Source of the DNA: Candidatus Tiamatella incendiivivens
GTDB lineage: Archaea; Thermoproteota; Thermoprotei_A; Sulfolobales; Acidilobaceae
DNA: 64,000 bases
Direction: 5' to 3'
Assembly: GCA_015522635.1 (NCBI GenBank)
Contig: WALW01000019.1
Coordinates: 62,001 to 126,000 of the forward strand
Shown piece by piece: positions 1 through 64,000 of the stretch. Position 1 is the first letter of the stretch. The number at the start of each line of letters is the position of its first letter. Position numbers and translations under genes: made by a program. The notes beneath the pieces are model-generated. The model worked only from the letters and a program-made list of their open reading frames with translations. It was not told the DNA's origin and did no database searches.

Positions 1-2133
1 AAAGAAGTATTAAACAAAACACCGGAAAATTCTAGGCCTTTTATGTTATATTTATTCAATGCAGCTGGAAACTCCGGTATCTACAGTTACAATATAAGGC
101 AAATACTAATGAGTTTTCTGGTAAAACAAGTTGGAAACTTGCCTGCTGAAGAAGTAAATGGTAATGTACCGGTAGAACTTATTAAAGCAAATCTATGGGA
201 GGCGTTCAACGTCGCATACTATCATAATGAAACATTCGATGTAGCCGTTGAGAAGCTCAGTAAACAAACATTCTATAATACTTATGGAGAACTGCTCGAT
301 TCGTTGAAAGGAAATGCTATATCGAATGATGCCATGGCCTTTATAGTAACACTAAAGCCGTATGCTAAACCAAGCGAGGAGGATCCCACGTATTATTATC
401 AGGCTGAGAACTTTACTCAAATAGTAAACAATTCCCTGAAGAATTATGTTAAGAATTATAAGGTATATCTGACTGGTTCTGGAATAATAGAATACGAAAC
501 ACACCAGCTTACAGGTAAGGATATGAAACGGGTTGATATCCTTAGCAACACGATGGTTGTGATATTCCTGTTCCTAGTCTTAGAGAGTATTGCCGCGGTA
601 ATTATACCGTTTATAGGTATTTTAGTTGCTATTCTTATTGCAGGGGCATTGGCATATCTAATTGTGACAGGCGGAATCATTGACTTGTCTTCTTGGGCTA
701 GAGTTGTGATGATAACTACAAGCCTGGGGTTGGGAGCAGACTATGCTGGATTCATATCGTATAGGTTTAGAGAGGAATTCCATAATATTAAGGACTCCAA
801 GCTGGCTGCAGAGAAAGCGCTATCAAGAACATACACAGCAATATTAACCAGTGCTACAACAGCCATCATCGGCTTCGGTAGCCTATCCCTTGCCCATGAC
901 TTCCCATTCCTGTTAAGCTTCGGAGTAGCAATACCACTGGCAATATTCGTAACAATGCTAGCTGGAGTCACTCTTATCCCAGCCCTACTATCTCTGCTAG
1001 GAGGCCACAGTAAGTTCTGGTGGCCTAAAACTCCAGAGAAACTATCTGTGAGAGCTAGGAGTTGGCTAGGAGGAAAAGTAGTTAAATACGCTAAGATAGT
1101 AATCATAGTATGGATACTGGTTTCAATTCCATCGGCATACGCATATGCGACATTTAAGGGAAGCAATAACATGCAAATATTCCTACCTGAGAATAGTGAA
1201 GCTGTAAAAAACTTCAACATAGTATCCGAGAAATTCGGTGCTGGAATTATATACCAAACATACATTGTCGTTGAATTGAATGAACCATGGAATACTACTA
1301 ATTCCATTAACTCTTTGAAGATTATGGATCATATACTGAAGTCTAAAGACTACGTAGCCGGTGTCTCAGGACCACTTGAGTATGTCAACTCAACGAAAAT
1401 ACTAGGCTCATGTGAAGCTAATCCGTATGTTAATAAGGATGGTACACTACTGTATATTTCGGTTTTCCAAAAAGATAATCCACTCAGTAACAAAGGAATT
1501 AACGAGGTTAAGGAACTGAGAGAAACGCTCCACGCCATCAATCTAGGAACTAGTGTAAAGAAGGTTCTCGTAGGAGGTACCGCTGCATCTATGCTAGAAA
1601 TGGAAAGCCTGTTAAACGAAAGATTCTACCATAGGGTTCTACCAGTAGCAGTTATATTAATGATTATAGCTTTTGCAATAGCTTTCAACAGCATAGTAGC
1701 GGCATTAGCCGCCATAACGGTCATTGTGACATCCGCTATGATAGCTATAGCTAGTACCGAGATAATATTCCAAGACTGGATAGGTAAACCTGTCTTATGG
1801 TTCTTACCGATAATGGTTCTAACCGCAATTCTAGGAGTCGGTATGGACTACAACAGCTTCTATCTAAGTAGAGCAAAAGAAGAATGCCTTAAGAAATGCA
1901 GTGACAATAGTATAATACTAGCTACAGCCAGGGTGGGATTGCTCGTATTCGGGCTCTCCCTAATACTCGGTAGCGCATATTTATCAATGATATCATCCCA
2001 TACATGGGGCATGAGGGAGCTGGGGTTCACACTGGGTATAGGGATCCTACTAGCGGGGGCTATGGCAAGTTACCTAGTTAATCCATCAATTATAGCTATT
2101 CTCAAGGATAGAATGTGGAGGAAGATAAGGTGA
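1..2133 (+). CDS. MMPL/RND-family membrane exporter, C-terminal part (5' end outside window)
   Basis: The reading frame is open from base 1, so the gene begins left of the window; the first internal Met codon is at 43. Two MMPL-type membrane modules are visible, each with several hydrophobic helices and the family's G-x-x-x-D-Y signature (LGLGADY near 730 and GVGMDY near 1840), separated by a large extracytoplasmic domain from about 1160 to 1620. RND proteins of this type use a proton or sodium gradient to export lipids or hydrophobic drugs; the substrate is not readable here. The following PadR regulator starts 7 bases after the stop codon and probably controls this gene. Family assignment is firm, substrate unknown. 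Confidence 0.9.
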   Translation, partial: KEVLNKTPENSRPFMLYLFNAAGNSGIYSYNIRQILMSFLVKQVGNLPAEEVNGNVPVELIKANLWEAFNVAYYHNETFDVAVEKLSKQTFYNTYGELLDSLKGNAISNDAMAFIVTLKPYAKPSEEDPTYYYQAENFTQIVNNSLKNYVKNYKVYLTGSGIIEYETHQLTGKDMKRVDILSNTMVVIFLFLVLESIAAVIIPFIGILVAILIAGALAYLIVTGGIIDLSSWARVVMITTSLGLGADYAGFISYRFREEFHNIKDSKLAAEKALSRTYTAILTSATTAIIGFGSLSLAHDFPFLLSFGVAIPLAIFVTMLAGVTLIPALLSLLGGHSKFWWPKTPEKLSVRARSWLGGKVVKYAKIVIIVWILVSIPSAYAYATFKGSNNMQIFLPENSEAVKNFNIVSEKFGAGIIYQTYIVVELNEPWNTTNSINSLKIMDHILKSKDYVAGVSGPLEYVNSTKILGSCEANPYVNKDGTLLYISVFQKDNPLSNKGINEVKELRETLHAINLGTSVKKVLVGGTAASMLEMESLLNERFYHRVLPVAVILMIIAFAIAFNSIVAALAAITVIVTSAMIAIASTEIIFQDWIGKPVLWFLPIMVLTAILGVGMDYNSFYLSRAKEECLKKCSDNSIILATARVGLLVFGLSLILGSAYLSMISSHTWGMRELGFTLGIGILLAGAMASYLVNPSIIAILKDRMWRKIR

Positions 2134-2140
2134 ACTAAGC

Positions 2141-2638
2141 GTGAATACTAGTCCATCAGCTTCCAATCCTTTTTATCTTAGAACAAGGTTCACCGTGTTA
2201 CTACTCCTTGCAAATGGAGAGATGCATGGCTATCAGATAATTAAGTTCCTCAAGACTATTAAGCTAGGGGAAAGGAACCCTGGTCCATCTACTATATATC
2301 CCATACTACACCGGTTAGAAAGAGACGGTTTAATTCAGTCCTTATATAAGGAAGGAGAAAAGAGGAAGGCTTATATGATAACAGATAAGGGAATGGCGTT
2401 CCTGAAATCTAGGATTAAGATCGCTAGAGAGTTCCTGTCTTATTTTCAGGGCATACTAGATTTAGTTGAAGCAAAAATTGACAGTTACAAACCCAGAAAA
2501 GCTAACTATGGGAAAATGCTGAGAGAAGCATATGATTCCATGTACGTGTTATGTGAAAGAATTAAGATTACCTTAGAAGAGATCAATAGGGAGATTCCTG
2601 AGGAGAAAGCCGGGGGGGAAATCAAGCCAGTATGTTAA
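2141..2638 (+). CDS. PadR-family transcriptional regulator
   Basis: A 165-residue protein starting with GTG. The N-terminal half is a PadR winged helix: LLANGEMHGYQIIKFL followed by GPSTIYPILHRLERDGLI and a basic wing KEGEKRKAYMITDKG. The remaining helical part (residues about 95-155) fits the PadR dimerisation helix. It lies 7 bases behind the MMPL exporter gene, the classic arrangement for a repressor of a multidrug or lipid exporter that is relieved by the exported ligand (inference from family and context). Its TAA stop interlocks by four bases (TTAA, 2635-2638) with the stop of the convergent methyltransferase gene. Confidence 0.9.
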   Translation: MNTSPSASNPFYLRTRFTVLLLLANGEMHGYQIIKFLKTIKLGERNPGPSTIYPILHRLERDGLIQSLYKEGEKRKAYMITDKGMAFLKSRIKIAREFLSYFQGILDLVEAKIDSYKPRKANYGKMLREAYDSMYVLCERIKITLEEINREIPEEKAGGEIKPVC

Positions 2639-3552
2639 CGTCTCCTCTTCATAGTACTATACCTGTATTTTTTCTCTTCACCCTCATAGACTGGTTTTCT
2701 CATAATATACAATTTCTCGTGTTTAATCATGAGGAAATCTCTACTATACCTCTCCCAATACACTTGCGTATCCTTAATCTTATGCTGTATCTTTACAATT
2801 TCCTCCATAAGAATAAAGCCAGGCTCAAGTATCTTCTTAAGAGCATAGATTGAAACAGGAACATAGTGCCGTTTCCTCCTCGAGTCCCCGAGAAGAATGG
2901 CGAAAACTCCTCCAGGTACTAGTACCCTGTATATCTCATTTGAGATTATACCTAATGCATCGAGGTATCTTTTCAAGCTTTTTTCGTTCGATAAGTCTCC
3001 ATTTATATTGGTTGAATATTTAAGTGACCTCCAATAAGGAGGGTGAGTGGCAACTAGTTTTACTTCATTCTCCTGGACTTTATCTAGGTCCCTAGCATCC
3101 CCAGCGTATAGTTCTATAGCTTCCAGAGGTTTCATAGGATTATCTGGGCTGAGTTTCTCAGAGAGTGCATAGAGGCGATGCCATGCAAGAACCAATGATT
3201 GCACATTTATATCTACACCTATACATCTACGTTTGAGGAGTAATGCCTCGATACACGTAGTCCCTGATCCCACCATGGGATCTAGAACTGAATCTCCTTG
3301 TTGAGTATATGATTCTATTAGAATCCTTGGTAGTTGAGGAGGCCAATTACCTCTATAATCGCTTCTATGGGAAGCCCATCTCCCCCTCTTAGGGAAACTC
3401 CAAACACTCCCATATACCAAGCCAAGCTCCTCTTTTCTAGGTTCAAGCCTGGAGACCTTAATTCGTTTGAGAGGAATTTCTCTGCCTCCTACTATCACCT
3501 TATTATTTTTCTTAATAAACTCAAAGTATCTGGTTACTTCAATCTTTTCCAA
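2635..3552 (-). CDS. DNA methyltransferase, N6-adenine/N4-cytosine type, no restriction partner seen
   Basis: A 305-residue SAM-dependent methylase of the N6_N4_Mtase family. The SAM-binding motif I is DPMVGSGTTCIEALLLKRR followed by CIGVDIN; the catalytic motif IV reads THPPYW, i.e. the PPY core of amino-methyltransferases with Thr-His in place of the usual Asp/Ser/Asn start. Upstream lies the HRSDYRGNWPP segment typical of the circularly arranged beta-class enzymes, so motif IV follows motif I here. No endonuclease gene is adjacent, so it looks like an orphan methylase for genome marking, or one whose partner lies elsewhere. A role on RNA cannot be excluded from sequence alone. Confidence 0.82.
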   Translation of the reverse strand: MEKIEVTRYFEFIKKNNKVIVGGREIPLKRIKVSRLEPRKEELGLVYGSVWSFPKRGRWASHRSDYRGNWPPQLPRILIESYTQQGDSVLDPMVGSGTTCIEALLLKRRCIGVDINVQSLVLAWHRLYALSEKLSPDNPMKPLEAIELYAGDARDLDKVQENEVKLVATHPPYWRSLKYSTNINGDLSNEKSLKRYLDALGIISNEIYRVLVPGGVFAILLGDSRRKRHYVPVSIYALKKILEPGFILMEEIVKIQHKIKDTQVYWERYSRDFLMIKHEKLYIMRKPVYEGEEKKYRYSTMKRRR

Positions 3553-3636
3553 CTAAACCTCCCTTAAACCTCTCGTTGTAATATTCAGTATATAATAGAT
3601 TCAACCTAAAACAATCACTATTATCGGTGGAGGACA

Positions 3637-4269
3637 ATGACAGGGAACTGTTTTGTTGAAAAAACAATTGAAACAACCTATGGGAATGTCTATGTGAAAT
3701 TATCCCAAGATTCCAGCCTTAATATTCCAATTATTCTCCTACATGGATTTAGTTTCACAAGCGACGTTTGGAGTGAAATAGGATTACTTGAAGTCTTATG
3801 TAAAGAGGGCATCCCCTTTATCGCCCCGGATATGCCTTACGGCATGAAGGTTAATAGATCCTTTAAATCAAGAGACCCCGATAAGAATGTATACTTGATA
3901 GGGGAAATCATAAGTGCCTCTGGATTCGATAAAAACTATATGGTTGGCGCAAGTATAGGTGGATATATTTCTTTGAAGTATGCAGTGGAGAAGAACAACG
4001 TAGTAGGCATGACACTAGTTGCTCCAGTTAATCCCCTAGAACATAATATCATACTCTATCTTAGAGAGAATGCCTTACCTATCCTGCTCATTTATGGTGA
4101 AAACGATAACGTAGTCGATTTATCAGAAATGAAGAGGTTCGCAGATGAAACCATGAAAACCAGACTGCTCGTATATAAAGAAGCTCCCCATCCCGCGTAC
4201 TTGAAGTCCCCGAATAGGTTCGCAGCAAACGTAGTAGGTCACTACAAGGAAGTAATAGGATTATTTTAG
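3637..4269 (+). CDS. Alpha/beta-hydrolase
   Basis: A 210-residue alpha/beta-hydrolase without a lid insertion. Visible elements: oxyanion region LLHGFSFTSDVW, nucleophile elbow GASIGGY (Ser), acid LLIYGENDNVVD (Asp), and histidine in KEAPHPAYL. The compact size and the VxAPDMPYG segment suggest a small dienelactone-hydrolase or KANL3/Tex30-like esterase. The substrate cannot be inferred. The start ATG follows a GGTGGAGG ribosome-binding sequence. It is followed on the same strand by the cysteine desulfurase gene after about 35 bases. Confidence 0.82.
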   Translation: MTGNCFVEKTIETTYGNVYVKLSQDSSLNIPIILLHGFSFTSDVWSEIGLLEVLCKEGIPFIAPDMPYGMKVNRSFKSRDPDKNVYLIGEIISASGFDKNYMVGASIGGYISLKYAVEKNNVVGMTLVAPVNPLEHNIILYLRENALPILLIYGENDNVVDLSEMKRFADETMKTRLLVYKEAPHPAYLKSPNRFAANVVGHYKEVIGLF

Positions 4270-4304
4270 TGGAATACAAGATATATATGTAGGTGTGCAA
4301 TACA

Positions 4305-5525
4305 TTGTTTGACGTAGGAAGAGTGAGATCAGATTTTCCTGAGCTCCAAGAGGGCTTGGTTTATTTAGACAATGCTGCAAGTACTCTCAAACCCGTAAGT
4401 GTAATTGAGGCAATGAAATTATTTTCCCTACATGAATACGCTAATGTCCACAGAGGAGCATACAAGCTGAGTATAGAAGCATCAATCAAATATGATAAAG
4501 CTAGAGAAAAAGCTGCAGATTTTATAAAAGCTGAACCCAGCGAAGTAGTCCTTACATATAATTCAACTGATAGTCTGAGGAGAATAGCACTTATCCTACT
4601 AGGAAACAGAATAGTTTCAAAGGGAGATGAAATACTAATAACAGAGGCAGAACATCATAGTAATATACTACCTTGGAGAGGACTGGCTAATTTAACAGGT
4701 GCAACTCTAAGACTCCTACCCGTTAATAATGAAGGAGTCCCTCGATGGGATCTTCTAGATGATTATCTTACAGAAAAAACTAAGGTATTCTCATTCGGCC
4801 ATGTCTCTAATGTGACTGGAAGCATAGCTCCTGTTCGAGAAGTTTCGAGGAAAGCCAAAGAAAAGGGTGTAATCGTAGTTCTTGATTCTGCACAGGGAGC
4901 TCCTCATCTCAGTATTAATGTGAGGGAAATGGGGATAGATTTCCTTGTTTTCAGCGGGCATAAAATGCTCGGTCCCACAGGTATAGGAGTTCTGTGGATG
5001 AAAAAAGAGTTCTCCGAAAAATTTGATCCTGTTTTCGGTGGAGGAGGAACCATCAGAGATGTAATCAAAGATAATGGTAACTTGAATGTAGAATGGGGTA
5101 GACCGCCACTGAAATGGGAAGCCGGTACTCCGCCTATTATTGAAGCGATAGGGCTAGGTAAGGCAATTGAATACTTAGAAAAACTTGGTATGCATGAGAT
5201 TACCAAGTATGAGGAAGAATTAACTGGTTTTCTGTTCGATTCACTAGAGGATTCTATCGGTGATAAGATAAGGATACTAGGACCGTTGGATCCTAGGAAA
5301 AGGCTTGGTATTATTAGCTTCACAGTGAAAGGCTATACAGTGGATGCCGTAGCTCTCTATCTATCGAGAAAAGGAATTGCAGTGAGAATAGGGAAACATT
5401 GTGCACATCCACTACACTATGCGTTAGAAGCGAATGATGGTAGTGTTCGAGTGAGCCTTTACTTGTATAATACGAGAGAGGAAGTGGAGAAATTCATAGA
5501 TACTCTTAAATCACTGATAAAATGA
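4305..5525 (+). CDS. sufS: Cysteine desulfurase, SufS/CsdA-like
   Basis: A group II, fold-type-I PLP enzyme that removes sulfur from cysteine (or selenium from selenocysteine) for Fe-S cluster and thio-cofactor synthesis. Seen: N-terminal SDFPELQEGLVYLDNAAST, the EAEHHSN loop, the Asp-x-Ala-Gln motif VLDSAQGAPH, the PLP lysine in FSGHKMLGPTG, and the sulfur-carrying Cys in RIGKHCAHPLHY. The frame opens with GTG at 4293, but GGTG at 4292-4295 is better read as the ribosome binding site for TTG at 4305, giving MFDVGRVRSDFPEL, the normal SufS beginning. No sufBCD genes are adjacent. Confidence 0.92.
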   Translation: MFDVGRVRSDFPELQEGLVYLDNAASTLKPVSVIEAMKLFSLHEYANVHRGAYKLSIEASIKYDKAREKAADFIKAEPSEVVLTYNSTDSLRRIALILLGNRIVSKGDEILITEAEHHSNILPWRGLANLTGATLRLLPVNNEGVPRWDLLDDYLTEKTKVFSFGHVSNVTGSIAPVREVSRKAKEKGVIVVLDSAQGAPHLSINVREMGIDFLVFSGHKMLGPTGIGVLWMKKEFSEKFDPVFGGGGTIRDVIKDNGNLNVEWGRPPLKWEAGTPPIIEAIGLGKAIEYLEKLGMHEITKYEEELTGFLFDSLEDSIGDKIRILGPLDPRKRLGIISFTVKGYTVDAVALYLSRKGIAVRIGKHCAHPLHYALEANDGSVRVSLYLYNTREEVEKFIDTLKSLIK

Positions 5526-5526
5526 T

Positions 5527-6351
5527 TCACGGTATTCTCATTACCTTGAATCTCCCGTTTTTGAAAGCCACGTGGAAACCATCCCCCTTAGGGGAAAGAT
5601 CCTGGACTGTCCATTCATAGGACTCTAGCTTATCTGCAATTGTACTTGATACAACAGCCTGTAAATCTTCTTTCATGGCGTAGCTCATTCTATAATAATT
5701 TAAAACTTTAGTATCGCCTCTCTTATCATCTGCAAGGAAGGTGTAAGTATAAAGATCCGAATTTGATTCATCGTTTACTTCATTCAATATCAGTACAGAG
5801 ATATTTAAAGCGGTTTTAGTATAGTCTTCCAAGTCTCTGATAGCCTGGACTATACCACCTTTATTTCTAGCTAGATAAACAGCTATAAGGTAACTATCTG
5901 GGTAGAGTTTACCGTAACCAGGGATTCCTCCCATCTCTTTGTTTAACTCGTCTCCACGGATAGAGCCGTTATGTCCTACTGCTAGTATACTACCGTCTTT
6001 GCATGTGGAGATGAATGGATGGACAGCCAATAGGCCTTTAGGCATGTTTTTGCTTGCATGCCTTGAGTGCATGAAACCGAAGGAATATTCGGAATCCATT
6101 ATTAGTTTGGTCAGTCCTGTGAGTCGAGTATACTCTATTGTATTATAGATAGGGTTGAGTGTTTTTGAATGTATAAAGCTCCCTTTATCTCTGTGGGTGT
6201 ATAAGGCATAACCCCATCCATCACTGTGGCTTACATTACCATATAGCTCCTCTAGGTACATATCCATTCGACTAGAGTCTATTAGCGCATCTACTAATTC
6301 AGGCATAGCCTGTGATCCTTCTCTCGTCCAGAAAGCAGCCATTCTACACAT
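5527..6351 (-). CDS. Class II glutamine amidotransferase domain protein
   Basis: A YafJ/GlxB-like stand-alone class II glutaminase. These enzymes need cysteine directly after the initiator Met; the sequence MCRMAAFW supplies it, which fixes the start at 6351 rather than at an upstream in-frame ATG at 6363. Further family marks are SDGWGYALY, FMHSRHASKN and VHPFIS, and AVGHNGSIRG (the Asn-Gly oxyanion segment). It should release ammonia from glutamine to an unknown acceptor; no synthase domain is fused and none is next door. The stop lies one base from the stop of the convergent sufS gene. Confidence 0.85.
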   Translation of the reverse strand: MCRMAAFWTREGSQAMPELVDALIDSSRMDMYLEELYGNVSHSDGWGYALYTHRDKGSFIHSKTLNPIYNTIEYTRLTGLTKLIMDSEYSFGFMHSRHASKNMPKGLLAVHPFISTCKDGSILAVGHNGSIRGDELNKEMGGIPGYGKLYPDSYLIAVYLARNKGGIVQAIRDLEDYTKTALNISVLILNEVNDESNSDLYTYTFLADDKRGDTKVLNYYRMSYAMKEDLQAVVSSTIADKLESYEWTVQDLSPKGDGFHVAFKNGRFKVMRIP

Positions 6352-6475
6352 ATCTTCTTCCACCGTCTTAGCTAAATTCTAGTTCTCTAATTTCAAGACA
6401 GTTATAATAGAAATATAAGATAGTTGCGTAATACATTTTATGCTTGAGTTTATAAAGTAAACGATGGGTATTATC

Positions 6476-6516
6476 GTTGATCACATGTAGTTTTCCTAGC
6501 GAAATACGGTTGATCA
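6476..6516. repeat. Two GTTGATCA direct repeats 33 bp apart
   Basis: GTTGATCA occurs at 6476-6483 and again at 6509-6516. Each contains the palindrome TGATCA and their 33-bp offset is close to three helical turns. They lie in the 199-bp gap upstream of the amidotransferase gene and behind the HTH gene, so they may be operator sites; this is inference only. The rest of the gap (6352-6550) is AT-rich with TATA-like CATTTTATG near 6434 (read on the minus strand) and nothing else obvious. Confidence 0.3.
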
Positions 6517-6550
6517 AAGTAATACTGGAAAATAAGAAATAGAAGGATTA

Positions 6551-6859
6551 TTATAGACCTAGCTTCTTAACCGCATAATACACTGTCGAGACAGGACGGC
6601 CTAGTTTCTTGCTAATAGCATAAAGACTCGTTCCTTGTTTATACATTCTCTTTATCTTGTTTAATTCATCTTTAGAAAGGTAACCTCTGTGATTATAGTT
6701 CCTTCTTCTCCTCTTTATTCTACCTTGCTTTTCCAGCCTATTTATTGCTTTATATACCACGCTCATACTGTTATGGCAATGTTTCACTATTTCTTTAATA
6801 GGCTTGTCTTCCTTGTATAATTTCTCTACGATATCCACACATTCATCAACTAGCGACAT
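6551..6859 (-). CDS. Small protein with two tandem helix-turn-helix domains
   Basis: A 102-residue basic protein made of two similar halves. The first half contains KEIVKHCHNSMSVVYKAINRLEKQG, the second SLYAISKKLGRPVSTVYYAVKKLGL, joined by a very basic linker (KRRRRNYNHRG). Both halves look like Hin/resolvase-type HTH units without any catalytic domain. It is probably a DNA-binding regulator; it could also be the relic of a transposon-type DNA-binding subunit, but no transposase is nearby. It stands alone between two noncoding stretches. Function unknown. Confidence 0.7.
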   Translation of the reverse strand: MSLVDECVDIVEKLYKEDKPIKEIVKHCHNSMSVVYKAINRLEKQGRIKRRRRNYNHRGYLSKDELNKIKRMYKQGTSLYAISKKLGRPVSTVYYAVKKLGL

Positions 6860-7008
6860 AACTTACACCCTTCCATAAATCTTAGAAATGATAATTCAAG
6901 GTAATATAGGTTTTCCAATACAATTACTCCTAGAAAAGGACAAAACGATTGTTAACCTATTTATTTCCACACATTAAACAGTCACATATAATGTGAGGTG
7001 TTTAATTT

Positions 7009-7713
7009 ATAAGTATAAATAATATAGCCCAAGATATACGTATGAGAAATGAAACTGATTATATAATGCCTCCCTGGCTGCCATTCCTACCAGTATTATT
7101 CTCCTTCCTAGTATTCGTCTCCATAATTATAACAGGAGAACGCGGAATCATAGGTATGGCTGGCGTTGGAGTCCTATATCTAGTTGGAGCAATAATAGGA
7201 TTGTACGTTATGTATGAGTGGATTGACAGGCGGAATAAGCATTTTAAAAGAACTCGAATGTTATATCAGGATCAAGCTGGTCATTTTGAATTGAGAGGAA
7301 CGAGTGAAGAAACTGACTCGATTAAAAGGACATTAAGATAAATGAATATTAACTTTCCTGAGAGAAGCCCTGTACTCTGGACGGTTCTATCAGTAATAAC
7401 AGGAGGACTACTAGCATTATATGTTCTCCATTTCCTGAACAAGGACTTCTATCACCACGACCAAAGAGAGTTCTATATATGGGAGGACCTGGGCAAAGCT
7501 ATGGAGAAACTCGGTCAGCCGCTATCGACGAGGACCTTCTTCAGAATACCAGATAGGAACACTGTAATTTACATAGTGCTAACTCTAGTCACTGCAGGGC
7601 TCTTTGGATTCTACTGGGTATACGTAACAACAGTTGATCCTAATGAACATTTTAAGCAACACAGGTTACTAGAGGGCGAACTATTAGATAAGATTGAGAA
7701 GCTTGAAACATAA
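7009..7713 (+). pseudogene. Broken copy of the 4-TM membrane protein at 7796-8602
   Basis: Aligns with the downstream paralogue over its whole length. Two lesions are seen. The position of the paralogue's ATG (8 bases after GGTG) is ATA AGT here (7009) versus ATG AGT there, and an in-frame TAA at 7339-7341 replaces the Gln codon just before the conserved PVLW/PFLW helix. Both flanking segments remain fully open: 7042-7341 codes for two membrane helices and 7342-7713, restarting with ATG immediately after the stop, for two more, ending in FGFYWVYVTTVDPNEHF, which resembles DUF4234-like proteins. It is either a young pseudogene or a naturally split protein translated as two halves. The loop between helices 1 and 2 is shorter than in the paralogue. 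Confidence 0.65.
7030..7086 (+). repeat. 57-bp exact direct repeat, copy 1 (identical to 7820-7876)
   Basis: Every base of 7030-7086 is identical to 7820-7876, although the flanking parts of the two paralogous genes have clearly diverged. The segment codes for QDIRMRNETDYIMPPWLPF in both. Perfect identity including third codon positions suggests recent gene conversion or recombination rather than protein-level constraint. Confidence 0.9.
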
Positions 7714-7795
7714 CCATCCTTTTTAATGAAACTTTAACCACTTTTTTATTCCACGAGAACATCAATATCCAGTGGGATTACTTGGTGTACCACCT

Positions 7796-8602
7796 ATGAG
7801 TACAATCGAAAGATTAAAACAAGATATACGTATGAGAAATGAAACTGATTATATAATGCCTCCCTGGCTGCCATTCATTTCTATACTACTCTTACTAATC
7901 GGGGCTATGCTATTAATAGCAGCCTTAGCCCTTTCTGATATGAACAATATCTCATCGCTCCAAGAAACCACTATAACGATAACAAGAAACAAAAATATTG
8001 TAGGCCTAAACTTAGAGGCTGCTACCGGCTCAAGTATCCTCGGTGCAAGCACGGCATTAATGGTTCTAGGCGGTCTCATTCAGCTATATGTTATATATAA
8101 ATGGGTTGACAGAATGAACAAACACTTCAAACGCACCACATTATTCTACAAAGATCTAGCAGAATATTTCAATGAGAAGGGGCTTACAAAGAGGGCGGAA
8201 TCTTTGAGAAACATCATCAGGCAGATGGAATTAGATCAAACTGAGCACGGGCCATTCCTATGGGTTATACTCGTCTTGATAATTAACATTCTAATATACT
8301 ATGTCTACCATTTTCTAACCAAGGATTTCTATATACATAACAGGAGAGAGCTATATCTATGGGAGGAAACGTCAAAAGCTATGGAAGAATTAGGGTATCC
8401 GCTAATCTTTAGATCAATATACAGTATACCAAATAGAAATACTGTTCTATACTTCATTCTCTCATTGATCACTATGGGACTATTCCAGTTATACTGGGTT
8501 TATACCTTAACAGTCGATCCAAATAACCACTTTAAAGAGCATATTAGATTAGAGGATGAACTTATTGATAAGATTGAGAAGTTTGAGGAAAACTTGGCTT
8601 AA
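7796..8602 (+). CDS. Four-TM membrane protein, DUF4234-like
   Basis: A protein of about 268 residues with four predicted membrane helices: ISILLLLIGAMLLIAALAL, a second ending GGLIQLYVIYKWVD, then WVILVLIINILIYYVYHFL and FILSLITMGLFQLYWVYTL. A charged cytoplasmic segment follows helix 2 (HFKRTTLFYKDLAEYF) and the C-terminus carries VDPNNHFKEH, a DUF4234-like pattern. GTG at 7772 is in frame but ATG at 7796, 8 bases after GGTG, is the better start. It is the intact paralogue of the broken gene immediately upstream. Its 3' end overlaps the convergent methyltransferase gene by 41 bases. Function unknown. Confidence 0.75.
   Translation: MSTIERLKQDIRMRNETDYIMPPWLPFISILLLLIGAMLLIAALALSDMNNISSLQETTITITRNKNIVGLNLEAATGSSILGASTALMVLGGLIQLYVIYKWVDRMNKHFKRTTLFYKDLAEYFNEKGLTKRAESLRNIIRQMELDQTEHGPFLWVILVLIINILIYYVYHFLTKDFYIHNRRELYLWEETSKAMEELGYPLIFRSIYSIPNRNTVLYFILSLITMGLFQLYWVYTLTVDPNNHFKEHIRLEDELIDKIEKFEENLA
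7820..7876 (+). repeat. 57-bp exact direct repeat, copy 2 (identical to 7030-7086)
   Basis: Second copy, inside the 5' part of the intact membrane-protein gene, offset 790 bp from the first. The paired copies would allow a 790-bp deletion by recombination that fuses the two paralogues. Confidence 0.9.
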
Positions 8603-9227
8603 ATCTCAAACATACAAACCCCTCCCCCCCTATACATTTTCTTGGCCCTTCTCTGAACGGAGTATCTTCAGGATGAAAACTTAGTGTACCCATACATTTT
8701 TCTAACTCTAAATTCATCCGAGATGCAATTCGTATCAACTCGTTTATCGTGTAGAACCTAGCTACCCTGTAGAATAAATGACCTGCTTTTGAGAGTTTAG
8801 TATAGTATTTCCCCCAAGGGCTATCACGTGGAACTATGCAAAGGATAATTCTCCCATCTCCCTTTACGACCCTCACTGCTTCTTTAAGAACGAGGTTAGA
8901 GTTATCAACGAAGCATATAGTCACTATAATCAAAACCGTCTTAAATACCCTTGATCTTGATGGAAGGGATTCGCCTAATCCCTGTATAACCTCGATTCTC
9001 CTTTTCTTCGCTTTCAAAAGCATGTTATAACTAGGATCCAATCCTATGTCGCATACTACTTTACTGGCGAACCATCCTGAACCTACTCCCACCTCAAGGC
9101 AAGGATGGTATGGATAGTCCAGGGCTTGTTTAACTGTTTTTAATTCATTGAGGGCTATTATTGTGTTCTCTGAATACCAGTTATCATATTTTTCATGGTA
9201 TTTGTCAAAAATACCTGCAGTCGACAA
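8562..9227 (-). CDS. Class I SAM-dependent methyltransferase
   Basis: A 221-residue Methyltransf_11-type enzyme. Motif I is CLEVGVGSGWFASKV, the acidic end of strand 2 is GLDPSYNML, the motif around ESLPSRSRVFKTVLIIVTICFVDN corresponds to motifs II-III, and LKEAVRVVKGDGRIIL is the post-motif helix and strand. The N-terminal FDKYHEKYDNWY is typical of small-molecule or lipid/quinone methylases. The 3' end runs through a run of seven C residues on the plus strand (about 8624-8630) and overlaps the membrane-protein gene by 41 bases, so the last 13 or so residues deserve caution. Substrate unknown. Confidence 0.82.
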   Translation of the reverse strand: MSTAGIFDKYHEKYDNWYSENTIIALNELKTVKQALDYPYHPCLEVGVGSGWFASKVVCDIGLDPSYNMLLKAKKRRIEVIQGLGESLPSRSRVFKTVLIIVTICFVDNSNLVLKEAVRVVKGDGRIILCIVPRDSPWGKYYTKLSKAGHLFYRVARFYTINELIRIASRMNLELEKCMGTLSFHPEDTPFREGPRKCIGGEGFVCLRFKPSFPQTSQSYQ

Positions 9228-9273
9228 CGATCGTCTACCTAGGAATCTATTTTAAACGGGGGGTTTATTTTAC

Positions 9274-9546
9274 CTATACAAGTAAGCCTTTCGCTACCGT
9301 ACTTAAATGAAGATTACCGCTTCTGTCTAGGTAGCTAAGCTCTGAGTCTAGGAGGACCTGTATTGCCCTGTCAATAATAGGGCTCCATGACCCGTCTACT
9401 GCGTAGAGATCACTGCATTCATTGAGTTTTCTAATTAGAATGTAATGCAGCTCCTCGGGTGGTACTCCTTCCGGCTCTTTCTCTGATATCTCCTTAACAG
9501 TCTCCACTATAATGTCCCTAGTAGGGTCCAACATGCAATTAGTCAT
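9274..9546 (-). CDS. Small winged-helix-like protein, unknown
   Basis: A 90-residue acidic protein. The order of segments, VKEISEKEPEGVPPEELHYILIRKL then IDRAIQVLLDSELSYLDRSGNLHLSTVAKGLL, is that of a winged-helix fold: three helices and a beta wing ending in a 'leads to T/A-x-G' tail similar to many archaeal wHTH proteins. No catalytic motif. Located upstream of, and divergent from, citrate synthase, with 200 bases between; the gap contains TATA-like boxes near 9680 and 9690. Role unknown, possibly regulatory. Confidence 0.5.
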   Translation of the reverse strand: MTNCMLDPTRDIIVETVKEISEKEPEGVPPEELHYILIRKLNECSDLYAVDGSWSPIIDRAIQVLLDSELSYLDRSGNLHLSTVAKGLLV

Positions 9547-9745
9547 CTCAGCATCCCTGCCATAATATTCTATCGTGATAACAATTCAATAGTTAAACCC
9601 TGATACTACTACGGTATGCCTAGAGTAATCCGCTAGTAATATTGTGGAATTACACGTTTGTTTAGTAAGGATAGGTTAAATAGGCTTTTATACGAGGCGA
9701 TAATGCAAATTATATATGCAAATCCATTATGGGGTGAATCATGAT

Positions 9746-10912
9746 ATGGCACAACAACAATATATCCGTGCACCTAAAGGGTTAGCCGGAGTAATTGTAG
9801 ACCAAACGCATCTAAGTGGGGTTGACCCATCTGGACAAGCAACTATCTATAGAGGATATACCATTGATGACATAGGAGAACACGCTAGCTTCTACGAAGC
9901 AGCCCACCTATTCCTCTACGGCCATCTGCCATGCGAGGATGAACTGAAGGAGATAAAGAAGAAAATAGACTATGAGAGGGGGAATATTCCGGAGAAACTC
10001 TTCGACGCATTGAAATTGTCTCCAGCAACACATCCAATGTACTATGGTTCCTATGGTGTGACGCTTCTCGGGCAGTACTTAGCACCTGAATGGGACTTCT
10101 CCGATGAAACATTATTTGATCATGCAATAAAACTAATAGCTAAACTGCCTGTAGTATTCACTGCAGGATGGAGTTTAGCTAGAAGTGGAACCCTAATCAG
10201 ACCTGATTCAAGCCTCGACCACGCGACAGACGTACTGAGGATGATAACGGGAAGAATGCCAAATAAAGTAGAAGCAAGGGCATTCGAATCCAGCCTAGTC
10301 CTCTACATGGATCACGGTTTCAACGCTAGCACATTTACTGTAAGAGTCATAGCTAGTACACTAAGCGACATATATAGTGCAGTAGCTGGTGGCGTCGGAG
10401 CACTTAAAGGCCCATTACACGGGGGAGCAAACGAGAAGGCCATGACAATGTTCCTCGAAGCAGAGAAGGAGGCCAAAGCAAAGGGTGTACCGCTCAAGGA
10501 ATACATTGCTGAGTACATTAAAGACAAGCTGGCTAAAAAAGAGAAAATCATGGGGTTCGGCCATAGAGTCTATAAAGTCCACGACCCGAGAACTGATGTA
10601 CTAAGAAAATACATTGAACAACTAGAAGGTGGACACTACTGGATAGAAGTTCTAGAAGCCTCTGAGAAAGTTGTGAAGCAAGAGAAGAATCTACCGGCAA
10701 ACGTTGACCTATACACTGCGCCACTATACTATCTACTTGGAATACCTATACCCATGTACACACCTATATTTGCTATGGGAAGAATAGTTGGATGGACAAG
10801 CCATTACATAGAGCAAGTCAAGAACAACAGGATAATAAGACCAACTGAAGAGTTCGTAGGTCCAACGGGATTAAAGTACAAGCCTATTGAAGAAAGGAAG
10901 TGCGGGCAGTAA
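9746..10912 (+). CDS. gltA: Citrate synthase
   Basis: A short archaeal-type citrate synthase of about 388 residues that condenses acetyl-CoA with oxaloacetate. Catalytic residues are seen: His in GPLHGGANEKAM, His in GFGHRVYKVHDPRTD, and Asp in NVDLYTAPLYYLLG. CoA-binding context MYTPIFAMGRIVGW is intact. The frame is open from ATG 9716, but GGGGTG at 9731-9736 sits at the right distance from ATG 9746 (MAQQQYIRAPKGLAG), so I prefer that start. A TATA-like TTTTATAC near 9690 precedes it. Substrate relaxation to propionyl-CoA (2-methylcitrate) is common in this family and cannot be excluded. Confidence 0.93.
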   Translation: MAQQQYIRAPKGLAGVIVDQTHLSGVDPSGQATIYRGYTIDDIGEHASFYEAAHLFLYGHLPCEDELKEIKKKIDYERGNIPEKLFDALKLSPATHPMYYGSYGVTLLGQYLAPEWDFSDETLFDHAIKLIAKLPVVFTAGWSLARSGTLIRPDSSLDHATDVLRMITGRMPNKVEARAFESSLVLYMDHGFNASTFTVRVIASTLSDIYSAVAGGVGALKGPLHGGANEKAMTMFLEAEKEAKAKGVPLKEYIAEYIKDKLAKKEKIMGFGHRVYKVHDPRTDVLRKYIEQLEGGHYWIEVLEASEKVVKQEKNLPANVDLYTAPLYYLLGIPIPMYTPIFAMGRIVGWTSHYIEQVKNNRIIRPTEEFVGPTGLKYKPIEERKCGQ

Positions 10913-10959
10913 AACCTCCATATTCTTTTTATTTTATAATTAAGCCACACAATTCCTTT

Positions 10960-11806
10960 ATGGTGGATAGTCTTCGGAGAATGGCTTCTCTACACGCTCA
11001 TCGTCTTCTTAGGATTCGGCATAGGCAACAGTACCGTAAAAGAAGCCACGATCAGAGGATTAAACGCCTCACTCTTCTTAGCTGCATCCTACATGCTTGC
11101 TACACTCCTACTCGTACCTTTCTCCCTAAAAGAAGGTATTACACTAATAGATATATCATATGGAGTTATCGGTGGATTACTGGTTGCACTAGGCAGTTAC
11201 GGTGCATATAAGGCCGTAGAAGAGCTTGGCGGAGTAGCTGCATTTCCCTTAGTTAACCTTTCATATATCATTCCAATGACATACGGTACCTTAGTATTAG
11301 GTGAATCATTGTCAACCTATAACTCAATAGGCCTTATCCTTGCCGCAGTATCAATCCTTTTCTTTGCAGGTAAACCAGGCAGTCTCAACTGGAAAGGAGT
11401 CCTGTGGCTTATTATAGGTTTCGTGGGGTTCGGATTTACGGATGTTGCCTTAAAAATGTATGGATCCCATGGCGGGGCTCACATAGCTTCACTTAGCTTT
11501 ATAGTAAATATGTTTGTAGCTATTTATCTAGCGGTGAGCCTAAGGAAAGAGAGTTTGCCTTTAGAGAGGAAATCGAACACTATTTTCCTATTTTTATCTC
11601 TACTAAACGGTATACTTCTGGGCATTTCAACATTTTCACTGATCAAAGCCTTTAGTATGGGGCCTGTCAATAAGATTTCGCCAATTGTGAAGCTCAATAC
11701 CGTTATACCTGTATGTTATAGTATTGTTAGAGGAGAGCAGCCTAGCACTTCCATACTGACTGGCTCTGTTTTGGCTATCATCGCTGTTTTCCTACTATCA
11801 TTATAG
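10960..11806 (+). CDS. EamA/DMT-superfamily transporter, start region irregular
   Basis: A ten-helix drug/metabolite transporter of about 282 residues with two EamA repeats. The second repeat begins GVLWLIIGFVGFGFTDVALK and ends with a helix TGSVLAIIAVFLLSL. The first in-frame ATG is at 11093, yet 44 codons before it are plainly coding: a helix reading IVFGEWLLYTLIVFLGFGIGN and then STVKEATIRGLNASL. No ATG, GTG or TTG opens that segment. ATG at 10960 is followed by one surplus G: ATG-G-TGG-ATA; without it the protein would start MWIVFGEW. Either a one-base insertion has shifted the start or a non-canonical start (ATT 10952) is used. Substrate unknown. Confidence 0.7.
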
Positions 11807-11880
11807 TCTGATTACATTCATTTTATAATCATATAGGCGATATATGTTCTAATTCAAGTAGTTAAAATAGGTGCCATCAG

Positions 11881-13233
11881 TTGGGGCCAGCAAACTTTCT
11901 GAGAGGAAAGTATGCGAAGGAAGCAATAAGAATAGGCTGGCCCCTTGTTATAGTAGAATCACTCGATAGTATAGTCTCAATAACCGACACCTTCTTTGTC
12001 TCCCGGTTAGGCGATGATGCGATAGCTGGGGTCGGATTAGCCTCGTATATAGGGTGGTTACTATCTGTTTTCGGATCACTCTACTACGTAGGAGTAATGG
12101 TACTTGTTGCCCAAGCAGTTGGGTCGAAACAGATTAAAAAAGCCAGTAAAATAGTTGGTGAATCACTATCGGCATCAGCGCTCATAGCTATACCTATAGT
12201 TCTCCTGGGTTATACATATGCAAGCCAGCTTATAGGCTTGATAGGTGGAACAGGAACCGTTCAATACTTAGGTTCTAGTTATATGAGTCTTAGAGTCGTA
12301 GGCTTAGAGTTTTGGTTCATACTCTTGGTGTTAGACGCGTCGTTCAGAGGTTCAGGTGTGACAAAACCGCTCATCTACTCGTCTGTAACAACAGCAACAG
12401 TAAACACTATACTAGACCCCCTTCTTATATACGGTTATCTGGGCTTCCCTCGCATGGGTGTTCGCGGCGCCGCTTTCGCATCTGTAATAAGCATAGCACT
12501 GGGAGCATTACTTGATTTCTTATTAACTACTAGATTTCTTGAATTCTCAGCTAAACCCCGAATACCTTCATTCTACGCGGTGCATGCGGCGAGAGTAGGA
12601 TTCCCCGCATTTGTTGAAAGAGTAGTTTTCGCTGGTGGAAATAATCTCTATATGAAATCTATTAGTACCTGTGGGGCGATCACTATAGCAGCCCACACAA
12701 TAGGTGTGCGAATAGAATCGATAGCATACATGCCAGCATTTGCTGTTAGCACCGCAGCATCAAGTATAATTGGACAACTAGTCGGAGCAGGAGAAGAGAG
12801 TGAAGCACGTAAAGCGGGATTCGAGATTGCAGGGATAACGGCACTACTTATGCTAGTGGTGGGTATGCTTCTAGTTGGAATATCACCGTTCGCCCCTGAA
12901 GCCTTTACCAGCAATCCTGAGACAAGGAGACTAGCAATGATCTACCTTATCCTAGCAGGTGTCTCAGAACCCGGACTAGGAGTGATAATGACCATAGGAG
13001 GATCCATTCGTGGAGCGGGAGAGACTAGAGTTCCGACTATTATAAATCTAGCAAGCCTATATGCTGCCCGCATACTACCAGCATACATTATTGCATCAAA
13101 CCATATAGCACTCATGGGCATATGCCCACTAGGACAATGGCTTTCAATGGATCTTGACATAGGGGTCAGAACCGTAATTTTCATATATGTATACTATAGG
13201 TTTATACATAGATTGACCAAGAAACTTGTATAA
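11881..13233 (+). CDS. MATE-family efflux transporter
   Basis: A 450-residue multidrug and toxin extrusion antiporter with about twelve membrane helices in two six-helix halves. Family features are IRIGWPLVIVESLDSIVSITDTFFVSRLG at the N-terminus, AQAVGSKQIKKA after helix 2, NTILDPLLIYG closing the first half, and AHTIGVRIESIAYMPAFAVSTAAS at the start of the second. Start codon is TTG at 11881, 7 bases after AGGTG. Drives export with Na+ or H+; substrate unreadable. It follows the DMT transporter on the same strand after 74 bases. Confidence 0.9.
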   Translation: MGPANFLRGKYAKEAIRIGWPLVIVESLDSIVSITDTFFVSRLGDDAIAGVGLASYIGWLLSVFGSLYYVGVMVLVAQAVGSKQIKKASKIVGESLSASALIAIPIVLLGYTYASQLIGLIGGTGTVQYLGSSYMSLRVVGLEFWFILLVLDASFRGSGVTKPLIYSSVTTATVNTILDPLLIYGYLGFPRMGVRGAAFASVISIALGALLDFLLTTRFLEFSAKPRIPSFYAVHAARVGFPAFVERVVFAGGNNLYMKSISTCGAITIAAHTIGVRIESIAYMPAFAVSTAASSIIGQLVGAGEESEARKAGFEIAGITALLMLVVGMLLVGISPFAPEAFTSNPETRRLAMIYLILAGVSEPGLGVIMTIGGSIRGAGETRVPTIINLASLYAARILPAYIIASNHIALMGICPLGQWLSMDLDIGVRTVIFIYVYYRFIHRLTKKLV

Positions 13234-13283
13234 TGTTTATCAATAAGACAAAGTTAAAAAAATAATGTACTTGGTGACCATCT

Positions 13284-14021
13284 ATGAACCTTTATGACCT
13301 CAAAGGAAAAACCGCTCTTGTAACAGGCTCATCCAGAGGTATTGGAGCTGCCACAGTTTTAGCATTTGCTAAACGAGGAGCCAACATTGTCATAAACTAT
13401 AATACAAGCAAGGAAAAGGCTCTTGAAACTGCTGCCAAAGCCAAAGAGTATGGTGTTGAGGCAATAGTTGTAAAAGCTGATGTAGGTGACTGGGAGGAAG
13501 CTGGGAAGCTTGTAGATGAAGCTGTAAACGCGTTTGAAGGTATAGATTACCTAGTCAATAATGCCGGTATATTTGAATTGAAACCATTCATTGAAACTAG
13601 ACCAGATGACTGGTATAGAATGCTTAAAACCCACGTTCTCGGAGCCATGAATGTTACAAGGAGAGCACTACCATATATGAGGAAAGGGGGTGGAATCGTC
13701 AATATTTCAAGTATTGTTGGTGTAAAACCCTCTCCTGGCCCAGGTAGAGTAAGCTATTCTACCGCAAAAGCTGCATTGGTAGGTTTTACGATTAGTCTAG
13801 CTGTAGAGCTAGCTGATAAAGGAATTAGAGTTAATGCCGTTGCACCGGGACTTACATTAACTGAAATGGTGGTTAAAGGAATACCTAATCTAGATGAAAG
13901 AGCAAAGAAGATACCTGTTAAACGTATAGGTACTCCTGGAGAGATAGCTGAGGCTATAGTCTTTATGGCAATTCACCCATATATAACTGGAGAGGTACTA
14001 GTAGTTTCGGGTGGAGAGTAA
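13284..14021 (+). CDS. Short-chain dehydrogenase/reductase, FabG-like
   Basis: A 245-residue classical SDR. The cofactor motif TGSSRGIGAATV, the NNAGIF motif, the catalytic Ser in IVNISSIVG and the YSTAK pair are all present, and the C-terminus ends in the usual ITGEVLVVSGGE. Absence of an acidic residue after strand 2 together with NYNTSKEKA (Asn-Tyr-Asn) suggests NADPH rather than NADH, as in 3-oxoacyl-reductases. Archaea lacking fatty-acid synthase use such enzymes for diverse alcohols, sugars or acetoacetyl-CoA. ATG 13284 is preceded by GGTGA at the right distance. Confidence 0.88.
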   Translation: MNLYDLKGKTALVTGSSRGIGAATVLAFAKRGANIVINYNTSKEKALETAAKAKEYGVEAIVVKADVGDWEEAGKLVDEAVNAFEGIDYLVNNAGIFELKPFIETRPDDWYRMLKTHVLGAMNVTRRALPYMRKGGGIVNISSIVGVKPSPGPGRVSYSTAKAALVGFTISLAVELADKGIRVNAVAPGLTLTEMVVKGIPNLDERAKKIPVKRIGTPGEIAEAIVFMAIHPYITGEVLVVSGGE

Positions 14022-14041
14022 ATCTACCTATTCACCAATTT

Positions 14042-14458
14042 TTATTCTAGAGACAAAAGAATAACACCTGTTAATGCTAACAGTATCCCTGCAATTTTCT
14101 TGGGATCCGCTTGTTCTCCGAGAAATATGTATGACAATATGAATGTGACTGCTGGATAAATACTTGTCATAGCAATAATTGTCCCTGCTGATGCTTTTTC
14201 AAGGGCTTTTATGACGAATAGATAACCCAGTGTTCCGAATACACCTGCAGTTAAAATAACTAACAATGATATACCTATTAGTATTTTTGGTTTGTATGCT
14301 AGGTATATCCATGGAATAACTAGGAAGGGAGCTAATGATGCAACAATGTAAACAGCTACTCCTGTCATACCTCTCATAGTTGCATATTTGATTAGGACCC
14401 CCCATAAACCCCAAGCAAGTATTGCCATTATGCCGTAGAATAGTGTTCTAGAGTCCAA
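14042..14458 (-). CDS. Half-size EamA-type transporter (five TM helices)
   Basis: A 138-residue membrane protein equivalent to a single EamA repeat: five helices starting with YGIMAILAWGLWGVLIKYA and ending in the diagnostic ALEKASAGTIIAMTSIYPAVTFILSYIFLGEQ then GILLALTGVILL. Proteins of this size work as homodimers or antiparallel heterodimers in the DMT superfamily. No second half is fused; the ten-helix relative at 10960-11806 is not adjacent. Substrate unknown. Confidence 0.85.
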   Translation of the reverse strand: MDSRTLFYGIMAILAWGLWGVLIKYATMRGMTGVAVYIVASLAPFLVIPWIYLAYKPKILIGISLLVILTAGVFGTLGYLFVIKALEKASAGTIIAMTSIYPAVTFILSYIFLGEQADPKKIAGILLALTGVILLSLE

Positions 14459-14650
14459 AAGGCCCCCCTCTAATACTTTGGACTGATATGTTGTTTATAC
14501 TTGATTTCTTACTATAAAGTTGTAATTATCTTTCTAGGTGCTTGAAATAGTATAGGTAGAGTTTAGCGGATGAAAATCTAGTTCATATTACTGCAATACA
14601 TATAGTAAGGGAAGATTATTTAAAAAGTTGAAAAAGAATGATTTGGCTGA

Positions 14651-14839
14651 TTAGGCTAGGCCTAGATCTTTAAGTGTCTTCTCGCTTACAAATTTGTAGG
14701 TTATGCCACAGTCACCGGGACATACGGCTTTTATGGCTTTCCTGCCGTTCTTGAGTGTAACAACCTCATAGTTGTTTGTCTTCATTTTCTTCCTGCACTT
14801 AACACAAAATACTTCTATTTCAGGCTTTTTCTTGGCCAT
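14651..14839 (-). CDS. DUF5679 small zinc-ribbon-like protein
   Basis: A 62-residue protein with FCVKCRKKMKT (C-x2-C) and a second knuckle AVCPGDCG (C-x3-C) separated by a short beta stretch VVTLKNGRKAIK. This is the layout of the archaeal DUF5679 family, a small zinc-binding domain of unknown role often highly expressed. Start ATG follows GGGTGAAAACCC. Basic N-terminus AKKKPE suggests nucleic-acid contact. It lies downstream of the structured RNA candidate on the same strand. Confidence 0.8.
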   Translation of the reverse strand: MAKKKPEIEVFCVKCRKKMKTNNYEVVTLKNGRKAIKAVCPGDCGITYKFVSEKTLKDLGLA

Positions 14840-14969
14840 GGGTTTTCACCCATTATTTTTAGTATATAATTTTTACATTAAAAGCGTTATGGTGAATATC
14901 ACCATTATTAATAAAAAATTTTAACTCATTTACATCTTTACCTATCAAAAATTTTTCAAAAGGTAATAC

Positions 14970-15065
14970 CCCCCGCAAAGAGCTCGCCGTTTCCGGCTCT
15001 CCTCACAGCCAAACAATCCTGTAAGGCTCTGGAGACCCTCTTCACTTCAACGCTCTCCGCGGGGG
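14970..15065 (-). ncRNA. Structured RNA candidate, GC-rich, four helices closed by a 7-bp stem
   Basis: A 96-base island much richer in G+C than its AT-rich surroundings. Read on the minus strand it folds as a closed junction: CCCCCGC (15065-15059) pairs with GCGGGGG (14976-14970). Inside, GGAGA/UCUCC (15058-15054 with 15035-15031) closes an 18-base loop, CCUUACAG/CUGUGAGG (15026-15019 with 15008-15001) closes a 10-base loop, and AGA-GCCG-GAAA-CGGC-(GAGC)-UCU (15000-14979) ends in a GNRA tetraloop. The strand is chosen because the 8-bp helix needs a U-G wobble on the minus strand (a C-A mismatch on plus), because GAAA is a stable tetraloop, and because T-runs follow the minus-strand 3' end. 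It is not a tRNA (no T-loop), 5S or SRP sequence that I recognise. Confidence 0.6.
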
Positions 15066-15126
15066 TTAGTTAAGAGATATAAACTTGGAGAAAGATAAAA
15101 TTATGGAATAATAGGTAGGTTGATAC

Positions 15127-15510
15127 TTAATATACGCTTAAATCTATGTCTGAAAGACTAACCACACCAACTAGTTGGCTATTCTCGTCTATTACAGGTA
15201 AATGCCGTGCCTTTATCTTAGCCATAACCTCTTTCGCTTCTTCCACCGACGCTTCAGGAGATACTGTCACAGGATCTTTGGTCATGACCTCCTTTATCTT
15301 AGTCTCATAGGAGAGTTCTCTTACCACAACTCGCTTAAGAAGGTCACGTTCAGAAAATATACCAACAACCCTGCCCTCCTTATTAACGACTGGTATAGCG
15401 CCTATATTCAATTCAGCCATCTTTTTAACAGCATCAAAAACAGTCTCATCTTCTCTTACTGTAACAGGGTTTTTCAACATTACATCTTTGACTTTGTACT
15501 CCTGACTCAA
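15127..15510 (-). CDS. Two-CBS-domain protein
   Basis: A 127-residue protein consisting only of a pair of CBS domains: KDVMLKNPVTVREDETVFDAV with IPVVNKEGRVVGIFSERDLLK, then KEVMTKDPVTVSPEASVEEA with LPVIDENSQLVGVVSLSDID. CBS pairs bind adenine nucleotides or related ligands and report energy state to partner proteins. Start is TTG, within reach of GGGTGAGAGAGG. Partner unknown; the gene stands upstream of the structured RNA candidate. Confidence 0.9.
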   Translation of the reverse strand: MSQEYKVKDVMLKNPVTVREDETVFDAVKKMAELNIGAIPVVNKEGRVVGIFSERDLLKRVVVRELSYETKIKEVMTKDPVTVSPEASVEEAKEVMAKIKARHLPVIDENSQLVGVVSLSDIDLSVY

Positions 15511-15660
15511 CCTCTCTCACCCATATCTTTCTTATGAGCCTTTTCCACTTTCTATATTCTTTTAAACAGATAATTATATACATGCGTGGAGGCTTACCTA
15601 AATAAGGATGGATGTAATATGTATACTAGCGTGATAGAAAAGTTTTTGAGGTGTGTTTGA

Positions 15661-15993
15661 ATGGAAGATAACCGAGAGGTTTCTAAGACAAAAGCAATCT
15701 TTGAGGGAGAAGCTAAGATAGGTGAGATTATGGGTGGATTCCAAGCTATTAACCTCTCGCCCGAGGATATAAGCTCTCCTCTATCCTTTCAGATGGCTCT
15801 AACTAGAATCTACGAAACTCTGATGAAGAACATAGAAGAAGGCCCTAAGAAGAAATACTTTGCAGAGGTAAGATTTAAGGATGATATGGGGAATCCCGTA
15901 GTGATTAGTATTGATCTGGGCAATAAACCTCCTCTGTTCTCGAATAATAAGGTTAAAGCTAGAGTTCTAGTGGAGATATACGAGGAAGATTGA
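15661..15993 (+). CDS. Conserved-looking hypothetical protein, 110 residues
   Basis: An acidic-basic balanced 110-residue protein without membrane helices or known motifs. It has a central helix SPLSFQMALTRIYETLMKNIEEG and a beta-rich C-terminal half (FAEVRFKDDMGNPVVISIDLG, then KARVLVEIYEED). I do not recognise the family. ATG start after GAGGTGTG; ends 8 bases before the stop of the convergent PhoH-KH gene. Real gene judged by codon use, RBS and length. Confidence 0.6.
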   Translation: MEDNREVSKTKAIFEGEAKIGEIMGGFQAINLSPEDISSPLSFQMALTRIYETLMKNIEEGPKKKYFAEVRFKDDMGNPVVISIDLGNKPPLFSNNKVKARVLVEIYEED

Positions 15994-16001
15994 ACCAGCT
16001 T

Positions 16002-17144
16002 TCACTTCCTCTTCTTAGGAGGTAACGGTTCTTCTACCTTGACTCCCACACCTATCAACCTTCTTAATGAGTCTTCGAGAAATTTAGCATAGAATCCTTT
16101 CTGCCCTATGAAAGCTCCAATACCGTCCCTTGCAATGACAAACACTATATCAGACCCTACTAAATCAGCCTTCCTCACATGTTTATGAACCCAACCTACA
16201 GGATGTATAGCTCTTACCACTTCGGTAAAATCTAAAGTCAATTCTAAACCTCTTATTCTAGCGTTTAACTCCTCTTCAAGTCTACTTATTCTCTCACCAC
16301 CTGATCCTATCAAGCGAGGTAAGTGCCCTTCCTTGACTATAAGGACTATATCAGGAGTATGCTCACTAGAAATTTTCCATTTCTCCTTCAAAGATTCAAG
16401 GTCTAATGCTGTGATGACAGCTGCATCCGGTGCGATTCTTGAAGCACCATTTAACGCGTCCTCCTCTGCTTTTGATAGCTTCCTTCCTCTCATCCTAGCC
16501 TCGAATAGTAACTTGATACCCAGCTTGGCTCCTGGCCTTACAATATCTCTTATTCCTAGGTCGACAACTTCAGTTCCATCCAGTTCTCCTAGAAGTAAGC
16601 TCCTAGCAATTTTCGCTGAATTAACCTTTCTAGCTTGAAGTATAGGATCACCTATAATTATTAACCTGGAATTCTCACCTAGCCGTAAAACTATTTCAGA
16701 AACTACATCCGGTGGAACATTCTGAATATCATCCATAATTATGAGGGAATCATCAAAACTCCTTCCTCTAAGTAGGTGCGGGTGAACATAGAGGATTTTA
16801 CCTTTAGACTCCAAGTCTTCGAGAACCCTAGTATCAACAAACCTGTATACAAGATCTCGAAGATAGGCCCTTACGGACTCCTTCCATACCTCATGGTTCT
16901 TCAATAATGGGAGTTCGCTACTGGTTTCAATATCGATTAACGGTTTTGAAATTACAACTCTCTTGTATACACTATTTAATATTGAGTCAATCGCGTATAG
17001 TAAGCTTATCATGCTCTTACCCGTCCCGCTTGGACCGAATACGCCAACTATCTTGCTTTTGTTAGTCTTAAGTACTTTAAACAGCCTTTTCTGACCGGTC
17101 GTTTTAGGGGTTACTTTTCCCATCAAACTCACAATCATCACCAT
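16002..17144 (-). CDS. PhoH-like ATPase with C-terminal KH domains
   Basis: A 380-residue protein. The N-terminal PhoH-type P-loop domain has Walker A VGVFGPSGTGKSM (about residues 33-45), Walker B DDSLIIMDDIQN (about 133-144) and the sensor GDPILQARK. After a linker come two KH-type RNA-binding units: one with LPRLIGSGGERISRLEEEL and one with GIGAFIGQKGFYAKFLEDSL, each carrying the G-x-x-G loop (GSGG, GQKG). PhoH proteins are ATPases/RNA helicases tied to RNA decay. The combination suggests an ATP-driven RNA remodelling factor. First ATG at 17144 and ATG at 17123 (MGKVTPKTTG) are both possible starts. Confidence 0.82.
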   Translation of the reverse strand: MVMIVSLMGKVTPKTTGQKRLFKVLKTNKSKIVGVFGPSGTGKSMISLLYAIDSILNSVYKRVVISKPLIDIETSSELPLLKNHEVWKESVRAYLRDLVYRFVDTRVLEDLESKGKILYVHPHLLRGRSFDDSLIIMDDIQNVPPDVVSEIVLRLGENSRLIIIGDPILQARKVNSAKIARSLLLGELDGTEVVDLGIRDIVRPGAKLGIKLLFEARMRGRKLSKAEEDALNGASRIAPDAAVITALDLESLKEKWKISSEHTPDIVLIVKEGHLPRLIGSGGERISRLEEELNARIRGLELTLDFTEVVRAIHPVGWVHKHVRKADLVGSDIVFVIARDGIGAFIGQKGFYAKFLEDSLRRLIGVGVKVEEPLPPKKRK

Positions 17145-17247
17145 AATATTGAGTTTAAAAAGCAGATTTTAATAAAGACAAGGAAACTTTCAGGCATTCT
17201 CTTTTTAATATGCCAAGCTTTTCACTCCAAACATGGAGGGATATGGT

Positions 17248-18042
17248 TTGGTTAGAGTCAAAATAGGTGTTCTACAATTTCCTAGGGATGATGAAGTTCT
17301 AGAGAAAAATGTTGAGAAAGCTAGAGAACTAATTCAATCGTCAACTGCTGATCTAATATTCATGTCTGAGAACTGGTTATCGAAAAAACCTGTTGACATT
17401 GTTGAGTACATGAATATCGTTGAGAACCTCTCTATGACAAGGGAGGACGCGTATGTTTTCTCAGGATGCCAATACGTAAAGCTTGGTAATACTATTAGAA
17501 GCGTCGGATTAGCAGCAATAACCGGTGAGAGTAGGATTTCATGCGAAAAAATATATCCATCTAATGCTGTAGGGGAAAGAGGTAAGATTTCTCCGGGAGT
17601 TTACATAGATCCTGTTCCTACTAAAGCGGGGCTTGTTGGTTGTGTAGCATGTGTAGATATAATGTACCCTGAAATTGCCAGGCTCCACGCACTGAGTGGA
17701 GCGGTATTGATATATAATCCTGCCAGCATGCCGTATGATAGGCTAAATCTGTGGCACAGTATAGGTGTAGCTAGGGCCGCTGAGAACCAAGTCTTTTATG
17801 TAGGGGTAAACACTTTGGGCACTACTTACGTTGACGGGCGGCCTACGGTAGGCGGTAGCTTCGTAGTTGATCCCACAGGGAACATAGTCTTCAGTGTTAC
17901 AGAAGAAGAGGGATTGTTCGAGGTCGATTTAGATCTATCAATGATAGATGAGATTAGGGAAAGAAGACGCTATATTGACGATGTGAAGGAGACTGTTTCA
18001 TCTTTCTATGATAGATTTAGGTTTATGATGACTCATAGATGA
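17248..18042 (+). CDS. Carbon-nitrogen hydrolase (nitrilase superfamily)
   Basis: A single-domain CN-hydrolase of about 264 residues. The catalytic triad is visible: Glu in DLIFMSENWLS, Lys in the GERGKISPG segment, and Cys in VGCVACVDIMYPEIAR. It cleaves an amide or nitrile C-N bond; the exact substrate (omega-amide, carbamoyl, or other) cannot be inferred. The frame is open from ATG 17233, but GGAGGG at 17236-17241 points to TTG 17248 as start (VRVKIGVLQFPRDD is the usual beginning). The C-terminal strand GLFEVDLDLSMIDEIRERR is normal. Confidence 0.85.
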   Translation: MVRVKIGVLQFPRDDEVLEKNVEKARELIQSSTADLIFMSENWLSKKPVDIVEYMNIVENLSMTREDAYVFSGCQYVKLGNTIRSVGLAAITGESRISCEKIYPSNAVGERGKISPGVYIDPVPTKAGLVGCVACVDIMYPEIARLHALSGAVLIYNPASMPYDRLNLWHSIGVARAAENQVFYVGVNTLGTTYVDGRPTVGGSFVVDPTGNIVFSVTEEEGLFEVDLDLSMIDEIRERRRYIDDVKETVSSFYDRFRFMMTHR

Positions 18043-18142
18043 AGGAGACTTCATTATAATATAATGTGTTGAGAAGAGAGTTTTTCAGAAAAACTGTTGC
18101 TGTTATTCAGTTCCTTCCATTAGAATGTTTTTTAGAACCTGT

Positions 18143-18436
18143 TTAGACCTTGGCAAGTACTATCTCTACTGTTGAGACCCTGCTGGTTCTTCCGTCGGGA
18201 TTGGTTACTTGCTGGCTGCCGATGGTGACTGATTTAACGTCAAGGTTCTTGAGGAACCTGTTCCTTACTATCTCTGCTGTATCGACTGCCTTGCATATGC
18301 TCCTGCCGCGTGCCTTGATTATTACTTCATTGGCATCTGTGTTGCTGAGCAGGGTTAGTGTCGCTAATACATAGTTCATTACAGGTTTCTTACCTATTAG
18401 AATTACGTTTGCAGGTGTGGGTGTTTCTTCTTCCAT
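18143..18436 (-). CDS. alba: DNA/RNA-binding protein Alba
   Basis: A 97-residue Alba-family chromatin protein. Seen: [20 protein letters not shown] with the conserved Lys pair (the acetylatable lysine lies in GKKP), then [28 protein letters not shown] and the beta hairpin [25 protein letters not shown]. Alba dimers coat DNA and RNA in thermophilic archaea. Start ATG follows AAGGTGAGAAAAC. An acidic N-terminal [10 protein letters not shown] extension is short and typical. Convergent with the nitrilase gene; 100 bases of AT-rich DNA lie between. Confidence 0.96.
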
Positions 18437-18539
18437 GTTTTCTCACCTTTTCCCTTTATATATGTATTTATGCCTCTACGGCATGTTGTTTAGTTGCTAT
18501 TTGTTTGTAGTCGTCCTTATATTCTATAAAAACCTTTCT

Positions 18540-19478
18540 TCATCTATTACGCTCTTCTGCTAGGATGCGTCTTATTCTACAGAAACTACATACCTTCCCT
18601 GAAGTAGGCATACCGCATATTTTGCACTCGTTAAGCTTTTTAGGCTTCGCTTTTATTGAAGGTATAAGTTTACTCCAAAGATTTGTAATGTACATTGATT
18701 TGAAGCCGGGTATAATACTTTCTATTTCCTCTATTTTACCAGCTAACATAGCTGCCAGTTTTTTCTCTGGAGGCTTATATGGACAGGGCTTTTTTACTAT
18801 AGGTAATCTGTTGGCTACAATGTAATTACTGGCTTCCTTATTAGAGATCAAGCATAACGGCCGTATTTTCATCACGAGTTTAGGGTGAGTAGACTCTTCT
18901 CCTGGAAGTTGTTTAGCTAGTTCTAAAATTTGACCAGTAACTATATTTGTTGTTGCAAACCGTAAGATATCATCTAGATTATGTCCTGTTGCTATAGCAT
19001 TGAATCCGTTCTCTAGTGCATACTTGTTCAGGATATATCTTTTAACTGTACCACACACGCTGCACGGTGGTCTATTAATCTTCTTGCTGAAGTAGTAGTC
19101 TGCTGCTTTCTTTATTGAAAAGCCATACTCCCTTCTTAGATCCACATATGTAACATTTATGCCTATGAGATAGCTTAGCTTATATACTATCTCCCTTGAT
19201 TCTTTACTGTATTCAGGAATACCTAGGTCGATGTGTATGCCCTCCATCTCTATTTTGTCTCCATACAACTTGTGCAATACATAGGAAAGTGTAGTACTGT
19301 CTTTTCCACCAGATAATCCTATTAGAAGTCTCTTAACTCCCCCGAGTAGGGCATAGCGTTTAACGCATCTGTCTACTTTCGATTCTATAAACCTTGAATA
19401 ATGCTCCTTACACAAATACCCCTTATACTCATCAACGTAAACGTATCCTGGTTTACCGCAGATCCTACATCTAGCCAT
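18540..19478 (-). CDS. tRNA 2-thiolation enzyme, TtuA/Ncs6 family
   Basis: A 312-residue adenylating sulfur transferase. It carries an N-terminal zinc knuckle (CRICGKPG then LCKEH), the PP-loop LLIGLSGGKDSTTLSY, the central cysteine motif RPPCSVCGTVKRY with ATGHNLDD, a third Cys in KKPCPYKPPEKK, and a C-terminal zinc finger CKICGMPTSGKVCSFC. This layout is the TtuA/Ctu1 group, which thiolates U54 or wobble U34 of tRNA using an Fe-S cluster held by three cysteines. Thiolation at 54 stabilises tRNA at high temperature. Which position is modified cannot be told from sequence alone. Confidence 0.9.
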   Translation of the reverse strand: MARCRICGKPGYVYVDEYKGYLCKEHYSRFIESKVDRCVKRYALLGGVKRLLIGLSGGKDSTTLSYVLHKLYGDKIEMEGIHIDLGIPEYSKESREIVYKLSYLIGINVTYVDLRREYGFSIKKAADYYFSKKINRPPCSVCGTVKRYILNKYALENGFNAIATGHNLDDILRFATTNIVTGQILELAKQLPGEESTHPKLVMKIRPLCLISNKEASNYIVANRLPIVKKPCPYKPPEKKLAAMLAGKIEEIESIIPGFKSMYITNLWSKLIPSIKAKPKKLNECKICGMPTSGKVCSFCRIRRILAEERNR

Positions 19479-19497
19479 ATGATGACACCTGAATACT

Positions 19498-19809
19498 CTA
19501 GTGCTCGTTAATTCTCAGTACTTCCATTGAGGATACATCCATTAGAACTGAAACCCCTATATTACCTCTTCTGGATACCCATAATACCTTGATCTTATCC
19601 TTCACAGGGCTTTCAACAACTACTGCACTAGCTTTAGGTTCTTCCTCAAGGAATCTACGTACTTCTTCGAGGTTCAAAGTTTTCTCAATATGCTCTCTGT
19701 ATTTATTAATCAATCTCTTCGTGGCTAATACAGATCTAGCCATTACAATTACTATTATTATTGTCAGTATCACTGCAAGCCAAAAGGCTAGGCCTATCTC
19801 TATTATCAT
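19498..19809 (-). CDS. Membrane-anchored small hypothetical protein
   Basis: A 103-residue protein with a single N-terminal membrane helix (IGLAFWLAVILTIIIVIVMA), a following basic amphipathic stretch (TKRLINKYREHIEKTLNLEEVRRFLEEEP) and a small beta domain (SAVVVESPVKDKIKVLWVSRRGNIGVSVLMDV). Positive-inside charges put the C-terminal domain in the cytoplasm. No family recognised. It lies 19 bases upstream of the tRNA-thiolation gene on the same strand and may be co-transcribed. Confidence 0.6.
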   Translation of the reverse strand: MIIEIGLAFWLAVILTIIIVIVMARSVLATKRLINKYREHIEKTLNLEEVRRFLEEEPKASAVVVESPVKDKIKVLWVSRRGNIGVSVLMDVSSMEVLRINEH

Positions 19810-19890
19810 TATCCATCATCCTAACCTTTCTGTCTGTATGCAAGTGTATTTATCTGGTTTCCTATGTAAAAGATGATAGGTGCAATATGT

Positions 19891-20244
19891 ATGTGTGATT
19901 GCAAGGGCCTTGAAGGCTGGAGCCTAGTAAAGTGTTTAGCCCCTCCTAGAGGGGAGTATGAGGTTATTGTTAAGCTTAAAATTGGGAGTGTATTAGCGGT
20001 AAATAACGAAGGATTCTTTCTGCGAGTAAAGAGGCCCGAGGGCGGCCTCCCGTTTATATCAACGGATGACACTCCGGTTAATCCGAAGGAACTTGATGCA
20101 AAAGGACTTGTATCATGGGATGAAGTGCTATGTGATACAGTGAATATGCTCCTTAAAGCATCTACCTATGGATCGAGTTATGCTAAGAAGAAAATAGAGG
20201 ATTGCAAATACATTGTTAAAATAATACTGGAGAACTGTGTTTAG
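19891..20244 (+). CDS. Hypothetical protein
   Basis: About 117 residues, cysteine-containing (MCDCKG start; VLCDTV; IEDCKYIV; LENCV at the very end). The first half is beta-rich (GEYEVIVKLKIGSVLAVNNEGFFLRVKRPEGGLPF), the second helical. The frame begins at ATG 19873, but GGTG at 19879-19882 fits ATG 19891 better. Its TAG stop interlocks by four bases with the tmcA stop (TTAG, 20241-20244). Family not recognised; four cysteines could form a metal site or disulfides. Confidence 0.55.
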   Translation: MCDCKGLEGWSLVKCLAPPRGEYEVIVKLKIGSVLAVNNEGFFLRVKRPEGGLPFISTDDTPVNPKELDAKGLVSWDEVLCDTVNMLLKASTYGSSYAKKKIEDCKYIVKIILENCV

Positions 20245-22742
20245 AACTTCAAGCCCAGATCATCTGCCTTTACACCTACCTCATAGTTGATGTTTAATTT
20301 GTACCAATCTTCGCCTAACTTTCTCACAGCATCCTTAAGTTCTAGTGTTACTTTGTGCCTGAACACCTTGAGCTCAGATGACACATCCTCCCATTTTCTG
20401 CCTTGGAGAACTTTTCCAATGAGAATCTTCTCTTTTAACTCATCTAAAACCGGCTGAGGATTTGGTGTTGTATAGAAATAATGCTTGGTTAGTTCTAGTA
20501 CTATATCTGTAGCCGCCTCATAAGTCATAGGTCCGTAACTATATACCCATAGTCTGTCAAGGTTCACGGGGGATAATGTAGGTGGGTGTTTATTGGTTTC
20601 AATCTGGGGGTTCATATAGAGCATCTGGTGTGCTATATCTATCTCAAGGTCCTTATATGTGTCATAAAGACTGTTTAACAGTTTAGACTTGTATAGTGCG
20701 GTACTATAAGTAACTAATTCGGATGATATCTTGGTTATAGGCTTCAAAACCAGTATAGTGTACTCGCCGCTAACCGGGTTTCTATCAGGACTTATGTGTA
20801 GAACGTAAAAGCCGTTTTTAATCCAAAACCTTAGTAATTTTTCGTTGACACCGAACCCTGAGCCAAGCCAATCCAAACCTGTATCTACGGATTCCATATA
20901 TATTTTTGACAACATGAAACTTCCTATACCTCTATCTTGAACTTCCGGGTGAGTTGCTATTCTAACTATTCTTAGACCCTTCATAAATCCATATTCTTTA
21001 ACTCTATGATGCTTTAGCATTCTATCTGGAATTATATTTCCAGGGATCTTATCGCCCCTGAGAAGACTGTTTATTACCTCATCGTCTAAATCCCCCTCAT
21101 ACGCAGCTTGAATAGCTCCTACTATTTTCCCTCCTCTTACTGTTTTGGTTATCCTAATAATGTGGTGCGGTGCATCGGCTAATATGGCGAGATCGTCTGG
21201 CTCGTTCCTATAATGTGCAAGTACATATATCGAGAAGAGCCTTCTAAGCGTTTCCTCACCCTCTAGAGAGAATAGCCAGTATGGGTCGATTTTTTCATAT
21301 AACAGTCTCCCTAAAGTTATATCTTCCTGGTCGATATCATCCAGCATGTCAACTTCAGCGTCCAATATTAACGCGTCAAAAAGCCATTTCTCGACAGGGT
21401 CCTCTTTACCATACCTGATAGGCTCATTCATATCGACGTGTTTGACTACTGTAGACGGATCTTCTTTAATTGTTTTAAGGAACCTTATTGAGAACCCCCT
21501 GCCAGCACCTTCATATCCATGTATAGTAGAGGCAAAAACTATACGTCGATGACGTCTCCAGATCTTATGGAGCAGTGGAACGTGTATACCAGAAGCCTCA
21601 TCAACCGCTACTATGTCGCCTGATAGCTTGGGTATCATTAAAGGCTCCCAATATTCTAGGCTAAACCCGTCTCCCTGAATTTCAATTATTTTTCCATTCT
21701 TCTCTTTCGGCTTGGGATTTAATCCGAGTAATTCTGAACCTTTTATCGCTAATTGAAACAGGCTTTGGATGCTATCCAGGCTTGGTGCTGTGACTAGTAC
21801 TCTAACCCTGTGTTTATGCTTTCTGAGAGTATATGCAAACCCTATTAATCCCAAGCCTACGGCACAGCTTTTTCCCCTCCCTCTATCTGCTGTAACTACT
21901 AGAATCTTCTTTCTACTTTTATGGGGTTTTTCATAGAACCATTCCATTGTTTTTATAACATCAATTTGATCCTGAGTTAGAGATAACTTGTATATTCCCT
22001 TTGGATACATGGTCTCTTCTGGTATCCTTATAACTCTCTTGGTTATGCATGCCGTTAGTTCCGGTTTTCCGGAGAGTAGCCTTCCCTTATCTACGTTATA
22101 TACGAATAAACCTGTATTATGCTCACGTAGTTTCCTCTTGAACCAGGAAATGAAAATATGCCGTGTATTACTGTACCCCGGTGCAAGGAGATTCTGCTTG
22201 AAAATAGTTAAGAAAGTATCCCATTCCTCCCATGGAGGGGTCTGAAGTATTATCATCCCTCCACCTTGGACTATACCTATTAGCCTTCCAACATCATTCG
22301 GCTTCAAATCATTTGAAAGGTCAAGGACTAGAGCTTGAAAAGTTGTTCCAAGATATTTCTCTGAGACCTCATATACCGCTGTTGTTTGCCTGATTATCTT
22401 AGAGCGGTTCTTGATTGTTTTTCTAACAATCTCCTTCCTAAGAAGCGCGTCCTTATACTCGTCATGGAAGACATATAACAGGTTTATTTCCTCTTTGAGC
22501 TTCTTCCTAGCAACCTTTTCATAGTATAGCAAGAGCCTCGCTGTTAACGATCCTATTGCTGATGGATTCCTACCTGAAAAAACAACTAGGACACGGTGAT
22601 TGTTATCTATCGCAATGGACAATGCTTTCCCTATCTTTGTTTGTACTCTCGGGAACCCGCTAGGTATATGGCCAGCTAGGTTGCCAGAGATTTCAATAGC
22701 CTTCTCTTCGATTTCTCTTCTTACCAAACTGATTCCTCCCAT
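20241..22742 (-). CDS. tmcA: tRNA(Met) cytidine acetyltransferase TmcA
   Basis: An 833-residue archaeal TmcA/Kre33/NAT10 homologue that makes N4-acetylcytidine in tRNA and rRNA using acetyl-CoA and ATP. Domain order is complete: N-terminal DUF1726-like region, RNA-helicase ATPase with Walker A LVVTADRGRGKSCAVG (about residues 280-295) and Walker B DIVAVDEASGIHV, the GNAT domain with acetyl-CoA loop HPEVQDRGIGSFML (about 600), and the C-terminal tRNA-binding region. In hyperthermophiles ac4C rises with temperature. Divergent from the PadR gene at 22917 with a 174-bp promoter gap between. Confidence 0.95.
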   Translation of the reverse strand: MGGISLVRREIEEKAIEISGNLAGHIPSGFPRVQTKIGKALSIAIDNNHRVLVVFSGRNPSAIGSLTARLLLYYEKVARKKLKEEINLLYVFHDEYKDALLRKEIVRKTIKNRSKIIRQTTAVYEVSEKYLGTTFQALVLDLSNDLKPNDVGRLIGIVQGGGMIILQTPPWEEWDTFLTIFKQNLLAPGYSNTRHIFISWFKRKLREHNTGLFVYNVDKGRLLSGKPELTACITKRVIRIPEETMYPKGIYKLSLTQDQIDVIKTMEWFYEKPHKSRKKILVVTADRGRGKSCAVGLGLIGFAYTLRKHKHRVRVLVTAPSLDSIQSLFQLAIKGSELLGLNPKPKEKNGKIIEIQGDGFSLEYWEPLMIPKLSGDIVAVDEASGIHVPLLHKIWRRHRRIVFASTIHGYEGAGRGFSIRFLKTIKEDPSTVVKHVDMNEPIRYGKEDPVEKWLFDALILDAEVDMLDDIDQEDITLGRLLYEKIDPYWLFSLEGEETLRRLFSIYVLAHYRNEPDDLAILADAPHHIIRITKTVRGGKIVGAIQAAYEGDLDDEVINSLLRGDKIPGNIIPDRMLKHHRVKEYGFMKGLRIVRIATHPEVQDRGIGSFMLSKIYMESVDTGLDWLGSGFGVNEKLLRFWIKNGFYVLHISPDRNPVSGEYTILVLKPITKISSELVTYSTALYKSKLLNSLYDTYKDLEIDIAHQMLYMNPQIETNKHPPTLSPVNLDRLWVYSYGPMTYEAATDIVLELTKHYFYTTPNPQPVLDELKEKILIGKVLQGRKWEDVSSELKVFRHKVTLELKDAVRKLGEDWYKLNINYEVGVKADDLGLKF

Positions 22743-22888
22743 AAGGATAATACTAGGTAGGATAAAGGCTTAAAACGTGAAGCAAAAAACTCGATCGAAT
22801 GCTAATAGGAAATAGTTAAAGTTAGATATATTAACCTTAAAAATATTGGCAAAAATAATATAAAACTCGCTTTATACAACGTAAATAC

Positions 22889-22902
22889 AGGTCAGGTGAC
22901 CT
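22889..22902. promoter_or_regulatory. Palindromic operator candidate at the padR promoter
   Basis: AGGTCA-GG-TGACCT is a perfect 6+2+6 inverted repeat. A TATA box TTTATAC lies at 22871-22877, so the palindrome sits about 20-30 bases downstream, at the expected transcription start, just before TTG 22917 of the PadR gene. A repressor bound here would block RNA polymerase; autoregulation by the adjacent PadR protein is a reasonable inference. Confidence 0.45.
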
Positions 22903-22916
22903 AACCGGTGATATAA

Positions 22917-23360
22917 TTGCCTAGAGCACCTTATAGAGATAGCTTGAAAATGCTAGTTCTCCGGCTCCTAGCGGAAGAGCCTATGCACGGCTACAAAATT
23001 TTGAAAAGAGTAAGTGCCCTGACAGGAGACAAATGGAAACCTGCTCCAGGTACGCTCTATCCACTACTTGACCATATGGAAAAAGAAGGACTGATTGAGA
23101 CATACACCATAGAGAGGGGGAGAGTTAAGAGTGGTGAGAGAATTCTCTATAGACTAACTCATAAAGGCTGGGATGAGTTTATAAATAAATTGAGGATGAA
23201 AACTGACGCGTTAATCAATATGTACTCATTCATTCTATGTGGAGGATTAAAGACTCTATATAATAATGGTTTCAATGGAGAAGCAATCGAAATCTATAAG
23301 ACAGTAAAAGACTCGCTGAGTAAATTAGTAGAATCCTGCAAATACTTAGATGAGTCCTAG
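22917..23360 (+). CDS. PadR-family transcriptional regulator (second copy)
   Basis: A 147-residue PadR protein starting with TTG after GGTGATATAA. The winged helix reads LLAEEPMHGYKILKRVSALTG then APGTLYPLLDHMEKEGLIETY, wing RGRVKSGERILYRLTHKGWDEF; the C-terminal helix (LINMYSFILCGGLK to the end) is the dimer arm. Unlike the first PadR gene it is not next to a transporter: tmcA diverges from it and the large helicase converges on it with interlocked stops (CTAG, 23357-23360). Target unknown; its own promoter holds a palindrome. Confidence 0.9.
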   Translation: MPRAPYRDSLKMLVLRLLAEEPMHGYKILKRVSALTGDKWKPAPGTLYPLLDHMEKEGLIETYTIERGRVKSGERILYRLTHKGWDEFINKLRMKTDALINMYSFILCGGLKTLYNNGFNGEAIEIYKTVKDSLSKLVESCKYLDES

Positions 23361-26300
23361 ACCTTGTAAAGATACGTATACAAGTATGGATATGCTTTGA
23401 CCATATCCTCGATATCAACGTATTTATTGGTTTTTAGTAGACTAACAATATACCCTTTATCCATTAAGTAGAGTAGTCCCCTTCTAGCAAAACCTTTCCT
23501 CAAATTACTATACTTTAGAACTGTGGGTGGCTTTCTTAGCCCACTTTTTAGGAGTATACTTAACACCCTCTTAGCGTCATCCTCCCTTTCTATTACAAGT
23601 ACTACTCGTCTAGTGTTGAATCCCGTGTTATATAGGAGTAATCCTAGTTCATTAGCAACAGGAAGTATGCATTCTTCTTTTCTATTGCAGGTTTTTATGA
23701 AACCATTCCTAAAGTTGAATTCTTCACCTATGCTTGCCGGGGCTTTGCTGAAATACGATTTTATGCCTTCCTTCACGATTCTGTCTACTAACTTACCTTG
23801 TATCTTCGCATCTACTGCTTTTGCTAACAACTCATCAAGGTATTCAATCCTCTCAAAATCTTCTTCCTCTCTTATAAATAGATAGTTCAGGATGGTGTGG
23901 GGCAATACATTAAGGAACTTATATTCGTATTCTGGGTTCAGGCGTATAACAACATAGCTTCGCTTGCCCCTATCTAGTGAGACTTTCTTATATGATTCTT
24001 CGAACGATGCCGTTCTGAATATCACATTACCGCAGCACTCTAAACTTAGGGGAATTACCGCAGTGTCTTCTTTTATTTTACCTAAGTAATATGTAATCTT
24101 GCCCGGACTTAATCCCCGGGGAAGTCTACCTGTCACTAAATAGAGTTTTGGTGCCACTGGATAAAGAGACTCAGCGAAAGGCTCAACCTCCTTGTAGTCC
24201 GCTTTGATGGGGATGAGGTTTGTTGTAAATGACTCGTAGGTCAACATTTCGTGTTCAGCTAGTATATCCAGTATCTTCTGGGCCGCCCTGAGTGGAGCTG
24301 TCCTATCTCTTCTGACCCTTACCGGTGTGACTGGAATAAAAGCTTCTGAAGGCAATATTAGTGTATATGGATCTACCTCTATATTCATTGAATGCTTCTT
24401 AAGCCAGTTATGCATTTCAACTAGTAAATTATATGTTCTTAGAAGACTTGAAGGCTGAATGGTCTCTAATTCCATAAGCCGTTTCCTAAGATTCTTGTCT
24501 CTGTTCGAGTATAGTGATATTATATGTGCTATCTTGCCGTCTCTCCCTGCTCTACCAGCTTCCTGGTAGTAATCTTCAATGCTTTCACTCAGCATATAGT
24601 GAATTACATACCTAATATTCGGTATATCCACGCCCATACCGAATGCCTTTGTGGCGACTACTATTCTTGGCTTACTACCAGTTTCACTGGAATTGTAAAT
24701 TACTCTTTCAATACCTAGTCTCTCCTTGTCAGATAGCGATCCATGGTAACCTATGGAGTATCCATCACCGAATTTCTTATTTACCAGGTCAACAACGAAA
24801 TCAACATTCGCCCATGGAGCTTCTTCACTTTCAACAAACCCGGTAAATACTATTCCCACATAAGGAGCTCTCTTCGAGTTAAGCCGTCGGGAAAGCTCGG
24901 ACAAAGTATACAGGAGCTTCTCCTTACGTTGATTGGTAGAAGTTACTGGTTCAACATCGAACCTTAATTCTTTCCTAATAACAGGTCCTTTCAATATCAA
25001 AGGTCTTGATTGATGCCACCCGAATTCCTCACGTTTTCTGTGGGGATCATTCAAGTCTATGTTAATTACAACAGGATCAACGCGTCCTCCTACTAGTATT
25101 TGAACTACATCCTTGTCTATACCAGGTGGAAGGGTTGCTGTGAAACCCAGTATAGGTATCTTAGGGTTAACCTTGTTTCTTTCTACCAGGATTCTAGCCA
25201 TATGCAGGTAGCTTGGCCTGAATGTTCTACCCCACTTTGAAAGTGTATGGACCTCATCTAGAGCTATGAATAGCGGTCTCCGTGGCGGATTAATTATGTC
25301 CTGTACAATTGGATCTTCGAATCTTTCAGGCGTAATGTATAGAAAATCCAGTAACCCGTTTTCATACAAGCTAAGTATTATTCTCCTTTTCTTAGGAGTG
25401 ATTCCCGCATCTATATATTCAGCAATGAATCCTTTGTTGTTAAGGCTTCTTACCTGATCGTGTATAAGAGTCCGGAGAGGAGAGACTATTATTGCTGGGA
25501 GCCCCATCATCGATTCTCCTAGTACTCTACCCAAAACTTGGTAGATTGCACTCTTACCAGCACCAGTCGGTAAGACTGTTACAAGTACAGAAGGCGACCC
25601 TGTTGTATACATGGATAAGGCATATGCTATTCCTCTTTTCTGATAGCCCCGGATCGATAGCTCTCCTCCGTTCTTCGACCAGTATTCTTGGAATACTTCC
25701 ACACCTCTCTTCAAGAGGTTCATATGCATCTCTTTTATTGTAGAAGAGGATACTACTGCTGGAAGGCCTTTTGATTCAACTACGTGGACATGAACTCTAT
25801 CCTCAAGCAATTCAGGTCTTACTCTAGTTATCAGCGTTATTATACTACCGTGAGAAATCCTTGATACCTTAAGTGCAATATTCCTAATTAGTTCCTTGAA
25901 AGCTTCGGGAAGTTCATATGTGGAATAGTACGATAATGGCAATTGTCTAGCAAGTATTTTCTCGGGATTAACTATGATAACATGCTGTTTTTCTTCCAAC
26001 ACGGAAGGCGATACTAATAATTCACTCCAAGTTACCACAGTTAATTCAGGGTTAACGCTTTCAAGCATTTTCCTAATCGCATTGTTAGGCGCTATTACCA
26101 GAGTATCTCCTTCGATAAGAGATGAAATTGCTGTTGCCAATTCGTGAAAACTTGTTATATAATCGGTTAAGCCGAATACTCTGACTATAGGATTACCCGC
26201 ATATTTCTTGTCATTCTTGAAGAATTCTCTTAATTTACCTGGCATAAGATTTACCGGGGAGACTATCTCAATCCTTGGGAAAATCTGTTCTAACCTTTCA

Positions 26301-27736
26301 AGAAATTCTTCATCTAGACAATAAGTTGTCCTGTTGTCAGTATAGGTTTCTATGCAATCTCTAAGCTTATAAGATAACTTTCTATCAGGGATTACTCTAT
26401 TCTCGGTTACTATGACGCCTTTACCGCCTATAAGGGCAAATACAGGGTTGGATATAGTATCTATGACCAGCTTCCTGCCACGAATCTTGGAACCGCACAG
26501 GGATACTAGCCTGTTGAGGTTCCATGGTGCTACTTGAATTCTTGGAGGGAGAGACTTGCATGCCTTCCTATATATCAGTTTTTCCTTTACAAGTCTCTTT
26601 ATCGCTTCCTCGAATTCCAAGTAATCTTCAAGTCCCTCTATAAGGTATAGTGGATCGTACCACCATCCCATAGTTCTAGCAGTCATATACATCAATAATT
26701 GAGCATAGTTCTCCCAGGGTGATTCTCTATTCTCTATAGGTGGAAGAATGAAAGCATATGGAGAGAAAACAGGTTCTAATGGATTAATGCTTTCAGTTAC
26801 CAGAACGGTATTATTGACATAGGTTTTACTAGGTGTCTCCATTACTATTTTTCCAGGAGGAAAATTCTCATCTTCAAGACGAGGTGTATTAGGTACCTTT
26901 CTCAAGGGTTTATAGGGCGGCCTAACAAAACTTCTAATGCCTTTAGGTAGGAATAGATCCTTCGTTTCTGGAAGTTTGTCCATAACATACTCGATCATCC
27001 AGAGAGCTGAGTCAATTAAGAGTTCCAGTTTTTGTCTAACATCAAGTTTACCTACATTGTAAAGTTTGCTAAGAACTTGTTCTAGCCTAGTCGATGTCAA
27101 TTGTGGTATCGCTAATTTAGCTAGGAGTCTATAATCGATTGAACTCTCGTACAGTTTTTCTTTACCATCAACTCCATATATTATTGTTAGTCTGGGTTTT
27201 AGAATTTGTATTAACGCATCGTAGCTTAGTCCCTCAGCATCCTTCTCTGGAGTTATCACTGCATACTTTCGTCCATTATAGAGGGCTATCTTAGTTTGTT
27301 TGTCTATAACAGCTATGCCCATAATGGATCCTTCGAATAACGAGTAAAAACTCTCCAAATCGAGTAGTTGAGATGTTTTCTTCTCCCATTTTATCCATCC
27401 TTTCGTGAAAAAAGATTCTCTTGCCCGTTTTAGGGTTCCTGTATCAACTAGCTCCGGGTTTCTCTCGGCTATTTTGATAAGTATTGGTAACTCCTCAACT
27501 TCAGACAGTATTCCATAGAGATCAGTGAAGGAGATTCGGCTGCTTTTTAGCATTACCTCTAATGATTTCTCAAGGTTTGCTTTGTCCTCCGTGAATCCGT
27601 AATCTAATCCTATTCTAGCAAGTTCACTCTTTAGCGTCTTCCTCTTTATCCTGTAGGTGAATTGACCTATTTTAGACGCCCGTAGAGAGGTCCCTAGCTT
27701 ATAGTATTCGATAAAGTCGTTCGAATCCGTATCCAT
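23357..27736 (-). CDS. Very large RecQ-like SF2 helicase with long unassigned N-terminal region
   Basis: A 1459-residue protein, much longer than ordinary RecQ (about 600). The helicase core lies in the middle: Walker A VTVLPTGAGKSAIYQ (about residue 720), IVSPLRTLIHDQV, DEVH box ALDEVHTLSKWG (about 827), GFTATLPP (about 867), and helicase motifs V-VI in KAFGMGVDIPNIRYVIHY and YYQEAGRAGRDG (about 1064), which is distinctly RecQ-type. There is no RecQ zinc-binding domain afterwards. About 690 residues precede the core, including GDTLVIAPNNAIRKMLE and VIIVNPEKILARQLP, which may be a decayed second helicase-like module (weak). About 380 residues follow. Start ATG is within 10 bases of a poor RBS. 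Probably acts on DNA structures in repair or defence; exact role unknown. Confidence 0.8.
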   Translation of the reverse strand: MDTDSNDFIEYYKLGTSLRASKIGQFTYRIKRKTLKSELARIGLDYGFTEDKANLEKSLEVMLKSSRISFTDLYGILSEVEELPILIKIAERNPELVDTGTLKRARESFFTKGWIKWEKKTSQLLDLESFYSLFEGSIMGIAVIDKQTKIALYNGRKYAVITPEKDAEGLSYDALIQILKPRLTIIYGVDGKEKLYESSIDYRLLAKLAIPQLTSTRLEQVLSKLYNVGKLDVRQKLELLIDSALWMIEYVMDKLPETKDLFLPKGIRSFVRPPYKPLRKVPNTPRLEDENFPPGKIVMETPSKTYVNNTVLVTESINPLEPVFSPYAFILPPIENRESPWENYAQLLMYMTARTMGWWYDPLYLIEGLEDYLEFEEAIKRLVKEKLIYRKACKSLPPRIQVAPWNLNRLVSLCGSKIRGRKLVIDTISNPVFALIGGKGVIVTENRVIPDRKLSYKLRDCIETYTDNRTTYCLDEEFLERLEQIFPRIEIVSPVNLMPGKLREFFKNDKKYAGNPIVRVFGLTDYITSFHELATAISSLIEGDTLVIAPNNAIRKMLESVNPELTVVTWSELLVSPSVLEEKQHVIIVNPEKILARQLPLSYYSTYELPEAFKELIRNIALKVSRISHGSIITLITRVRPELLEDRVHVHVVESKGLPAVVSSSTIKEMHMNLLKRGVEVFQEYWSKNGGELSIRGYQKRGIAYALSMYTTGSPSVLVTVLPTGAGKSAIYQVLGRVLGESMMGLPAIIVSPLRTLIHDQVRSLNNKGFIAEYIDAGITPKKRRIILSLYENGLLDFLYITPERFEDPIVQDIINPPRRPLFIALDEVHTLSKWGRTFRPSYLHMARILVERNKVNPKIPILGFTATLPPGIDKDVVQILVGGRVDPVVINIDLNDPHRKREEFGWHQSRPLILKGPVIRKELRFDVEPVTSTNQRKEKLLYTLSELSRRLNSKRAPYVGIVFTGFVESEEAPWANVDFVVDLVNKKFGDGYSIGYHGSLSDKERLGIERVIYNSSETGSKPRIVVATKAFGMGVDIPNIRYVIHYMLSESIEDYYQEAGRAGRDGKIAHIISLYSNRDKNLRKRLMELETIQPSSLLRTYNLLVEMHNWLKKHSMNIEVDPYTLILPSEAFIPVTPVRVRRDRTAPLRAAQKILDILAEHEMLTYESFTTNLIPIKADYKEVEPFAESLYPVAPKLYLVTGRLPRGLSPGKITYYLGKIKEDTAVIPLSLECCGNVIFRTASFEESYKKVSLDRGKRSYVVIRLNPEYEYKFLNVLPHTILNYLFIREEEDFERIEYLDELLAKAVDAKIQGKLVDRIVKEGIKSYFSKAPASIGEEFNFRNGFIKTCNRKEECILPVANELGLLLYNTGFNTRRVVLVIEREDDAKRVLSILLKSGLRKPPTVLKYSNLRKGFARRGLLYLMDKGYIVSLLKTNKYVDIEDMVKAYPYLYTYLYKV

Positions 27737-27785
27737 TAGGCATCATCGAAATGAGTTGTTATACCACTCTGTTTTATAACCAGTA

Positions 27786-28343
27786 TTACGCACTATTTGA
27801 AGAGAGCTTACATTTATTCTCAAATAGCAGGCTCTCATATCCTTCCACATGCTCCCCCTTAGATACCTTTATTACGACTAGCCTGTCATCATCTGATACC
27901 CCCGTCTCACCTGAGGCTTCCACCTTTAATACATGCATACACATAGGGAGATACCAATATGCTTCGTAATTGTATTCGGCTTCTGCTTCCTCATAATATT
28001 CCTCGTATATGTTCCTTCCATCCTTTACGTTGAAGCTTATTGACACGTGGAAAATTATAACTGGACGATTGGGTTCTAATAGTACTATATCAGGTTGAAG
28101 CACATTCCAGGAAGCTTGTTGTCCATTGATAAGTATTCTTTCTCCTCGTAGAATGTTCTCCATTCCACGGTGTAGTAATCTTTTCTCCCTCGCCAAAAGT
28201 CCTTTATCCTCTAGAACTCTTTGATAATACCCTGTCTCCTCGTAGTATTTGTATTCGACTACCTGTAATATTTCGCCGTGAGGGTATACTGTGAAAAACC
28301 CAGTCGATTCTATAGGGGTTAATTCAGGTTCACTCCACGGCAA
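27786..28343 (-). CDS. Hypothetical protein upstream of the large helicase
   Basis: A 185-residue acidic, tyrosine-rich protein. A helix LLHRGMENILRGE is followed by strands WNVLQPDIVLLEPNRPVIIFHVSIS and a helix IYEEYYEEAEAEYNYEAYWYLP. The helix-strand(D)-strand order resembles PD-(D/E)xK nucleases, but the E-x-K element is not present (HVS instead), so an inactivated or merely similar fold is possible; this is weak. It ends 49 bases before the start of the large helicase and starts 22 bases after the serine protease gene, so the three may form one operon. Function unknown. Confidence 0.5.
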   Translation of the reverse strand: MPWSEPELTPIESTGFFTVYPHGEILQVVEYKYYEETGYYQRVLEDKGLLAREKRLLHRGMENILRGERILINGQQASWNVLQPDIVLLEPNRPVIIFHVSISFNVKDGRNIYEEYYEEAEAEYNYEAYWYLPMCMHVLKVEASGETGVSDDDRLVVIKVSKGEHVEGYESLLFENKCKLSSNSA

Positions 28344-28365
28344 GATTATTAAATCCTCTCAGAGC

Positions 28366-29202
28366 CTAACTAGTTGTAGATCTTTGCTTATAAGGTATTA
28401 GTGGATGAGGGATATACTCGACTCCTGGCCTGTTCATGGGTGCTTGTGGGAAGAGCTCCATGAACTCGTATATCTCAACGGGTATCTCGTCTTTTACATC
28501 TAACCCTAGTTTCTTAGCTTCCTCAAAGGTTATCGGGTAATCATGCGTCCAATGTCCCTCTGTTAAAAGCTTGGCCAGTTCCCTAGCGCCCTCCTCCCCC
28601 ATTCTATCCTTAACTAATTCTACAATAAACCCTTGAATCTCAGTTAACGCTTTTTCTGCAACATCTGCCATTAACAAAATTTTGTCTGACGTATCTTTCC
28701 CTTTCGTTTGAGCAACCTTAATTATGGACGGTGCGGGTGCATGGAATGTTTGATCTATAGCTAACTGGGGGTCTAAGGGTCCTAGAACAGCGTTAGGATC
28801 CATCCATATTTCATCCGCTGATAATGCTATTAGTGTTCCACCGCTCATAGCATAGTGAGGGATTACCACGACTTTTTTAGCAGGATGCCTTTTCAATGCC
28901 ATAGCTATTTGTGCTGCTGCAAGCACTAGTCCTCCAGGCGTATGTAAGACTAGTGCTATAGGCTGGTCTTTCGGTGTTTGACGTATTGCTCTTATCACTG
29001 CTTCACTATCGTCTATGTCGATGAAACGGTAAATAGGGATTCCTAAAAGCCCTATTTTCTCCTGTCTATGTATAAGTGTGATGAACCTAAAACCATATCT
29101 CTTTTCTAGGACTTGTAAAAGCCTTATACGTGCTGATCGAAGCCTTTGGTAACTGTAGGTCGGTGAGAGGAGTGGTATTAGGAAGAGAAGCCAGAAAAGC
29201 AT
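28366..29202 (-). CDS. Membrane-anchored ClpP-class serine protease (SDH_sah/SppA-like)
   Basis: A 278-residue protein with an N-terminal membrane helix (MLFWLLFLIPLLSP) and a Clp/crotonase-fold protease domain. Seen: IDIDDSEAVIRAIR, LVLHTPGGLVLAAAQIA and the nucleophile segment HYAMSGGTLIALSADEIWMDPNAVLGPLDPQL, with the family's later DHY-type segment HWTHDYPITFEEAKKLG. This is the 'serine dehydrogenase proteinase' (SDH_sah, PF01972) group, related to signal-peptide peptidase A. It probably degrades membrane peptides. The active site would face the cytoplasm or the cell surface depending on helix orientation. Confidence 0.85.
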   Translation of the reverse strand: MLFWLLFLIPLLSPTYSYQRLRSARIRLLQVLEKRYGFRFITLIHRQEKIGLLGIPIYRFIDIDDSEAVIRAIRQTPKDQPIALVLHTPGGLVLAAAQIAMALKRHPAKKVVVIPHYAMSGGTLIALSADEIWMDPNAVLGPLDPQLAIDQTFHAPAPSIIKVAQTKGKDTSDKILLMADVAEKALTEIQGFIVELVKDRMGEEGARELAKLLTEGHWTHDYPITFEEAKKLGLDVKDEIPVEIYEFMELFPQAPMNRPGVEYIPHPLIPYKQRSTTS

Positions 29203-29367
29203 CCATATTATGGTGTTTATCGTATCAGAGCTCAGAGTTCTACACCTCCATATCCCATGATTTCTACATGCTGTACTTAGGTTAAAGTATAGTTATTTTA
29301 TTTGAAACTGGGTGAACTCTAGTTAAAATAGTTTATAAGCAATAATTTCTTCATTGGTGGGTTAATA

Positions 29368-31245
29368 GTGAGCATTATGGGGTACAATAGGAAGCTGCTC
29401 AGAGTTAACGTTTCAACAGGGAAAACAAGTGTTGAAGAGATTGACGAAAAAATCTTGGAGATGTATCTAGGAGGAAAAAGCCTTGGAGTAGCTTACTTCT
29501 ACCGGGAGGTTCCCCCTTGTACTGATCCATTGTCGCCATCAAACAAGATAATCTTCTCTCCTGGAAGTTTATCCGGCCTAGCTCCGGGGTCTAGTAAGGC
29601 TATAGCAGTCTCGAAGAGCCCCTTAACTAAACTCTTGACAGATAGCTCTTTTGGAGACTACTTCTCTCCTCTTCTAAGGAAAGCTGGGTTTGACTTATTA
29701 ATCATTGAGGGAGCTAGCAAAGACCCTGTTTATGTCTACGTGAATAATGGTGAAGCCGAAGTAAGAAGCGCCGAGAAACTCTGGGGAAAGAGTAATTTAG
29801 AAGTGGTTAAGAGGCTGAGATCAGAAGTTAATGGGAAAGCTAGTATTGCTTCAATCGGTCCTGCGGGTGAGAAGTTGGTCAAGTATGCAAATATTATCGC
29901 TGACTCGCAGAGAGCGGCAGGTAGGGGGGGACTAGGAGCTGTCATGGGTTCTAAAAAACTGAAGGCTATAGTGGTATATGGTGAACAAGAGATACCGGTG
30001 GCTTCACCTGAAGAGTTTAAGAAATTATGGGATGAACTATATGTAAAGTACGAGACGTCGGAGCAAACTGCTGACTCAAGAACGCATGGAACAATGAACG
30101 GACTCATATATAGCTCTCAAATGGGAATGTCGCCGAGCTATAACTTCAGGAGGCCCTTTATTCCTTTAGAATTGGCTGAGAAACTCTCGCATAAAGGCAT
30201 TTCCGGGTTTGAAGAAGAAGCTCCATGGTGGATACATGGTAAGTCATGTCCGATTAAATGCTCCAGATACACTAAACTATCCTATAATGGAGAGGAGTTC
30301 GAAGTCAAACCTGAGTACGAGAGTATAGCTATGCTTGGGGCTGCAACAGGAATATTTGATTCTAAAGCAGTGTTATACCTAAATTACCTCGCTAATAACT
30401 ATGGACTGGACTCTATAAGCCTAGGAAACACGGTAGCTTGGTTCCTTGAACTAGTAGAGGAAAAACTAGTCGATCCGGAGGAATTCGGTGTCGATGTAAA
30501 AGGGTTTGGAGATGTAAGGGGCGTTATTACACTTGTTAAGCTGATAGGTGAAAAAAAAGGGGTAGGTATTATATTGTCTGAAGGAGTGAAGCGTGCTTCG
30601 GAATTACTCGGTGTCGGTGAAGACAGGGCTATTCATGTTAAAGGATTAGAGGTGCCAGCATGGGATCCTCGTGGTCTTAGAGGCTTTGCATTAAGTTATG
30701 CAACAGCAGATATAGGGGCTAGTCATCTTAGAGGATGGCCTAAGACTAGGGATAGACCTATTGACGGCCCTGCCGTGGAGGTAGTTGAGAGCCTTGCACA
30801 TGATAGGGATAGAAAGACTGTATTTGACAGCCTTGGATTATGTATATTCATACCATATACCGAAAATGAAATATTGAAGCTTTACAATTATGCAACAGGC
30901 CTTGATGTAGATATCGAAGATCTCTATTTAGCAAGCCGCCGGGAAGAGTGTCTCGCTAGGATCCACAATGTTTTAGACTGGGTTACACCACCGTTACATG
31001 ATACTATACCACTTAGATGGTGGGAGCCTGAAGAGGAGGGGCCTGCTAAGGGCTCAAAGGCTTTTCTCGACAAAGAAGACTTCAAGGCTGCATTAAGAAA
31101 GTACTATGAGATAAGGGGGTGGCATCCTGATTATGGTGTCCCCCTACCAGATACGTTAGAAGAGCTTGGAATTTCGTGGGCTGAGAACGAGGCTGTTATG
31201 GCAATTATGGGTGTGGAGCTGAGGATGAGTTGGATGGAAAAATGA
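29368..31245 (+). CDS. Aldehyde ferredoxin oxidoreductase family protein
   Basis: A 625-residue tungsto-pterin enzyme of the AOR family that oxidises aldehydes to acids with ferredoxin. Typical segments: GGKSLGVAYFYREV, FSPGSLSGLAPGSSK, IGPAGEKLVKYANI, RAAGRGGLGAVMGSKKLKAI, WDPRGLRGFALSYATADIGASHLRG and DSLGLCIFIPY. The cluster motif is unusual: GKSCPIKC has only C-x3-C where the family has C-x2-C-x3-C, so the first cysteine ligand is Gly. The late Cys (DSLGLC) is present. GTG 29368 lies 7 bases behind GGTGG; ATG 29377 is an alternative. Overlaps the PHP gene by four bases (ATGA). Confidence 0.9.
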   Translation: MSIMGYNRKLLRVNVSTGKTSVEEIDEKILEMYLGGKSLGVAYFYREVPPCTDPLSPSNKIIFSPGSLSGLAPGSSKAIAVSKSPLTKLLTDSSFGDYFSPLLRKAGFDLLIIEGASKDPVYVYVNNGEAEVRSAEKLWGKSNLEVVKRLRSEVNGKASIASIGPAGEKLVKYANIIADSQRAAGRGGLGAVMGSKKLKAIVVYGEQEIPVASPEEFKKLWDELYVKYETSEQTADSRTHGTMNGLIYSSQMGMSPSYNFRRPFIPLELAEKLSHKGISGFEEEAPWWIHGKSCPIKCSRYTKLSYNGEEFEVKPEYESIAMLGAATGIFDSKAVLYLNYLANNYGLDSISLGNTVAWFLELVEEKLVDPEEFGVDVKGFGDVRGVITLVKLIGEKKGVGIILSEGVKRASELLGVGEDRAIHVKGLEVPAWDPRGLRGFALSYATADIGASHLRGWPKTRDRPIDGPAVEVVESLAHDRDRKTVFDSLGLCIFIPYTENEILKLYNYATGLDVDIEDLYLASRREECLARIHNVLDWVTPPLHDTIPLRWWEPEEEGPAKGSKAFLDKEDFKAALRKYYEIRGWHPDYGVPLPDTLEELGISWAENEAVMAIMGVELRMSWMEK

Positions 31246-31898
31246 TGGCTGAAACGCATTGCCATACGACAAGTAGTGATGGAAAAGATTCACCTGAAAT
31301 TGTAGTATTGGAGGCATACAAGAAAGGCCTTGATTTTCTCGCTGTCACGGATCATGATACGTTTAGGGGTTCTGTATTAGCGGGGAAAGCGGTAAAGCTA
31401 CACGACCTTGATAGACCTGTTGTAATTTTTGGTAACGAGGTTAGAACCACGTATGGTGATATACTAGTCTTATGCGATAAGCCCCCCTCAAAAGTATCTA
31501 AAGATCCCTGGGAACTCAAAGAAGACGCCGAGGAGAATAACTGTATAACAATAGCTGCTCATCCCTATAGTCCTTATGAGCCAGCTGTAGGTGATCTTAT
31601 ACGGAAAAACCCGGAATTGTTTGACGCCATTGAGGTATGGAACGCTACTAATCTTCCTTACTTGAACAGGAAAGCTTGGAAAGTAGCTAAAGAGCTTGGT
31701 AAACCTGGAACTGCTGGAAGTGATGCGCATGTGAAGGAAGAGTTAGGTTCTGCTGTAACACTAGTCGAATCCTATGATTATAGTATTGAATCCTTTCTAG
31801 AAGCTGTTAGAAAAGGAAAAGTATTGCCGGTTAAAGGTATTCCCAGCTTTAAGGCTATTTTAGTTCATACCGCTTGGGGGATTAAAAGGCGGCTCTAG
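31242..31898 (+). CDS. PHP-domain phosphoesterase
   Basis: About 218 residues of the YciV/TrpH type. Metal-binding motifs are complete: AETHCHTTSSDGKDSPEI, LAVTDHDTF, GNEVRT, IAAHPYSPY and GTAGSDAHVKEELG. Such proteins hydrolyse nucleotide or sugar phosphates, or act as 5'-3' exonucleases on short RNA/DNA. The start ATG overlaps the AOR stop (ATGA), which signals translational coupling; an upstream in-frame TTG at 31230 is less likely. Stop interlocks with trpS (CTAG). Confidence 0.85.
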   Translation: MMAETHCHTTSSDGKDSPEIVVLEAYKKGLDFLAVTDHDTFRGSVLAGKAVKLHDLDRPVVIFGNEVRTTYGDILVLCDKPPSKVSKDPWELKEDAEENNCITIAAHPYSPYEPAVGDLIRKNPELFDAIEVWNATNLPYLNRKAWKVAKELGKPGTAGSDAHVKEELGSAVTLVESYDYSIESFLEAVRKGKVLPVKGIPSFKAILVHTAWGIKRRL

Positions 31899-33016
31899 AA
31901 CTTAGGTGGCTCTATATATCTTAGTACAATATCTTTCGCCTTTTCCAGTTTCTTTTGATGATCCTCGAGGAATTTCTCCAGTAGTTTCCATGCATTCGTC
32001 TTACAGTAACCGCACAATAGTTTACCAGTAATACAAGCATCGTATATTTCCTGCAACTGTTTATCGTCATCAAGTAACTGGAACATATAAAAATCATATA
32101 TTGTGCATTTCCAAGGCTCTGCTCCCAGCTTCTTCTGTTCTTCTACGGTTGCACGTCCACCGGTTAATGCCCTCATGAGTTTAGATCTCGCTACCTCCGG
32201 CAGGTCTGTAAGGAATATCGTGGATTCTGGTTTGCTGCTGCTCATTTTGTTTCCATCAAGTCCCCTCTGTAACATATGATAAGTGGATGCAGGTCTTTCG
32301 AGGCCTAGTTCGTTATGGAATCTGTCTGCAATATCTCTAGCAAGCCTTAGATGGGGGTCCTGGTCTGCTCCTACCGGGACAATAACATTCTTGTATCCGC
32401 CATATTCCTCGAGTTGCACGTGGAGAATATCGGCTGCCTGCGTTAATGCTGACACTACCTTTGAGGGTTCCATTGTCCCATATATTGCTTCCATTTCAGC
32501 TAGACTTACTTTTCTAGAAAACATCTGGATAAGCCTGTAATACATTGGCTTCTGGTTTGTTTGGAAATAGAATACTGCCCTAGATGGATCAAGACCTAGT
32601 GCAATTAGATTCGCTATATACTCATAGAGTCCTATTTCTATAGTTTTTTCTCTATCCATCTTCCTGACAGCATAAGCTTCAGCGTCTGCTATTACTACGT
32701 ATATCCTAACTCCCAGTCTTTGATAGTATATTATCTGATCTGCTGTTAGTTTATGGCCGAAATGGAATCGACCGCTCGGCATGAACCCTGTTAAAAGCGC
32801 TACAGATTCTCCCCTCGATAGAGGCTCAATTACTTTTTTATCGAAGTCTCTGTGACCAAATATTATGCCCCTTCTCATGTACCTGTTGGGTTCCGCTATT
32901 TCTTTGAATTTGCCCTGTACTTCGTTGAATGGCTTTATACCGAATGTTCTCATGAGCCATCCATAGTCTTTTACGCTGATATGACCCCATGGATCCAGTT
33001 TTACTTCACTAGTCAT
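31895..33016 (-). CDS. trpS: Tryptophan--tRNA ligase
   Basis: A 373-residue archaeal/eukaryotic-type TrpRS, class Ic. The HIGH-equivalent motif is GFMPSGRFHFGHKLTADQII (about residue 85) and the signature loop is GNKMSSSKPESTIFL (about 255). The N-terminal LDPWG and FGIKPF segments and the PVGADQDPHLRLARDIA helix are those of TrpRS rather than TyrRS. C-terminal KTNAWKLLEKFLEDHQKKLEKA is the anticodon-binding helix bundle. ATGA overlap with dphB upstream: the two are co-translated. Confidence 0.95.
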   Translation of the reverse strand: MTSEVKLDPWGHISVKDYGWLMRTFGIKPFNEVQGKFKEIAEPNRYMRRGIIFGHRDFDKKVIEPLSRGESVALLTGFMPSGRFHFGHKLTADQIIYYQRLGVRIYVVIADAEAYAVRKMDREKTIEIGLYEYIANLIALGLDPSRAVFYFQTNQKPMYYRLIQMFSRKVSLAEMEAIYGTMEPSKVVSALTQAADILHVQLEEYGGYKNVIVPVGADQDPHLRLARDIADRFHNELGLERPASTYHMLQRGLDGNKMSSSKPESTIFLTDLPEVARSKLMRALTGGRATVEEQKKLGAEPWKCTIYDFYMFQLLDDDKQLQEIYDACITGKLLCGYCKTNAWKLLEKFLEDHQKKLEKAKDIVLRYIEPPKF

Positions 33017-33873
33017 ACATCATCTCCTCTGAAGACACCAGCTCTCTTACATATAGTACTTAACCTAGATTTTAGGGTTTCTCTGTGTATTCCTAGGACT
33101 CTTTCATTGCATTCATAGATTTTCCTCAGCAACTCTTCTTCCTCGAAATGCATTTTCCCAGGTATTACTATTGACTGTGGAATTATATGGAAATCTTTAG
33201 AGGCTATTTCTCTAAGCAGATCGATAGTTATCTTTTGCCGCGGAGTCCCTGAAGCTTCCATAACTATGGCTAGCATATCACCTAGAAGGCTCGATCCCCA
33301 TTTCTTTACTTCCATTTCCATTAAAATGGATGCAGCTTCGTGAGCCTTCATCAACTTACTCTCATCTAGTTTCAGATCGAGAAGAAGCAAAGTGTGCAAT
33401 CCTAGGCACATATTAGTATATAAGTACAAAAGTGTGCTATATGTGTATACTCCATTTAATGGGTAAACTAGCGTTATAATTCTACCGAATTTATATGCTT
33501 GCAAAAGACTCTCCAATATTGAAGTATAGACCCCGGACACGCCGTGGATGACCTTATATGGTACGCTCCTTGATGAAGCCTCTTCTAAGATTATGGAATG
33601 AGTAGTTGCAACTAGAGGATCACCTACAGTTGCAATGCTTACATTATCGGTTTCAGCTTCATGAATTACTTTCCTTACTCCTGGAAACTCTAACGTATCC
33701 CTGGAGACGGGTGTAACAGGTTTACCCAAAATCTTAGACAGGGTTTCTGGGTTTATATCACTAGAGAGATTAGTATATGAATCCAAGTATATGACATTCG
33801 ATTCTTTCAGAGCGTCAATAGCCTCTATGGTTATCTGCCTAATCCATAGTCCTAACCCTACGAGATACAGCAC
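33013..33873 (-). CDS. dphB: Diphthine synthase
   Basis: A 286-residue SAM-dependent methylase of the tetrapyrrole-methylase fold (Dph5) that methylates the modified histidine of elongation factor 2 on the way to diphthamide. Diagnostic parts: MLYLVGLGLW at the N-terminus, VIYLDSYTN, TVGDPLVATTHSIILEEA and the VIHGVSGVYTSILESLLQAYKFGR helix. Length is normal. Start GTG 33873 follows GGTGA by 7 bases. Translationally coupled to trpS. Confidence 0.93.
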   Translation of the reverse strand: MLYLVGLGLWIRQITIEAIDALKESNVIYLDSYTNLSSDINPETLSKILGKPVTPVSRDTLEFPGVRKVIHEAETDNVSIATVGDPLVATTHSIILEEASSRSVPYKVIHGVSGVYTSILESLLQAYKFGRIITLVYPLNGVYTYSTLLYLYTNMCLGLHTLLLLDLKLDESKLMKAHEAASILMEMEVKKWGSSLLGDMLAIVMEASGTPRQKITIDLLREIASKDFHIIPQSIVIPGKMHFEEEELLRKIYECNERVLGIHRETLKSRLSTICKRAGVFRGDDV

Positions 33874-34023
33874 TATAATTCACCATACTAGGGGGTCGGG
33901 TTCTGCCGGAGACCTCATATTGAAGTACAGTCCATAGGAGTATTCCTCATCCCCCACTTCTGAAATCCTGTTTGATGGAAGGTAAAAATAGAATCGTTCA
34001 CCCGTGATTAATACATTATTTAT

Positions 34024-34347
34024 GTGCAGGTGAATCTTACATTGCAAATATCATCATGGACTATGACCAATTTTACTACAATGCAAATAACAGTGCCAGG
34101 AAATAGAGAACCGTCAAGCCTTTCATCAAACTATACGAGCGTTAGAATTTTCAGTCATACTATCAAGCCTATAACCGCTGTAGTTTCAGGCGAATCCGGG
34201 CATAATTATATGATCTACATTATGGTCTTCACCGCCCTTTTAGTAGCGGTACTAACCAGTACCGACATCGATTTCAGCTTTATGAGAAATACTATAAAGA
34301 AGCTTGGTTATTGGCTTAGAAAAATTTATCTTATCGTTTCAAGGTAG
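34024..34347 (+). CDS. Small cell-surface protein with one TM helix
   Basis: A 107-residue protein with a Ser/Thr/Asn-rich N-terminal part holding three N-x-T sequons (NLT, NFT, NYT), one membrane helix (YMIYIMVFTALLVAVLTS) and a short basic tail (RNTIKKLGYWLRK). Charge bias gives an outside N-terminus and cytoplasmic C-terminus, so the sequon part could be glycosylated. Start GTG; an upstream AT-rich TATA-like stretch precedes it with almost no leader. Family not recognised; moderate doubt whether it is expressed. Confidence 0.45.
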   Translation: MQVNLTLQISSWTMTNFTTMQITVPGNREPSSLSSNYTSVRIFSHTIKPITAVVSGESGHNYMIYIMVFTALLVAVLTSTDIDFSFMRNTIKKLGYWLRKIYLIVSR

Positions 34348-34350
34348 GTG

Positions 34351-34983
34351 TTATGGGTATATTTTTTCTCCAAGTTTCTGATAGCTATTGTCATATATTT
34401 CTTGTACAGTGAATACTATTGCTGGGTACCATGGATGCGCTCTTTCGCCTTCAGGAATGGCGTGCATTAGATCATGTACTAGATTTACATATTCATAAAT
34501 TAGTCCTGATTCAAGTATTTCTACGGTTGCTCTAATCTCATAGGCTCCCTTGTCAGGCGGGATTAATATTGCCAGAGTTGCCTGTTCATTTGCCGATATG
34601 TTAGTCCATGTGTGTCCTTTTGACATTATATGCGTAACCATTTTGCTCGGATCGCTGCATTCCTCGTTATAAACATAGTCAAGGATGAACTGCATTCCTT
34701 TCATTAGAGCTTGCTTTCCTTTCCCCCAATAGTCTTCAGCTATCATTTTAAGCTCGTTCAACGCTTTATCCAAGCATTCATCTTTTACAAGGTATGAAAC
34801 CATGAATGGAGCAGCGTTTATACCTGCTGGCCCGTAGGTGGCAACGATAGGTGAGAGAAGATAGCTTGATTTAATAAGCTCGCATTCTATCTCGGGTACC
34901 ATTCCTTTCTCCACTAAAAATTCAACTAGACGTCTCCTAGCTTTCAAAGTGTCATCTAGAAATTTCCTTGGAAGCTGGTTCAT
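34351..34983 (-). CDS. Hypothetical protein, last gene of the ECF operon
   Basis: About 210 residues, no membrane helices or signal peptide. Segments seen include LLSPIVATYGPAGINAAPFMVSYL, a helical middle LDKALNELKMIAEDYWGKGKQALMKGMQFIL, and a beta-rich C-terminal half (ATLAILIPPDKGAYEIRATVEIL). Not a family I know. An in-frame GTG at 34995 overlaps the preceding stop by one base, but GGTGA placed before ATG 34983 (MNQLPRKFLDD) makes that the better start. Cotranscribed with the metallopeptidase and the ECF transporter. Confidence 0.6.
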   Translation of the reverse strand: MNQLPRKFLDDTLKARRRLVEFLVEKGMVPEIECELIKSSYLLSPIVATYGPAGINAAPFMVSYLVKDECLDKALNELKMIAEDYWGKGKQALMKGMQFILDYVYNEECSDPSKMVTHIMSKGHTWTNISANEQATLAILIPPDKGAYEIRATVEILESGLIYEYVNLVHDLMHAIPEGERAHPWYPAIVFTVQEIYDNSYQKLGEKIYP

Positions 34984-34994
34984 ATGGCTCACCA

Positions 34995-35399
34995 CTAATT
35001 AATTGATTTCATTATGCAAACTTTTAACTTGTCTAGGCTGAGCTTTCTATAAATCGAGTTAACCTTCCTACCATTCACTAGTTTCCCATGCGGCCTTAGT
35101 CCACCGGAGAAGGTATAAGGAATATGGAGTAATTCATGGATAATAGTTTTCACTTGCTCTTCAAACGATAAATTATAGAACCTTTCACCTATAACCTCGA
35201 TGACATAACCAGGTTGTAACCCTGCTGCTATCCATGCACTGGAAAGGCCATGTATCCTTGCAATTGCCCTCGTCCTAGCTCCCCAGCTTGACAGACATTT
35301 TAATCTGTCTATTTGAACGTGAAGGAAATGCCGCTGGCTAATAATTTCTTTAATTAGACAACAAATATCAGGTGCTTCTCTGTATGTTATCCGGGACAA
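34995..35399 (-). CDS. Putative zinc metallopeptidase
   Basis: A 134-residue protein of the small 'putative metallopeptidase' type. The zinc-binding motif is IIHELLHIPYTFSGGLRPH (H-E-x-x-H with a third His about 11 residues on). The upstream VIEVIGERFYNLSFEEQVKT segment fits the family. Such proteins are found in archaea and phages with unknown substrates. It lies 5 bases behind ecfT and overlaps the next start; a link with uptake or processing of a transported compound is only contextual. Confidence 0.75.
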   Translation of the reverse strand: MSRITYREAPDICCLIKEIISQRHFLHVQIDRLKCLSSWGARTRAIARIHGLSSAWIAAGLQPGYVIEVIGERFYNLSFEEQVKTIIHELLHIPYTFSGGLRPHGKLVNGRKVNSIYRKLSLDKLKVCIMKSIN

Positions 35400-35404
35400 T
35401 TAAC

Positions 35405-36127
35405 TCACACCCAAGATGATATTATATATGAAATGATGGGGAATCCTATCGAAAGTATTAGTTGGACGATCGTTTCAATATTTAAGCTGGTAGATCTCCT
35501 TATAACACCTCTCTTTGACTTCAAACCATATCCCCTCATATACAGAGACTCAGCTAGTTCGTCTCCTCTTCTCAACATACTCAATGTTAATGGGAACAGA
35601 ACCTTATATACTGGCCTACCTAGACTTCTCTGTATACCAATCACCTGGCCTAGATCCCTAAGGGTTAAAGGTATAAGTCTGGCTAAAATTACATTATAGT
35701 CATGTATTCTTGGAAGCTTTCGGAACATGCTGGAGACCGTGACTGGATTAGTTGTAGTCATAAATGCCATCGATGAGACTGACATTATGTAGACTTTGTA
35801 GCCTAGGAGGAAACCTCTTACAATCCCGGTCAGAGATGTAATAGGATATGGAGAGATTATTACTACTATGAAGAATATGATTATTGCGGGAATACTTGAT
35901 AGTACAAGAATGTACTTTGCAAGGCTTTTGCTTGTTAAAGCCAAGTAAATGAATACAGGGAGTGTTGATAGTATAATTGTATAAACCGACTTGAAATAGA
36001 AGACAGATAACCATGCAGAGATAACCATGAGGATCTTAACTCTATAATCAATCCTCCAAGCTAGTCCTCGGGAATCTCTATATGCCGTAACATATGAAAA
36101 TAGAAAGAATAGCTCTTCAATCAGCAT
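35405..36127 (-). CDS. ecfT: ECF transporter transmembrane component EcfT
   Basis: A 240-residue membrane protein of the CbiQ/EcfT family, the coupling subunit that joins the substrate-binding S protein to the ATPases. Seen: YRVKILMVISAWLSVFYFKS near the N-terminus, several helices, and the cytoplasmic coupling helices with Ala-Arg-type motifs near RIHDYNVILARLIPLTLRDLG and AESLYMRGYG. It overlaps ecfA by 11 bases and the metallopeptidase follows after 5 bases. Substrate set by the S component. Confidence 0.88.
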   Translation of the reverse strand: MLIEELFFLFSYVTAYRDSRGLAWRIDYRVKILMVISAWLSVFYFKSVYTIILSTLPVFIYLALTSKSLAKYILVLSSIPAIIIFFIVVIISPYPITSLTGIVRGFLLGYKVYIMSVSSMAFMTTTNPVTVSSMFRKLPRIHDYNVILARLIPLTLRDLGQVIGIQRSLGRPVYKVLFPLTLSMLRRGDELAESLYMRGYGLKSKRGVIRRSTSLNIETIVQLILSIGFPIISYIISSWV

Positions 36128-37391
36128 CTTTTAACTCACCATTTTCCAATAAGAGTTCCCTTGTCGCGACCATCCCCCCAAATTCCCTGTCGTGAGTAGT
36201 GATAATTATCGAGACTCCTAAACTAGCTAGTCCAGTGATTAACTTGGCCAGGAAACACCTTGATGTGGGGTCTAAACCTGCTTCTGGCTCATCCATTAGT
36301 AGAATACGTGACCCACTCGCAAAAAGTACTATCAATGCAGATTTCTTCAGCTCTCCTGTGCTAAGATAGGTTAAAGGTCTATCTATTAATTCCTCTATTC
36401 CAAATTTCTTTACAAAATCTTGTGTGACACCATAGTCTGAGAGTTCTTTTCTTAGTGTGGGCATAGTAAATATTTTAACGGGATCAGAGGGTAGCACTGC
36501 TGGTTTGGAGGTATAATTTATTTTACCTTGGGATGGTTTGAGTATTCCGGCAAGCGTATACAGTAGAGTAGATTTTCCTGAACCATTTCTCCCATATATG
36601 ATAATGATCTCGCCTTTCAATAATTCTACATTCACATTCTTTAATGCAGGATACCCGTTTGGGTAATTGTATGATATATTAGATGCTCTTAACACTATTG
36701 GTGTGCTGTTATATTCTTTTCCCCCAGATTCAACATCGCATTTATCGGGGAGATATTCGCCTAATATTACTACACGGTCACTTATTTCCCGGAAATATTC
36801 TGGATAGTGTGTAGCGATAAGTGAACAGAAACCGTTGTCCTTAAGCTCCATCATGAGTTTAAGGAAATTCTCCTTCTCAACCCAATCAAGATGCGATATT
36901 GGCTCGTCGAGTAGGAGGCATTTTACGCCTGGCGCTATTGTGCTGGCTATGGCTGTTTTCTGTTGTTGTCCGCTACTTAATTCGAGTATTGGACTGTACA
37001 TAATGCCAGTAAGATCCAGTTTTGATGTAATTTCTCTGACTCTCTCTTCAATATTACTCATTCCGAGTATGCTTAATGATAATCCAATATCATCGTAAGG
37101 TGTGGGAGCTAGAAGGAATTGTTGAGGGTCTGGTGGTAGCATTCTAACTTTATATGCTAGCGGATCAGGGTTTTCCAGAGGATTTATATTGTCAACATAG
37201 AGTTGTCCTTTTATTTTTCCTGGTTTTATCCATGGTATTATACCTGAGACTAGTTTTAGTAGACTAGTTTTACCACTTCCATTTCTACCTGTTAAAAGAA
37301 GAGTTTCGCCTTCTCTGATAGTGAATGAAATGTTGGAGAAGACTGTTAAACCGTTGTATTCCAGGGTCAGATTCTCAGCTTTTACTGTCAC
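36117..37391 (-). CDS. ecfA: ECF transporter ATPase, two fused ATP-binding domains
   Basis: A 424-residue fusion of two ABC ATPase domains, replacing the usual EcfA/EcfA' pair. Domain 1: Walker A LLLTGRNGSGKTSLL, signature LSSGQQQKTA, Walker B CLLLDEPISHLD, switch IATHYPE. Domain 2: Walker A IIIYGRNGSGKSTLL, signature YLSTGELKKSA, Walker B ILLMDEPEAGLD, switch ITTHDREFG. All catalytic elements are intact in both halves. Starts 5 bases after ecfS. The PDPQ motif near TFPPDPQQFLLAPT-type sequence (LPPDPQQFLLAPTPYDD) is the Q-loop of half one. Confidence 0.92.
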   Translation of the reverse strand: MTVKAENLTLEYNGLTVFSNISFTIREGETLLLTGRNGSGKTSLLKLVSGIIPWIKPGKIKGQLYVDNINPLENPDPLAYKVRMLPPDPQQFLLAPTPYDDIGLSLSILGMSNIEERVREITSKLDLTGIMYSPILELSSGQQQKTAIASTIAPGVKCLLLDEPISHLDWVEKENFLKLMMELKDNGFCSLIATHYPEYFREISDRVVILGEYLPDKCDVESGGKEYNSTPIVLRASNISYNYPNGYPALKNVNVELLKGEIIIIYGRNGSGKSTLLYTLAGILKPSQGKINYTSKPAVLPSDPVKIFTMPTLRKELSDYGVTQDFVKKFGIEELIDRPLTYLSTGELKKSALIVLFASGSRILLMDEPEAGLDPTSRCFLAKLITGLASLGVSIIITTHDREFGGMVATRELLLENGELKDAD

Positions 37392-37396
37392 TTCAG

Positions 37397-38128
37397 CTAC
37401 AACACCTTTACGCCTGCTTCTCTTATGGCTTTCGCTAGGTATAATGCGACAAATAAGCCTATAATCATTTGCCCGAAATTAAAAGGTACCTCTGTTCCCG
37501 CCTGTGCTGGAGTTAGACCTATTATTATTATCTCATATAAATAGTATCCTAGGATCATTTCCAAGCCACCTGGTATTATACTATAGGTTATAATAAGCCC
37601 TTCTATGTCGTCTTTTGCGTAAAAGTATATTGCGGGGAGAGCGAGGAGTAATGATACTAAAGCCCAAAACCATACTCCGACATGGAGGGATACGGTTTTG
37701 CTGAATACGTAGAATGTTGCTTCTCCTGTTAGATACTGAACTCCAAGCCAATAAAGTCCTGCGTCTACTAGCCCTATGATCGGTAGGATGTATGTTCCTG
37801 TCCACTTAGATCCTTTGTGAGATAAATATAGGAATATGTAGCCTACTATGAATCCTTCCAAACCTTTGATAAGGAGTGTTCCTGGTGCATAGTTCCCATA
37901 ACCACTGTATATATCCGCAAGAGAACTGCCTATCCCTCCTGCTACAGCACCTACTAGTGGTCCTCCTATTATTGCAGAGGTATACACCATCGTCTCTCCA
38001 AGATTGAAGTAGCCTCCTGTAGCAGGTATTTCCATAGCTACCATTGTCGCTCCGAAGACTAGGGCTGTTAGGATTGCACTATAGACTATTATCTTAGCCT
38101 CCAACCCCCTAGATGACAATTCCTTCAC
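37397..38128 (-). CDS. ECF transporter substrate-binding (S) component
   Basis: A 243-residue integral membrane protein with about six helices. The start AKIIVYSAILTALVFGATMVAM carries the small-residue Ala motif by which S proteins dock on EcfT; FNLGETMVYTSAIIGGPLVGAVAGGIGSSLADI and PGTLLIKGLEGFIVGYIFLYL are the typical ECF S-component segments seen in riboflavin- and HMP-type proteins. Vitamin or precursor uptake is expected. Which vitamin is not decidable; the neighbouring PLP-fold regulator makes a B6 or amino-acid-like ligand worth testing (inference). Confidence 0.85.
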   Translation of the reverse strand: MKELSSRGLEAKIIVYSAILTALVFGATMVAMEIPATGGYFNLGETMVYTSAIIGGPLVGAVAGGIGSSLADIYSGYGNYAPGTLLIKGLEGFIVGYIFLYLSHKGSKWTGTYILPIIGLVDAGLYWLGVQYLTGEATFYVFSKTVSLHVGVWFWALVSLLLALPAIYFYAKDDIEGLIITYSIIPGGLEMILGYYLYEIIIIGLTPAQAGTEVPFNFGQMIIGLFVALYLAKAIREAGVKVL

Positions 38129-38193
38129 CGATTTGTTAAAATTGAAAACAATATGTTATTAAATATTAATCTTTAATAACTAATATAGATATA

Positions 38194-39429
38194 TTACACA
38201 TGGCCTAGAATAACGAGTGCTTTCTCACCCTCAGCGGTAATCTGATAAAAACGTCTACGGCCTACAACCAGGGAGGAAACCAAACCCTTCTCCTCTAGCC
38301 ATTTCAAACTAGAATAAACCGCTTGAGGGGAAACACGGCGGCTACCTAAGAGTTTCCATATCATATAACCATGAAGACGCTTATGTTTTTTAAGAATCTG
38401 TAGAATACCAATCTTAGTCTCACCCATCAAGGAACGAGTGCGGGGAGAAACAGTTTTCAAGCCAGTGCTCGTTATTAACACAAGAACCTTCCATTTTCTC
38501 TCTCTAACAAGTTTCCTTCCAACAATATAGCCTGCCACGGCCGCAGGCTCAGCAAATATCCCTTCTCTCCCGGATAACCTTATAGATTCCTCATAAACCT
38601 GTGGTAACGGAACGTATGTTCCCCATCCCTTAGTAGCGAGCGTTGCCTTATAGGAAGCCTTGAGTAAAGGGGGACGCATATACCTAATACTATAGTGTAC
38701 ATCTGACTCTGTGGGTTTATCTCCTGAGAAAAGTGACGCATAAGAACCTTCTCCTGCTTGAACGCCTATAATCCTAACATTCCTAACACCTTCTCTATTG
38801 AAAGCAGTGTATATCGAGGCTAACGTGGCACCAGAACCGACTGGAACTACAATAGCATCAAACGAATACTCTTTGATGTGATCATAGATTTCTAGACCTA
38901 GACCAACGAGTCCTAAAAGAGCATAGGGTTCACTATCCACTCTAATGTGTTTTACACCCTGTTTTGAACCTATTTTCTCTGCTATAGTATGCGTCTCATC
39001 CATAGTAGTACCCTTAAGAAGGGCCTTACATCCATATACTCTTACCTGCTCAACCTTAACAACATCACTGTCTTCAGGCAATACTGAAGTGCACGATATT
39101 CCTGCTCTAGTTGCATACGCAGCATAGGATGCACAGGTGTTCCCGTCACCTGATACAATTATGCTATCAACATGCGAATAAGCTAAGAATGAGATGCTGG
39201 GCAATGCAGATCTATCCCTAAAGCTACCTGTAGGGTTCCTCGTTTCATCTTTAAAGTAAAGACCTGCATATTCTATAGAATTGAATATAGGTGTTAATCC
39301 TTCTGACATAGAGATTCTTTTCATTATATCCTCGATAAAAGAGTAATCCTTTGGTATAGCTATACTCGCTTCGTCACTGCAAATCAGACCATTAACAGGT
39401 TCATCGCCACCAGGGCAAACCAAATGCAA
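38194..39429 (-). CDS. Threonine-synthase-fold protein with lost PLP lysine, fused to a winged helix; putative ligand-sensing regulator
   Basis: A 411-residue protein. Residues about 1-340 are a fold-type-II PLP enzyme domain like threonine synthase: KDETRNPTGSFRDRS, the substrate loop SGDGNTCASYAAYA, and the phosphate-binding loop PVGSGATLASIY. The lysine that should form the Schiff base (SFKDR) is Arg, coded AGG. The N-terminal zinc-knuckle region is reduced to two cysteines. Residues about 345-411 form a PadR-like winged helix (LHGYMIWKLLGSRRVSPQAVYSSLKWLEEKGLV and a basic wing VVGRRRFYQIT). It therefore looks like a transcription factor whose enzyme fold binds a ligand instead of catalysing. 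Start TTG 39429 behind GAGGGA. It heads the ECF operon, 65 bases before ecfS. Confidence 0.8.
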   Translation of the reverse strand: MHLVCPGGDEPVNGLICSDEASIAIPKDYSFIEDIMKRISMSEGLTPIFNSIEYAGLYFKDETRNPTGSFRDRSALPSISFLAYSHVDSIIVSGDGNTCASYAAYATRAGISCTSVLPEDSDVVKVEQVRVYGCKALLKGTTMDETHTIAEKIGSKQGVKHIRVDSEPYALLGLVGLGLEIYDHIKEYSFDAIVVPVGSGATLASIYTAFNREGVRNVRIIGVQAGEGSYASLFSGDKPTESDVHYSIRYMRPPLLKASYKATLATKGWGTYVPLPQVYEESIRLSGREGIFAEPAAVAGYIVGRKLVRERKWKVLVLITSTGLKTVSPRTRSLMGETKIGILQILKKHKRLHGYMIWKLLGSRRVSPQAVYSSLKWLEEKGLVSSLVVGRRRFYQITAEGEKALVILGHV

Positions 39430-39529
39430 CAGTATCCCTCAAGTAAACCGGATAATTGCCGGGAGAGACCCTTTCATCCCAAGCCGGATAAAGCCGGCTG
39501 TCGGGGCCTACCCTAATTTCATTATTTAA
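39430..39529 (-). promoter_or_regulatory. Promoter and structured leader/operator of the PLP-fold regulator gene
   Basis: On the minus strand a TATA-like TTAAATAAT (39529-39521) predicts transcription start near 39499, leaving a leader of about 70 bases before TTG 39429, long for an archaeal gene. The leader is GC-rich and holds two hairpins of similar sequence: AGCCGG-CUUUAU-CCGGCU (39498-39481) and CCGG-CAAUUAU-CCGG (39463-39449), with GGGUCUCUCCC between. The same bases are also two inverted repeats CCGG-N6/7-CCGG in DNA, so they could be a riboswitch-like element or a tandem operator. I do not recognise a known riboswitch on either strand. Confidence 0.5.
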
Positions 39530-39673
39530 GAAAGAAGGGATATAATGATTATTCTTACAGGTAGATTCCAGTGAGACTATACAGATGCCAGACTAATAGC
39601 AGGGAATATCGGTTTACTTGAAGCAAAAAGGTTGCAAAAACCCTATATACAGGTTTACAGCGGTAAATAACTT

Positions 39674-40258
39674 GTAACAGTTAGTAAGCTTTTGAGTAGG
39701 TTTCTCAGATTAGAACACGATAGATATTAAGGTAAATATGGATAAGCTTGGTTGAGTTAAATTAGATGAACTCCTTCAAAATCTGAGGAATATACCTGGA
39801 AACACTGTAAAAATGACAGGGAGATTGTACTTGGAATAATCAAATCGATCTAAAAATTCCGCTTTGAATATAGATCAGGGGAAATAAGAGCAAGGTACTG
39901 TCATAGCATAGAAGTTAGCGTGGAATACGAGGAAGTGGAACCTCAGGCATCATTTCATGGAACAAGAATGAATAAACTAATGAGTATGCGTGCTAAGGGT
40001 TTAATGCCTGGAAAACGCGTTTATGCCCATTTATCTCCTACACCTGAAGATGGCTGCGCTGTTGCTAAACGTGGAAAAGGATCAACTGTTTACTTGATCA
40101 TTAATTGTTTAAACTCCGTAAACTCAGGTATGGAGTATATAAAGCCACGACTAAAGTTTTCCCCGTAAAGAAGGTGCACCACTCAGCCATGCAGGAATAC
40201 CATAAGTGTATTTGACTCCTTCTATGATTTACGGGGAAGACTAAATGTGACTCTCTAA
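39674..40258 (+). pseudogene. kptA: Decayed kptA, RNA 2'-phosphotransferase (Tpt1 family)
   Basis: Translating across frames recovers the whole family pattern. VSKLLSRFLRLEHDRY (39680 on) matches the LSKxLxxxLRH start; MDKLG(stop)VKLDELLQNL (39738 on) is the DxxGWVxVdeLL motif with Trp changed to TGA. Next are KFRFEYRSGEIRARYCHSIEVSVE (39854 on; given in part), then FHGT, GLMPGKRVYAHLS and AKRGKG. Lesions: TAA 39728, +1 frameshift near 39735, TGA 39753, a second frame change near 39835, TAA 39851, and an 83-bp insertion at 40156. Without the insertion the 3' end reads IKPRLNVTL then stop, resembling the family's VYLT segment. A TATA box CTATATAC at about 39643-39650 still precedes it. Bases 39535-39673 hold nothing else. 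Confidence 0.82.
40156..40238. mobile_element. MITE-like 83-bp insertion with inverted ends and 7-bp target duplication
   Basis: Ends carry an 11-bp perfect inverted repeat: TTCCCCGTAAA (40159-40169) and TTTACGGGGAA (40228-40238), extended inward by GAAGG/CCTTC with a 5-base bulge. The element is flanked by the direct repeat GACTAAA (40149-40155 and 40239-40245), as expected of a target-site duplication. Removing the element plus one repeat restores the kptA reading frame to its natural C-terminus. It has no coding capacity, so a transposase would have to act in trans. Confidence 0.65.
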
Positions 40259-40311
40259 TAAGTTTTAATGCCCAAACGTATCCATGATTATAGCCTAGGT
40301 GGTTGATTATT

Positions 40312-41730
40312 GTGCAAATAAGGATTTTCAATACCCTTGGAAGGAGGAAAGAGGAATTTGAACCGAACAACCCTCCCCTAGTTAAAATGTACACTTGCGG
40401 TCCAACAGTATATGACCACAACCACGTAGGACATGGCCGAATGTATGTTTCCTTCGACGGAATCAAAAGATACCTTGAGCTCAGAGGATACAAAGTTATA
40501 CATGTGCAAAACATTACAGATATAGATGACAAGATAATCAACAAAAGCAAAGAAACAGGGGAATCATGGGAATCTATAGTAGACAAGTATGCGAGAGAAT
40601 ACCTCGAGTTACTGGAGGAATTAAGGGTTAAACCACACTATAATCCGCGCGTCACTTTACACATCAACGAGATAATATCATTCATAGAGAAATTACTTGA
40701 GAAAGGATACGCTTATGAGTCTAACGGAAGCGTCTATTTCGACGTTGATAAATACAAGTATTATGGCGAGCTCAGTGGGAGATTGAATAAGGAACTATGG
40801 GGGCAGGAAGAAGAGTTCTTGTCAGAGAAGAAACATCCTTATGACTTTGTTTTATGGAAGAAGAGGAAGCAGGGAGAACCGTGCTGGGAAAGCCCTTGGG
40901 AGCCAGGTAGGCCTGGTTGGCATATTGAGTGTTCTGTTATGTCTACAAGGTATCTTGGAGAGAGAATAGATATACATGGAGGAGGAGAAGATCTAATCTT
41001 CCCCCACCATGAGAATGAAAAAGCGCAAAGCGAAGCAGCTCTGGGTGTCAGGCCTTGGGTAAAATACTGGCTCCATACCGGTTATCTCACTATAAAAGGA
41101 GAAAAAATGAGTAAAAGCTTGAAGAATATCATCCCGTTAAGAGATGCTATAAAAGACTTAGGCATTCCTGTTATTAGATTATGGATACTATCTGTCCATT
41201 ATCGTAGTCATCTTGAGTACAATGAGACTATTATAAACCAGTCTAAGAGGCTATATGAGAGACTAGTTAGTGCAGAATCGATAATAGAGAGAAGAATAAT
41301 AGAGGCCTCGAAGAGTCATTATGACACTGACGAAGACATTGATCGCTTCAAAAGACTTTCATCTACTATACTGGGCTTCCATAAAGCACTTAGTGATGAC
41401 TTCAACTTTGGTGAAGCTATCAAGTATGTCTGGGATTTTACTAGATTTATTCACGGAGAACTCCAATACTCAGAAAGTGGGGGCCTCACTATACTGTCTA
41501 AGGATTTCATTGATCAGTTAAATCAAATTTACGCCTATAGGGAGCCTGGAACTAGAGGAACAGACTATGAGTTATTCAAAAGCCTAGTAGACCTTGTTCT
41601 AGAAATTAGAAGTGAGCTTAGGAGAAATAAGATGTTTGATTTGAGTGACACTATAAGGAATAAACTTAGTGATTTAGGAATAACTGTTATGGATTACAAA
41701 GACCGTAGTGAATGGATCCTCAAGAAGTGA
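40312..41730 (+). CDS. cysS: Cysteine--tRNA ligase
   Basis: A class Ia CysRS of about 472 residues. Zinc ligands: Cys in MYTCGPTVYD and Cys/His in GWHIECSVMS with the later HHENEKAQ. The HIGH motif is HVGHGR (about residue 37), KMSKS is GEKMSKSLKN (about 264). C-terminal DALR-like helices follow. The frame opens with TTG 40303 but AGGTGG ending at 40302 gives better spacing to GTG 40312 (VQIRIFNTLG). It lies downstream of the kptA remnant, with a hairpin after its stop. Confidence 0.95.
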   Translation: MQIRIFNTLGRRKEEFEPNNPPLVKMYTCGPTVYDHNHVGHGRMYVSFDGIKRYLELRGYKVIHVQNITDIDDKIINKSKETGESWESIVDKYAREYLELLEELRVKPHYNPRVTLHINEIISFIEKLLEKGYAYESNGSVYFDVDKYKYYGELSGRLNKELWGQEEEFLSEKKHPYDFVLWKKRKQGEPCWESPWEPGRPGWHIECSVMSTRYLGERIDIHGGGEDLIFPHHENEKAQSEAALGVRPWVKYWLHTGYLTIKGEKMSKSLKNIIPLRDAIKDLGIPVIRLWILSVHYRSHLEYNETIINQSKRLYERLVSAESIIERRIIEASKSHYDTDEDIDRFKRLSSTILGFHKALSDDFNFGEAIKYVWDFTRFIHGELQYSESGGLTILSKDFIDQLNQIYAYREPGTRGTDYELFKSLVDLVLEIRSELRRNKMFDLSDTIRNKLSDLGITVMDYKDRSEWILKK

Positions 41731-41744
41731 ACAAAGGATAATAA

Positions 41745-41774
41745 AATAGGCCAGGGGGGTCCAAACCCCCTATT
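41745..41774. terminator. Hairpin between convergent cysS and ferredoxin genes
   Basis: AATAGG-CC-AGGGGG-GTCCAAA-CCCCCT-ATT forms a stem of six GC-rich pairs (41753-41758 with 41766-41771) with an extra AATA/TATT pairing outside. Placed between two convergent stop codons, it may protect 3' ends or end transcription of both genes. Archaea mostly terminate at T-runs, which are weak here, so this is a moderate call. Confidence 0.4.
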
Positions 41775-41793
41775 ACTCTATAGAGCCTTTGTC

Positions 41794-42027
41794 TCACTGC
41801 GCCTCGAAGTGGATTATACTTACTGGACAGCTCTCTGCAGCGCTCTCAACACAGTCTTTTAGGTCGTCAGGAACAACGCCCTGGCTAACGTCATCGTTCA
41901 CCCTGAACTGGGCTATTATTTGGCTCTTGCCGTCCTCTTCGCTCATTTCAAAGACTTCTCCACAAAGGCTGACACATACCATGTCAGATATGCATTCGTC
42001 TCTATCTATCCAGACTTTTATAGGCAT
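41794..42027 (-). CDS. Ferredoxin, single [4Fe-4S] with Asp in place of the second Cys
   Basis: A 77-residue ferredoxin of the Pyrococcus type. The cluster motif is ECISDMVCVSLCGEVFEM, i.e. C-x2-D-x2-C-x3-C, and the last ligand is in ESCPVSIIHF. Asp at position two is known from Pyrococcus ferredoxin and gives an easily interconverted 3Fe/4Fe cluster. The extra Cys in KDCVESA may form a disulfide as in that protein. The usual Pro after the third Cys is Gly here. It is a likely electron carrier for the AOR encoded at 29.4 kb. Confidence 0.92.
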   Translation of the reverse strand: MPIKVWIDRDECISDMVCVSLCGEVFEMSEEDGKSQIIAQFRVNDDVSQGVVPDDLKDCVESAAESCPVSIIHFEAQ

Positions 42028-42127
42028 ATTCTTTCACCTCACGGTGTTTGCATATGAGATTTCCAGCTATATGAACCCAAGTATTTTACCTATTTAAACA
42101 TTATCTACTTCATTAGGGTAGAGCAGG

Positions 42128-42562
42128 TTAACTTAGGTATTTGTCAAGGTATTCCGAGAGGCCGTTTAGCGTTTCATATACTTCTTCAGCTACTCCCCTA
42201 GTTAGAACTGTTCTCCCGGAGAATAATCCTTTCACTCTAACCCATCTAGGTATAACATGCACGTGGAAATGGAATATTTCCTGTCCCGCTGGAGAACCAT
42301 CGTTTGCTATGACGTTGACTCCCGGCACTCCGAGTTCTTTCCTGTAGAACTTTGCTATACCGCCCGCTAGCTTGAATGCTTCAGCCACTACATACGGAGG
42401 AGTTTCCGATATAGCATTATAGTGATCTTTGGTTATTATGAGAAGATGCCCTTTGCTTACAGGATATTTGTCCATGATAACTATGAAATCCTTGTTTTCG
42501 TACACCTTGAACGAATCGATTTTCCCCTCTACTATACTACAGAATACACACACTTCCATTCT
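42128..42562 (-). CDS. HIT-family nucleotide hydrolase
   Basis: About 144 residues. CVFCSIVEGKIDSFKVYE (with C-x2-C) begins the domain and the histidine triad is EIFHFHVHVIPRW. HIT proteins hydrolyse dinucleoside polyphosphates or AMP-lysine/AMP conjugates. An in-frame Met lies upstream at 42595, but the family start and GGGAGA spacing favour ATG 42562 (MEVCVFCS). The divergent Ogg gene starts about 60 bases away. Confidence 0.9.
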   Translation of the reverse strand, partial: RMEVCVFCSIVEGKIDSFKVYENKDFIVIMDKYPVSKGHLLIITKDHYNAISETPPYVVAEAFKLAGGIAKFYRKELGVPGVNVIANDGSPAGQEIFHFHVHVIPRWVRVKGLFSGRTVLTRGVAEEVYETLNGLSEYLDKYLS

Positions 42563-42621
42563 CCCTAGGAGATTCAAATATAGTCTCAAATACATATTTA
42601 AAATGAATACTAGGGGTTTAA

Positions 42622-43263
42622 TTGGCTGACAGTGGAATGGAAAGGTTAGCTAGCAAGGTTAAGGCTCTCATGAAAAGCGATGTCTCCACTTTAACAGAAC
42701 AGAGAGTTAGAGAATTCATGGAGATTAATAGACAGAACTCGAGAAGATGGTTCAGCGAACTAGCTTTTTGCATTCTTACGGCAAACTACACCGCCGAAGG
42801 AGGTATTAGAATCCAACAAGAGCTGGAAGAATGTTTCTTTACATGTAGCAAGGATGAGCTTGCCGTAAATCTTAGAAGACTCGGCCATAGGTTCCCCGAG
42901 GCAAGAGGCAATTATATAGTTATGGCCAGGAGATATATGAATACCTTAAAAGAAACCCTGTTAAGGAAAGATAATCCATTCCTTATGAGAGAATGGCTGG
43001 TTTCCCATGTAAAGGGGATTGGTTATAAGGAAGCAAGCCATTTCCTTAGAAATGTAGGTTACTTTGATCTTGCAATACTAGATTACCATATCTTAGACAT
43101 TCTCGACGGGTATGATATTATAAAGCGTCCTAAAACGCTTACCAGACGGCGATATCTTGAAATTGAGAGTGTTGTTAGAAAGTTAGCTTCCATAGTGAAG
43201 TTAGAGCCTGGAGTACTAGACCTGTATTTATGGTACATGGAGACTGGTAAAATCCTCAAATGA
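42622..43263 (+). CDS. ogg: N-glycosylase/DNA lyase, Ogg2 type
   Basis: A 213-residue archaeal 8-oxoguanine DNA glycosylase with lyase activity. The helix-hairpin-helix and catalytic lysine are in SHVKGIGYKEASHFLRNVG, and the conserved Asp in LAILDYHILD. The N-terminal RRWFSELAFCILTANYTAEGG segment is typical of Ogg2. Removes oxidised guanine and cleaves the strand by beta-elimination. Start TTG 42622. Its 3' end overlaps the convergent reductase gene by 8 bases. Confidence 0.92.
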   Translation: MADSGMERLASKVKALMKSDVSTLTEQRVREFMEINRQNSRRWFSELAFCILTANYTAEGGIRIQQELEECFFTCSKDELAVNLRRLGHRFPEARGNYIVMARRYMNTLKETLLRKDNPFLMREWLVSHVKGIGYKEASHFLRNVGYFDLAILDYHILDILDGYDIIKRPKTLTRRRYLEIESVVRKLASIVKLEPGVLDLYLWYMETGKILK

Positions 43264-44407
43264 TGAGTGTAGATAATAGTCTTCTCATTAGCTTGAGTCC
43301 TATAAGAGGGTGTTTAGCTAGGTATGTAATACCTGCCTTCATTGTTTTCACTTTGTTTGAGAGAAGTAATGCAATCAATTCTTCATGTCTATCGTAGTCT
43401 AGTTTCTCTGAGAGCATCTTGCTAATGCTGTATTTTTGAGCAATTTTGAGTAAATCTGCTATATTATCTGGCATTAGATCTTCTTGGAAAATTCTTGCAA
43501 TATGTAACTGTGACCTTAGTTCCTTCACCGAATCATCCAGACATCTACTCCAATATTCCATTGCATTAGACTGGAAACAATTGATAACTCTTACGTTAGG
43601 ATATAATCCTCCTCCCGTGAAAGGCTTGGTTAATCCTGCTGCATCACCTATAATGTACACTTGCCCCCTATATGGTTTTCCAGCAGGAGGTCCTGTAAGT
43701 ATTGTTCCACCGTATCGGGCTTGTATTACACCGTCAATTTTTAGTGTTGAAAGAATATTGGTTAATCTCAGGAGCTCAGTGCTTCCTCCTCCTACTACTA
43801 TTTTATTCTTAGTAATAGGAATCATCCACCCGAAAAATCCTCTAAATTCCTTCGAGAATACTATGTTGAATTCGTCTAAGTCTAGGCCGTGATCTATTTT
43901 TACATCAATATTTACTCCTAGAACTTTCCTGTATTTACTCTTATCTAGCCCTAGATTAGTTGACACTGTACCCGATAGTCCGTCGGCGATTATTACTGCA
44001 TCGAATCTATCTTTACGAGAATTAACTGTTAGTATCTCGCCTCTAGGAGTAACGGTCTTTACCTTTGAAGGCATCCTGGTAATGACACCATTCTTCCTAG
44101 CCTCGATTAGAAGTTTTTGCTCTAGTTTTACTCTATCCAGTTTTACAGCTATAGTATCTCTTTGGAACTTGACTAATGTTGATATTGCTTTGAATGTTAT
44201 TTTATTAAAAGAATTCTCCAGTGAATCAATAGCAGGAGATCCTATTTTCTCCATAGTCCACTTTGAAATCAGCCCGGTACAGTGTTTAGGACGACCTACT
44301 TTTTCATCTTCTTCGTATAGAGTGACTTCATGCTTCTCTGAGAGCCTATATGCTGCGTAGAGTCCAGCGAATCCTCCTCCTATTACCGATATTTTTAATG
44401 TCTCCAT
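43256..44407 (-). CDS. Geranylgeranyl reductase family flavoprotein
   Basis: A 383-residue FAD enzyme. The Rossmann motif is ISVIGGGFAGLYAAYRLSEKHEV, the family motif GRPKHCTGLIS follows, FGWMIPITKNKIVVGGG is the substrate-pocket region, and the FAD ribityl segment is YIIGDAAGLTKPFTGGGLYP. These enzymes saturate geranylgeranyl chains of archaeal lipids (or quinone side chains) using ferredoxin-type donors. A saturated chain is required before tetraether formation, so it fits with Tes at 58.4 kb, though several paralogues usually exist. Confidence 0.88.
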   Translation of the reverse strand: METLKISVIGGGFAGLYAAYRLSEKHEVTLYEEDEKVGRPKHCTGLISKWTMEKIGSPAIDSLENSFNKITFKAISTLVKFQRDTIAVKLDRVKLEQKLLIEARKNGVITRMPSKVKTVTPRGEILTVNSRKDRFDAVIIADGLSGTVSTNLGLDKSKYRKVLGVNIDVKIDHGLDLDEFNIVFSKEFRGFFGWMIPITKNKIVVGGGSTELLRLTNILSTLKIDGVIQARYGGTILTGPPAGKPYRGQVYIIGDAAGLTKPFTGGGLYPNVRVINCFQSNAMEYWSRCLDDSVKELRSQLHIARIFQEDLMPDNIADLLKIAQKYSISKMLSEKLDYDRHEELIALLLSNKVKTMKAGITYLAKHPLIGLKLMRRLLSTLII

Positions 44408-44408
44408 T

Positions 44409-46436
44409 TCAGCTCTTACCTAACTTTCCTATAGCATATCCTATGATGAATACAAGAATTACAGCAGCGAAGACTATAGCTGCTCCGAGAGTCTGGGAAC
44501 CACCAGGTGTTTGGGTCATAGTTTTGATGCTCGTTACGGTTGTGCCTTGAGTCCTTGTAATTGTTATTGTAATAATCCCTGTTGATGTCTCATTTTGCTT
44601 TAACTTTGTTGACGTGGTAGATGTTGTAGTGTTTTGCAAGGTTTCTCCCCTGGAGAGTAGTGTGTAGAGGCTTGCATAGAGCATTGATTTTTCCATTAAC
44701 ATGTAACCAGTTTCTGTCTGACCATTATCTATCAAGCTCTTGGAGATAGTGTAAAGCATATATGAGGCAATTGGTAGTGTATAGTTACTCAAACACCAGG
44801 AGAGCTCGTTTTGAATCATTTTATCGAGTGATGGAATGTATAGCTGGCCCTTTAATCCGAACATTTCTATGAATGATATTGTTGAATATTCTATGGCTAG
44901 CATTGAGTATGATAGTGAGCTGAAATATTTTCCGCTATTTAAGTCTGTTGTAGCGTTCGAGAAGAATTGTAGCGCTTTTACAAGGGAACTTGGTTGTACA
45001 CCTAGTTCATTGGCTAAGCTAACAGCGTAGCCTTGCATACTTCTAGCTATTTCTATCTCTTCAATTGCTACCCTCCTAACATCATTGCTTGTAACGAGTC
45101 TTCCCGTACTAGGAGGGTTCTCCTCATAGCTGGATAGGGCTGTGTATAACATATCAGCCAGAACTATTTTCCAGTGGGCATCCACTAATGTATAGAGTGG
45201 AGTAATTGCCACAGTCCCGAAAATGGACACTGGAAGGTATAGTTTTCCCGATCTATTAGATAGCTGTGATACGGCTGATTTGAACATGTTAAATGAATCC
45301 TCTGCCAAGGAAGCTAGATACGTCTTGAATTCTACGGTAAACGGTGTACAAGGTTGATTGCATTTATTTACTATGCTCATAGTTTGGTTAATGGAGTTGT
45401 AAACATATTGGACTAACCCTGTTACAGCCCAGTCATTCAATGAGGCATTAATAAGAGCGTTTGCCTTCTCCAAACTAGCACCAGCCTCGACTAGGAGGTA
45501 TAATCCATAGGTTACTGGAGCTGTAACAGATTCATTGTAAAGTTCTTGTGATTGTGCATAAAGCTTCTCGGCGTATTTTCTAACATTTGAGGAAGCCTTA
45601 GTAACAATCCCACTGTAAGTCGCGTTTAATTGCTCATATCTCTTCTCCAGCAGATTACTAATCTGTTTGAACTCACCTTCATAGTATTGACTTGGAGGTA
45701 GCTCACTGGAAGCTAGATGTTTCCCAGTTAAGTAATAATAAACCTGCTCAATGTCAGAAGCCTCTATGACTGTTACACCAAGCTTCTCACCCAGTCTCAC
45801 GAGATCAACTGTTTTCCTAACAGGTCTATATACGACGAAGCCGAAAGGCAGTTTCTCCTCCTCGTAGATAATATAGGTATAATTTCTCTGTCCTACGGGT
45901 ATAACAAATACTTTGTCTCTAGTAGCAACAGCATGTAATTTGCCTTCTAAACCTCCTACAGGCCCAACTGTACCGTCAGGATTAATCATTCCTGTAACCA
46001 CAGTGTCATTCCTAACAGGAGTATCTAATATGCATGCCAATGTTAAAGCAGTCATGGCAGCTGAGGCACTGGGACCTCCAACTATTATGCTATCCGATTT
46101 CATCTCATAGAAGTAGTCGTACTTCCAGAAATCGACTCCTGCCATTCTAGCGGCAACCATGGCAGCTATCCTAGCTGCAGCTTGCGTATCAAGCATAGTG
46201 AGAGGGTTCGTCGATACATATACATTCCCGGATCCAGGGTAAGCCACAGTTACAACAAGTCTGCTTAGAACACCTACCTCCTCTCCCCCCTGTTCTCCTT
46301 CAGCAAGAACTGCTGCTACATCAATGCTTCTTGTAACTACTCTTTTGTAACCTGTAACTGAATAAACAGGTATAATGTTAGATGTAACTGTTAGAAGAAC
46401 TAGTATAATCGCTAGTAGACCCCAGACCTTCCTCAC
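44409..46436 (-). CDS. Secreted, membrane-anchored Lon-like serine protease
   Basis: A 675-residue protein with a signal peptide (KVWGLLAIILVLLTVTSNII), a Lon-type protease domain at the N-terminus and no ATPase. The Ser-Lys dyad is seen: Ser in GGPSASAAMTAL (about 119) and Lys in GGLEGKLHAVA (about 167). A long helical region follows, then a Thr-rich stalk and a C-terminal membrane helix (GAAIVFAAVILVFIIGYAIG). This is the archaeal COG1750-type extracellular protease. It would work outside the cell without ATP, anchored by its tail. It ends 2 bases before the reductase gene. Confidence 0.85.
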   Translation of the reverse strand: MRKVWGLLAIILVLLTVTSNIIPVYSVTGYKRVVTRSIDVAAVLAEGEQGGEEVGVLSRLVVTVAYPGSGNVYVSTNPLTMLDTQAAARIAAMVAARMAGVDFWKYDYFYEMKSDSIIVGGPSASAAMTALTLACILDTPVRNDTVVTGMINPDGTVGPVGGLEGKLHAVATRDKVFVIPVGQRNYTYIIYEEEKLPFGFVVYRPVRKTVDLVRLGEKLGVTVIEASDIEQVYYYLTGKHLASSELPPSQYYEGEFKQISNLLEKRYEQLNATYSGIVTKASSNVRKYAEKLYAQSQELYNESVTAPVTYGLYLLVEAGASLEKANALINASLNDWAVTGLVQYVYNSINQTMSIVNKCNQPCTPFTVEFKTYLASLAEDSFNMFKSAVSQLSNRSGKLYLPVSIFGTVAITPLYTLVDAHWKIVLADMLYTALSSYEENPPSTGRLVTSNDVRRVAIEEIEIARSMQGYAVSLANELGVQPSSLVKALQFFSNATTDLNSGKYFSSLSYSMLAIEYSTISFIEMFGLKGQLYIPSLDKMIQNELSWCLSNYTLPIASYMLYTISKSLIDNGQTETGYMLMEKSMLYASLYTLLSRGETLQNTTTSTTSTKLKQNETSTGIITITITRTQGTTVTSIKTMTQTPGGSQTLGAAIVFAAVILVFIIGYAIGKLGKS

Positions 46437-46510
46437 AGGACTTCACCGTGTTTATGAGCTTTGAATCGAATAGTATATACAATTTAACCGCTTGTTACGG
46501 GGAACATTAG

Positions 46511-46519
46511 TATTATAAT
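46511..46519 (+). promoter_or_regulatory. TATA box for the C/D sRNA candidate
   Basis: TATTATAAT is centred about 26 bases before 46540, where the sRNA fold begins. The position matches archaeal TATA-to-start spacing. The remaining bases of the 46437-46708 gap apart from the sRNA show no coding signal. Confidence 0.45.
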
Positions 46520-46539
46520 CCATGTAAAAACATAGATTC

Positions 46540-46603
46540 GGGGCGATGAAGTGAGTTATGCCAACTAGAATAAATGATAGCACCCCTGGGGTAGCTGAGC
46601 CCC
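46540..46603 (+). ncRNA. C/D-box guide sRNA candidate
   Basis: The elements occur in order and at normal spacing: terminal stem GGGGC (46540-46544), C box GCGATGA (46543-46549), a poor D' near CTAG (46565), C' ATGATAG (46574-46580), D box CTGA (46595-46598), closing stem GCCCC (46599-46603). The bases before D, CCCCTGGGGTAG, are complementary to the archaeal 23S rRNA segment CTACCCCGGGG around E. coli position 2440 as I remember it, with one G-U pair. The N+5 rule would place 2'-O-methylation at about C2441. The upstream TATA box fits. Confidence 0.6.
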
Positions 46604-46708
46604 CATAATTCTGCTAAGGTAAGAACCCTGTATTACCGTGCCAAATACCCTATTGGTAGATTGTACTGTAATTATTGTCTTGGAAGGAAGAGGAGACGGT
46701 GGTATATT

Positions 46709-47500
46709 ATGATAAAGAGTATAGCTAAAATATTCGGTTTTAGAACAGATCCATCTGGGAGTGCAGGGATAAACATGGAATATGAGCATGTCCTAATAGG
46801 TCTAGAAGAAGCTAAAGACAATATAAATCAAGCTTACTTTACTACGTTAAATCAGATAACCGACCTTAAGAGGGAAATGGAGAGGGCTCTTAGGAACAAG
46901 GAGAAAGATAATGCTGTCAACATTGCCGTTCACATTCATAACCAGAAAAAAATAGCTGTAACATATAAGACTATAGCAAATCTAGTTGAGAATGCTATAT
47001 ATAGGATCAGAGAAGCCAAGAGCGTTGAACCAATATTAAAGACTCTAAGCTTCATACTTCCCCAGTTACAAGGAGCCTCAACAACAGCAAATGAGAAGCT
47101 CAGACTGGCTAGCGCATCCCTCGCAAGGGCGATACAGGGGTATCATACTCTTGAGTCCAATGTAGAAGTTGGTATAGGAAGCATGCACGGTATCGCAGAG
47201 ACTGAATCTAAGAATAGTGGAGCCAGGTACGACGGAATAGCAAGAGACTTACTATTTGAGGCCTCAAGAGCAGCAGCTGAAGAGGTAAACAAGGTGGTTG
47301 GAGACCTGTATTTCCCAGAGCCGCCTGAATCAAAATTAGAGGACAAAGTGTATATGTACCTAATTGAAAACAAGGGTAAGCCTGTTAGAGTCTCTGACAT
47401 AGCAAGATATTTCAATATATCAAGTGATAACACCAAGAAAATACTAAGCAAGCTAGCAAAAGAAGGAAAAGTAAAGTTTTTACAAAAAGAACAAGCCTAA
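46709..47500 (+). CDS. cdvB: CdvB, ESCRT-III-like cell-division protein
   Basis: About 263 residues. The Snf7-type helical core is recognisable: EEAKDNINQAYFTTLNQITDLKREMERAL, then the second helix VNIAVHIHNQKKIAVTYKTIANLVENAI, acidic later helices, and a C-terminal winged helix KVYMYLIENKGKPVRVSDIARYFNIS with NTKKILSKLAKEGKVKFL. Crenarchaeal CdvB carries just this winged helix, which binds CdvA at the membrane. Start ATG 46709 follows GGTGG; an upstream ATG at 46661 would add an unlikely 16-residue extension. No cdvA is adjacent. cdvC follows after 98 bases. Confidence 0.9.
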   Translation: MIKSIAKIFGFRTDPSGSAGINMEYEHVLIGLEEAKDNINQAYFTTLNQITDLKREMERALRNKEKDNAVNIAVHIHNQKKIAVTYKTIANLVENAIYRIREAKSVEPILKTLSFILPQLQGASTTANEKLRLASASLARAIQGYHTLESNVEVGIGSMHGIAETESKNSGARYDGIARDLLFEASRAAAEEVNKVVGDLYFPEPPESKLEDKVYMYLIENKGKPVRVSDIARYFNISSDNTKKILSKLAKEGKVKFLQKEQA

Positions 47501-47598
47501 CAACCCCTACCTCTTTTATTAACATAGTGTAAAACCACCTTCACAGGTACCTATGCAGGATAGCTTAGTGAGTTTTATGGCAAGTGAGGTGTAGAGAA

Positions 47599-48789
47599 TT
47601 GAGTGAAGCATATATCGTGGAGCATGCCAAAAGATATGCATTAGCAGCAGTTGAAAATGACTCGAAGAAGAATTATGATGCTGCAATCAGGAACTATGAG
47701 GCGGCTGCAACTTTACTTGAGAGGGCTGTAAGGCTTTATCCTGATCATCCTCTGAGAGACACATTTATTCTCTACATCAGGAAATATAGAAATCGCGTTA
47801 CAATTCTACGTAAAATGATGATTCCACAAGGTGCACTTAGAGATAGAGATGATGAAATATACATAGAAGATGATGAAAACCAAGAAGATGATGATAAAAC
47901 GCGTGAAACTGCAAATACAGATACCTTGAAGCCACCGGGTTTCGTGCAAACAGAGAAGCCAAACTTAACCTTCGATGAGATAGCCGGCCTGGATGATGCT
48001 AAGCAAGCGATCAGAGAAGCTATAATATTTCCCATAGAACGCCCTGACCTGTTTCCCCTCGGCTGGCCACGAGGCATTCTACTATTCGGTCCTCCGGGGA
48101 ACGGTAAAACAATGCTTGCAGCTGGTATCGCAAATGAAGTTGACGGAGAATTTCTCTATGTTGATGCGGCTAGCATTATGAGCAAATGGCTCGGCGAAGG
48201 CGAAAAGAACGTTAAGAGGCTGTTCAAGTACGCAAGAGCCAAAGCCGAAACCGGAATTCCCATAATCATATTTATAGACGAGATAGATGCCTTAATAGGT
48301 GTAAATATCAGTGAAGTTGGAGGAGAAGTTAGAGTTAGAAACCAGTTCCTAAAAGAAATGGACGGATTACAGGACAAGGACAAGAACTATCACGTATATG
48401 TTATAGGAGCTACAAACAAGCCATGGAAGCTCGACGAACCTTTCATAAGAAGATTTCAGAAAAGAATATTCATACCCTTGCCAGACAAGGAGACTAGGGA
48501 AAAGATACTAGAATTATATACCCATAGACTAGATTTAGATAGTGATGTAAATTTAGACGTTCTCGCTGAAAAAATGGAGGGTTACAGTGGTAGTGACATT
48601 AAAGATGTGGTACAAGCTGCATACATGGTAACGGTAAGAGAATTCTTTGAAAACAGAGGAGAGGGGATGAAACCAAGGCCAGTATCCATGAAAGACTTCG
48701 ATCTAGTACTCTCAAAGAGGAAGCCCAGTGTCAACAAGAAGATGCTTGAAATGTACGATAAGTGGTTTGACGAGTACAAAGCTCTTTAA
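47599..48789 (+). CDS. cdvC: CdvC, Vps4-like AAA ATPase
   Basis: About 396 residues: an N-terminal MIT domain (YAAVENDSKKNYDAAIRNYEAAATLLERAV region), an acidic linker, then one AAA domain with Walker A LLFGPPGNGKTM (about 165), Walker B IIIFIDEIDALIG, and Arg fingers in FIRRFQKRIFIPLP. CdvC disassembles CdvB-type filaments at the division ring and in vesicle budding. The frame opens with GTG 47584, but AGGTG at 47587-47591 fits TTG 47599 (LSEAYIVEHA). A TATA-like TTTTATT near 47514 could give it its own promoter. Confidence 0.93.
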   Translation: MSEAYIVEHAKRYALAAVENDSKKNYDAAIRNYEAAATLLERAVRLYPDHPLRDTFILYIRKYRNRVTILRKMMIPQGALRDRDDEIYIEDDENQEDDDKTRETANTDTLKPPGFVQTEKPNLTFDEIAGLDDAKQAIREAIIFPIERPDLFPLGWPRGILLFGPPGNGKTMLAAGIANEVDGEFLYVDAASIMSKWLGEGEKNVKRLFKYARAKAETGIPIIIFIDEIDALIGVNISEVGGEVRVRNQFLKEMDGLQDKDKNYHVYVIGATNKPWKLDEPFIRRFQKRIFIPLPDKETREKILELYTHRLDLDSDVNLDVLAEKMEGYSGSDIKDVVQAAYMVTVREFFENRGEGMKPRPVSMKDFDLVLSKRKPSVNKKMLEMYDKWFDEYKAL

Positions 48790-49077
48790 ATGCTACACCA
48801 ACCATTTTTCACATCGGGGGTATCCTTGAACTCCCAGGAAATGGGGATGATACTAGTTTTCGTAGGCATGGTCGTCATTCTGATAGGCATGCTGTACCTA
48901 ACATTGGGTAGTGGAGGAAAGGTTGAGGGAGGAGCTGTAGTTATAGTTGGGCCTATCCCCATTGTTTTCGGTTCAAATAAAAGGATCGCATGGGGACTCC
49001 TCGTTATGGCACTTGCTTTAATGCTAGTGTTGTTCACATTCTATTACTACGCTACAAGAAAAATAACTCCAACTTGA
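48790..49077 (+). CDS. DUF131 membrane protein
   Basis: A 95-residue archaeal protein with two membrane helices (GMILVFVGMVVILIGMLYLTL and AWGLLVMALALMLVLFTFYYY) around the diagnostic segment GGAVVIVGPIPIVFGSNKRIA of the DUF131 (TIGR00304) family. Function unknown. ATG begins on the base right after the cdvC stop, so translation is probably coupled; a link to membrane remodelling is only contextual. Confidence 0.85.
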   Translation: MLHQPFFTSGVSLNSQEMGMILVFVGMVVILIGMLYLTLGSGGKVEGGAVVIVGPIPIVFGSNKRIAWGLLVMALALMLVLFTFYYYATRKITPT

Positions 49078-49083
49078 ATAGGT

Positions 49084-49254
49084 TTACTCTGATAGTTTAG
49101 ACTTGAAGTTTGAGGCAGCAGTATCTAGTTTTTCTTTTAGCTTCATGATATTCTCTTCCTTTCTTTTCTCGAGCTTATCCACGGCAGACTTATAAGCTAA
49201 GTCTATTTTATCTTTCATCTCCGTTGTTAACTCATCCTTACTTGGAATCGGCAT
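49084..49254 (-). CDS. Small charged helical protein, 56 residues
   Basis: Not counted by ordinary length cutoffs. The minus-strand frame starts ATG at 49254 behind GGGTGGGTCAGG and reads MPIPSKDELTTEMKDKIDLA, then a Lys/Glu-rich segment VDKLEKRKEENIMKLKEKL to stop TAA (49086-49084). It predicts one long amphipathic helix, perhaps a coiled coil. Good RBS, absence of Pro/Gly in the helix and placement 6 bases from the DUF131 stop support a real gene. Family unknown; similar size and charge to small subunits of rotary ATPases, which is not enough for a call. Confidence 0.5.
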   Translation of the reverse strand: MPIPSKDELTTEMKDKIDLAYKSAVDKLEKRKEENIMKLKEKLDTAASNFKSKLSE

Positions 49255-49356
49255 CCTGACCCACCCTCATTATTCGCTTACTAATTAGAATGGAAATAAT
49301 GTAATAATAAATATGCCCTGAAAACAAATCAAACCTTAGACTACGGTGTGAAGTAA

Positions 49357-50061
49357 TTGTTAGACGCGTTAGTAATTAACAACAAATGCCAGAATGCAGT
49401 TGTCTGTAACAGTAATGAAAGGACTTGTTATCTCCCAAACGGTAATAAATTAGGGTTCAAAGTGATTTCGAGTGTTAGTGAGATTGAAAACATCAGCTTG
49501 AAGGAACCTGCTGTCCTCTATTTCCCTGATAGTAAAATAGCCTATGATACGAAAAAGAAAACGGGATACATGACCCTGGAATTATTGAACGATAGATTAG
49601 GAGGATATAAGGATATTATTATAGCAGGCCTACATGTAATGGCAAGCTGGGAATTCAATATACTAGCTGGAAATGATTGGGGTTACATTTATCTACCCAT
49701 AGATGCTTCTATATCTGGTGACTTCGTTCCTCTTTACGAGTTAGACAACTTGGGTGTAAGAGTAGCCTTGGGAAGCGGCTTCTTTGACAGTAGATTCGGT
49801 GTTTGCGATTTTCCTATAGTGGTCTGGTCAGCCTTTCTAAACCAATACAATTTGCTGAGAGAAGAGAAGGCAATTACTGGTGTTTGGAGAGCTACTCTTG
49901 GAGGATGGAAGGTTTACCATTTAGATGAGCCGGAAGGGATAACTGGCAGTCTAATCGAACTGGGGCCTGAGGAGGCACTAGATCATATATACCTGTTCGC
50001 GAGAAAGAAATCCCGATTCGGGCAACGAGGACGATACTCAAAGGAAAAAGAAATATTTTAA
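49357..50061 (+). CDS. Hypothetical protein, amidohydrolase-like fragments
   Basis: A 234-residue protein starting with TTG. The segments LGVRVALGSGFFDSRFGVCDFPIVVW and KDIIIAGLHVMASWEFNI recall the late strands of amidohydrolases (LGSD position), but the metal-binding His and Asp are not in place (Ser-Gly at the Asp position). It may be a degenerate, non-catalytic relative; a functional amidohydrolase lies at 56.8 kb. The C-terminal tail is basic (RKKSRFGQRGRYSKEK). Convergent with the acyl-CoA dehydrogenase gene. Confidence 0.55.
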   Translation: MLDALVINNKCQNAVVCNSNERTCYLPNGNKLGFKVISSVSEIENISLKEPAVLYFPDSKIAYDTKKKTGYMTLELLNDRLGGYKDIIIAGLHVMASWEFNILAGNDWGYIYLPIDASISGDFVPLYELDNLGVRVALGSGFFDSRFGVCDFPIVVWSAFLNQYNLLREEKAITGVWRATLGGWKVYHLDEPEGITGSLIELGPEEALDHIYLFARKKSRFGQRGRYSKEKEIF

Positions 50062-50074
50062 TTCAAGCAGAGGA

Positions 50075-51271
50075 TTAGACTCTCATACCCATAGCTTGCC
50101 TCAGAAGTGTCCTGACTATTGTGAGTCTCTGTATCTCGTTGGTGCCTTCATATATTGTTGTTATGACAGCATCCCTGAGATATCTCTCTACACCCATCTC
50201 CCAGTCTGCTCCGTAACCACCGTGTACCTGTATTGCTTGTCTCGCTATCCATTCGGCTGCTTCCGTAGAGAATGCTTTTGCTAGACTACTAGCTATTATG
50301 AACTCGCTTCTGCCCTGGTCTGCTAGTGTTGCTGCCCAGAGCGTGAGCAACCTGCTTGCTTCAACCTTCATGTACATATCAGCTAGCTTGAATTGAATCG
50401 CTTGACTGTTTATAAGTGGCTGGCCGAATGTTTCTCTCTGCAGAGCATAATTCAATGCTTTCTCAAAGGCCGCCTGGCCTATTCCCACTGCTTGTGCTGC
50501 AATGCCTATACGGGTATGATCATATGTTGTGACAACTATCTTGAATCCTATGCCTTCCTGCCCAACCAAGTTCTCTGCCGGTACCTTAACGTCTTCCAGA
50601 ATAACCTCATTAGGTTGCTCGCCCCTCATGCCTATAACATTAAACTTCTGTCCAACCTTTACTCCAGGCCAGTCCTTCTCTACAATAAATACACTTATAC
50701 CTTTCCATCTTTTTTCTCCCGGGGGACTTGTCCTAGCAGACACAACGAGATAGTCAGCTTCCTCTGCTCCACTTATGAAAATCTTTCTACCGTTCAATAT
50801 ATAGTGATCATTCTCTTTTTTCGCTTTAGACTGTATACCTGCTACATCGCTCCCAGCTGCAGGTTCCGTATTTGCATGCGCTCCCTTCTTTTCCCCTCGA
50901 GCTACCGGTGTAACATATTTCTTCTTCTGCTCCTCAGTTCCAAATTTGAGTATCGGTATGGCAAACAGAGGATTCACTCCGAGATAGACTGCTAGGCTAG
51001 GTATGCCTCTTGCAAGCTCCTCTGTAAGGATTGCTGTAAGTACTTGTCCCCCACCTTGGCCTCCATATTCTTCCGGTACACCTACACCGAAAAGACCTAA
51101 GTCTTTCATTCCTTGGTTAATCTCTTCAGGTATCCTATTCTCTTTCTCTACCTGTTGCCATCTAGGGATAACAGTATTCTCTACGAATTCTCTGACGGCT
51201 TTTCTAAAAAGCTCGTGCTCGTCTGTTATCTCTATCTTGAAGTCTTCTATGCTTTGGAATGGAAATACCAT
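50075..51271 (-). CDS. Acyl-CoA dehydrogenase
   Basis: A 398-residue flavoenzyme that introduces the alpha,beta double bond in acyl-CoA. Seen: FGVGVPEEYGGQGGG, the FAD/substrate segment TEPAAGSDVAGIQSKAKK, GMRGEQPNEVILEDVKVP, and the C-terminal IQVHGGYGADWEMGVERYLRDA with IYEGTNEIQR, whose Glu is the catalytic base. Chain-length preference is not readable. It lies 72 bases downstream of DUF35 and thiolase on the same strand, consistent with acyl-CoA breakdown or branched-chain metabolism. Confidence 0.93.
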   Translation of the reverse strand: MVFPFQSIEDFKIEITDEHELFRKAVREFVENTVIPRWQQVEKENRIPEEINQGMKDLGLFGVGVPEEYGGQGGGQVLTAILTEELARGIPSLAVYLGVNPLFAIPILKFGTEEQKKKYVTPVARGEKKGAHANTEPAAGSDVAGIQSKAKKENDHYILNGRKIFISGAEEADYLVVSARTSPPGEKRWKGISVFIVEKDWPGVKVGQKFNVIGMRGEQPNEVILEDVKVPAENLVGQEGIGFKIVVTTYDHTRIGIAAQAVGIGQAAFEKALNYALQRETFGQPLINSQAIQFKLADMYMKVEASRLLTLWAATLADQGRSEFIIASSLAKAFSTEAAEWIARQAIQVHGGYGADWEMGVERYLRDAVITTIYEGTNEIQRLTIVRTLLRQAMGMRV

Positions 51272-51343
51272 TTAATCTTCGCACCTCCATACTTATTCGA
51301 GACGAAAAAGTTGATGTAAGCAGTTTAAAAAGAGATTATAATC

Positions 51344-51892
51344 TTATTCTTCTTTTACAGGTACAAATTCGTATGTATAGTATCCCTCAGGTTCTCTCTT
51401 AACGACCTCAAGTTTGACTGGCATTCCTACATGGAGCTTCTTGGGATCCGTTTCTCTTATCCATGCTGTTATTTGTACTCCATTCTTTAGTTTGACTATT
51501 CCAACAGTATAATCTGGATAGTGGCCGAAACTATATGGTCTCGTCGTGATTATAGTATAAGTGATTAGCTCTCCTTCCTTTGGCAGCTCAACCCATTCCA
51601 TTTCACTTTCCTTACAGTAAGAGCAGTCTACTTGTGGAGGGAAGTATATTCTACCACACTTCTTACACCTGGTTGCAAGTAGCTTGCCCTTAGCTAAGCC
51701 TTCATGGAAGAATTCCTTTGTCTTCTCAACACTTATCAAGAACTTTAGCGTTAATTCCCTTTGATCATACCATAGTTGTGCTCCACTCTTGGGCTCAGGT
51801 ATTATAGGCTCCCCCACTGCTTTCTTCATTTCATTCGCAAAACCTTCCATTTGCTTTAGGAACATATCCGCTTGCTCTTTTTGATTGGACAT
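51344..51892 (-). CDS. DUF35 zinc-ribbon OB-fold protein
   Basis: About 182 residues with a helical N-terminus, a zinc ribbon (ATRCKKCGRIYFPPQVDCSYC) and an OB-fold (MEWVELPKEGELITYTII to AWIRETDPKKLHVGMPVKLEVV). DUF35 proteins sit beside SCP-x-type thiolases; in methanogens such a protein bridges acetoacetyl-CoA thiolase and HMG-CoA synthase. The upstream thiolase supports a complex here. The frame starts with GTG 51901, but GGAGGTGAT overlapping the thiolase stop points to ATG 51892. Confidence 0.88.
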   Translation of the reverse strand: MSNQKEQADMFLKQMEGFANEMKKAVGEPIIPEPKSGAQLWYDQRELTLKFLISVEKTKEFFHEGLAKGKLLATRCKKCGRIYFPPQVDCSYCKESEMEWVELPKEGELITYTIITTRPYSFGHYPDYTVGIVKLKNGVQITAWIRETDPKKLHVGMPVKLEVVKREPEGYYTYEFVPVKEE

Positions 51893-51897
51893 CACGA

Positions 51898-53088
51898 TCA
51901 CCTCCTAGGTTTGGATAGACTGTAGAGTGTAACATACGCATAGTGTCCGGTTCCACCTATGTTATGAGCCAATGCACGGCCTGCTTTGATATCGGCTTGC
52001 CTTTCCTTCTCTACGCGGCCTAGTAGCTGTCTGGATAAATCTACCGCCATGCTTATACCTGTAGCTCCTAATGGGTGTCCCTTGGCTTTCAATCCTCCTG
52101 AAAGGTTCACTGGTATCTTTCCCTCTCTATAAGTCTCCTTGTCCCTGATTAACTTATATCCTTCCCCTCTCTTAGCAAATCCTAAGTCTTCATATGCTAA
52201 TATCTCAGCTATACTAAAACAGTCGTGTACTTCAGCAACATCTATATGTTTAACTATGTCATCCCTAGATAATCCAGCCTTCTTATAGGCCCTGTTAGCT
52301 GCTATGGTTCCAGCTTCTAAGTGCAGGAAATCATCTCTCCTAGAAAGATTGCTTGTACCACTACTCACCCCTATGCTTTCTATCCAGACGGGGCTATCTG
52401 TAAGTTTCTTAGCCACTTCCTCGCTAGCCAGAACCACCGCAGCCGCTCCATCTGTTATTGGGCTGCAATCATATAGCTTTAGAGGCCATGCGATATATCT
52501 GCTTTTCATGCATTTCTCTACTGTTATAGGCATCGGGAAATGAGCCTTTGGATTTAGACTTGCATAATAATGGTTCTTAACTGCGATCTTGCATAAGTCT
52601 TCTTCTGTAGCACCATATTTTGACATATATGCTGTGGCGTAGAGTGCATAGTATCCTGGGAATGTCAGTCCGAAGTTCTGGAACTCCCAGAAGAAATTAC
52701 CTGCTCTTCCTATAAACTCGATTACTGTTGGAGTTGGGCTTTCATTCATTTTTTCAAGTCCTATGGCCATTGCTATATCAGCTTCTCCGCTTGCTATTGC
52801 ATCATGTGCTGCTTTTATAGCAGCACTACCAGAGGAACATGCTGCCTCAACTCTATAGAGGCCTGCTCCTGTTAATCCTGCATATTCTAGTGCTACAACA
52901 GATGCCAGTCCTTCGCTGCTCCATCCGCCCACATTCGAGAAACTCACGAACTCAACGTCTTTCTGCTCTATTCCAGCTTCATTTATTGCTTCCTTTATGG
53001 CTTCCCATGCAAGCTCAGGCATATTGACATCGTGTCTAAAACCGAATTTCGAGTGTCCTGTTCCAACTATTGCAACATTTCTCGTCAA
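51898..53088 (-). CDS. Thiolase, SCP-x type
   Basis: About 396 residues. Active-site Cys in VEAACSSGSAAI, conserved GFA-like region, and the catalytic His in LKAKGHPLGATGIS; near the end HNIGGTGHYAYV replaces the C-x-G motif of bacterial thiolases, as usual in archaeal SCP-x proteins. It either condenses acetyl-CoA for the mevalonate route or cleaves 3-ketoacyl-CoA. The frame opens at TTG 53109, but GGAGGTG at 53106-53100 is the RBS for TTG 53088 (TRNVAIVGTGHSKFG). First gene of a thiolase-DUF35-acyl-CoA dehydrogenase operon; SCP2 at 58 kb may serve it. Confidence 0.9.
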   Translation of the reverse strand: MTRNVAIVGTGHSKFGFRHDVNMPELAWEAIKEAINEAGIEQKDVEFVSFSNVGGWSSEGLASVVALEYAGLTGAGLYRVEAACSSGSAAIKAAHDAIASGEADIAMAIGLEKMNESPTPTVIEFIGRAGNFFWEFQNFGLTFPGYYALYATAYMSKYGATEEDLCKIAVKNHYYASLNPKAHFPMPITVEKCMKSRYIAWPLKLYDCSPITDGAAAVVLASEEVAKKLTDSPVWIESIGVSSGTSNLSRRDDFLHLEAGTIAANRAYKKAGLSRDDIVKHIDVAEVHDCFSIAEILAYEDLGFAKRGEGYKLIRDKETYREGKIPVNLSGGLKAKGHPLGATGISMAVDLSRQLLGRVEKERQADIKAGRALAHNIGGTGHYAYVTLYSLSKPRR

Positions 53089-53229
53089 GACTATTATAGC
53101 ACCTCCCAACGGGTTTGATCTTGCTTAATGCTCGATTGGATATAGTTACGCTTGGATATAGTGTAGGAAGAGGTTTTAAAAGGATGAGTAATTCTTTTAG
53201 CATAATTTTAGTATAGAACAGGAAATGAG

Positions 53230-53907
53230 TTATTTCTTGACATCATAGACTACGTGTATTTCGTTTCCACATTTGCACCTCTCTATACTCTTTAATTCAA
53301 GCTCTACCCTTTCAACATATCCATCGAATCCGTCCCCCGAAACAAAGCAAACACTCCTGCCGCCGAAAACATATGGAGAAATAGTAACCCTGAGCTCATC
53401 CACAAGGCGGAGCTTGAATAATGTCCAATTAAGATATCCACCACCTTCGACCAGTACCGTTCTTATATTTTTCTCGTAAATTCTTTCGAGTGCATCCCCT
53501 AAGTCCAAGATATCATCAAACCTATATGGAACCCCTATTACTTCCACGCCCGAATACTTTTCTGAAGCCGATTTAACATTTCCGTTAAATGTGATGATAA
53601 TCGTTTTTGGAGGCTGATTATATACCCTAGCTGTAGCAGGAGTTTTCAATAGGGCATCAACTACTATCCTTACCGGCTGACTCCCTGATACATATCTAAC
53701 GGTTAATTGTGGATCATCTACTAGTATCGTGTTGGCTCCAACCATTACCGCATCATGCATTGAGCGGAGACTATGAAGTCTTTCTAGATCGTATTTACAT
53801 GAGAGTTTTGAGTATCCTGTTTTGCTAGCTATTTTGCCATCAACAGTCATAGTCGAGAATATTGTGACCCGTGGAAGCTTCCTTTTATCTTTAGCCATTA
53901 CGGACAT
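53230..53907 (-). CDS. 2,5-diamino-6-(ribosylamino)pyrimidinone 5'-phosphate reductase
   Basis: A 225-residue RibD C-terminal-domain reductase of the archaeal/fungal RIB7 type, which reduces the ribosyl chain in riboflavin synthesis before deamination. Seen: VTIFSTMTVDGKIASKTG, LRSMHDAVMVGANTILVDDPQLTVR, and the NADPH region TVLVEGGGYLNWTLFK. No deaminase domain is fused. Riboflavin supply fits the several flavoenzymes in the window. Confidence 0.9.
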   Translation of the reverse strand: MSVMAKDKRKLPRVTIFSTMTVDGKIASKTGYSKLSCKYDLERLHSLRSMHDAVMVGANTILVDDPQLTVRYVSGSQPVRIVVDALLKTPATARVYNQPPKTIIITFNGNVKSASEKYSGVEVIGVPYRFDDILDLGDALERIYEKNIRTVLVEGGGYLNWTLFKLRLVDELRVTISPYVFGGRSVCFVSGDGFDGYVERVELELKSIERCKCGNEIHVVYDVKK

Positions 53908-53991
53908 CCATTGATAGTGTTCTTAGTTAGACATAGATATATATGAGGATTTAATCGACCTTTCTATTTGGTATAAAGGGGTAGTAAAAGG

Positions 53992-54537
53992 TTGCCAGAA
54001 GCATTCAACTTGGTAATAACACACCTGCCGACATATCGTAACTATATCGTGGCCCGGCGGCAGGTTCTGGACATCCTGAATAAACCAATTATCGTCGATG
54101 TACAGCCAAATATAATGTTTCTTAGAGTAGAGGAGCCGGATAAGGCTGTTGAGAGTTTTAGGAGGACTTTAGGTGATAAGGATACCCCCATACTCAGAGT
54201 TATTCCTGTGGATAAAGTGGTAGAGCCGTATGTGGAGGAAGTCAGTGAGTGGGTTAAGAGGCTTTTTTATGAGAAGTGTAATGAGAAGAACAGTTTTGCT
54301 ATAAGAATGGACGGGCATCTCTACAGTAGAGACCCGGAAAAAGAGAAAGGCTGGTTAACTAGGGATGAGGCCATAAAGATAATTGCTTCCGAGATCGATA
54401 ACCCAGTAAATCTATCTGACCCTCAGTGCCTCGTATACATCAAAATAGTTCAGTTATATGGTTACACGGAGTTAGCAAGCCTAACGCTAGGATCTCCTAG
54501 TAGGATACTCTCTATAGCTAAAATGAAGGGATATTAA
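53992..54537 (+). CDS. THUMP-domain RNA-binding protein (Tan1-like)
   Basis: A 181-residue archaeal protein of the COG1818 type. Beta-alpha segments NLVITHLPTYRNYIVARRQVLDIL, then VEEPDKAVESFRRTLGDKDTPILRVIPVDKVVEPYVEEV and the THUMP core NSFAIRMDGHLYSRDP with AIKIIASEIDNPVNLSDPQCLVYIKIVQ. In eukaryotes Tan1 assists the TmcA homologue on tRNA; archaeal TmcA can act alone. Start TTG 53992. One base separates it from the phosphomutase gene. Confidence 0.82.
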   Translation: MPEAFNLVITHLPTYRNYIVARRQVLDILNKPIIVDVQPNIMFLRVEEPDKAVESFRRTLGDKDTPILRVIPVDKVVEPYVEEVSEWVKRLFYEKCNEKNSFAIRMDGHLYSRDPEKEKGWLTRDEAIKIIASEIDNPVNLSDPQCLVYIKIVQLYGYTELASLTLGSPSRILSIAKMKGY

Positions 54538-54538
54538 A

Positions 54539-55966
54539 ATGGGGAGACTGTTTGGGACAGCCGGTATCCGTGGAAGGTATCTTGAGAAGGTTCATCCAGA
54601 GTTAGCCTATAGACTTGGTTTAGCGGTTGCTTTCTACATTGGAGGCATGGGTACTGTAACAGTAGGCCACGATGTCCGAACTACAAGCCCCCTACTATCT
54701 CAGCTTGCAGCTGCTGGACTAATGGCTGGCGGAGTTGATGCAATATATCTTGAAATGGTTCCTACACCTGTCCTAGCGTATAGTGTACCCCATACTAATA
54801 GTAAATCAGGCATAATGGTAACAGCAAGCCATAACCCGCCTCCTGACAACGGCCTCAAAGTCTTCGATGAAAAAGGGATGGAATACACTGAGGGTATGGA
54901 GAGAGATTTGGAGGCATTGATAGGTGTACCTGAATCATCCCGTCTTCATGCTAGTTGGGATAGAGTTGGCAGAATGGTTCTCGGCACAGAAATACAGTCT
55001 AGGTATATGAGGAATATTGTTGAAAGATTGGAAGTAGGAGATATTAAAAGGAAACCTAGGATAGCTATCGATTGCGCTAATGGGGCAGCTAGTAATGTTA
55101 CACCAAAAATACTCCGCGACTTGAACGCGGATGTAATATCAATTAACTGCCACCCAGATGGAACGTTCCCGGGTAGAACACCCGAGCCGAGAGACGATGT
55201 ACTCAAACCTTATTCAGATAGCGTTAAAAACCTAAATGTTGAAGCACTACTAGCTCATGACGGTGATGCTGATAGGCTGGCAGTCGTCATTCCTAGCTAC
55301 GGGTTCGTCAAGCAGGATCTTCTGATAGCTTTGTTTGCAAAGGAGAAGCTGAAGGATAGAAACGGTACTATAGTCATATCAGTCGATGTAGGTATGGAGG
55401 TTGAAGAGATAGCTGAGTCTATGGGTGGTAGAATAGTAAGGGCTAAGCTTGGTAAAGTACATGAAAAACTGAGAGACATTCCTGGAGCCCTTCTAGGTGC
55501 TGAGCCATGGAAGCTTATAGATCCAGAGTGGGGGCTTTGGGTCGACGGTATATACGAGGCTGCCTTGATTGCCAGAATATTATCATCTACAAATAAGTCT
55601 CTTAAAGAGCTCTTCAAGGAACTCCCCTTCTATCCCAGTATAAGAGCCTCGTTCTCTTTACCTGGAGATGAGGAAAAAGAAAGACTTTACGGTGTGTTAA
55701 GGGAACATATAATTGATGTTCTGGGAAAGGGTAACGTGAGCATATCAGAACTTGACGGTGTAAGACTTAGATGGGACAATGGGAAATGGATACTGTTAAG
55801 GAGGAGTGGGACAGAGAGTAAGATAAGACTTTACATGCAAGCAAAGAACCGCGAGAATCTTATGACCCTATTTAAGACATCTAAGGACCTCGTGATCTCT
55901 ACTGCACGGGATTTGAGTATAACTATAACTGCTTTGCAAGAGCATTTTGGATTAGAAAGAATATAG
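54539..55966 (+). CDS. Phosphohexomutase (phosphoglucosamine/phosphomannomutase)
   Basis: A 475-residue enzyme with all four domains of the alpha-D-phosphohexomutase superfamily. The phosphoserine loop is VTASHNPPPDNGLKVF, the metal loop HDGDADRLAVV, the sugar loop GAEPWKL and the phosphate-binding loop LRRSGTESKIRLY. The GAEPWKL loop instead of GEEQSG/GESSGH leaves substrate (GlcN-, Man- or Glc-phosphate) open. It follows the THUMP gene with one base between. Confidence 0.92.
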   Translation: MGRLFGTAGIRGRYLEKVHPELAYRLGLAVAFYIGGMGTVTVGHDVRTTSPLLSQLAAAGLMAGGVDAIYLEMVPTPVLAYSVPHTNSKSGIMVTASHNPPPDNGLKVFDEKGMEYTEGMERDLEALIGVPESSRLHASWDRVGRMVLGTEIQSRYMRNIVERLEVGDIKRKPRIAIDCANGAASNVTPKILRDLNADVISINCHPDGTFPGRTPEPRDDVLKPYSDSVKNLNVEALLAHDGDADRLAVVIPSYGFVKQDLLIALFAKEKLKDRNGTIVISVDVGMEVEEIAESMGGRIVRAKLGKVHEKLRDIPGALLGAEPWKLIDPEWGLWVDGIYEAALIARILSSTNKSLKELFKELPFYPSIRASFSLPGDEEKERLYGVLREHIIDVLGKGNVSISELDGVRLRWDNGKWILLRRSGTESKIRLYMQAKNRENLMTLFKTSKDLVISTARDLSITITALQEHFGLERI

Positions 55967-55970
55967 CAAC

Positions 55971-56747
55971 CTATTTTTTGCTGGAAGCCTGCTTCAAGCT
56001 TTCTTCCTTACCTCTCATACCATACCTAGTCAATATGTCATAAAGCCTCTTCGGTTGCTTCGCATACAAACGTATTTTGATGACGTTCTTATCTTTGATC
56101 TGTACTATCTCAACGAACTTTCTCTTCTCATTTAAATTGACTTCAACATTATCCTCAAAAGGAAACGGTATAGGCTGCTGACCTAGAAGTCCACCGACAA
56201 GTATCCCCTTTTCCGTTATTGTATAAGACGTAGGCATATTATATGATACCATATGTCCTGTTTTCCCCATCATATACGATCGTGAACCCCACGTTATAGC
56301 AAAGCTTCCTTCGAAGTATACCAGGAATGCAATAAAATATGCTATTGAATGCGAGCTTACATAAGGTGTTAAATCGTTTCCCATTGCTGGAACATACTTC
56401 CATAGAAGAAAGAAGTAGACCATAACTATTAAGCTTGGTATCATCATGACTTTCATGGCATTCATTTGCTCAGCCATATCCTTAGATATTTCTTTGTCTT
56501 CCATCATTATGTCACGTGCATTCTTCTCTTCAATAAACTTCCTGGACGTCTGCATTTCCTCGGTAGAGACCTTACCTTTTCCCGCACGAGATTTATTCAG
56601 CTTTGCCATAGCAACGAAATATACCACGAAGAATAATGCGATAATATAACCGTAATAATGCCTAAAGAACGCCGCAGCCAGACTAAACACTATTATTGAT
56701 ACTTGTGAAAGCAGAGCTTGCTTCCAGCCGTATTGCACCATTGACAT
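55971..56747 (-). CDS. DUF2208 membrane protein
   Basis: A 258-residue crenarchaeal protein. Two membrane helices lie at the N-terminus (ALLSQVSIIVFSLAAAFFRH, YYGYIIALFFVVYFVAMAKL), then a Met-rich basic-acidic loop (KVSTEEMQTSRKFIEEKNARD), two more helices around VMMIPSLIVMVYFFLLWKYV, and a soluble C-terminal beta domain. This fits DUF2208. Topology with a charged cytosolic loop before helix 3 recalls YidC/EMC3 insertases, but the similarity is too loose for a call. Function unknown. Confidence 0.8.
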   Translation of the reverse strand: MSMVQYGWKQALLSQVSIIVFSLAAAFFRHYYGYIIALFFVVYFVAMAKLNKSRAGKGKVSTEEMQTSRKFIEEKNARDIMMEDKEISKDMAEQMNAMKVMMIPSLIVMVYFFLLWKYVPAMGNDLTPYVSSHSIAYFIAFLVYFEGSFAITWGSRSYMMGKTGHMVSYNMPTSYTITEKGILVGGLLGQQPIPFPFEDNVEVNLNEKRKFVEIVQIKDKNVIKIRLYAKQPKRLYDILTRYGMRGKEESLKQASSKK

Positions 56748-56813
56748 CTATTCTGCACCCTCTATTCATAGACGGGGGTATTGGTAGCCTATAAATAATG
56801 TTCACAAAGATGG

Positions 56814-57944
56814 TTACGGCATCCTAGCGACAATAGATTTTCTATCAACCCTTTTGATTATTCCAGCGTATTTGTTTTCTGCTTTTAACAACCCTGACGA
56901 TTCTCCCTCTACTAAAATACCATTAACACGCATTCCCTCCTTTATTAAGGGAGGAGTTATTCCGAGAACGAAATAAGGGTTTATAAACAGACCTCTTAGT
57001 ATCCAGAGATCGAACTCCATAGATTTAACTCCTTGACTTCTTCCTATATAGTATAAGAGAGAAGCATCCCTCCAAGGGTCGGGAGTAAACCATGCAGCAT
57101 TATCTGAACCGATCATTATGCTGAGATTATTATCGAAAAACAATTTTATAGGAGGTATTCCAGTAGAGTGGAATAAAACGCTTCTCGGACAGACAGATAC
57201 TGGAATATTTCTCTCTTTAAGAACGGCTATATCGTTTTCCTCCAAATAAGTACCGTGAACTATGAATGTAGGATCCAGATGTTCTAGTAATAATTCAAGA
57301 TCCTCTTGTTGCCTTATTTCCCTTGTTTCAGCTACATGTGCTGATAATGGAATGTTCTTTTCACCAGACAATTTCGCCATTTCTCTTAGTGTTTCCTCTG
57401 AATAATAAAGAGGAGAAGGTAACCCAAAACCATCACATTCTTCCACTAGCAAAGAAAGATAATGATGATCTGGTTTTGCATGATCAGGCCTACCTAGGAG
57501 TTTTAATATACCCTTGAACATTGAGGCTGAGAGAGCTTTCTTCGCTATTTTGCATCCATCTATTCCCCCTTCCCTGTAATCCACGACTAACTGGGTGCCA
57601 GTAGTATCAGTGTAGTTTAAGGCTTCCGCATATCCTTTCACTTTCCCATCAATTTCGGCTTCCTTGAGATGTTTATGTTTAAGTCCATTTGGGGGAGCAA
57701 CTAGCTCATCGAGGCTTAGATCAGTCCCATATTCTGGTATTATCCAGTCGGCTAAGTGGGTATGGGAGTTTGCTGGGAGTGGTAATAGTATATAATACGA
57801 GCTACCGCTAGTTTCTAGAGGGCAGGATGAAAAATTTTCAATGCTTTCTAATATAATGCTCTCATTTAGAAACAAGCATACGTTACTTCTGAATTCCAGT
57901 TGTTCTCCATATAGAATTCCACCTAGCTTTAAAGACTTCACCAA
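56814..57944 (-). CDS. Amidohydrolase, cytosine/adenosine-deaminase type
   Basis: A 376-residue TIM-barrel metal hydrolase. Metal and catalytic residues are in place: NSHTHLADW, the helix-barrel His in LSAHVAETREI, His in TFIVHGTYLEEN, CPRSVLFHSTG and Asp in MIGSDNAAWFTPD. The sequence belongs with S-adenosylhomocysteine/guanine/chlorohydrolase-type deaminases. N- and C-terminal beta strands form the usual composite sandwich. Substrate not determinable. Confidence 0.88.
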   Translation of the reverse strand: MVKSLKLGGILYGEQLEFRSNVCLFLNESIILESIENFSSCPLETSGSSYYILLPLPANSHTHLADWIIPEYGTDLSLDELVAPPNGLKHKHLKEAEIDGKVKGYAEALNYTDTTGTQLVVDYREGGIDGCKIAKKALSASMFKGILKLLGRPDHAKPDHHYLSLLVEECDGFGLPSPLYYSEETLREMAKLSGEKNIPLSAHVAETREIRQQEDLELLLEHLDPTFIVHGTYLEENDIAVLKERNIPVSVCPRSVLFHSTGIPPIKLFFDNNLSIMIGSDNAAWFTPDPWRDASLLYYIGRSQGVKSMEFDLWILRGLFINPYFVLGITPPLIKEGMRVNGILVEGESSGLLKAENKYAGIIKRVDRKSIVARMP

Positions 57945-58000
57945 GATTCACTCCAGAAGAGTATTGCGAGATAAGTGAGGTAAAAAGGAATGAGTTTTGA

Positions 58001-58342
58001 TTACTCTTTTCCTAGGCCAGCGTTAATCATCTTCCTCAAGTTTGCTGTGTCAAATACATTTCCTGTTATCTTCATTTTTCCCGTCATAAAAGCTTTCATA
58101 GCATCGAGTTCTCCTTTCAAGACCTGCTCTAGGACTTGCCTGGGCATCTTGAGGGTTGCTATAGGGCTGGAGTGTTTTCCTTCAATTACCTTTAATTCTC
58201 CTCCACTTATTTCAATATAGAACTGATCACCTTCATCAGTCTCGAATTGATAAACTTTGTTCCAGCTAGCTATATCTGGAACCTTCGCCTTAGCTTTCTC
58301 AAATACCTCGGCTATCAGGCTTTGATATTCTTCCAATCCCAT
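58001..58342 (-). CDS. SCP2 sterol-transfer-domain protein
   Basis: A 113-residue stand-alone SCP2 domain: a beta sheet with VYQFETDEGDQFYIEISGGELKVIEG, then IATLKMPRQVLEQVLKGELDAMKAFMTGKMKITGNVFDTANL, which is the signature of the family. SCP2 domains hold fatty acids or acyl-CoA. A functional tie to the SCP-x thiolase and acyl-CoA dehydrogenase at 50-53 kb is plausible but unproven. Start follows AGGTGAAT. Confidence 0.9.
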   Translation of the reverse strand: MGLEEYQSLIAEVFEKAKAKVPDIASWNKVYQFETDEGDQFYIEISGGELKVIEGKHSSPIATLKMPRQVLEQVLKGELDAMKAFMTGKMKITGNVFDTANLRKMINAGLGKE

Positions 58343-58433
58343 AAGGATTCACCTCTTTTTCGTTAATTAGTATATAGGAATTGTTTGATTATAAACTAAT
58401 TATATTTGAACTTGCTGAATCTAGGGATAAAAA

Positions 58434-60230
58434 TTAGAAGATTATACCTTTATATGCTTCCTTGTAAACCGGGCTATTCTTTATGATCTTCCAATATTTC
58501 GACCTGTTGTATTTTACACCAGGGCCTATTCCACCTTGTTCTAGTTGTTCCTGATATTCTTTACCTGATATCTTAAACTGCTCTTGGACATAGTCCCTGT
58601 AAAGTTCTGGAACAACATTGAATGCGCAGAATGGTACTATTCTCCCGTCTGGCATGAGATAATGTATATTGCACCGTCTAACTCTAGTCACATCATAGTT
58701 GTATGGATCCATGAAGTGCATCATTCCCAAGAACATCATATTGTAATGCAACTCTCCGAGAGCATCATAGTTTCTTTTTACAAATATATTGTAAAGCAGT
58801 TTGGTAAAGCTTAATCCTCTAGGTAGTTTTTCAGAATCAACAAACTTCCTGAGATCCACCATCATTCTCACAGCCTTGATCTTCTTGAAGCTGGCTTTCT
58901 CCATTTCAATTCTCTTTTCATCTAGGTACTTGATAAAAGCTTCAACGTCGAAAAAGGTTGTAATGGGAATATACTTTATTGGTATACCGTCATTGTCTCT
59001 TTCCACAAATATATAGGTTCCTGCCCCACACATAGGGTGATTAGCCATACAGAACTGTTCTGTACCAGTCATAGCCTCAACAAACTTGGAGAATTTCGCC
59101 GCTACAGGTATTGGGAACCACGCCTCTCTCGGAACCTGGCCCTCGGTTTGCTTTTCTATATTTATTATAGCATCTGCTATAGTTATCCTCAGTTTCTCTC
59201 TCTCATGCTTTTTCATTTGCCCAGTTAATGAGACAGGCTGGAAGTTGACACTTCTCACTATATCCATATGCTTCCCTGCGAACTTTATAATATCACCCAT
59301 CTCGTGGTCATTTACCCCTTTAATAAGAGTCGGGACAAGAACAACACTAGTCATACCTGCCTTTCTAAATACCTCGAATACGAATGGGACTTCCCAGTGG
59401 TTTTTCCAATTAGTCTTCGGTGTTACACCGTCAAAGCTCATATAAACAGTATTTACACCTGCCAATCTCAACTGTCTTGCATACTCTACTGCTTTTACAG
59501 GATTCTGGAAATATGCTTCCGCGAACTTAATAACATTAGTGTTTAACTGTATGTGCCGAACACCTTCCTCTTTTAATAGATTGACTATATTAACTAGATC
59601 ATCTCTCATAGTAGGCTCTCCGCCTGTTATTTGGACAGCCATAGTAACTCCTTGTCTCTTGTAACGCTTAATCATGTAACGTATCTGTTCTAAACTCGGC
59701 TCATAAATATAACCAGCTTTCTCAGCGTAGAAGAAGCAATACCAACAGCTTAGATTACACTTATTCGTTACTACTAAATTAGCAAGAGCTGTATGGTTCT
59801 CATGCATAGCACATAAGCCGCATGAGAAGGGGCATGGTGCACCTACCCCCACATATGGTTTCTTGACACCTTTACCCGTTTCTTCATATTTCATAAACCG
59901 TCTGTATAGTTCAGCATCACCGAAGTAGAGTTCTTCCGTCTCACCATGCTCGGGACATATTTTCCTTATATACACCTTCCCGTTCCTCTCGAACACACGG
60001 GCAGGTAGAAGTCTATAGCATATAGGACATATACTAGTGGTTATGTTCAAATGCTTCTCCCCTTCTCTAAGAGGAGGCAGCGGCCCTCCTAACTTTATCT
60101 TCTTACCAGCTATCTCGACATAAGCCTGCCCGTTCTCTATTTTCACACTACTAGGAGGTGGCAATGTTTTCTCAGTATTAACTGTGTTAGCTGTCATTAT
60201 CGTTTCACCCGTCCATGGATCTATCTTCAT
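58434..60230 (-). CDS. tes: Tetraether lipid synthase Tes (radical SAM)
   Basis: A 598-residue radical SAM enzyme of the MJ0619 group, which joins the phytanyl tips of two archaeol lipids to make GDGT tetraethers. Cysteine motifs in order: N-terminal CPICYRLLP, auxiliary PCPFSCGLCAMH (about 135), radical SAM C-x3-C-x2-C in TNKCNLSCWYCFF (about 160), later EQFCMANHPMCGAG and RRCNIHYLMPDGRIVPFCAF. ITGGEPTMRDDL is the SAM-contact GGE motif. Presence of Tes agrees with a thermophile with a monolayer membrane. Starts back to back with the thioredoxin gene. Confidence 0.92.
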   Translation of the reverse strand: MKIDPWTGETIMTANTVNTEKTLPPPSSVKIENGQAYVEIAGKKIKLGGPLPPLREGEKHLNITTSICPICYRLLPARVFERNGKVYIRKICPEHGETEELYFGDAELYRRFMKYEETGKGVKKPYVGVGAPCPFSCGLCAMHENHTALANLVVTNKCNLSCWYCFFYAEKAGYIYEPSLEQIRYMIKRYKRQGVTMAVQITGGEPTMRDDLVNIVNLLKEEGVRHIQLNTNVIKFAEAYFQNPVKAVEYARQLRLAGVNTVYMSFDGVTPKTNWKNHWEVPFVFEVFRKAGMTSVVLVPTLIKGVNDHEMGDIIKFAGKHMDIVRSVNFQPVSLTGQMKKHEREKLRITIADAIINIEKQTEGQVPREAWFPIPVAAKFSKFVEAMTGTEQFCMANHPMCGAGTYIFVERDNDGIPIKYIPITTFFDVEAFIKYLDEKRIEMEKASFKKIKAVRMMVDLRKFVDSEKLPRGLSFTKLLYNIFVKRNYDALGELHYNMMFLGMMHFMDPYNYDVTRVRRCNIHYLMPDGRIVPFCAFNVVPELYRDYVQEQFKISGKEYQEQLEQGGIGPGVKYNRSKYWKIIKNSPVYKEAYKGIIF

Positions 60231-60331
60231 CGCTATATATAGGTGTTTACCCTTTTACCAGGATAAAGGGTAAAAAAGAATACAACAAATTATATTCTCT
60301 CCAACATTATCAGAAACTCTGGGTGAAAGAA

Positions 60332-60739
60332 ATGGATAAAGAATTACTCACACTCTCGGAAAAACTTCGTGAACGAGCGAATTTTCTCGAACTCAAACTA
60401 AAGGATCCAATTATAGAAGTAAACAGATATAACATAGATAATATCGTAGAAAAAAACACTGCAATATTCCTGTTCTTTACAGCCGACTGGTGTGGACCAT
60501 GCATATCCTATCTATCTACATATAGAGATTTGGCTGTAGAATTAGCCAAGCCAAAAGTAATTTTCGCAAAGGTTGACGTCGACAAAAGTGCCGATATAGC
60601 CGATAAATACCTTATAGATCACATCCCAAGTATAGCTGTGATTGTTAACTCCAAACATGTGGATACATTAATAGGAAGCATGTCCAAGGAAAAACTAAAG
60701 GAAAAACTCTCATCATACATTGACCTTGTAGGTCATTAG
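60332..60739 (+). CDS. Thioredoxin-like protein
   Basis: About 135 residues. A short helix precedes a thioredoxin fold with active site FFTADWCGPCISYL, KVDVDKSADIADKY and cis-Pro loop HIPSIAVI. No signal peptide, hence cytosolic. The frame stays open upstream to 60215, but GGGTGAAAGAA before ATG 60332 sets the start (MDKELLTLSEK). Next to, and divergent from, tes, which needs reducing power for its Fe-S clusters; the link is inference. The following gene starts after 17 bases. Confidence 0.88.
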   Translation: MDKELLTLSEKLRERANFLELKLKDPIIEVNRYNIDNIVEKNTAIFLFFTADWCGPCISYLSTYRDLAVELAKPKVIFAKVDVDKSADIADKYLIDHIPSIAVIVNSKHVDTLIGSMSKEKLKEKLSSYIDLVGH

Positions 60740-60756
60740 GCTAGGTGTTCTATATA

Positions 60757-61194
60757 ATGGAACACCTATACGATCTCTTCTGGTCAGCTATTAGAGGAAA
60801 GTCTCTGGATGAGTTTGAGAGATTTATCGAAGAAATAAAGGGCGACTTCCATATATATGAGAGATTGGATCTATTTCCATTTAAAATAAAATCTGGTTTA
60901 ACAAGCATACCTATACAAAACAGGTTTCTTCTTTTCCTAGAGGAATTAGCATCTGCTTTAATAATAGAACTAGTATCGCTCGAAAATTCCATACCGGATG
61001 AGTGTATTAACTTAGAATCTTTTATTCGTAATAGAGTAGAACTTGCTAACAATCTGCTACGAGACCTTAACCAAGAGATCATAGAATATAAGCTAAGCCC
61101 CGAAGAAACCGAGAAAGCTAGGCTATTACTTGATTCCTATCGTTTATTGGGTAATGGTATACTTAGGGTATGTCATTTTTATGTAAAAGATTGA
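60757..61194 (+). CDS. Hypothetical all-helical protein
   Basis: About 145 residues, helical throughout (FLLFLEELASALIIELVSLENSIP, ESFIRNRVELANNLLRDLN), with no recognised motif. ATG 60757 is preceded by AGGTG with good spacing; ATG at 60745 is less likely. Probably cotranscribed with thioredoxin. Family unknown. Confidence 0.55.
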   Translation: MEHLYDLFWSAIRGKSLDEFERFIEEIKGDFHIYERLDLFPFKIKSGLTSIPIQNRFLLFLEELASALIIELVSLENSIPDECINLESFIRNRVELANNLLRDLNQEIIEYKLSPEETEKARLLLDSYRLLGNGILRVCHFYVKD

Positions 61195-61352
61195 AATAAA
61201 TCCGTATTTCCCTATATAGAAATGAAATTATATAGTATTATCTAGGGGTTACCCTGAAGACTCCTTTATAAAGCTATTAAACTTAACATACCTTTAGGGT
61301 TAGCTCTCCGATATACCATTAGATCCTAATAGATACTAGCTGGGGAGGAATA

Positions 61353-61979
61353 ATGGTCTACTTAAAAGCAATAGCGATTGTAACGATTTTAATAGCAGCA
61401 GTAGCGCTAGGAGCTGTAACTAAAAGTGATCAGCATAACTCACTCCTAGGAATATCACTACCATTTGGTGACGGTAATTCAAATAGGAAAATCGAGAACG
61501 TCTATGTGCTCTCGAACGACCCAGAGATAGCAACACAAATACAATCACTTATTAAAAATCGAATGATAAACATTGTCATCCTGAAGGACAATAAGATAGA
61601 TAATGTAAAGGCTGGAGATGTACTAATTATTAACATAGATAACTCCCACTTTAAGGTAGACACTAAACTATTCAATGATCTTGAAAAACGCTTCCTAGAG
61701 AAAAAAGGAATAGTAATATTATACACTGAAAAAGGAATGCCACCTTCAAAGTTATCTGAATTAACATATAATATGTTACCGCTTTCATTTACTGGAAGAC
61801 AAAACGTTGTTATAAACCGTACTTCAGGGAACCTATATTACGTCTTCGCTCTTAGATTACTGGGAGGGGATGATAACCAAGTTCCAGTTTACTATAGCCT
61901 ATATTCCCATGCAACGACAAAAATAGAACCCGCCGATATATGCAAGTTTATAAGCTCAATAGTATCAAATACCTCCTAG
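61353..61979 (+). CDS. Secreted or membrane-anchored hypothetical protein
   Basis: A 208-residue protein with a hydrophobic N-terminal helix (LKAIAIVTILIAAVALGAVT) that can serve as signal or anchor. The soluble part alternates strands and helices (IENVYVLSNDPEIATQIQSLI; GDVLIINIDNSHFKV; KGIVILYTEKGMPP), a Rossmann-like or class I glutaminase-like pattern without active-site cysteine. RBS GGGGAGG before ATG. Function unknown. Confidence 0.6.
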   Translation: MVYLKAIAIVTILIAAVALGAVTKSDQHNSLLGISLPFGDGNSNRKIENVYVLSNDPEIATQIQSLIKNRMINIVILKDNKIDNVKAGDVLIINIDNSHFKVDTKLFNDLEKRFLEKKGIVILYTEKGMPPSKLSELTYNMLPLSFTGRQNVVINRTSGNLYYVFALRLLGGDDNQVPVYYSLYSHATTKIEPADICKFISSIVSNTS

Positions 61980-62095
61980 TTTCTTCCAGCAAACTCTTTC
62001 GACATAAACTCCTAAACTACAGGCTACACAATATATTTTAGTTCTAAATTCACGCAACCAATATACTATACTAGGTAAAGTATGAGGGGATAATA

Positions 62096-62911
62096 TTGGA
62101 TTTAGCATCATGGCGATTACTAGCAAGGACTATCAATAAAACCGATATTGTTATTGAAGTACTTGATATCAGAGATCCATTATCGACCTATAGTAAAAGA
62201 GTTGAAGAAATGATTGATGCTTTAGGTAAGAAACTAGTCATAGTCTTAAACAAAAGCGATCTGGTTCCAAGAGATGTAGCTGAAGAATGGGTATACCAGT
62301 TTAGAAAAGCAGGATACGATGCTTTCTATATGTCGGCAACCAAGAGGCTTGGAACCCGAAGGCTGAGGGGTTTCATCAAATCATTAGCTGAGGCAAGTCC
62401 GTTCACAGTAGCAGTAGTCGGTTATCCTAAAACTGGAAAGTCTAGCATTATTAACGCATTAAAAGCTAAGCATAGTGCCATGACAAGCCCCATTCCGGGA
62501 AGCCATGGATATACAAGACACGTGCAGTTATACAAGATTGAGCCAGGCTTCTATGTTCTTGACACTCCAGGAGTTATACCCATAGAAGGCGGCTGGCCGG
62601 ACTCGATAATTAGGGGTAAAAGCCCTGAAGAGCTGGAGGATCCCGTTCCCCCAGCAGTAGCTTTAATCGAGAAAATCTTAAGTTGCAACCCAGACGCTTT
62701 TATCGACGCATACGGTATAACAATCAAAGATCCCCTAAAGATCATGGAGAAACTAGCGATTATACGGGGATGGAAGTATAAACTAAGCGGTGAGCCTTTG
62801 GTTGAAGAGGCTGCCAGAACTATCTTAAGAGATTACCATAAAGCAAAGATAATGTTTTACATATCACCGTCTCCACTCAATTTCAAGTATAAATCGAGAA
62901 GAAGGGAGTAA
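62096..62911 (+). CDS. Circularly permuted GTPase, YlqF/RbgA-related
   Basis: A 271-residue G protein with motifs in permuted order: G4 LNKSDLV (about 55), G5 MSATKRLG, then G1 VVGYPKTGKSSIINAL (about 105), G2-like GYTRHV and G3 LDTPGVIP. This order marks the YlqF/YawG family, involved in assembly of the large ribosomal subunit. The Lys after GKSS is normal; the catalytic Gln is replaced by hydrophobic residues as in all HAS-GTPases. Starts with TTG 62096. Confidence 0.9.
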   Translation: MDLASWRLLARTINKTDIVIEVLDIRDPLSTYSKRVEEMIDALGKKLVIVLNKSDLVPRDVAEEWVYQFRKAGYDAFYMSATKRLGTRRLRGFIKSLAEASPFTVAVVGYPKTGKSSIINALKAKHSAMTSPIPGSHGYTRHVQLYKIEPGFYVLDTPGVIPIEGGWPDSIIRGKSPEELEDPVPPAVALIEKILSCNPDAFIDAYGITIKDPLKIMEKLAIIRGWKYKLSGEPLVEEAARTILRDYHKAKIMFYISPSPLNFKYKSRRRE

Positions 62912-62913
62912 GC

Positions 62914-63559
62914 TTGCAGTGTGAGTTGTATGGGAATAATCTTCTCGTGCCAATTCTAATGCTATTTGCTGTACTAGACCCAATAGGAAACAGTCTATAT
63001 TTCTATATACTAACCAAAAACTACTCAAGTGAGACATGTAATAGAATTACGTCTATGACCATATCTGTAGCAATGTTTATTACACTCTTTTTCGCCGTTC
63101 TCTGTGATATAACATTCAACATCCTGGATGTTACTGTAGATGATTTCAGAATAGCTATAGGAATCATCCTCTTAATTTACTTTATCGCTATTCTACTCGA
63201 AATTAATCTTGGCCTTAAACAACCTTCTGACGAGAACATAGCTGTAGTCCCTCTAGCAATGCCACTGCTATCAGGTCCCACAGCAATATTCACTGTCGTT
63301 TATATTAAGCACGCATGGGGGATAAAGTTCTCTCATAAGTGTGATTGTAAATATTATCATAATATAACCGGTACTATTGGCAAGAGACATCCTATCCAAG
63401 TATATGGGCAAGAATGGCAGTTTAGCATTCGAAAAGTTGATGGCAATGATAATGGAAGCTTTCGCCGTATCCTTGATGAGAGAAGTATTACACCTAAAAT
63501 TCTTAGTGGGTGGTAAATATGGGCAGTTTCTTCGATATAAGCAGAGGAAAAAGCGTTGA
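62914..63559 (+). pseudogene. Broken marC-family membrane protein gene
   Basis: The first 135 codons read as a MarC protein (VPILMLFAVLDPIGNSLYFYIL; VVPLAMPLLSGPTAI), then the frame turns into non-MarC sequence and stops at 63516. The MarC C-terminus continues one frame over: LARDILSKYMGKNGSLAFEKLMAMIMEAFAV to a stop at 63559. The frame change lies between about 63315 and 63330, near a GGGG and an AAA run, and the second frame holds a TAA at 63365-63367. Two lesions make a sequencing slip alone unlikely. The 3' end overlaps the start of the next gene. Confidence 0.75.
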
Positions 63560-64000
63560 TCCTGTAGAGATAAGTATGAAGATACGAGCCCCCTCAATAA
63601 TTTTCTATGGAGAGCAACATGAAAACAACGAGGTAGTAAAAGGAGAACTATCGATTCTGAAGGAAGTTTATAAATTATCTGTAAGGAAGAAACTTAGACT
63701 AATCATTGGAATGGAGCATTTTAATATCCAGCAACAAAAAATTCTTGAGGAGTTTTTGGAGGATAGAATTACTTGGAAATCACTTGTAGACCGATACTCG
63801 GAGGGGCCAGAAGGGTTTGATCTGGAATATTATAAACCCATTCTTTTTTATGCTAAAAAACAGAAGCTCCGTATTATAGGATTAATGCCTCCTAGAAATG
63901 AGGCCAAGGTTGTTGTACGGAAAGGATTGACAAGTGATATACTAGACAAATACAAGCTGGACGAGAATGATATCAAATCATATCCTAGGGATTATTTTGA
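63519..64000 (+). CDS. ChaN-like (haem-binding uptake/Tiki superfamily) protein, partial
   Basis: Starts with ATG 63519 behind GTGGGTGG and remains open to the window edge (at least 160 residues). Segments IIFYGEQHENNEVV and LIIGMEHFNIQQQKILEEF, followed by YYKPILFYAKKQKLRIIGLMPP, are those of the ChaN/DUF399 family, in the erythromycin-esterase/Tiki protease-like superfamily. Glu and His in GEQHE and MEHF are the conserved acidic/His pair. No signal peptide is present. Function in archaea unknown. Confidence 0.75.
   Translation, partial: MGSFFDISRGKSVDPVEISMKIRAPSIIFYGEQHENNEVVKGELSILKEVYKLSVRKKLRLIIGMEHFNIQQQKILEEFLEDRITWKSLVDRYSEGPEGFDLEYYKPILFYAKKQKLRIIGLMPPRNEAKVVVRKGLTSDILDKYKLDENDIKSYPRDYF

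Follow-up and report, generated by a model that had tools for sequence, protein, structure and literature searches.

In bacteria, vitamin B6 synthesis and uptake are controlled by PdxR, a regulator of the MocR class, in which the fold of a pyridoxal phosphate (PLP) enzyme serves as sensor and is joined to a winged helix. Archaea possess a vitamin regulator that likewise combines an enzyme domain with a winged helix, namely RbkR, a riboflavin kinase that keeps its kinase activity. The regulons of bacterial PdxR include the transporter gene pdxU, and Archaea are reported to have no MocR regulators (PMC5320631). About 10% of organisms depend on B6 salvage, for which transporters are mostly unknown, the B6 transporters of family PF07155 being PdxU and PdxU2/HmpT (PMC9997740).

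We analyzed a stretch of 64,000 nucleotides from Candidatus Tiamatella incendiivivens (contig WALW01000019.1, positions 62,001 to 126,000; hereafter the window), taken from a genome (G000) of 1.45 Mb in 27 contigs. It encodes a fusion protein, FUS, that by prediction resembles PdxR in using a PLP-enzyme fold as the sensor of a winged-helix regulator, and resembles RbkR in its proposed role as an archaeal vitamin regulator. MocR proteins carry a fold-type-I aminotransferase domain and an N-terminal GntR winged helix, whereas FUS combines a fold-type-II domain (PF00291) with a C-terminal PadR domain and has lost the catalytic lysine; since it has neither fold type I nor an N-terminal GntR domain, FUS is not a member of the MocR class. 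RbkR concerns riboflavin and is an active kinase, whereas the enzyme domain of FUS is predicted to be inactive. FUS shares fold and ancestry with threonine synthase (TIGR00260; PRK05638), but is without the PLP lysine and the substrate-phosphate arginine, and bears the winged helix in addition. In the open-licence literature we found no publication on a threonine-synthase/winged-helix fusion or on a regulator of fold type II.

A threonine synthase fold without its lysine

The FUS reading frame starts with TTG at 39429, ends at 38194, and runs through 411 codons without an internal stop (Table 1). An earlier note on this DNA had claimed that AGG replaces the lysine codon of a threonine-synthase-like domain, that both ligand loops are kept, and that a winged helix follows, all of which was borne out. 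The catalytic lysine of NPTGSFKDR is missing, and the motif reads NPTGSFRDR with Arg71; the PVGSGAT and SGDGNT loops are both present; and the PadR-type winged helix passes its Pfam cut-off (34.8 bits vs. 27), with individual PadR matches in 47 of 49 family members. Codon 71 is AGG in one sister species (L077) and AGA in another (L078). A read error at this codon was ruled out by the loss of lysine in these two species and in most relatives. Structure prediction, a check that the note had proposed, gave a confident threonine-synthase-like model (AlphaFold2, 49-row alignment; pLDDT 90.8, pTM 0.80). Its best PDB matches were the threonine synthases of Aquifex, Bacillus, Mycobacterium and Thermus (E about 1e-20), and the closest entry by fold was threonine synthase 2zsj (best E 1.2e-20).

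Table 1. Features of the FUS locus, in coordinates of the window
Feature	Position	Strand	Remarks
FUS fusion protein, 411 aa	38194..39429	-	PLP fold-type-II domain + PadR winged helix; predicted B6-responsive regulator
PALP (fold-type-II) domain, aa 40-318	38476..39312	-	Pfam PF00291, E 3.9e-44
PadR-like winged helix, aa 342-405	38215..38406	-	PF03551, E 1.7e-8
Codon 71, AGG = Arg	39217..39219	-	PLP Schiff-base Lys position of threonine synthases
SGDGNT substrate/PLP loop, aa 93-98	39136..39153	-	Asn97 kept
PVGSGAT PLP phosphate loop, aa 196-202	38824..38844	-	
ECF S component, PF07155 (PdxU/HmpT family)	37397..38128	-	predicted B6-binding subunit; Pfam E 6.4e-28
ECF ATPase, 424 aa	36117..37391	-	two ABC domains in a single chain
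EcfT-like transmembrane subunit	35405..36127	-	weak CbiQ match, below cut-off
Small metallopeptidase-like protein, PF18894	34995..35399	-	at operon end; kept in sister species
Conserved protein, 214 aa	34351..34995	-	closes operon; weak PNPOx_N match only
H/ACA-like guide RNA	39458..39513	-	just upstream of FUS; independent RNA gene, outside the mechanism
Tpt1/KptA (RNA 2'-phosphotransferase, PF01885) remnant	39647-40209	+	several in-frame stops, frame change

Genome and named-contig searches placed relatives of FUS in Desulfurococcales, Bathyarchaeota, MAGs labelled Thermococcus, Heimdall- and Njordarchaeota, Geothermarchaeota and Nitrososphaerales. The search patterns were KDE[GTS]RNPT and a winged-helix motif, and the catalytic column lies outside both. 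In that column 85 of 90 distinct fused proteins were without lysine, the residues being R (67), I (6), K (5), Y (3), M (3), L (2), V (2), F (1) and S (1). Unfused relatives with the column intact were all K, except for two R proteins cut by contig ends; after distant paralogues and truncated rows were taken out, lysine occupied the column in 41/41 unfused threonine synthases, compared with 5/90 fused homologues. A tree of the catalytic domain that omitted the lysine column explains the fusion by about one to two changes (two for the fused label). The K label takes three, and two long-branch unfused rows are involved in one of these. Given the contrast between 41/41 and 5/90, together with the small number of changes on the tree, the state without lysine is not attributable to chance.

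The remainder of the cofactor pocket is largely retained. N97 was present in 86/90 fused and 40/41 unfused proteins, while in the fused set G198, G200 and T320 were found in 86, 90 and 85 of 90, respectively. The arginine of the YRLEG segment, which on the basis of Thermus ThrC we take to bind the substrate phosphate, was present in 30 of 41 unfused proteins and in none of the 90 fused ones, the window protein having Ala170 at this position. Judged from these residues, losing both the catalytic lysine and the substrate arginine while keeping the cofactor pocket is what would be expected of a putative cofactor sensor, not of gene decay. PDB titles record fold-type-II mutants with lysine changed to alanine that were crystallized with substrate (e.g., 3x44, K43A), which suggests that lysine-less pockets of this fold can hold a ligand.

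Could FUS nevertheless be an active, autoregulated PLP enzyme with a winged helix, working through another residue or, in the K-type members, through a regained lysine? Lys60 is invariant in the fused proteins, five of which have lysine at the catalytic position, and the NCBI name of the family is that of an enzyme. However, ordinary threonine synthases have the same invariant Lys60, which is therefore no replacement; many different residues occupy the catalytic position (R, I, Y, M, L, V, F, S), the substrate arginine is gone, and the genome has a thrC of its own. We therefore consider an active enzyme very unlikely. After thinning, four fused K-type proteins were left in the tree, and these group in a single clade (SH-aLRT 100), so that lysine was either regained or kept once there; for the five K-type members their sequences indicate that a Schiff base might still be conceivable. 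The earlier note had named SFKDR homologues with demonstrated threonine synthase activity in the same operon context as a finding that would speak against a regulator. Fused proteins with the lysine exist, but among the five K-type loci (L082, L091, L100, L104 and L124) the S component adjoins the fusion only at L091, two others being short-flanked, and the objection is accordingly marginal. Several of the five loci lie near an ilvD-like gene.

The enzyme name itself comes from NCBIfam PRK05638 (NF004170), called 'threonine synthase', which is the full-length model of the fusion family. The window protein matched this model over aa 32-404 and scored below its cut-off (208.8 vs. 421), as it also did with the threonine synthase model TIGR00260 (68.3 vs. 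167.1). The best PRK05638 matches among our genomes, which resemble Staphylothermus marinus and S. hellenicus and exceed the cut-off, are without the catalytic lysine, and for this reason the name of NF004170 is probably wrong. The window genome has a separate thrC beside thrB (contig C17), and the fusion is therefore unneeded as a threonine synthase.

Linkage to a predicted B6 importer of the ECF type

FUS is the first gene of a tightly packed run on the minus strand, consistent with its earlier placement at the head of an ECF operon. It is followed by the S component after a gap of 65 bp, and then by the ATPase, the EcfT-like subunit and two small ORFs. The last of these (34351-34995) was considered as a pyridoxamine-phosphate oxidase; this was rejected, as the PNPOx_N match is absent from an orthologue with 79% identity and the same gene also occurs in fusion-free genomes.

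Neighbourhoods of 81 fusion loci, including a few duplicates between collections, were read by clustering of neighbours and by a scan with an S-component profile. In 45 of the 81 the S component lay directly downstream of the fusion in the same orientation, in nearly all cases no more than 160 bp away, and four loci had other arrangements (two divergent, one upstream and one convergent). Eight loci were too short to judge, and in 24 of the 81, all with enough flank, the profile scan found no S component near the fusion. Conserved linkage to ECF genes, which the earlier note had suggested looking for, thus extends across distant archaea. The order in Desulfurococcales is FUS, S component, ATPase, T subunit, and the usual order in Bathyarchaeota is FUS, S component, AIRS-family protein.

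The AIRS-family gene, whose relatives include HypE and ThiL, came immediately after the S component at 15 of the 36 loci that have one. These 15 (L101:12069-13082 and 14 similar loci) are nearly all from Bathyarchaeota. The product of the gene is a candidate for a missing archaeal B6 salvage kinase.

These data also bear on the view that FUS has no role on the ECF genes, the linkage being due to chance or the targets of the winged helix being distant only. The 24 loci without a nearby S component are in keeping with this view, as is the visual inspection of the regions upstream of 26 fusion genes, in which no shared operator motif was seen. Against it, the same S-component family is linked to the fusion in Desulfurococcales, Bathyarchaeota and Njordarchaeota in differing gene orders, divergent ones included, and we regard it as most improbable.

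Two further elements lie upstream of FUS. A block conserved in the FUS leader (39458-39513), whose fold includes two covarying pairs, was rejected as a riboswitch: it resembles the H/ACA-like Pyrobaculum RNA PyrR210 (below threshold, at 19.8 bits), and related genomes have it at sites apart from FUS. H/ACA-like RNA matches were obtained in 20 of 60 relatives, in single copy in most. The neighbouring Tpt1/KptA gene is a pseudogene in the window genome and intact at the sister loci L077 and L078.

The S component shares PF07155 membership with HmpT/PdxU2 and PdxU, and HmpT is its nearest solved structure. A profile of 24 sequences matched a single PDB chain, 4hzu_S (E 7e-17), which was also the sole significant PDB match of the predicted structure (pLDDT 89.9). 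The protein in this chain, HmpT/PdxU2, binds pyridoxamine according to mass spectrometry (PMC4860826). Four of the six binding residues of HmpT are identical in the archaeal protein: E41, Y120, N140 and Q143 correspond to E45, Y195, N217 and Q220, each invariant in 24/24 sequences. The other two, H84 and Q87, are replaced by K88 and E91, both of them also invariant, and consequently the exact vitamer may differ. Several S-component families show conservation at these positions, so that the sequence does not fix the substrate, and the archaeal S component is a predicted B6 vitamer binder. Unlike HmpT/PdxU2 and PdxU, the Desulfurococcales S component has a dedicated ATPase and T subunit alongside.

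Regulation of another vitamin was weighed against these observations, most likely thiamine or its pyrimidine precursor, or else riboflavin, with incidental use of a PLP-like pocket. HmpT was originally named for hydroxymethylpyrimidine (PMC4860826), the Pfam name of PF07155 refers to riboflavin, and the relationship of the Bathyarchaeota AIRS-family gene to HypE and ThiL could be read in the same direction. On the other hand, RibU and ThiT, along with BioY and FolT, rank behind HmpT as fold matches of the S component, the sensor pocket is that of PLP, and the genomic association with thiamine synthesis is weak (see below). We judge regulation of another vitamin distinctly unlikely.

Distribution of the fusion relative to B6 synthesis

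Among 398 genomes of the phylum, PdxS, a subunit of PLP synthase, was present in 6 of 71 with the fusion compared to 180 of 327 others (Fisher 4e-14), whereas the ThiC control gave 25/71 and 155/327 (p 0.07); these and the following are raw genome counts, and the PdxS contrast is partly phylogenetic in origin. Within family f9, PdxS was found in 2 of 13 genomes with the fusion and in 6 of 8 without it (p 0.018), while the corresponding figures for the ThrB control were 3/13 and 2/8. The order sample gave 2/23 with the fusion vs. 79/124 without; when genomes were instead divided by the S component, PdxS was present in 20/63 with and 61/84 without. Many fusion-free genomes are also without PdxS. 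The fusion is thus almost restricted to genomes that have no PdxS, while ThiC and ThrB display no comparable link. PdxS was not found in the window genome, in its sister G001, or in G053, which we take to be S. hellenicus. Both G053 and G093 (taken to be S. marinus) carry the fusion, and G093 does have PdxS, in agreement with the published view that S. marinus is likely able to make pyridoxine (PMC2678158).

The distribution also speaks to the possibility that FUS regulates the supply of threonine or homoserine phosphate, in which case the ECF transporter would import threonine or a related amino acid. Homoserine phosphate was the substrate of the ancestral enzyme, and about seven Bathyarchaeota loci have a K-type thrC next to the fusion in divergent orientation (e.g., L093, L113 and L115, as well as L116, L135 and L188). 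Nevertheless, the predicted substrate-phosphate arginine is gone from 90/90 fused proteins, the presence of thrB is unrelated to that of the fusion in the family with the best sampling while PdxS does track it, and the S component belongs to a family of B6 transporters. For these reasons we consider a threonine regulator unlikely.

A predicted switch for vitamin B6 uptake

The conversion of an enzyme fold into a regulator, which was the central claim of the earlier note, is supported by the loss of lysine and gain of the PadR domain, the structure model and the ECF linkage, the regulation itself being predicted. Among the ligands that the earlier note had listed for testing (PLP, threonine, homoserine phosphate, pyridoxine or thiamine precursors), vitamin B6 is favoured because of the S-component family and the distribution of PdxS. 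On balance, we think it rather probable that FUS acts as a pseudoenzyme regulator of transcription, sensing PLP or an adduct of PLP and thereby controlling the uptake of vitamin B6, a reading for which we infer the ligand, the operator, DNA binding and the sign of regulation. According to this model, a duplicated threonine synthase would have lost its Schiff-base lysine and substrate-phosphate arginine and gained a winged helix of the PadR type. What was once the cofactor pocket would then bind PLP non-covalently, or as a PLP-amino-acid aldimine, and its occupancy would report the B6 status of the cell. The winged helix would bind the promoter of its own operon, such that the PdxU/HmpT-like ECF importer would be turned up when PLP is scarce; a repressor in its PLP-bound form would be the likeliest sign of regulation. 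A broader version, which we find quite improbable, holds that a widespread archaeal class reads the PLP-amino-acid aldimine, and with it both B6 and amino acids, in conjunction with a new B6 importer and the AIRS-family kinase of Bathyarchaeota.

If the B6-regulator model is correct, FUS would be, as far as we found in the literature, the first regulator with a fold-type-II PLP domain as its sensor. It would represent an archaeal counterpart of PdxR and a case of convergent conversion of cofactor enzymes to cofactor sensors. A B6 importer and the switch that controls it would thereby be assigned to archaea that are without PLP synthesis, and the apparent misnaming of the family as 'threonine synthase' would matter for metabolic models of Bathyarchaeota and Desulfurococcales.
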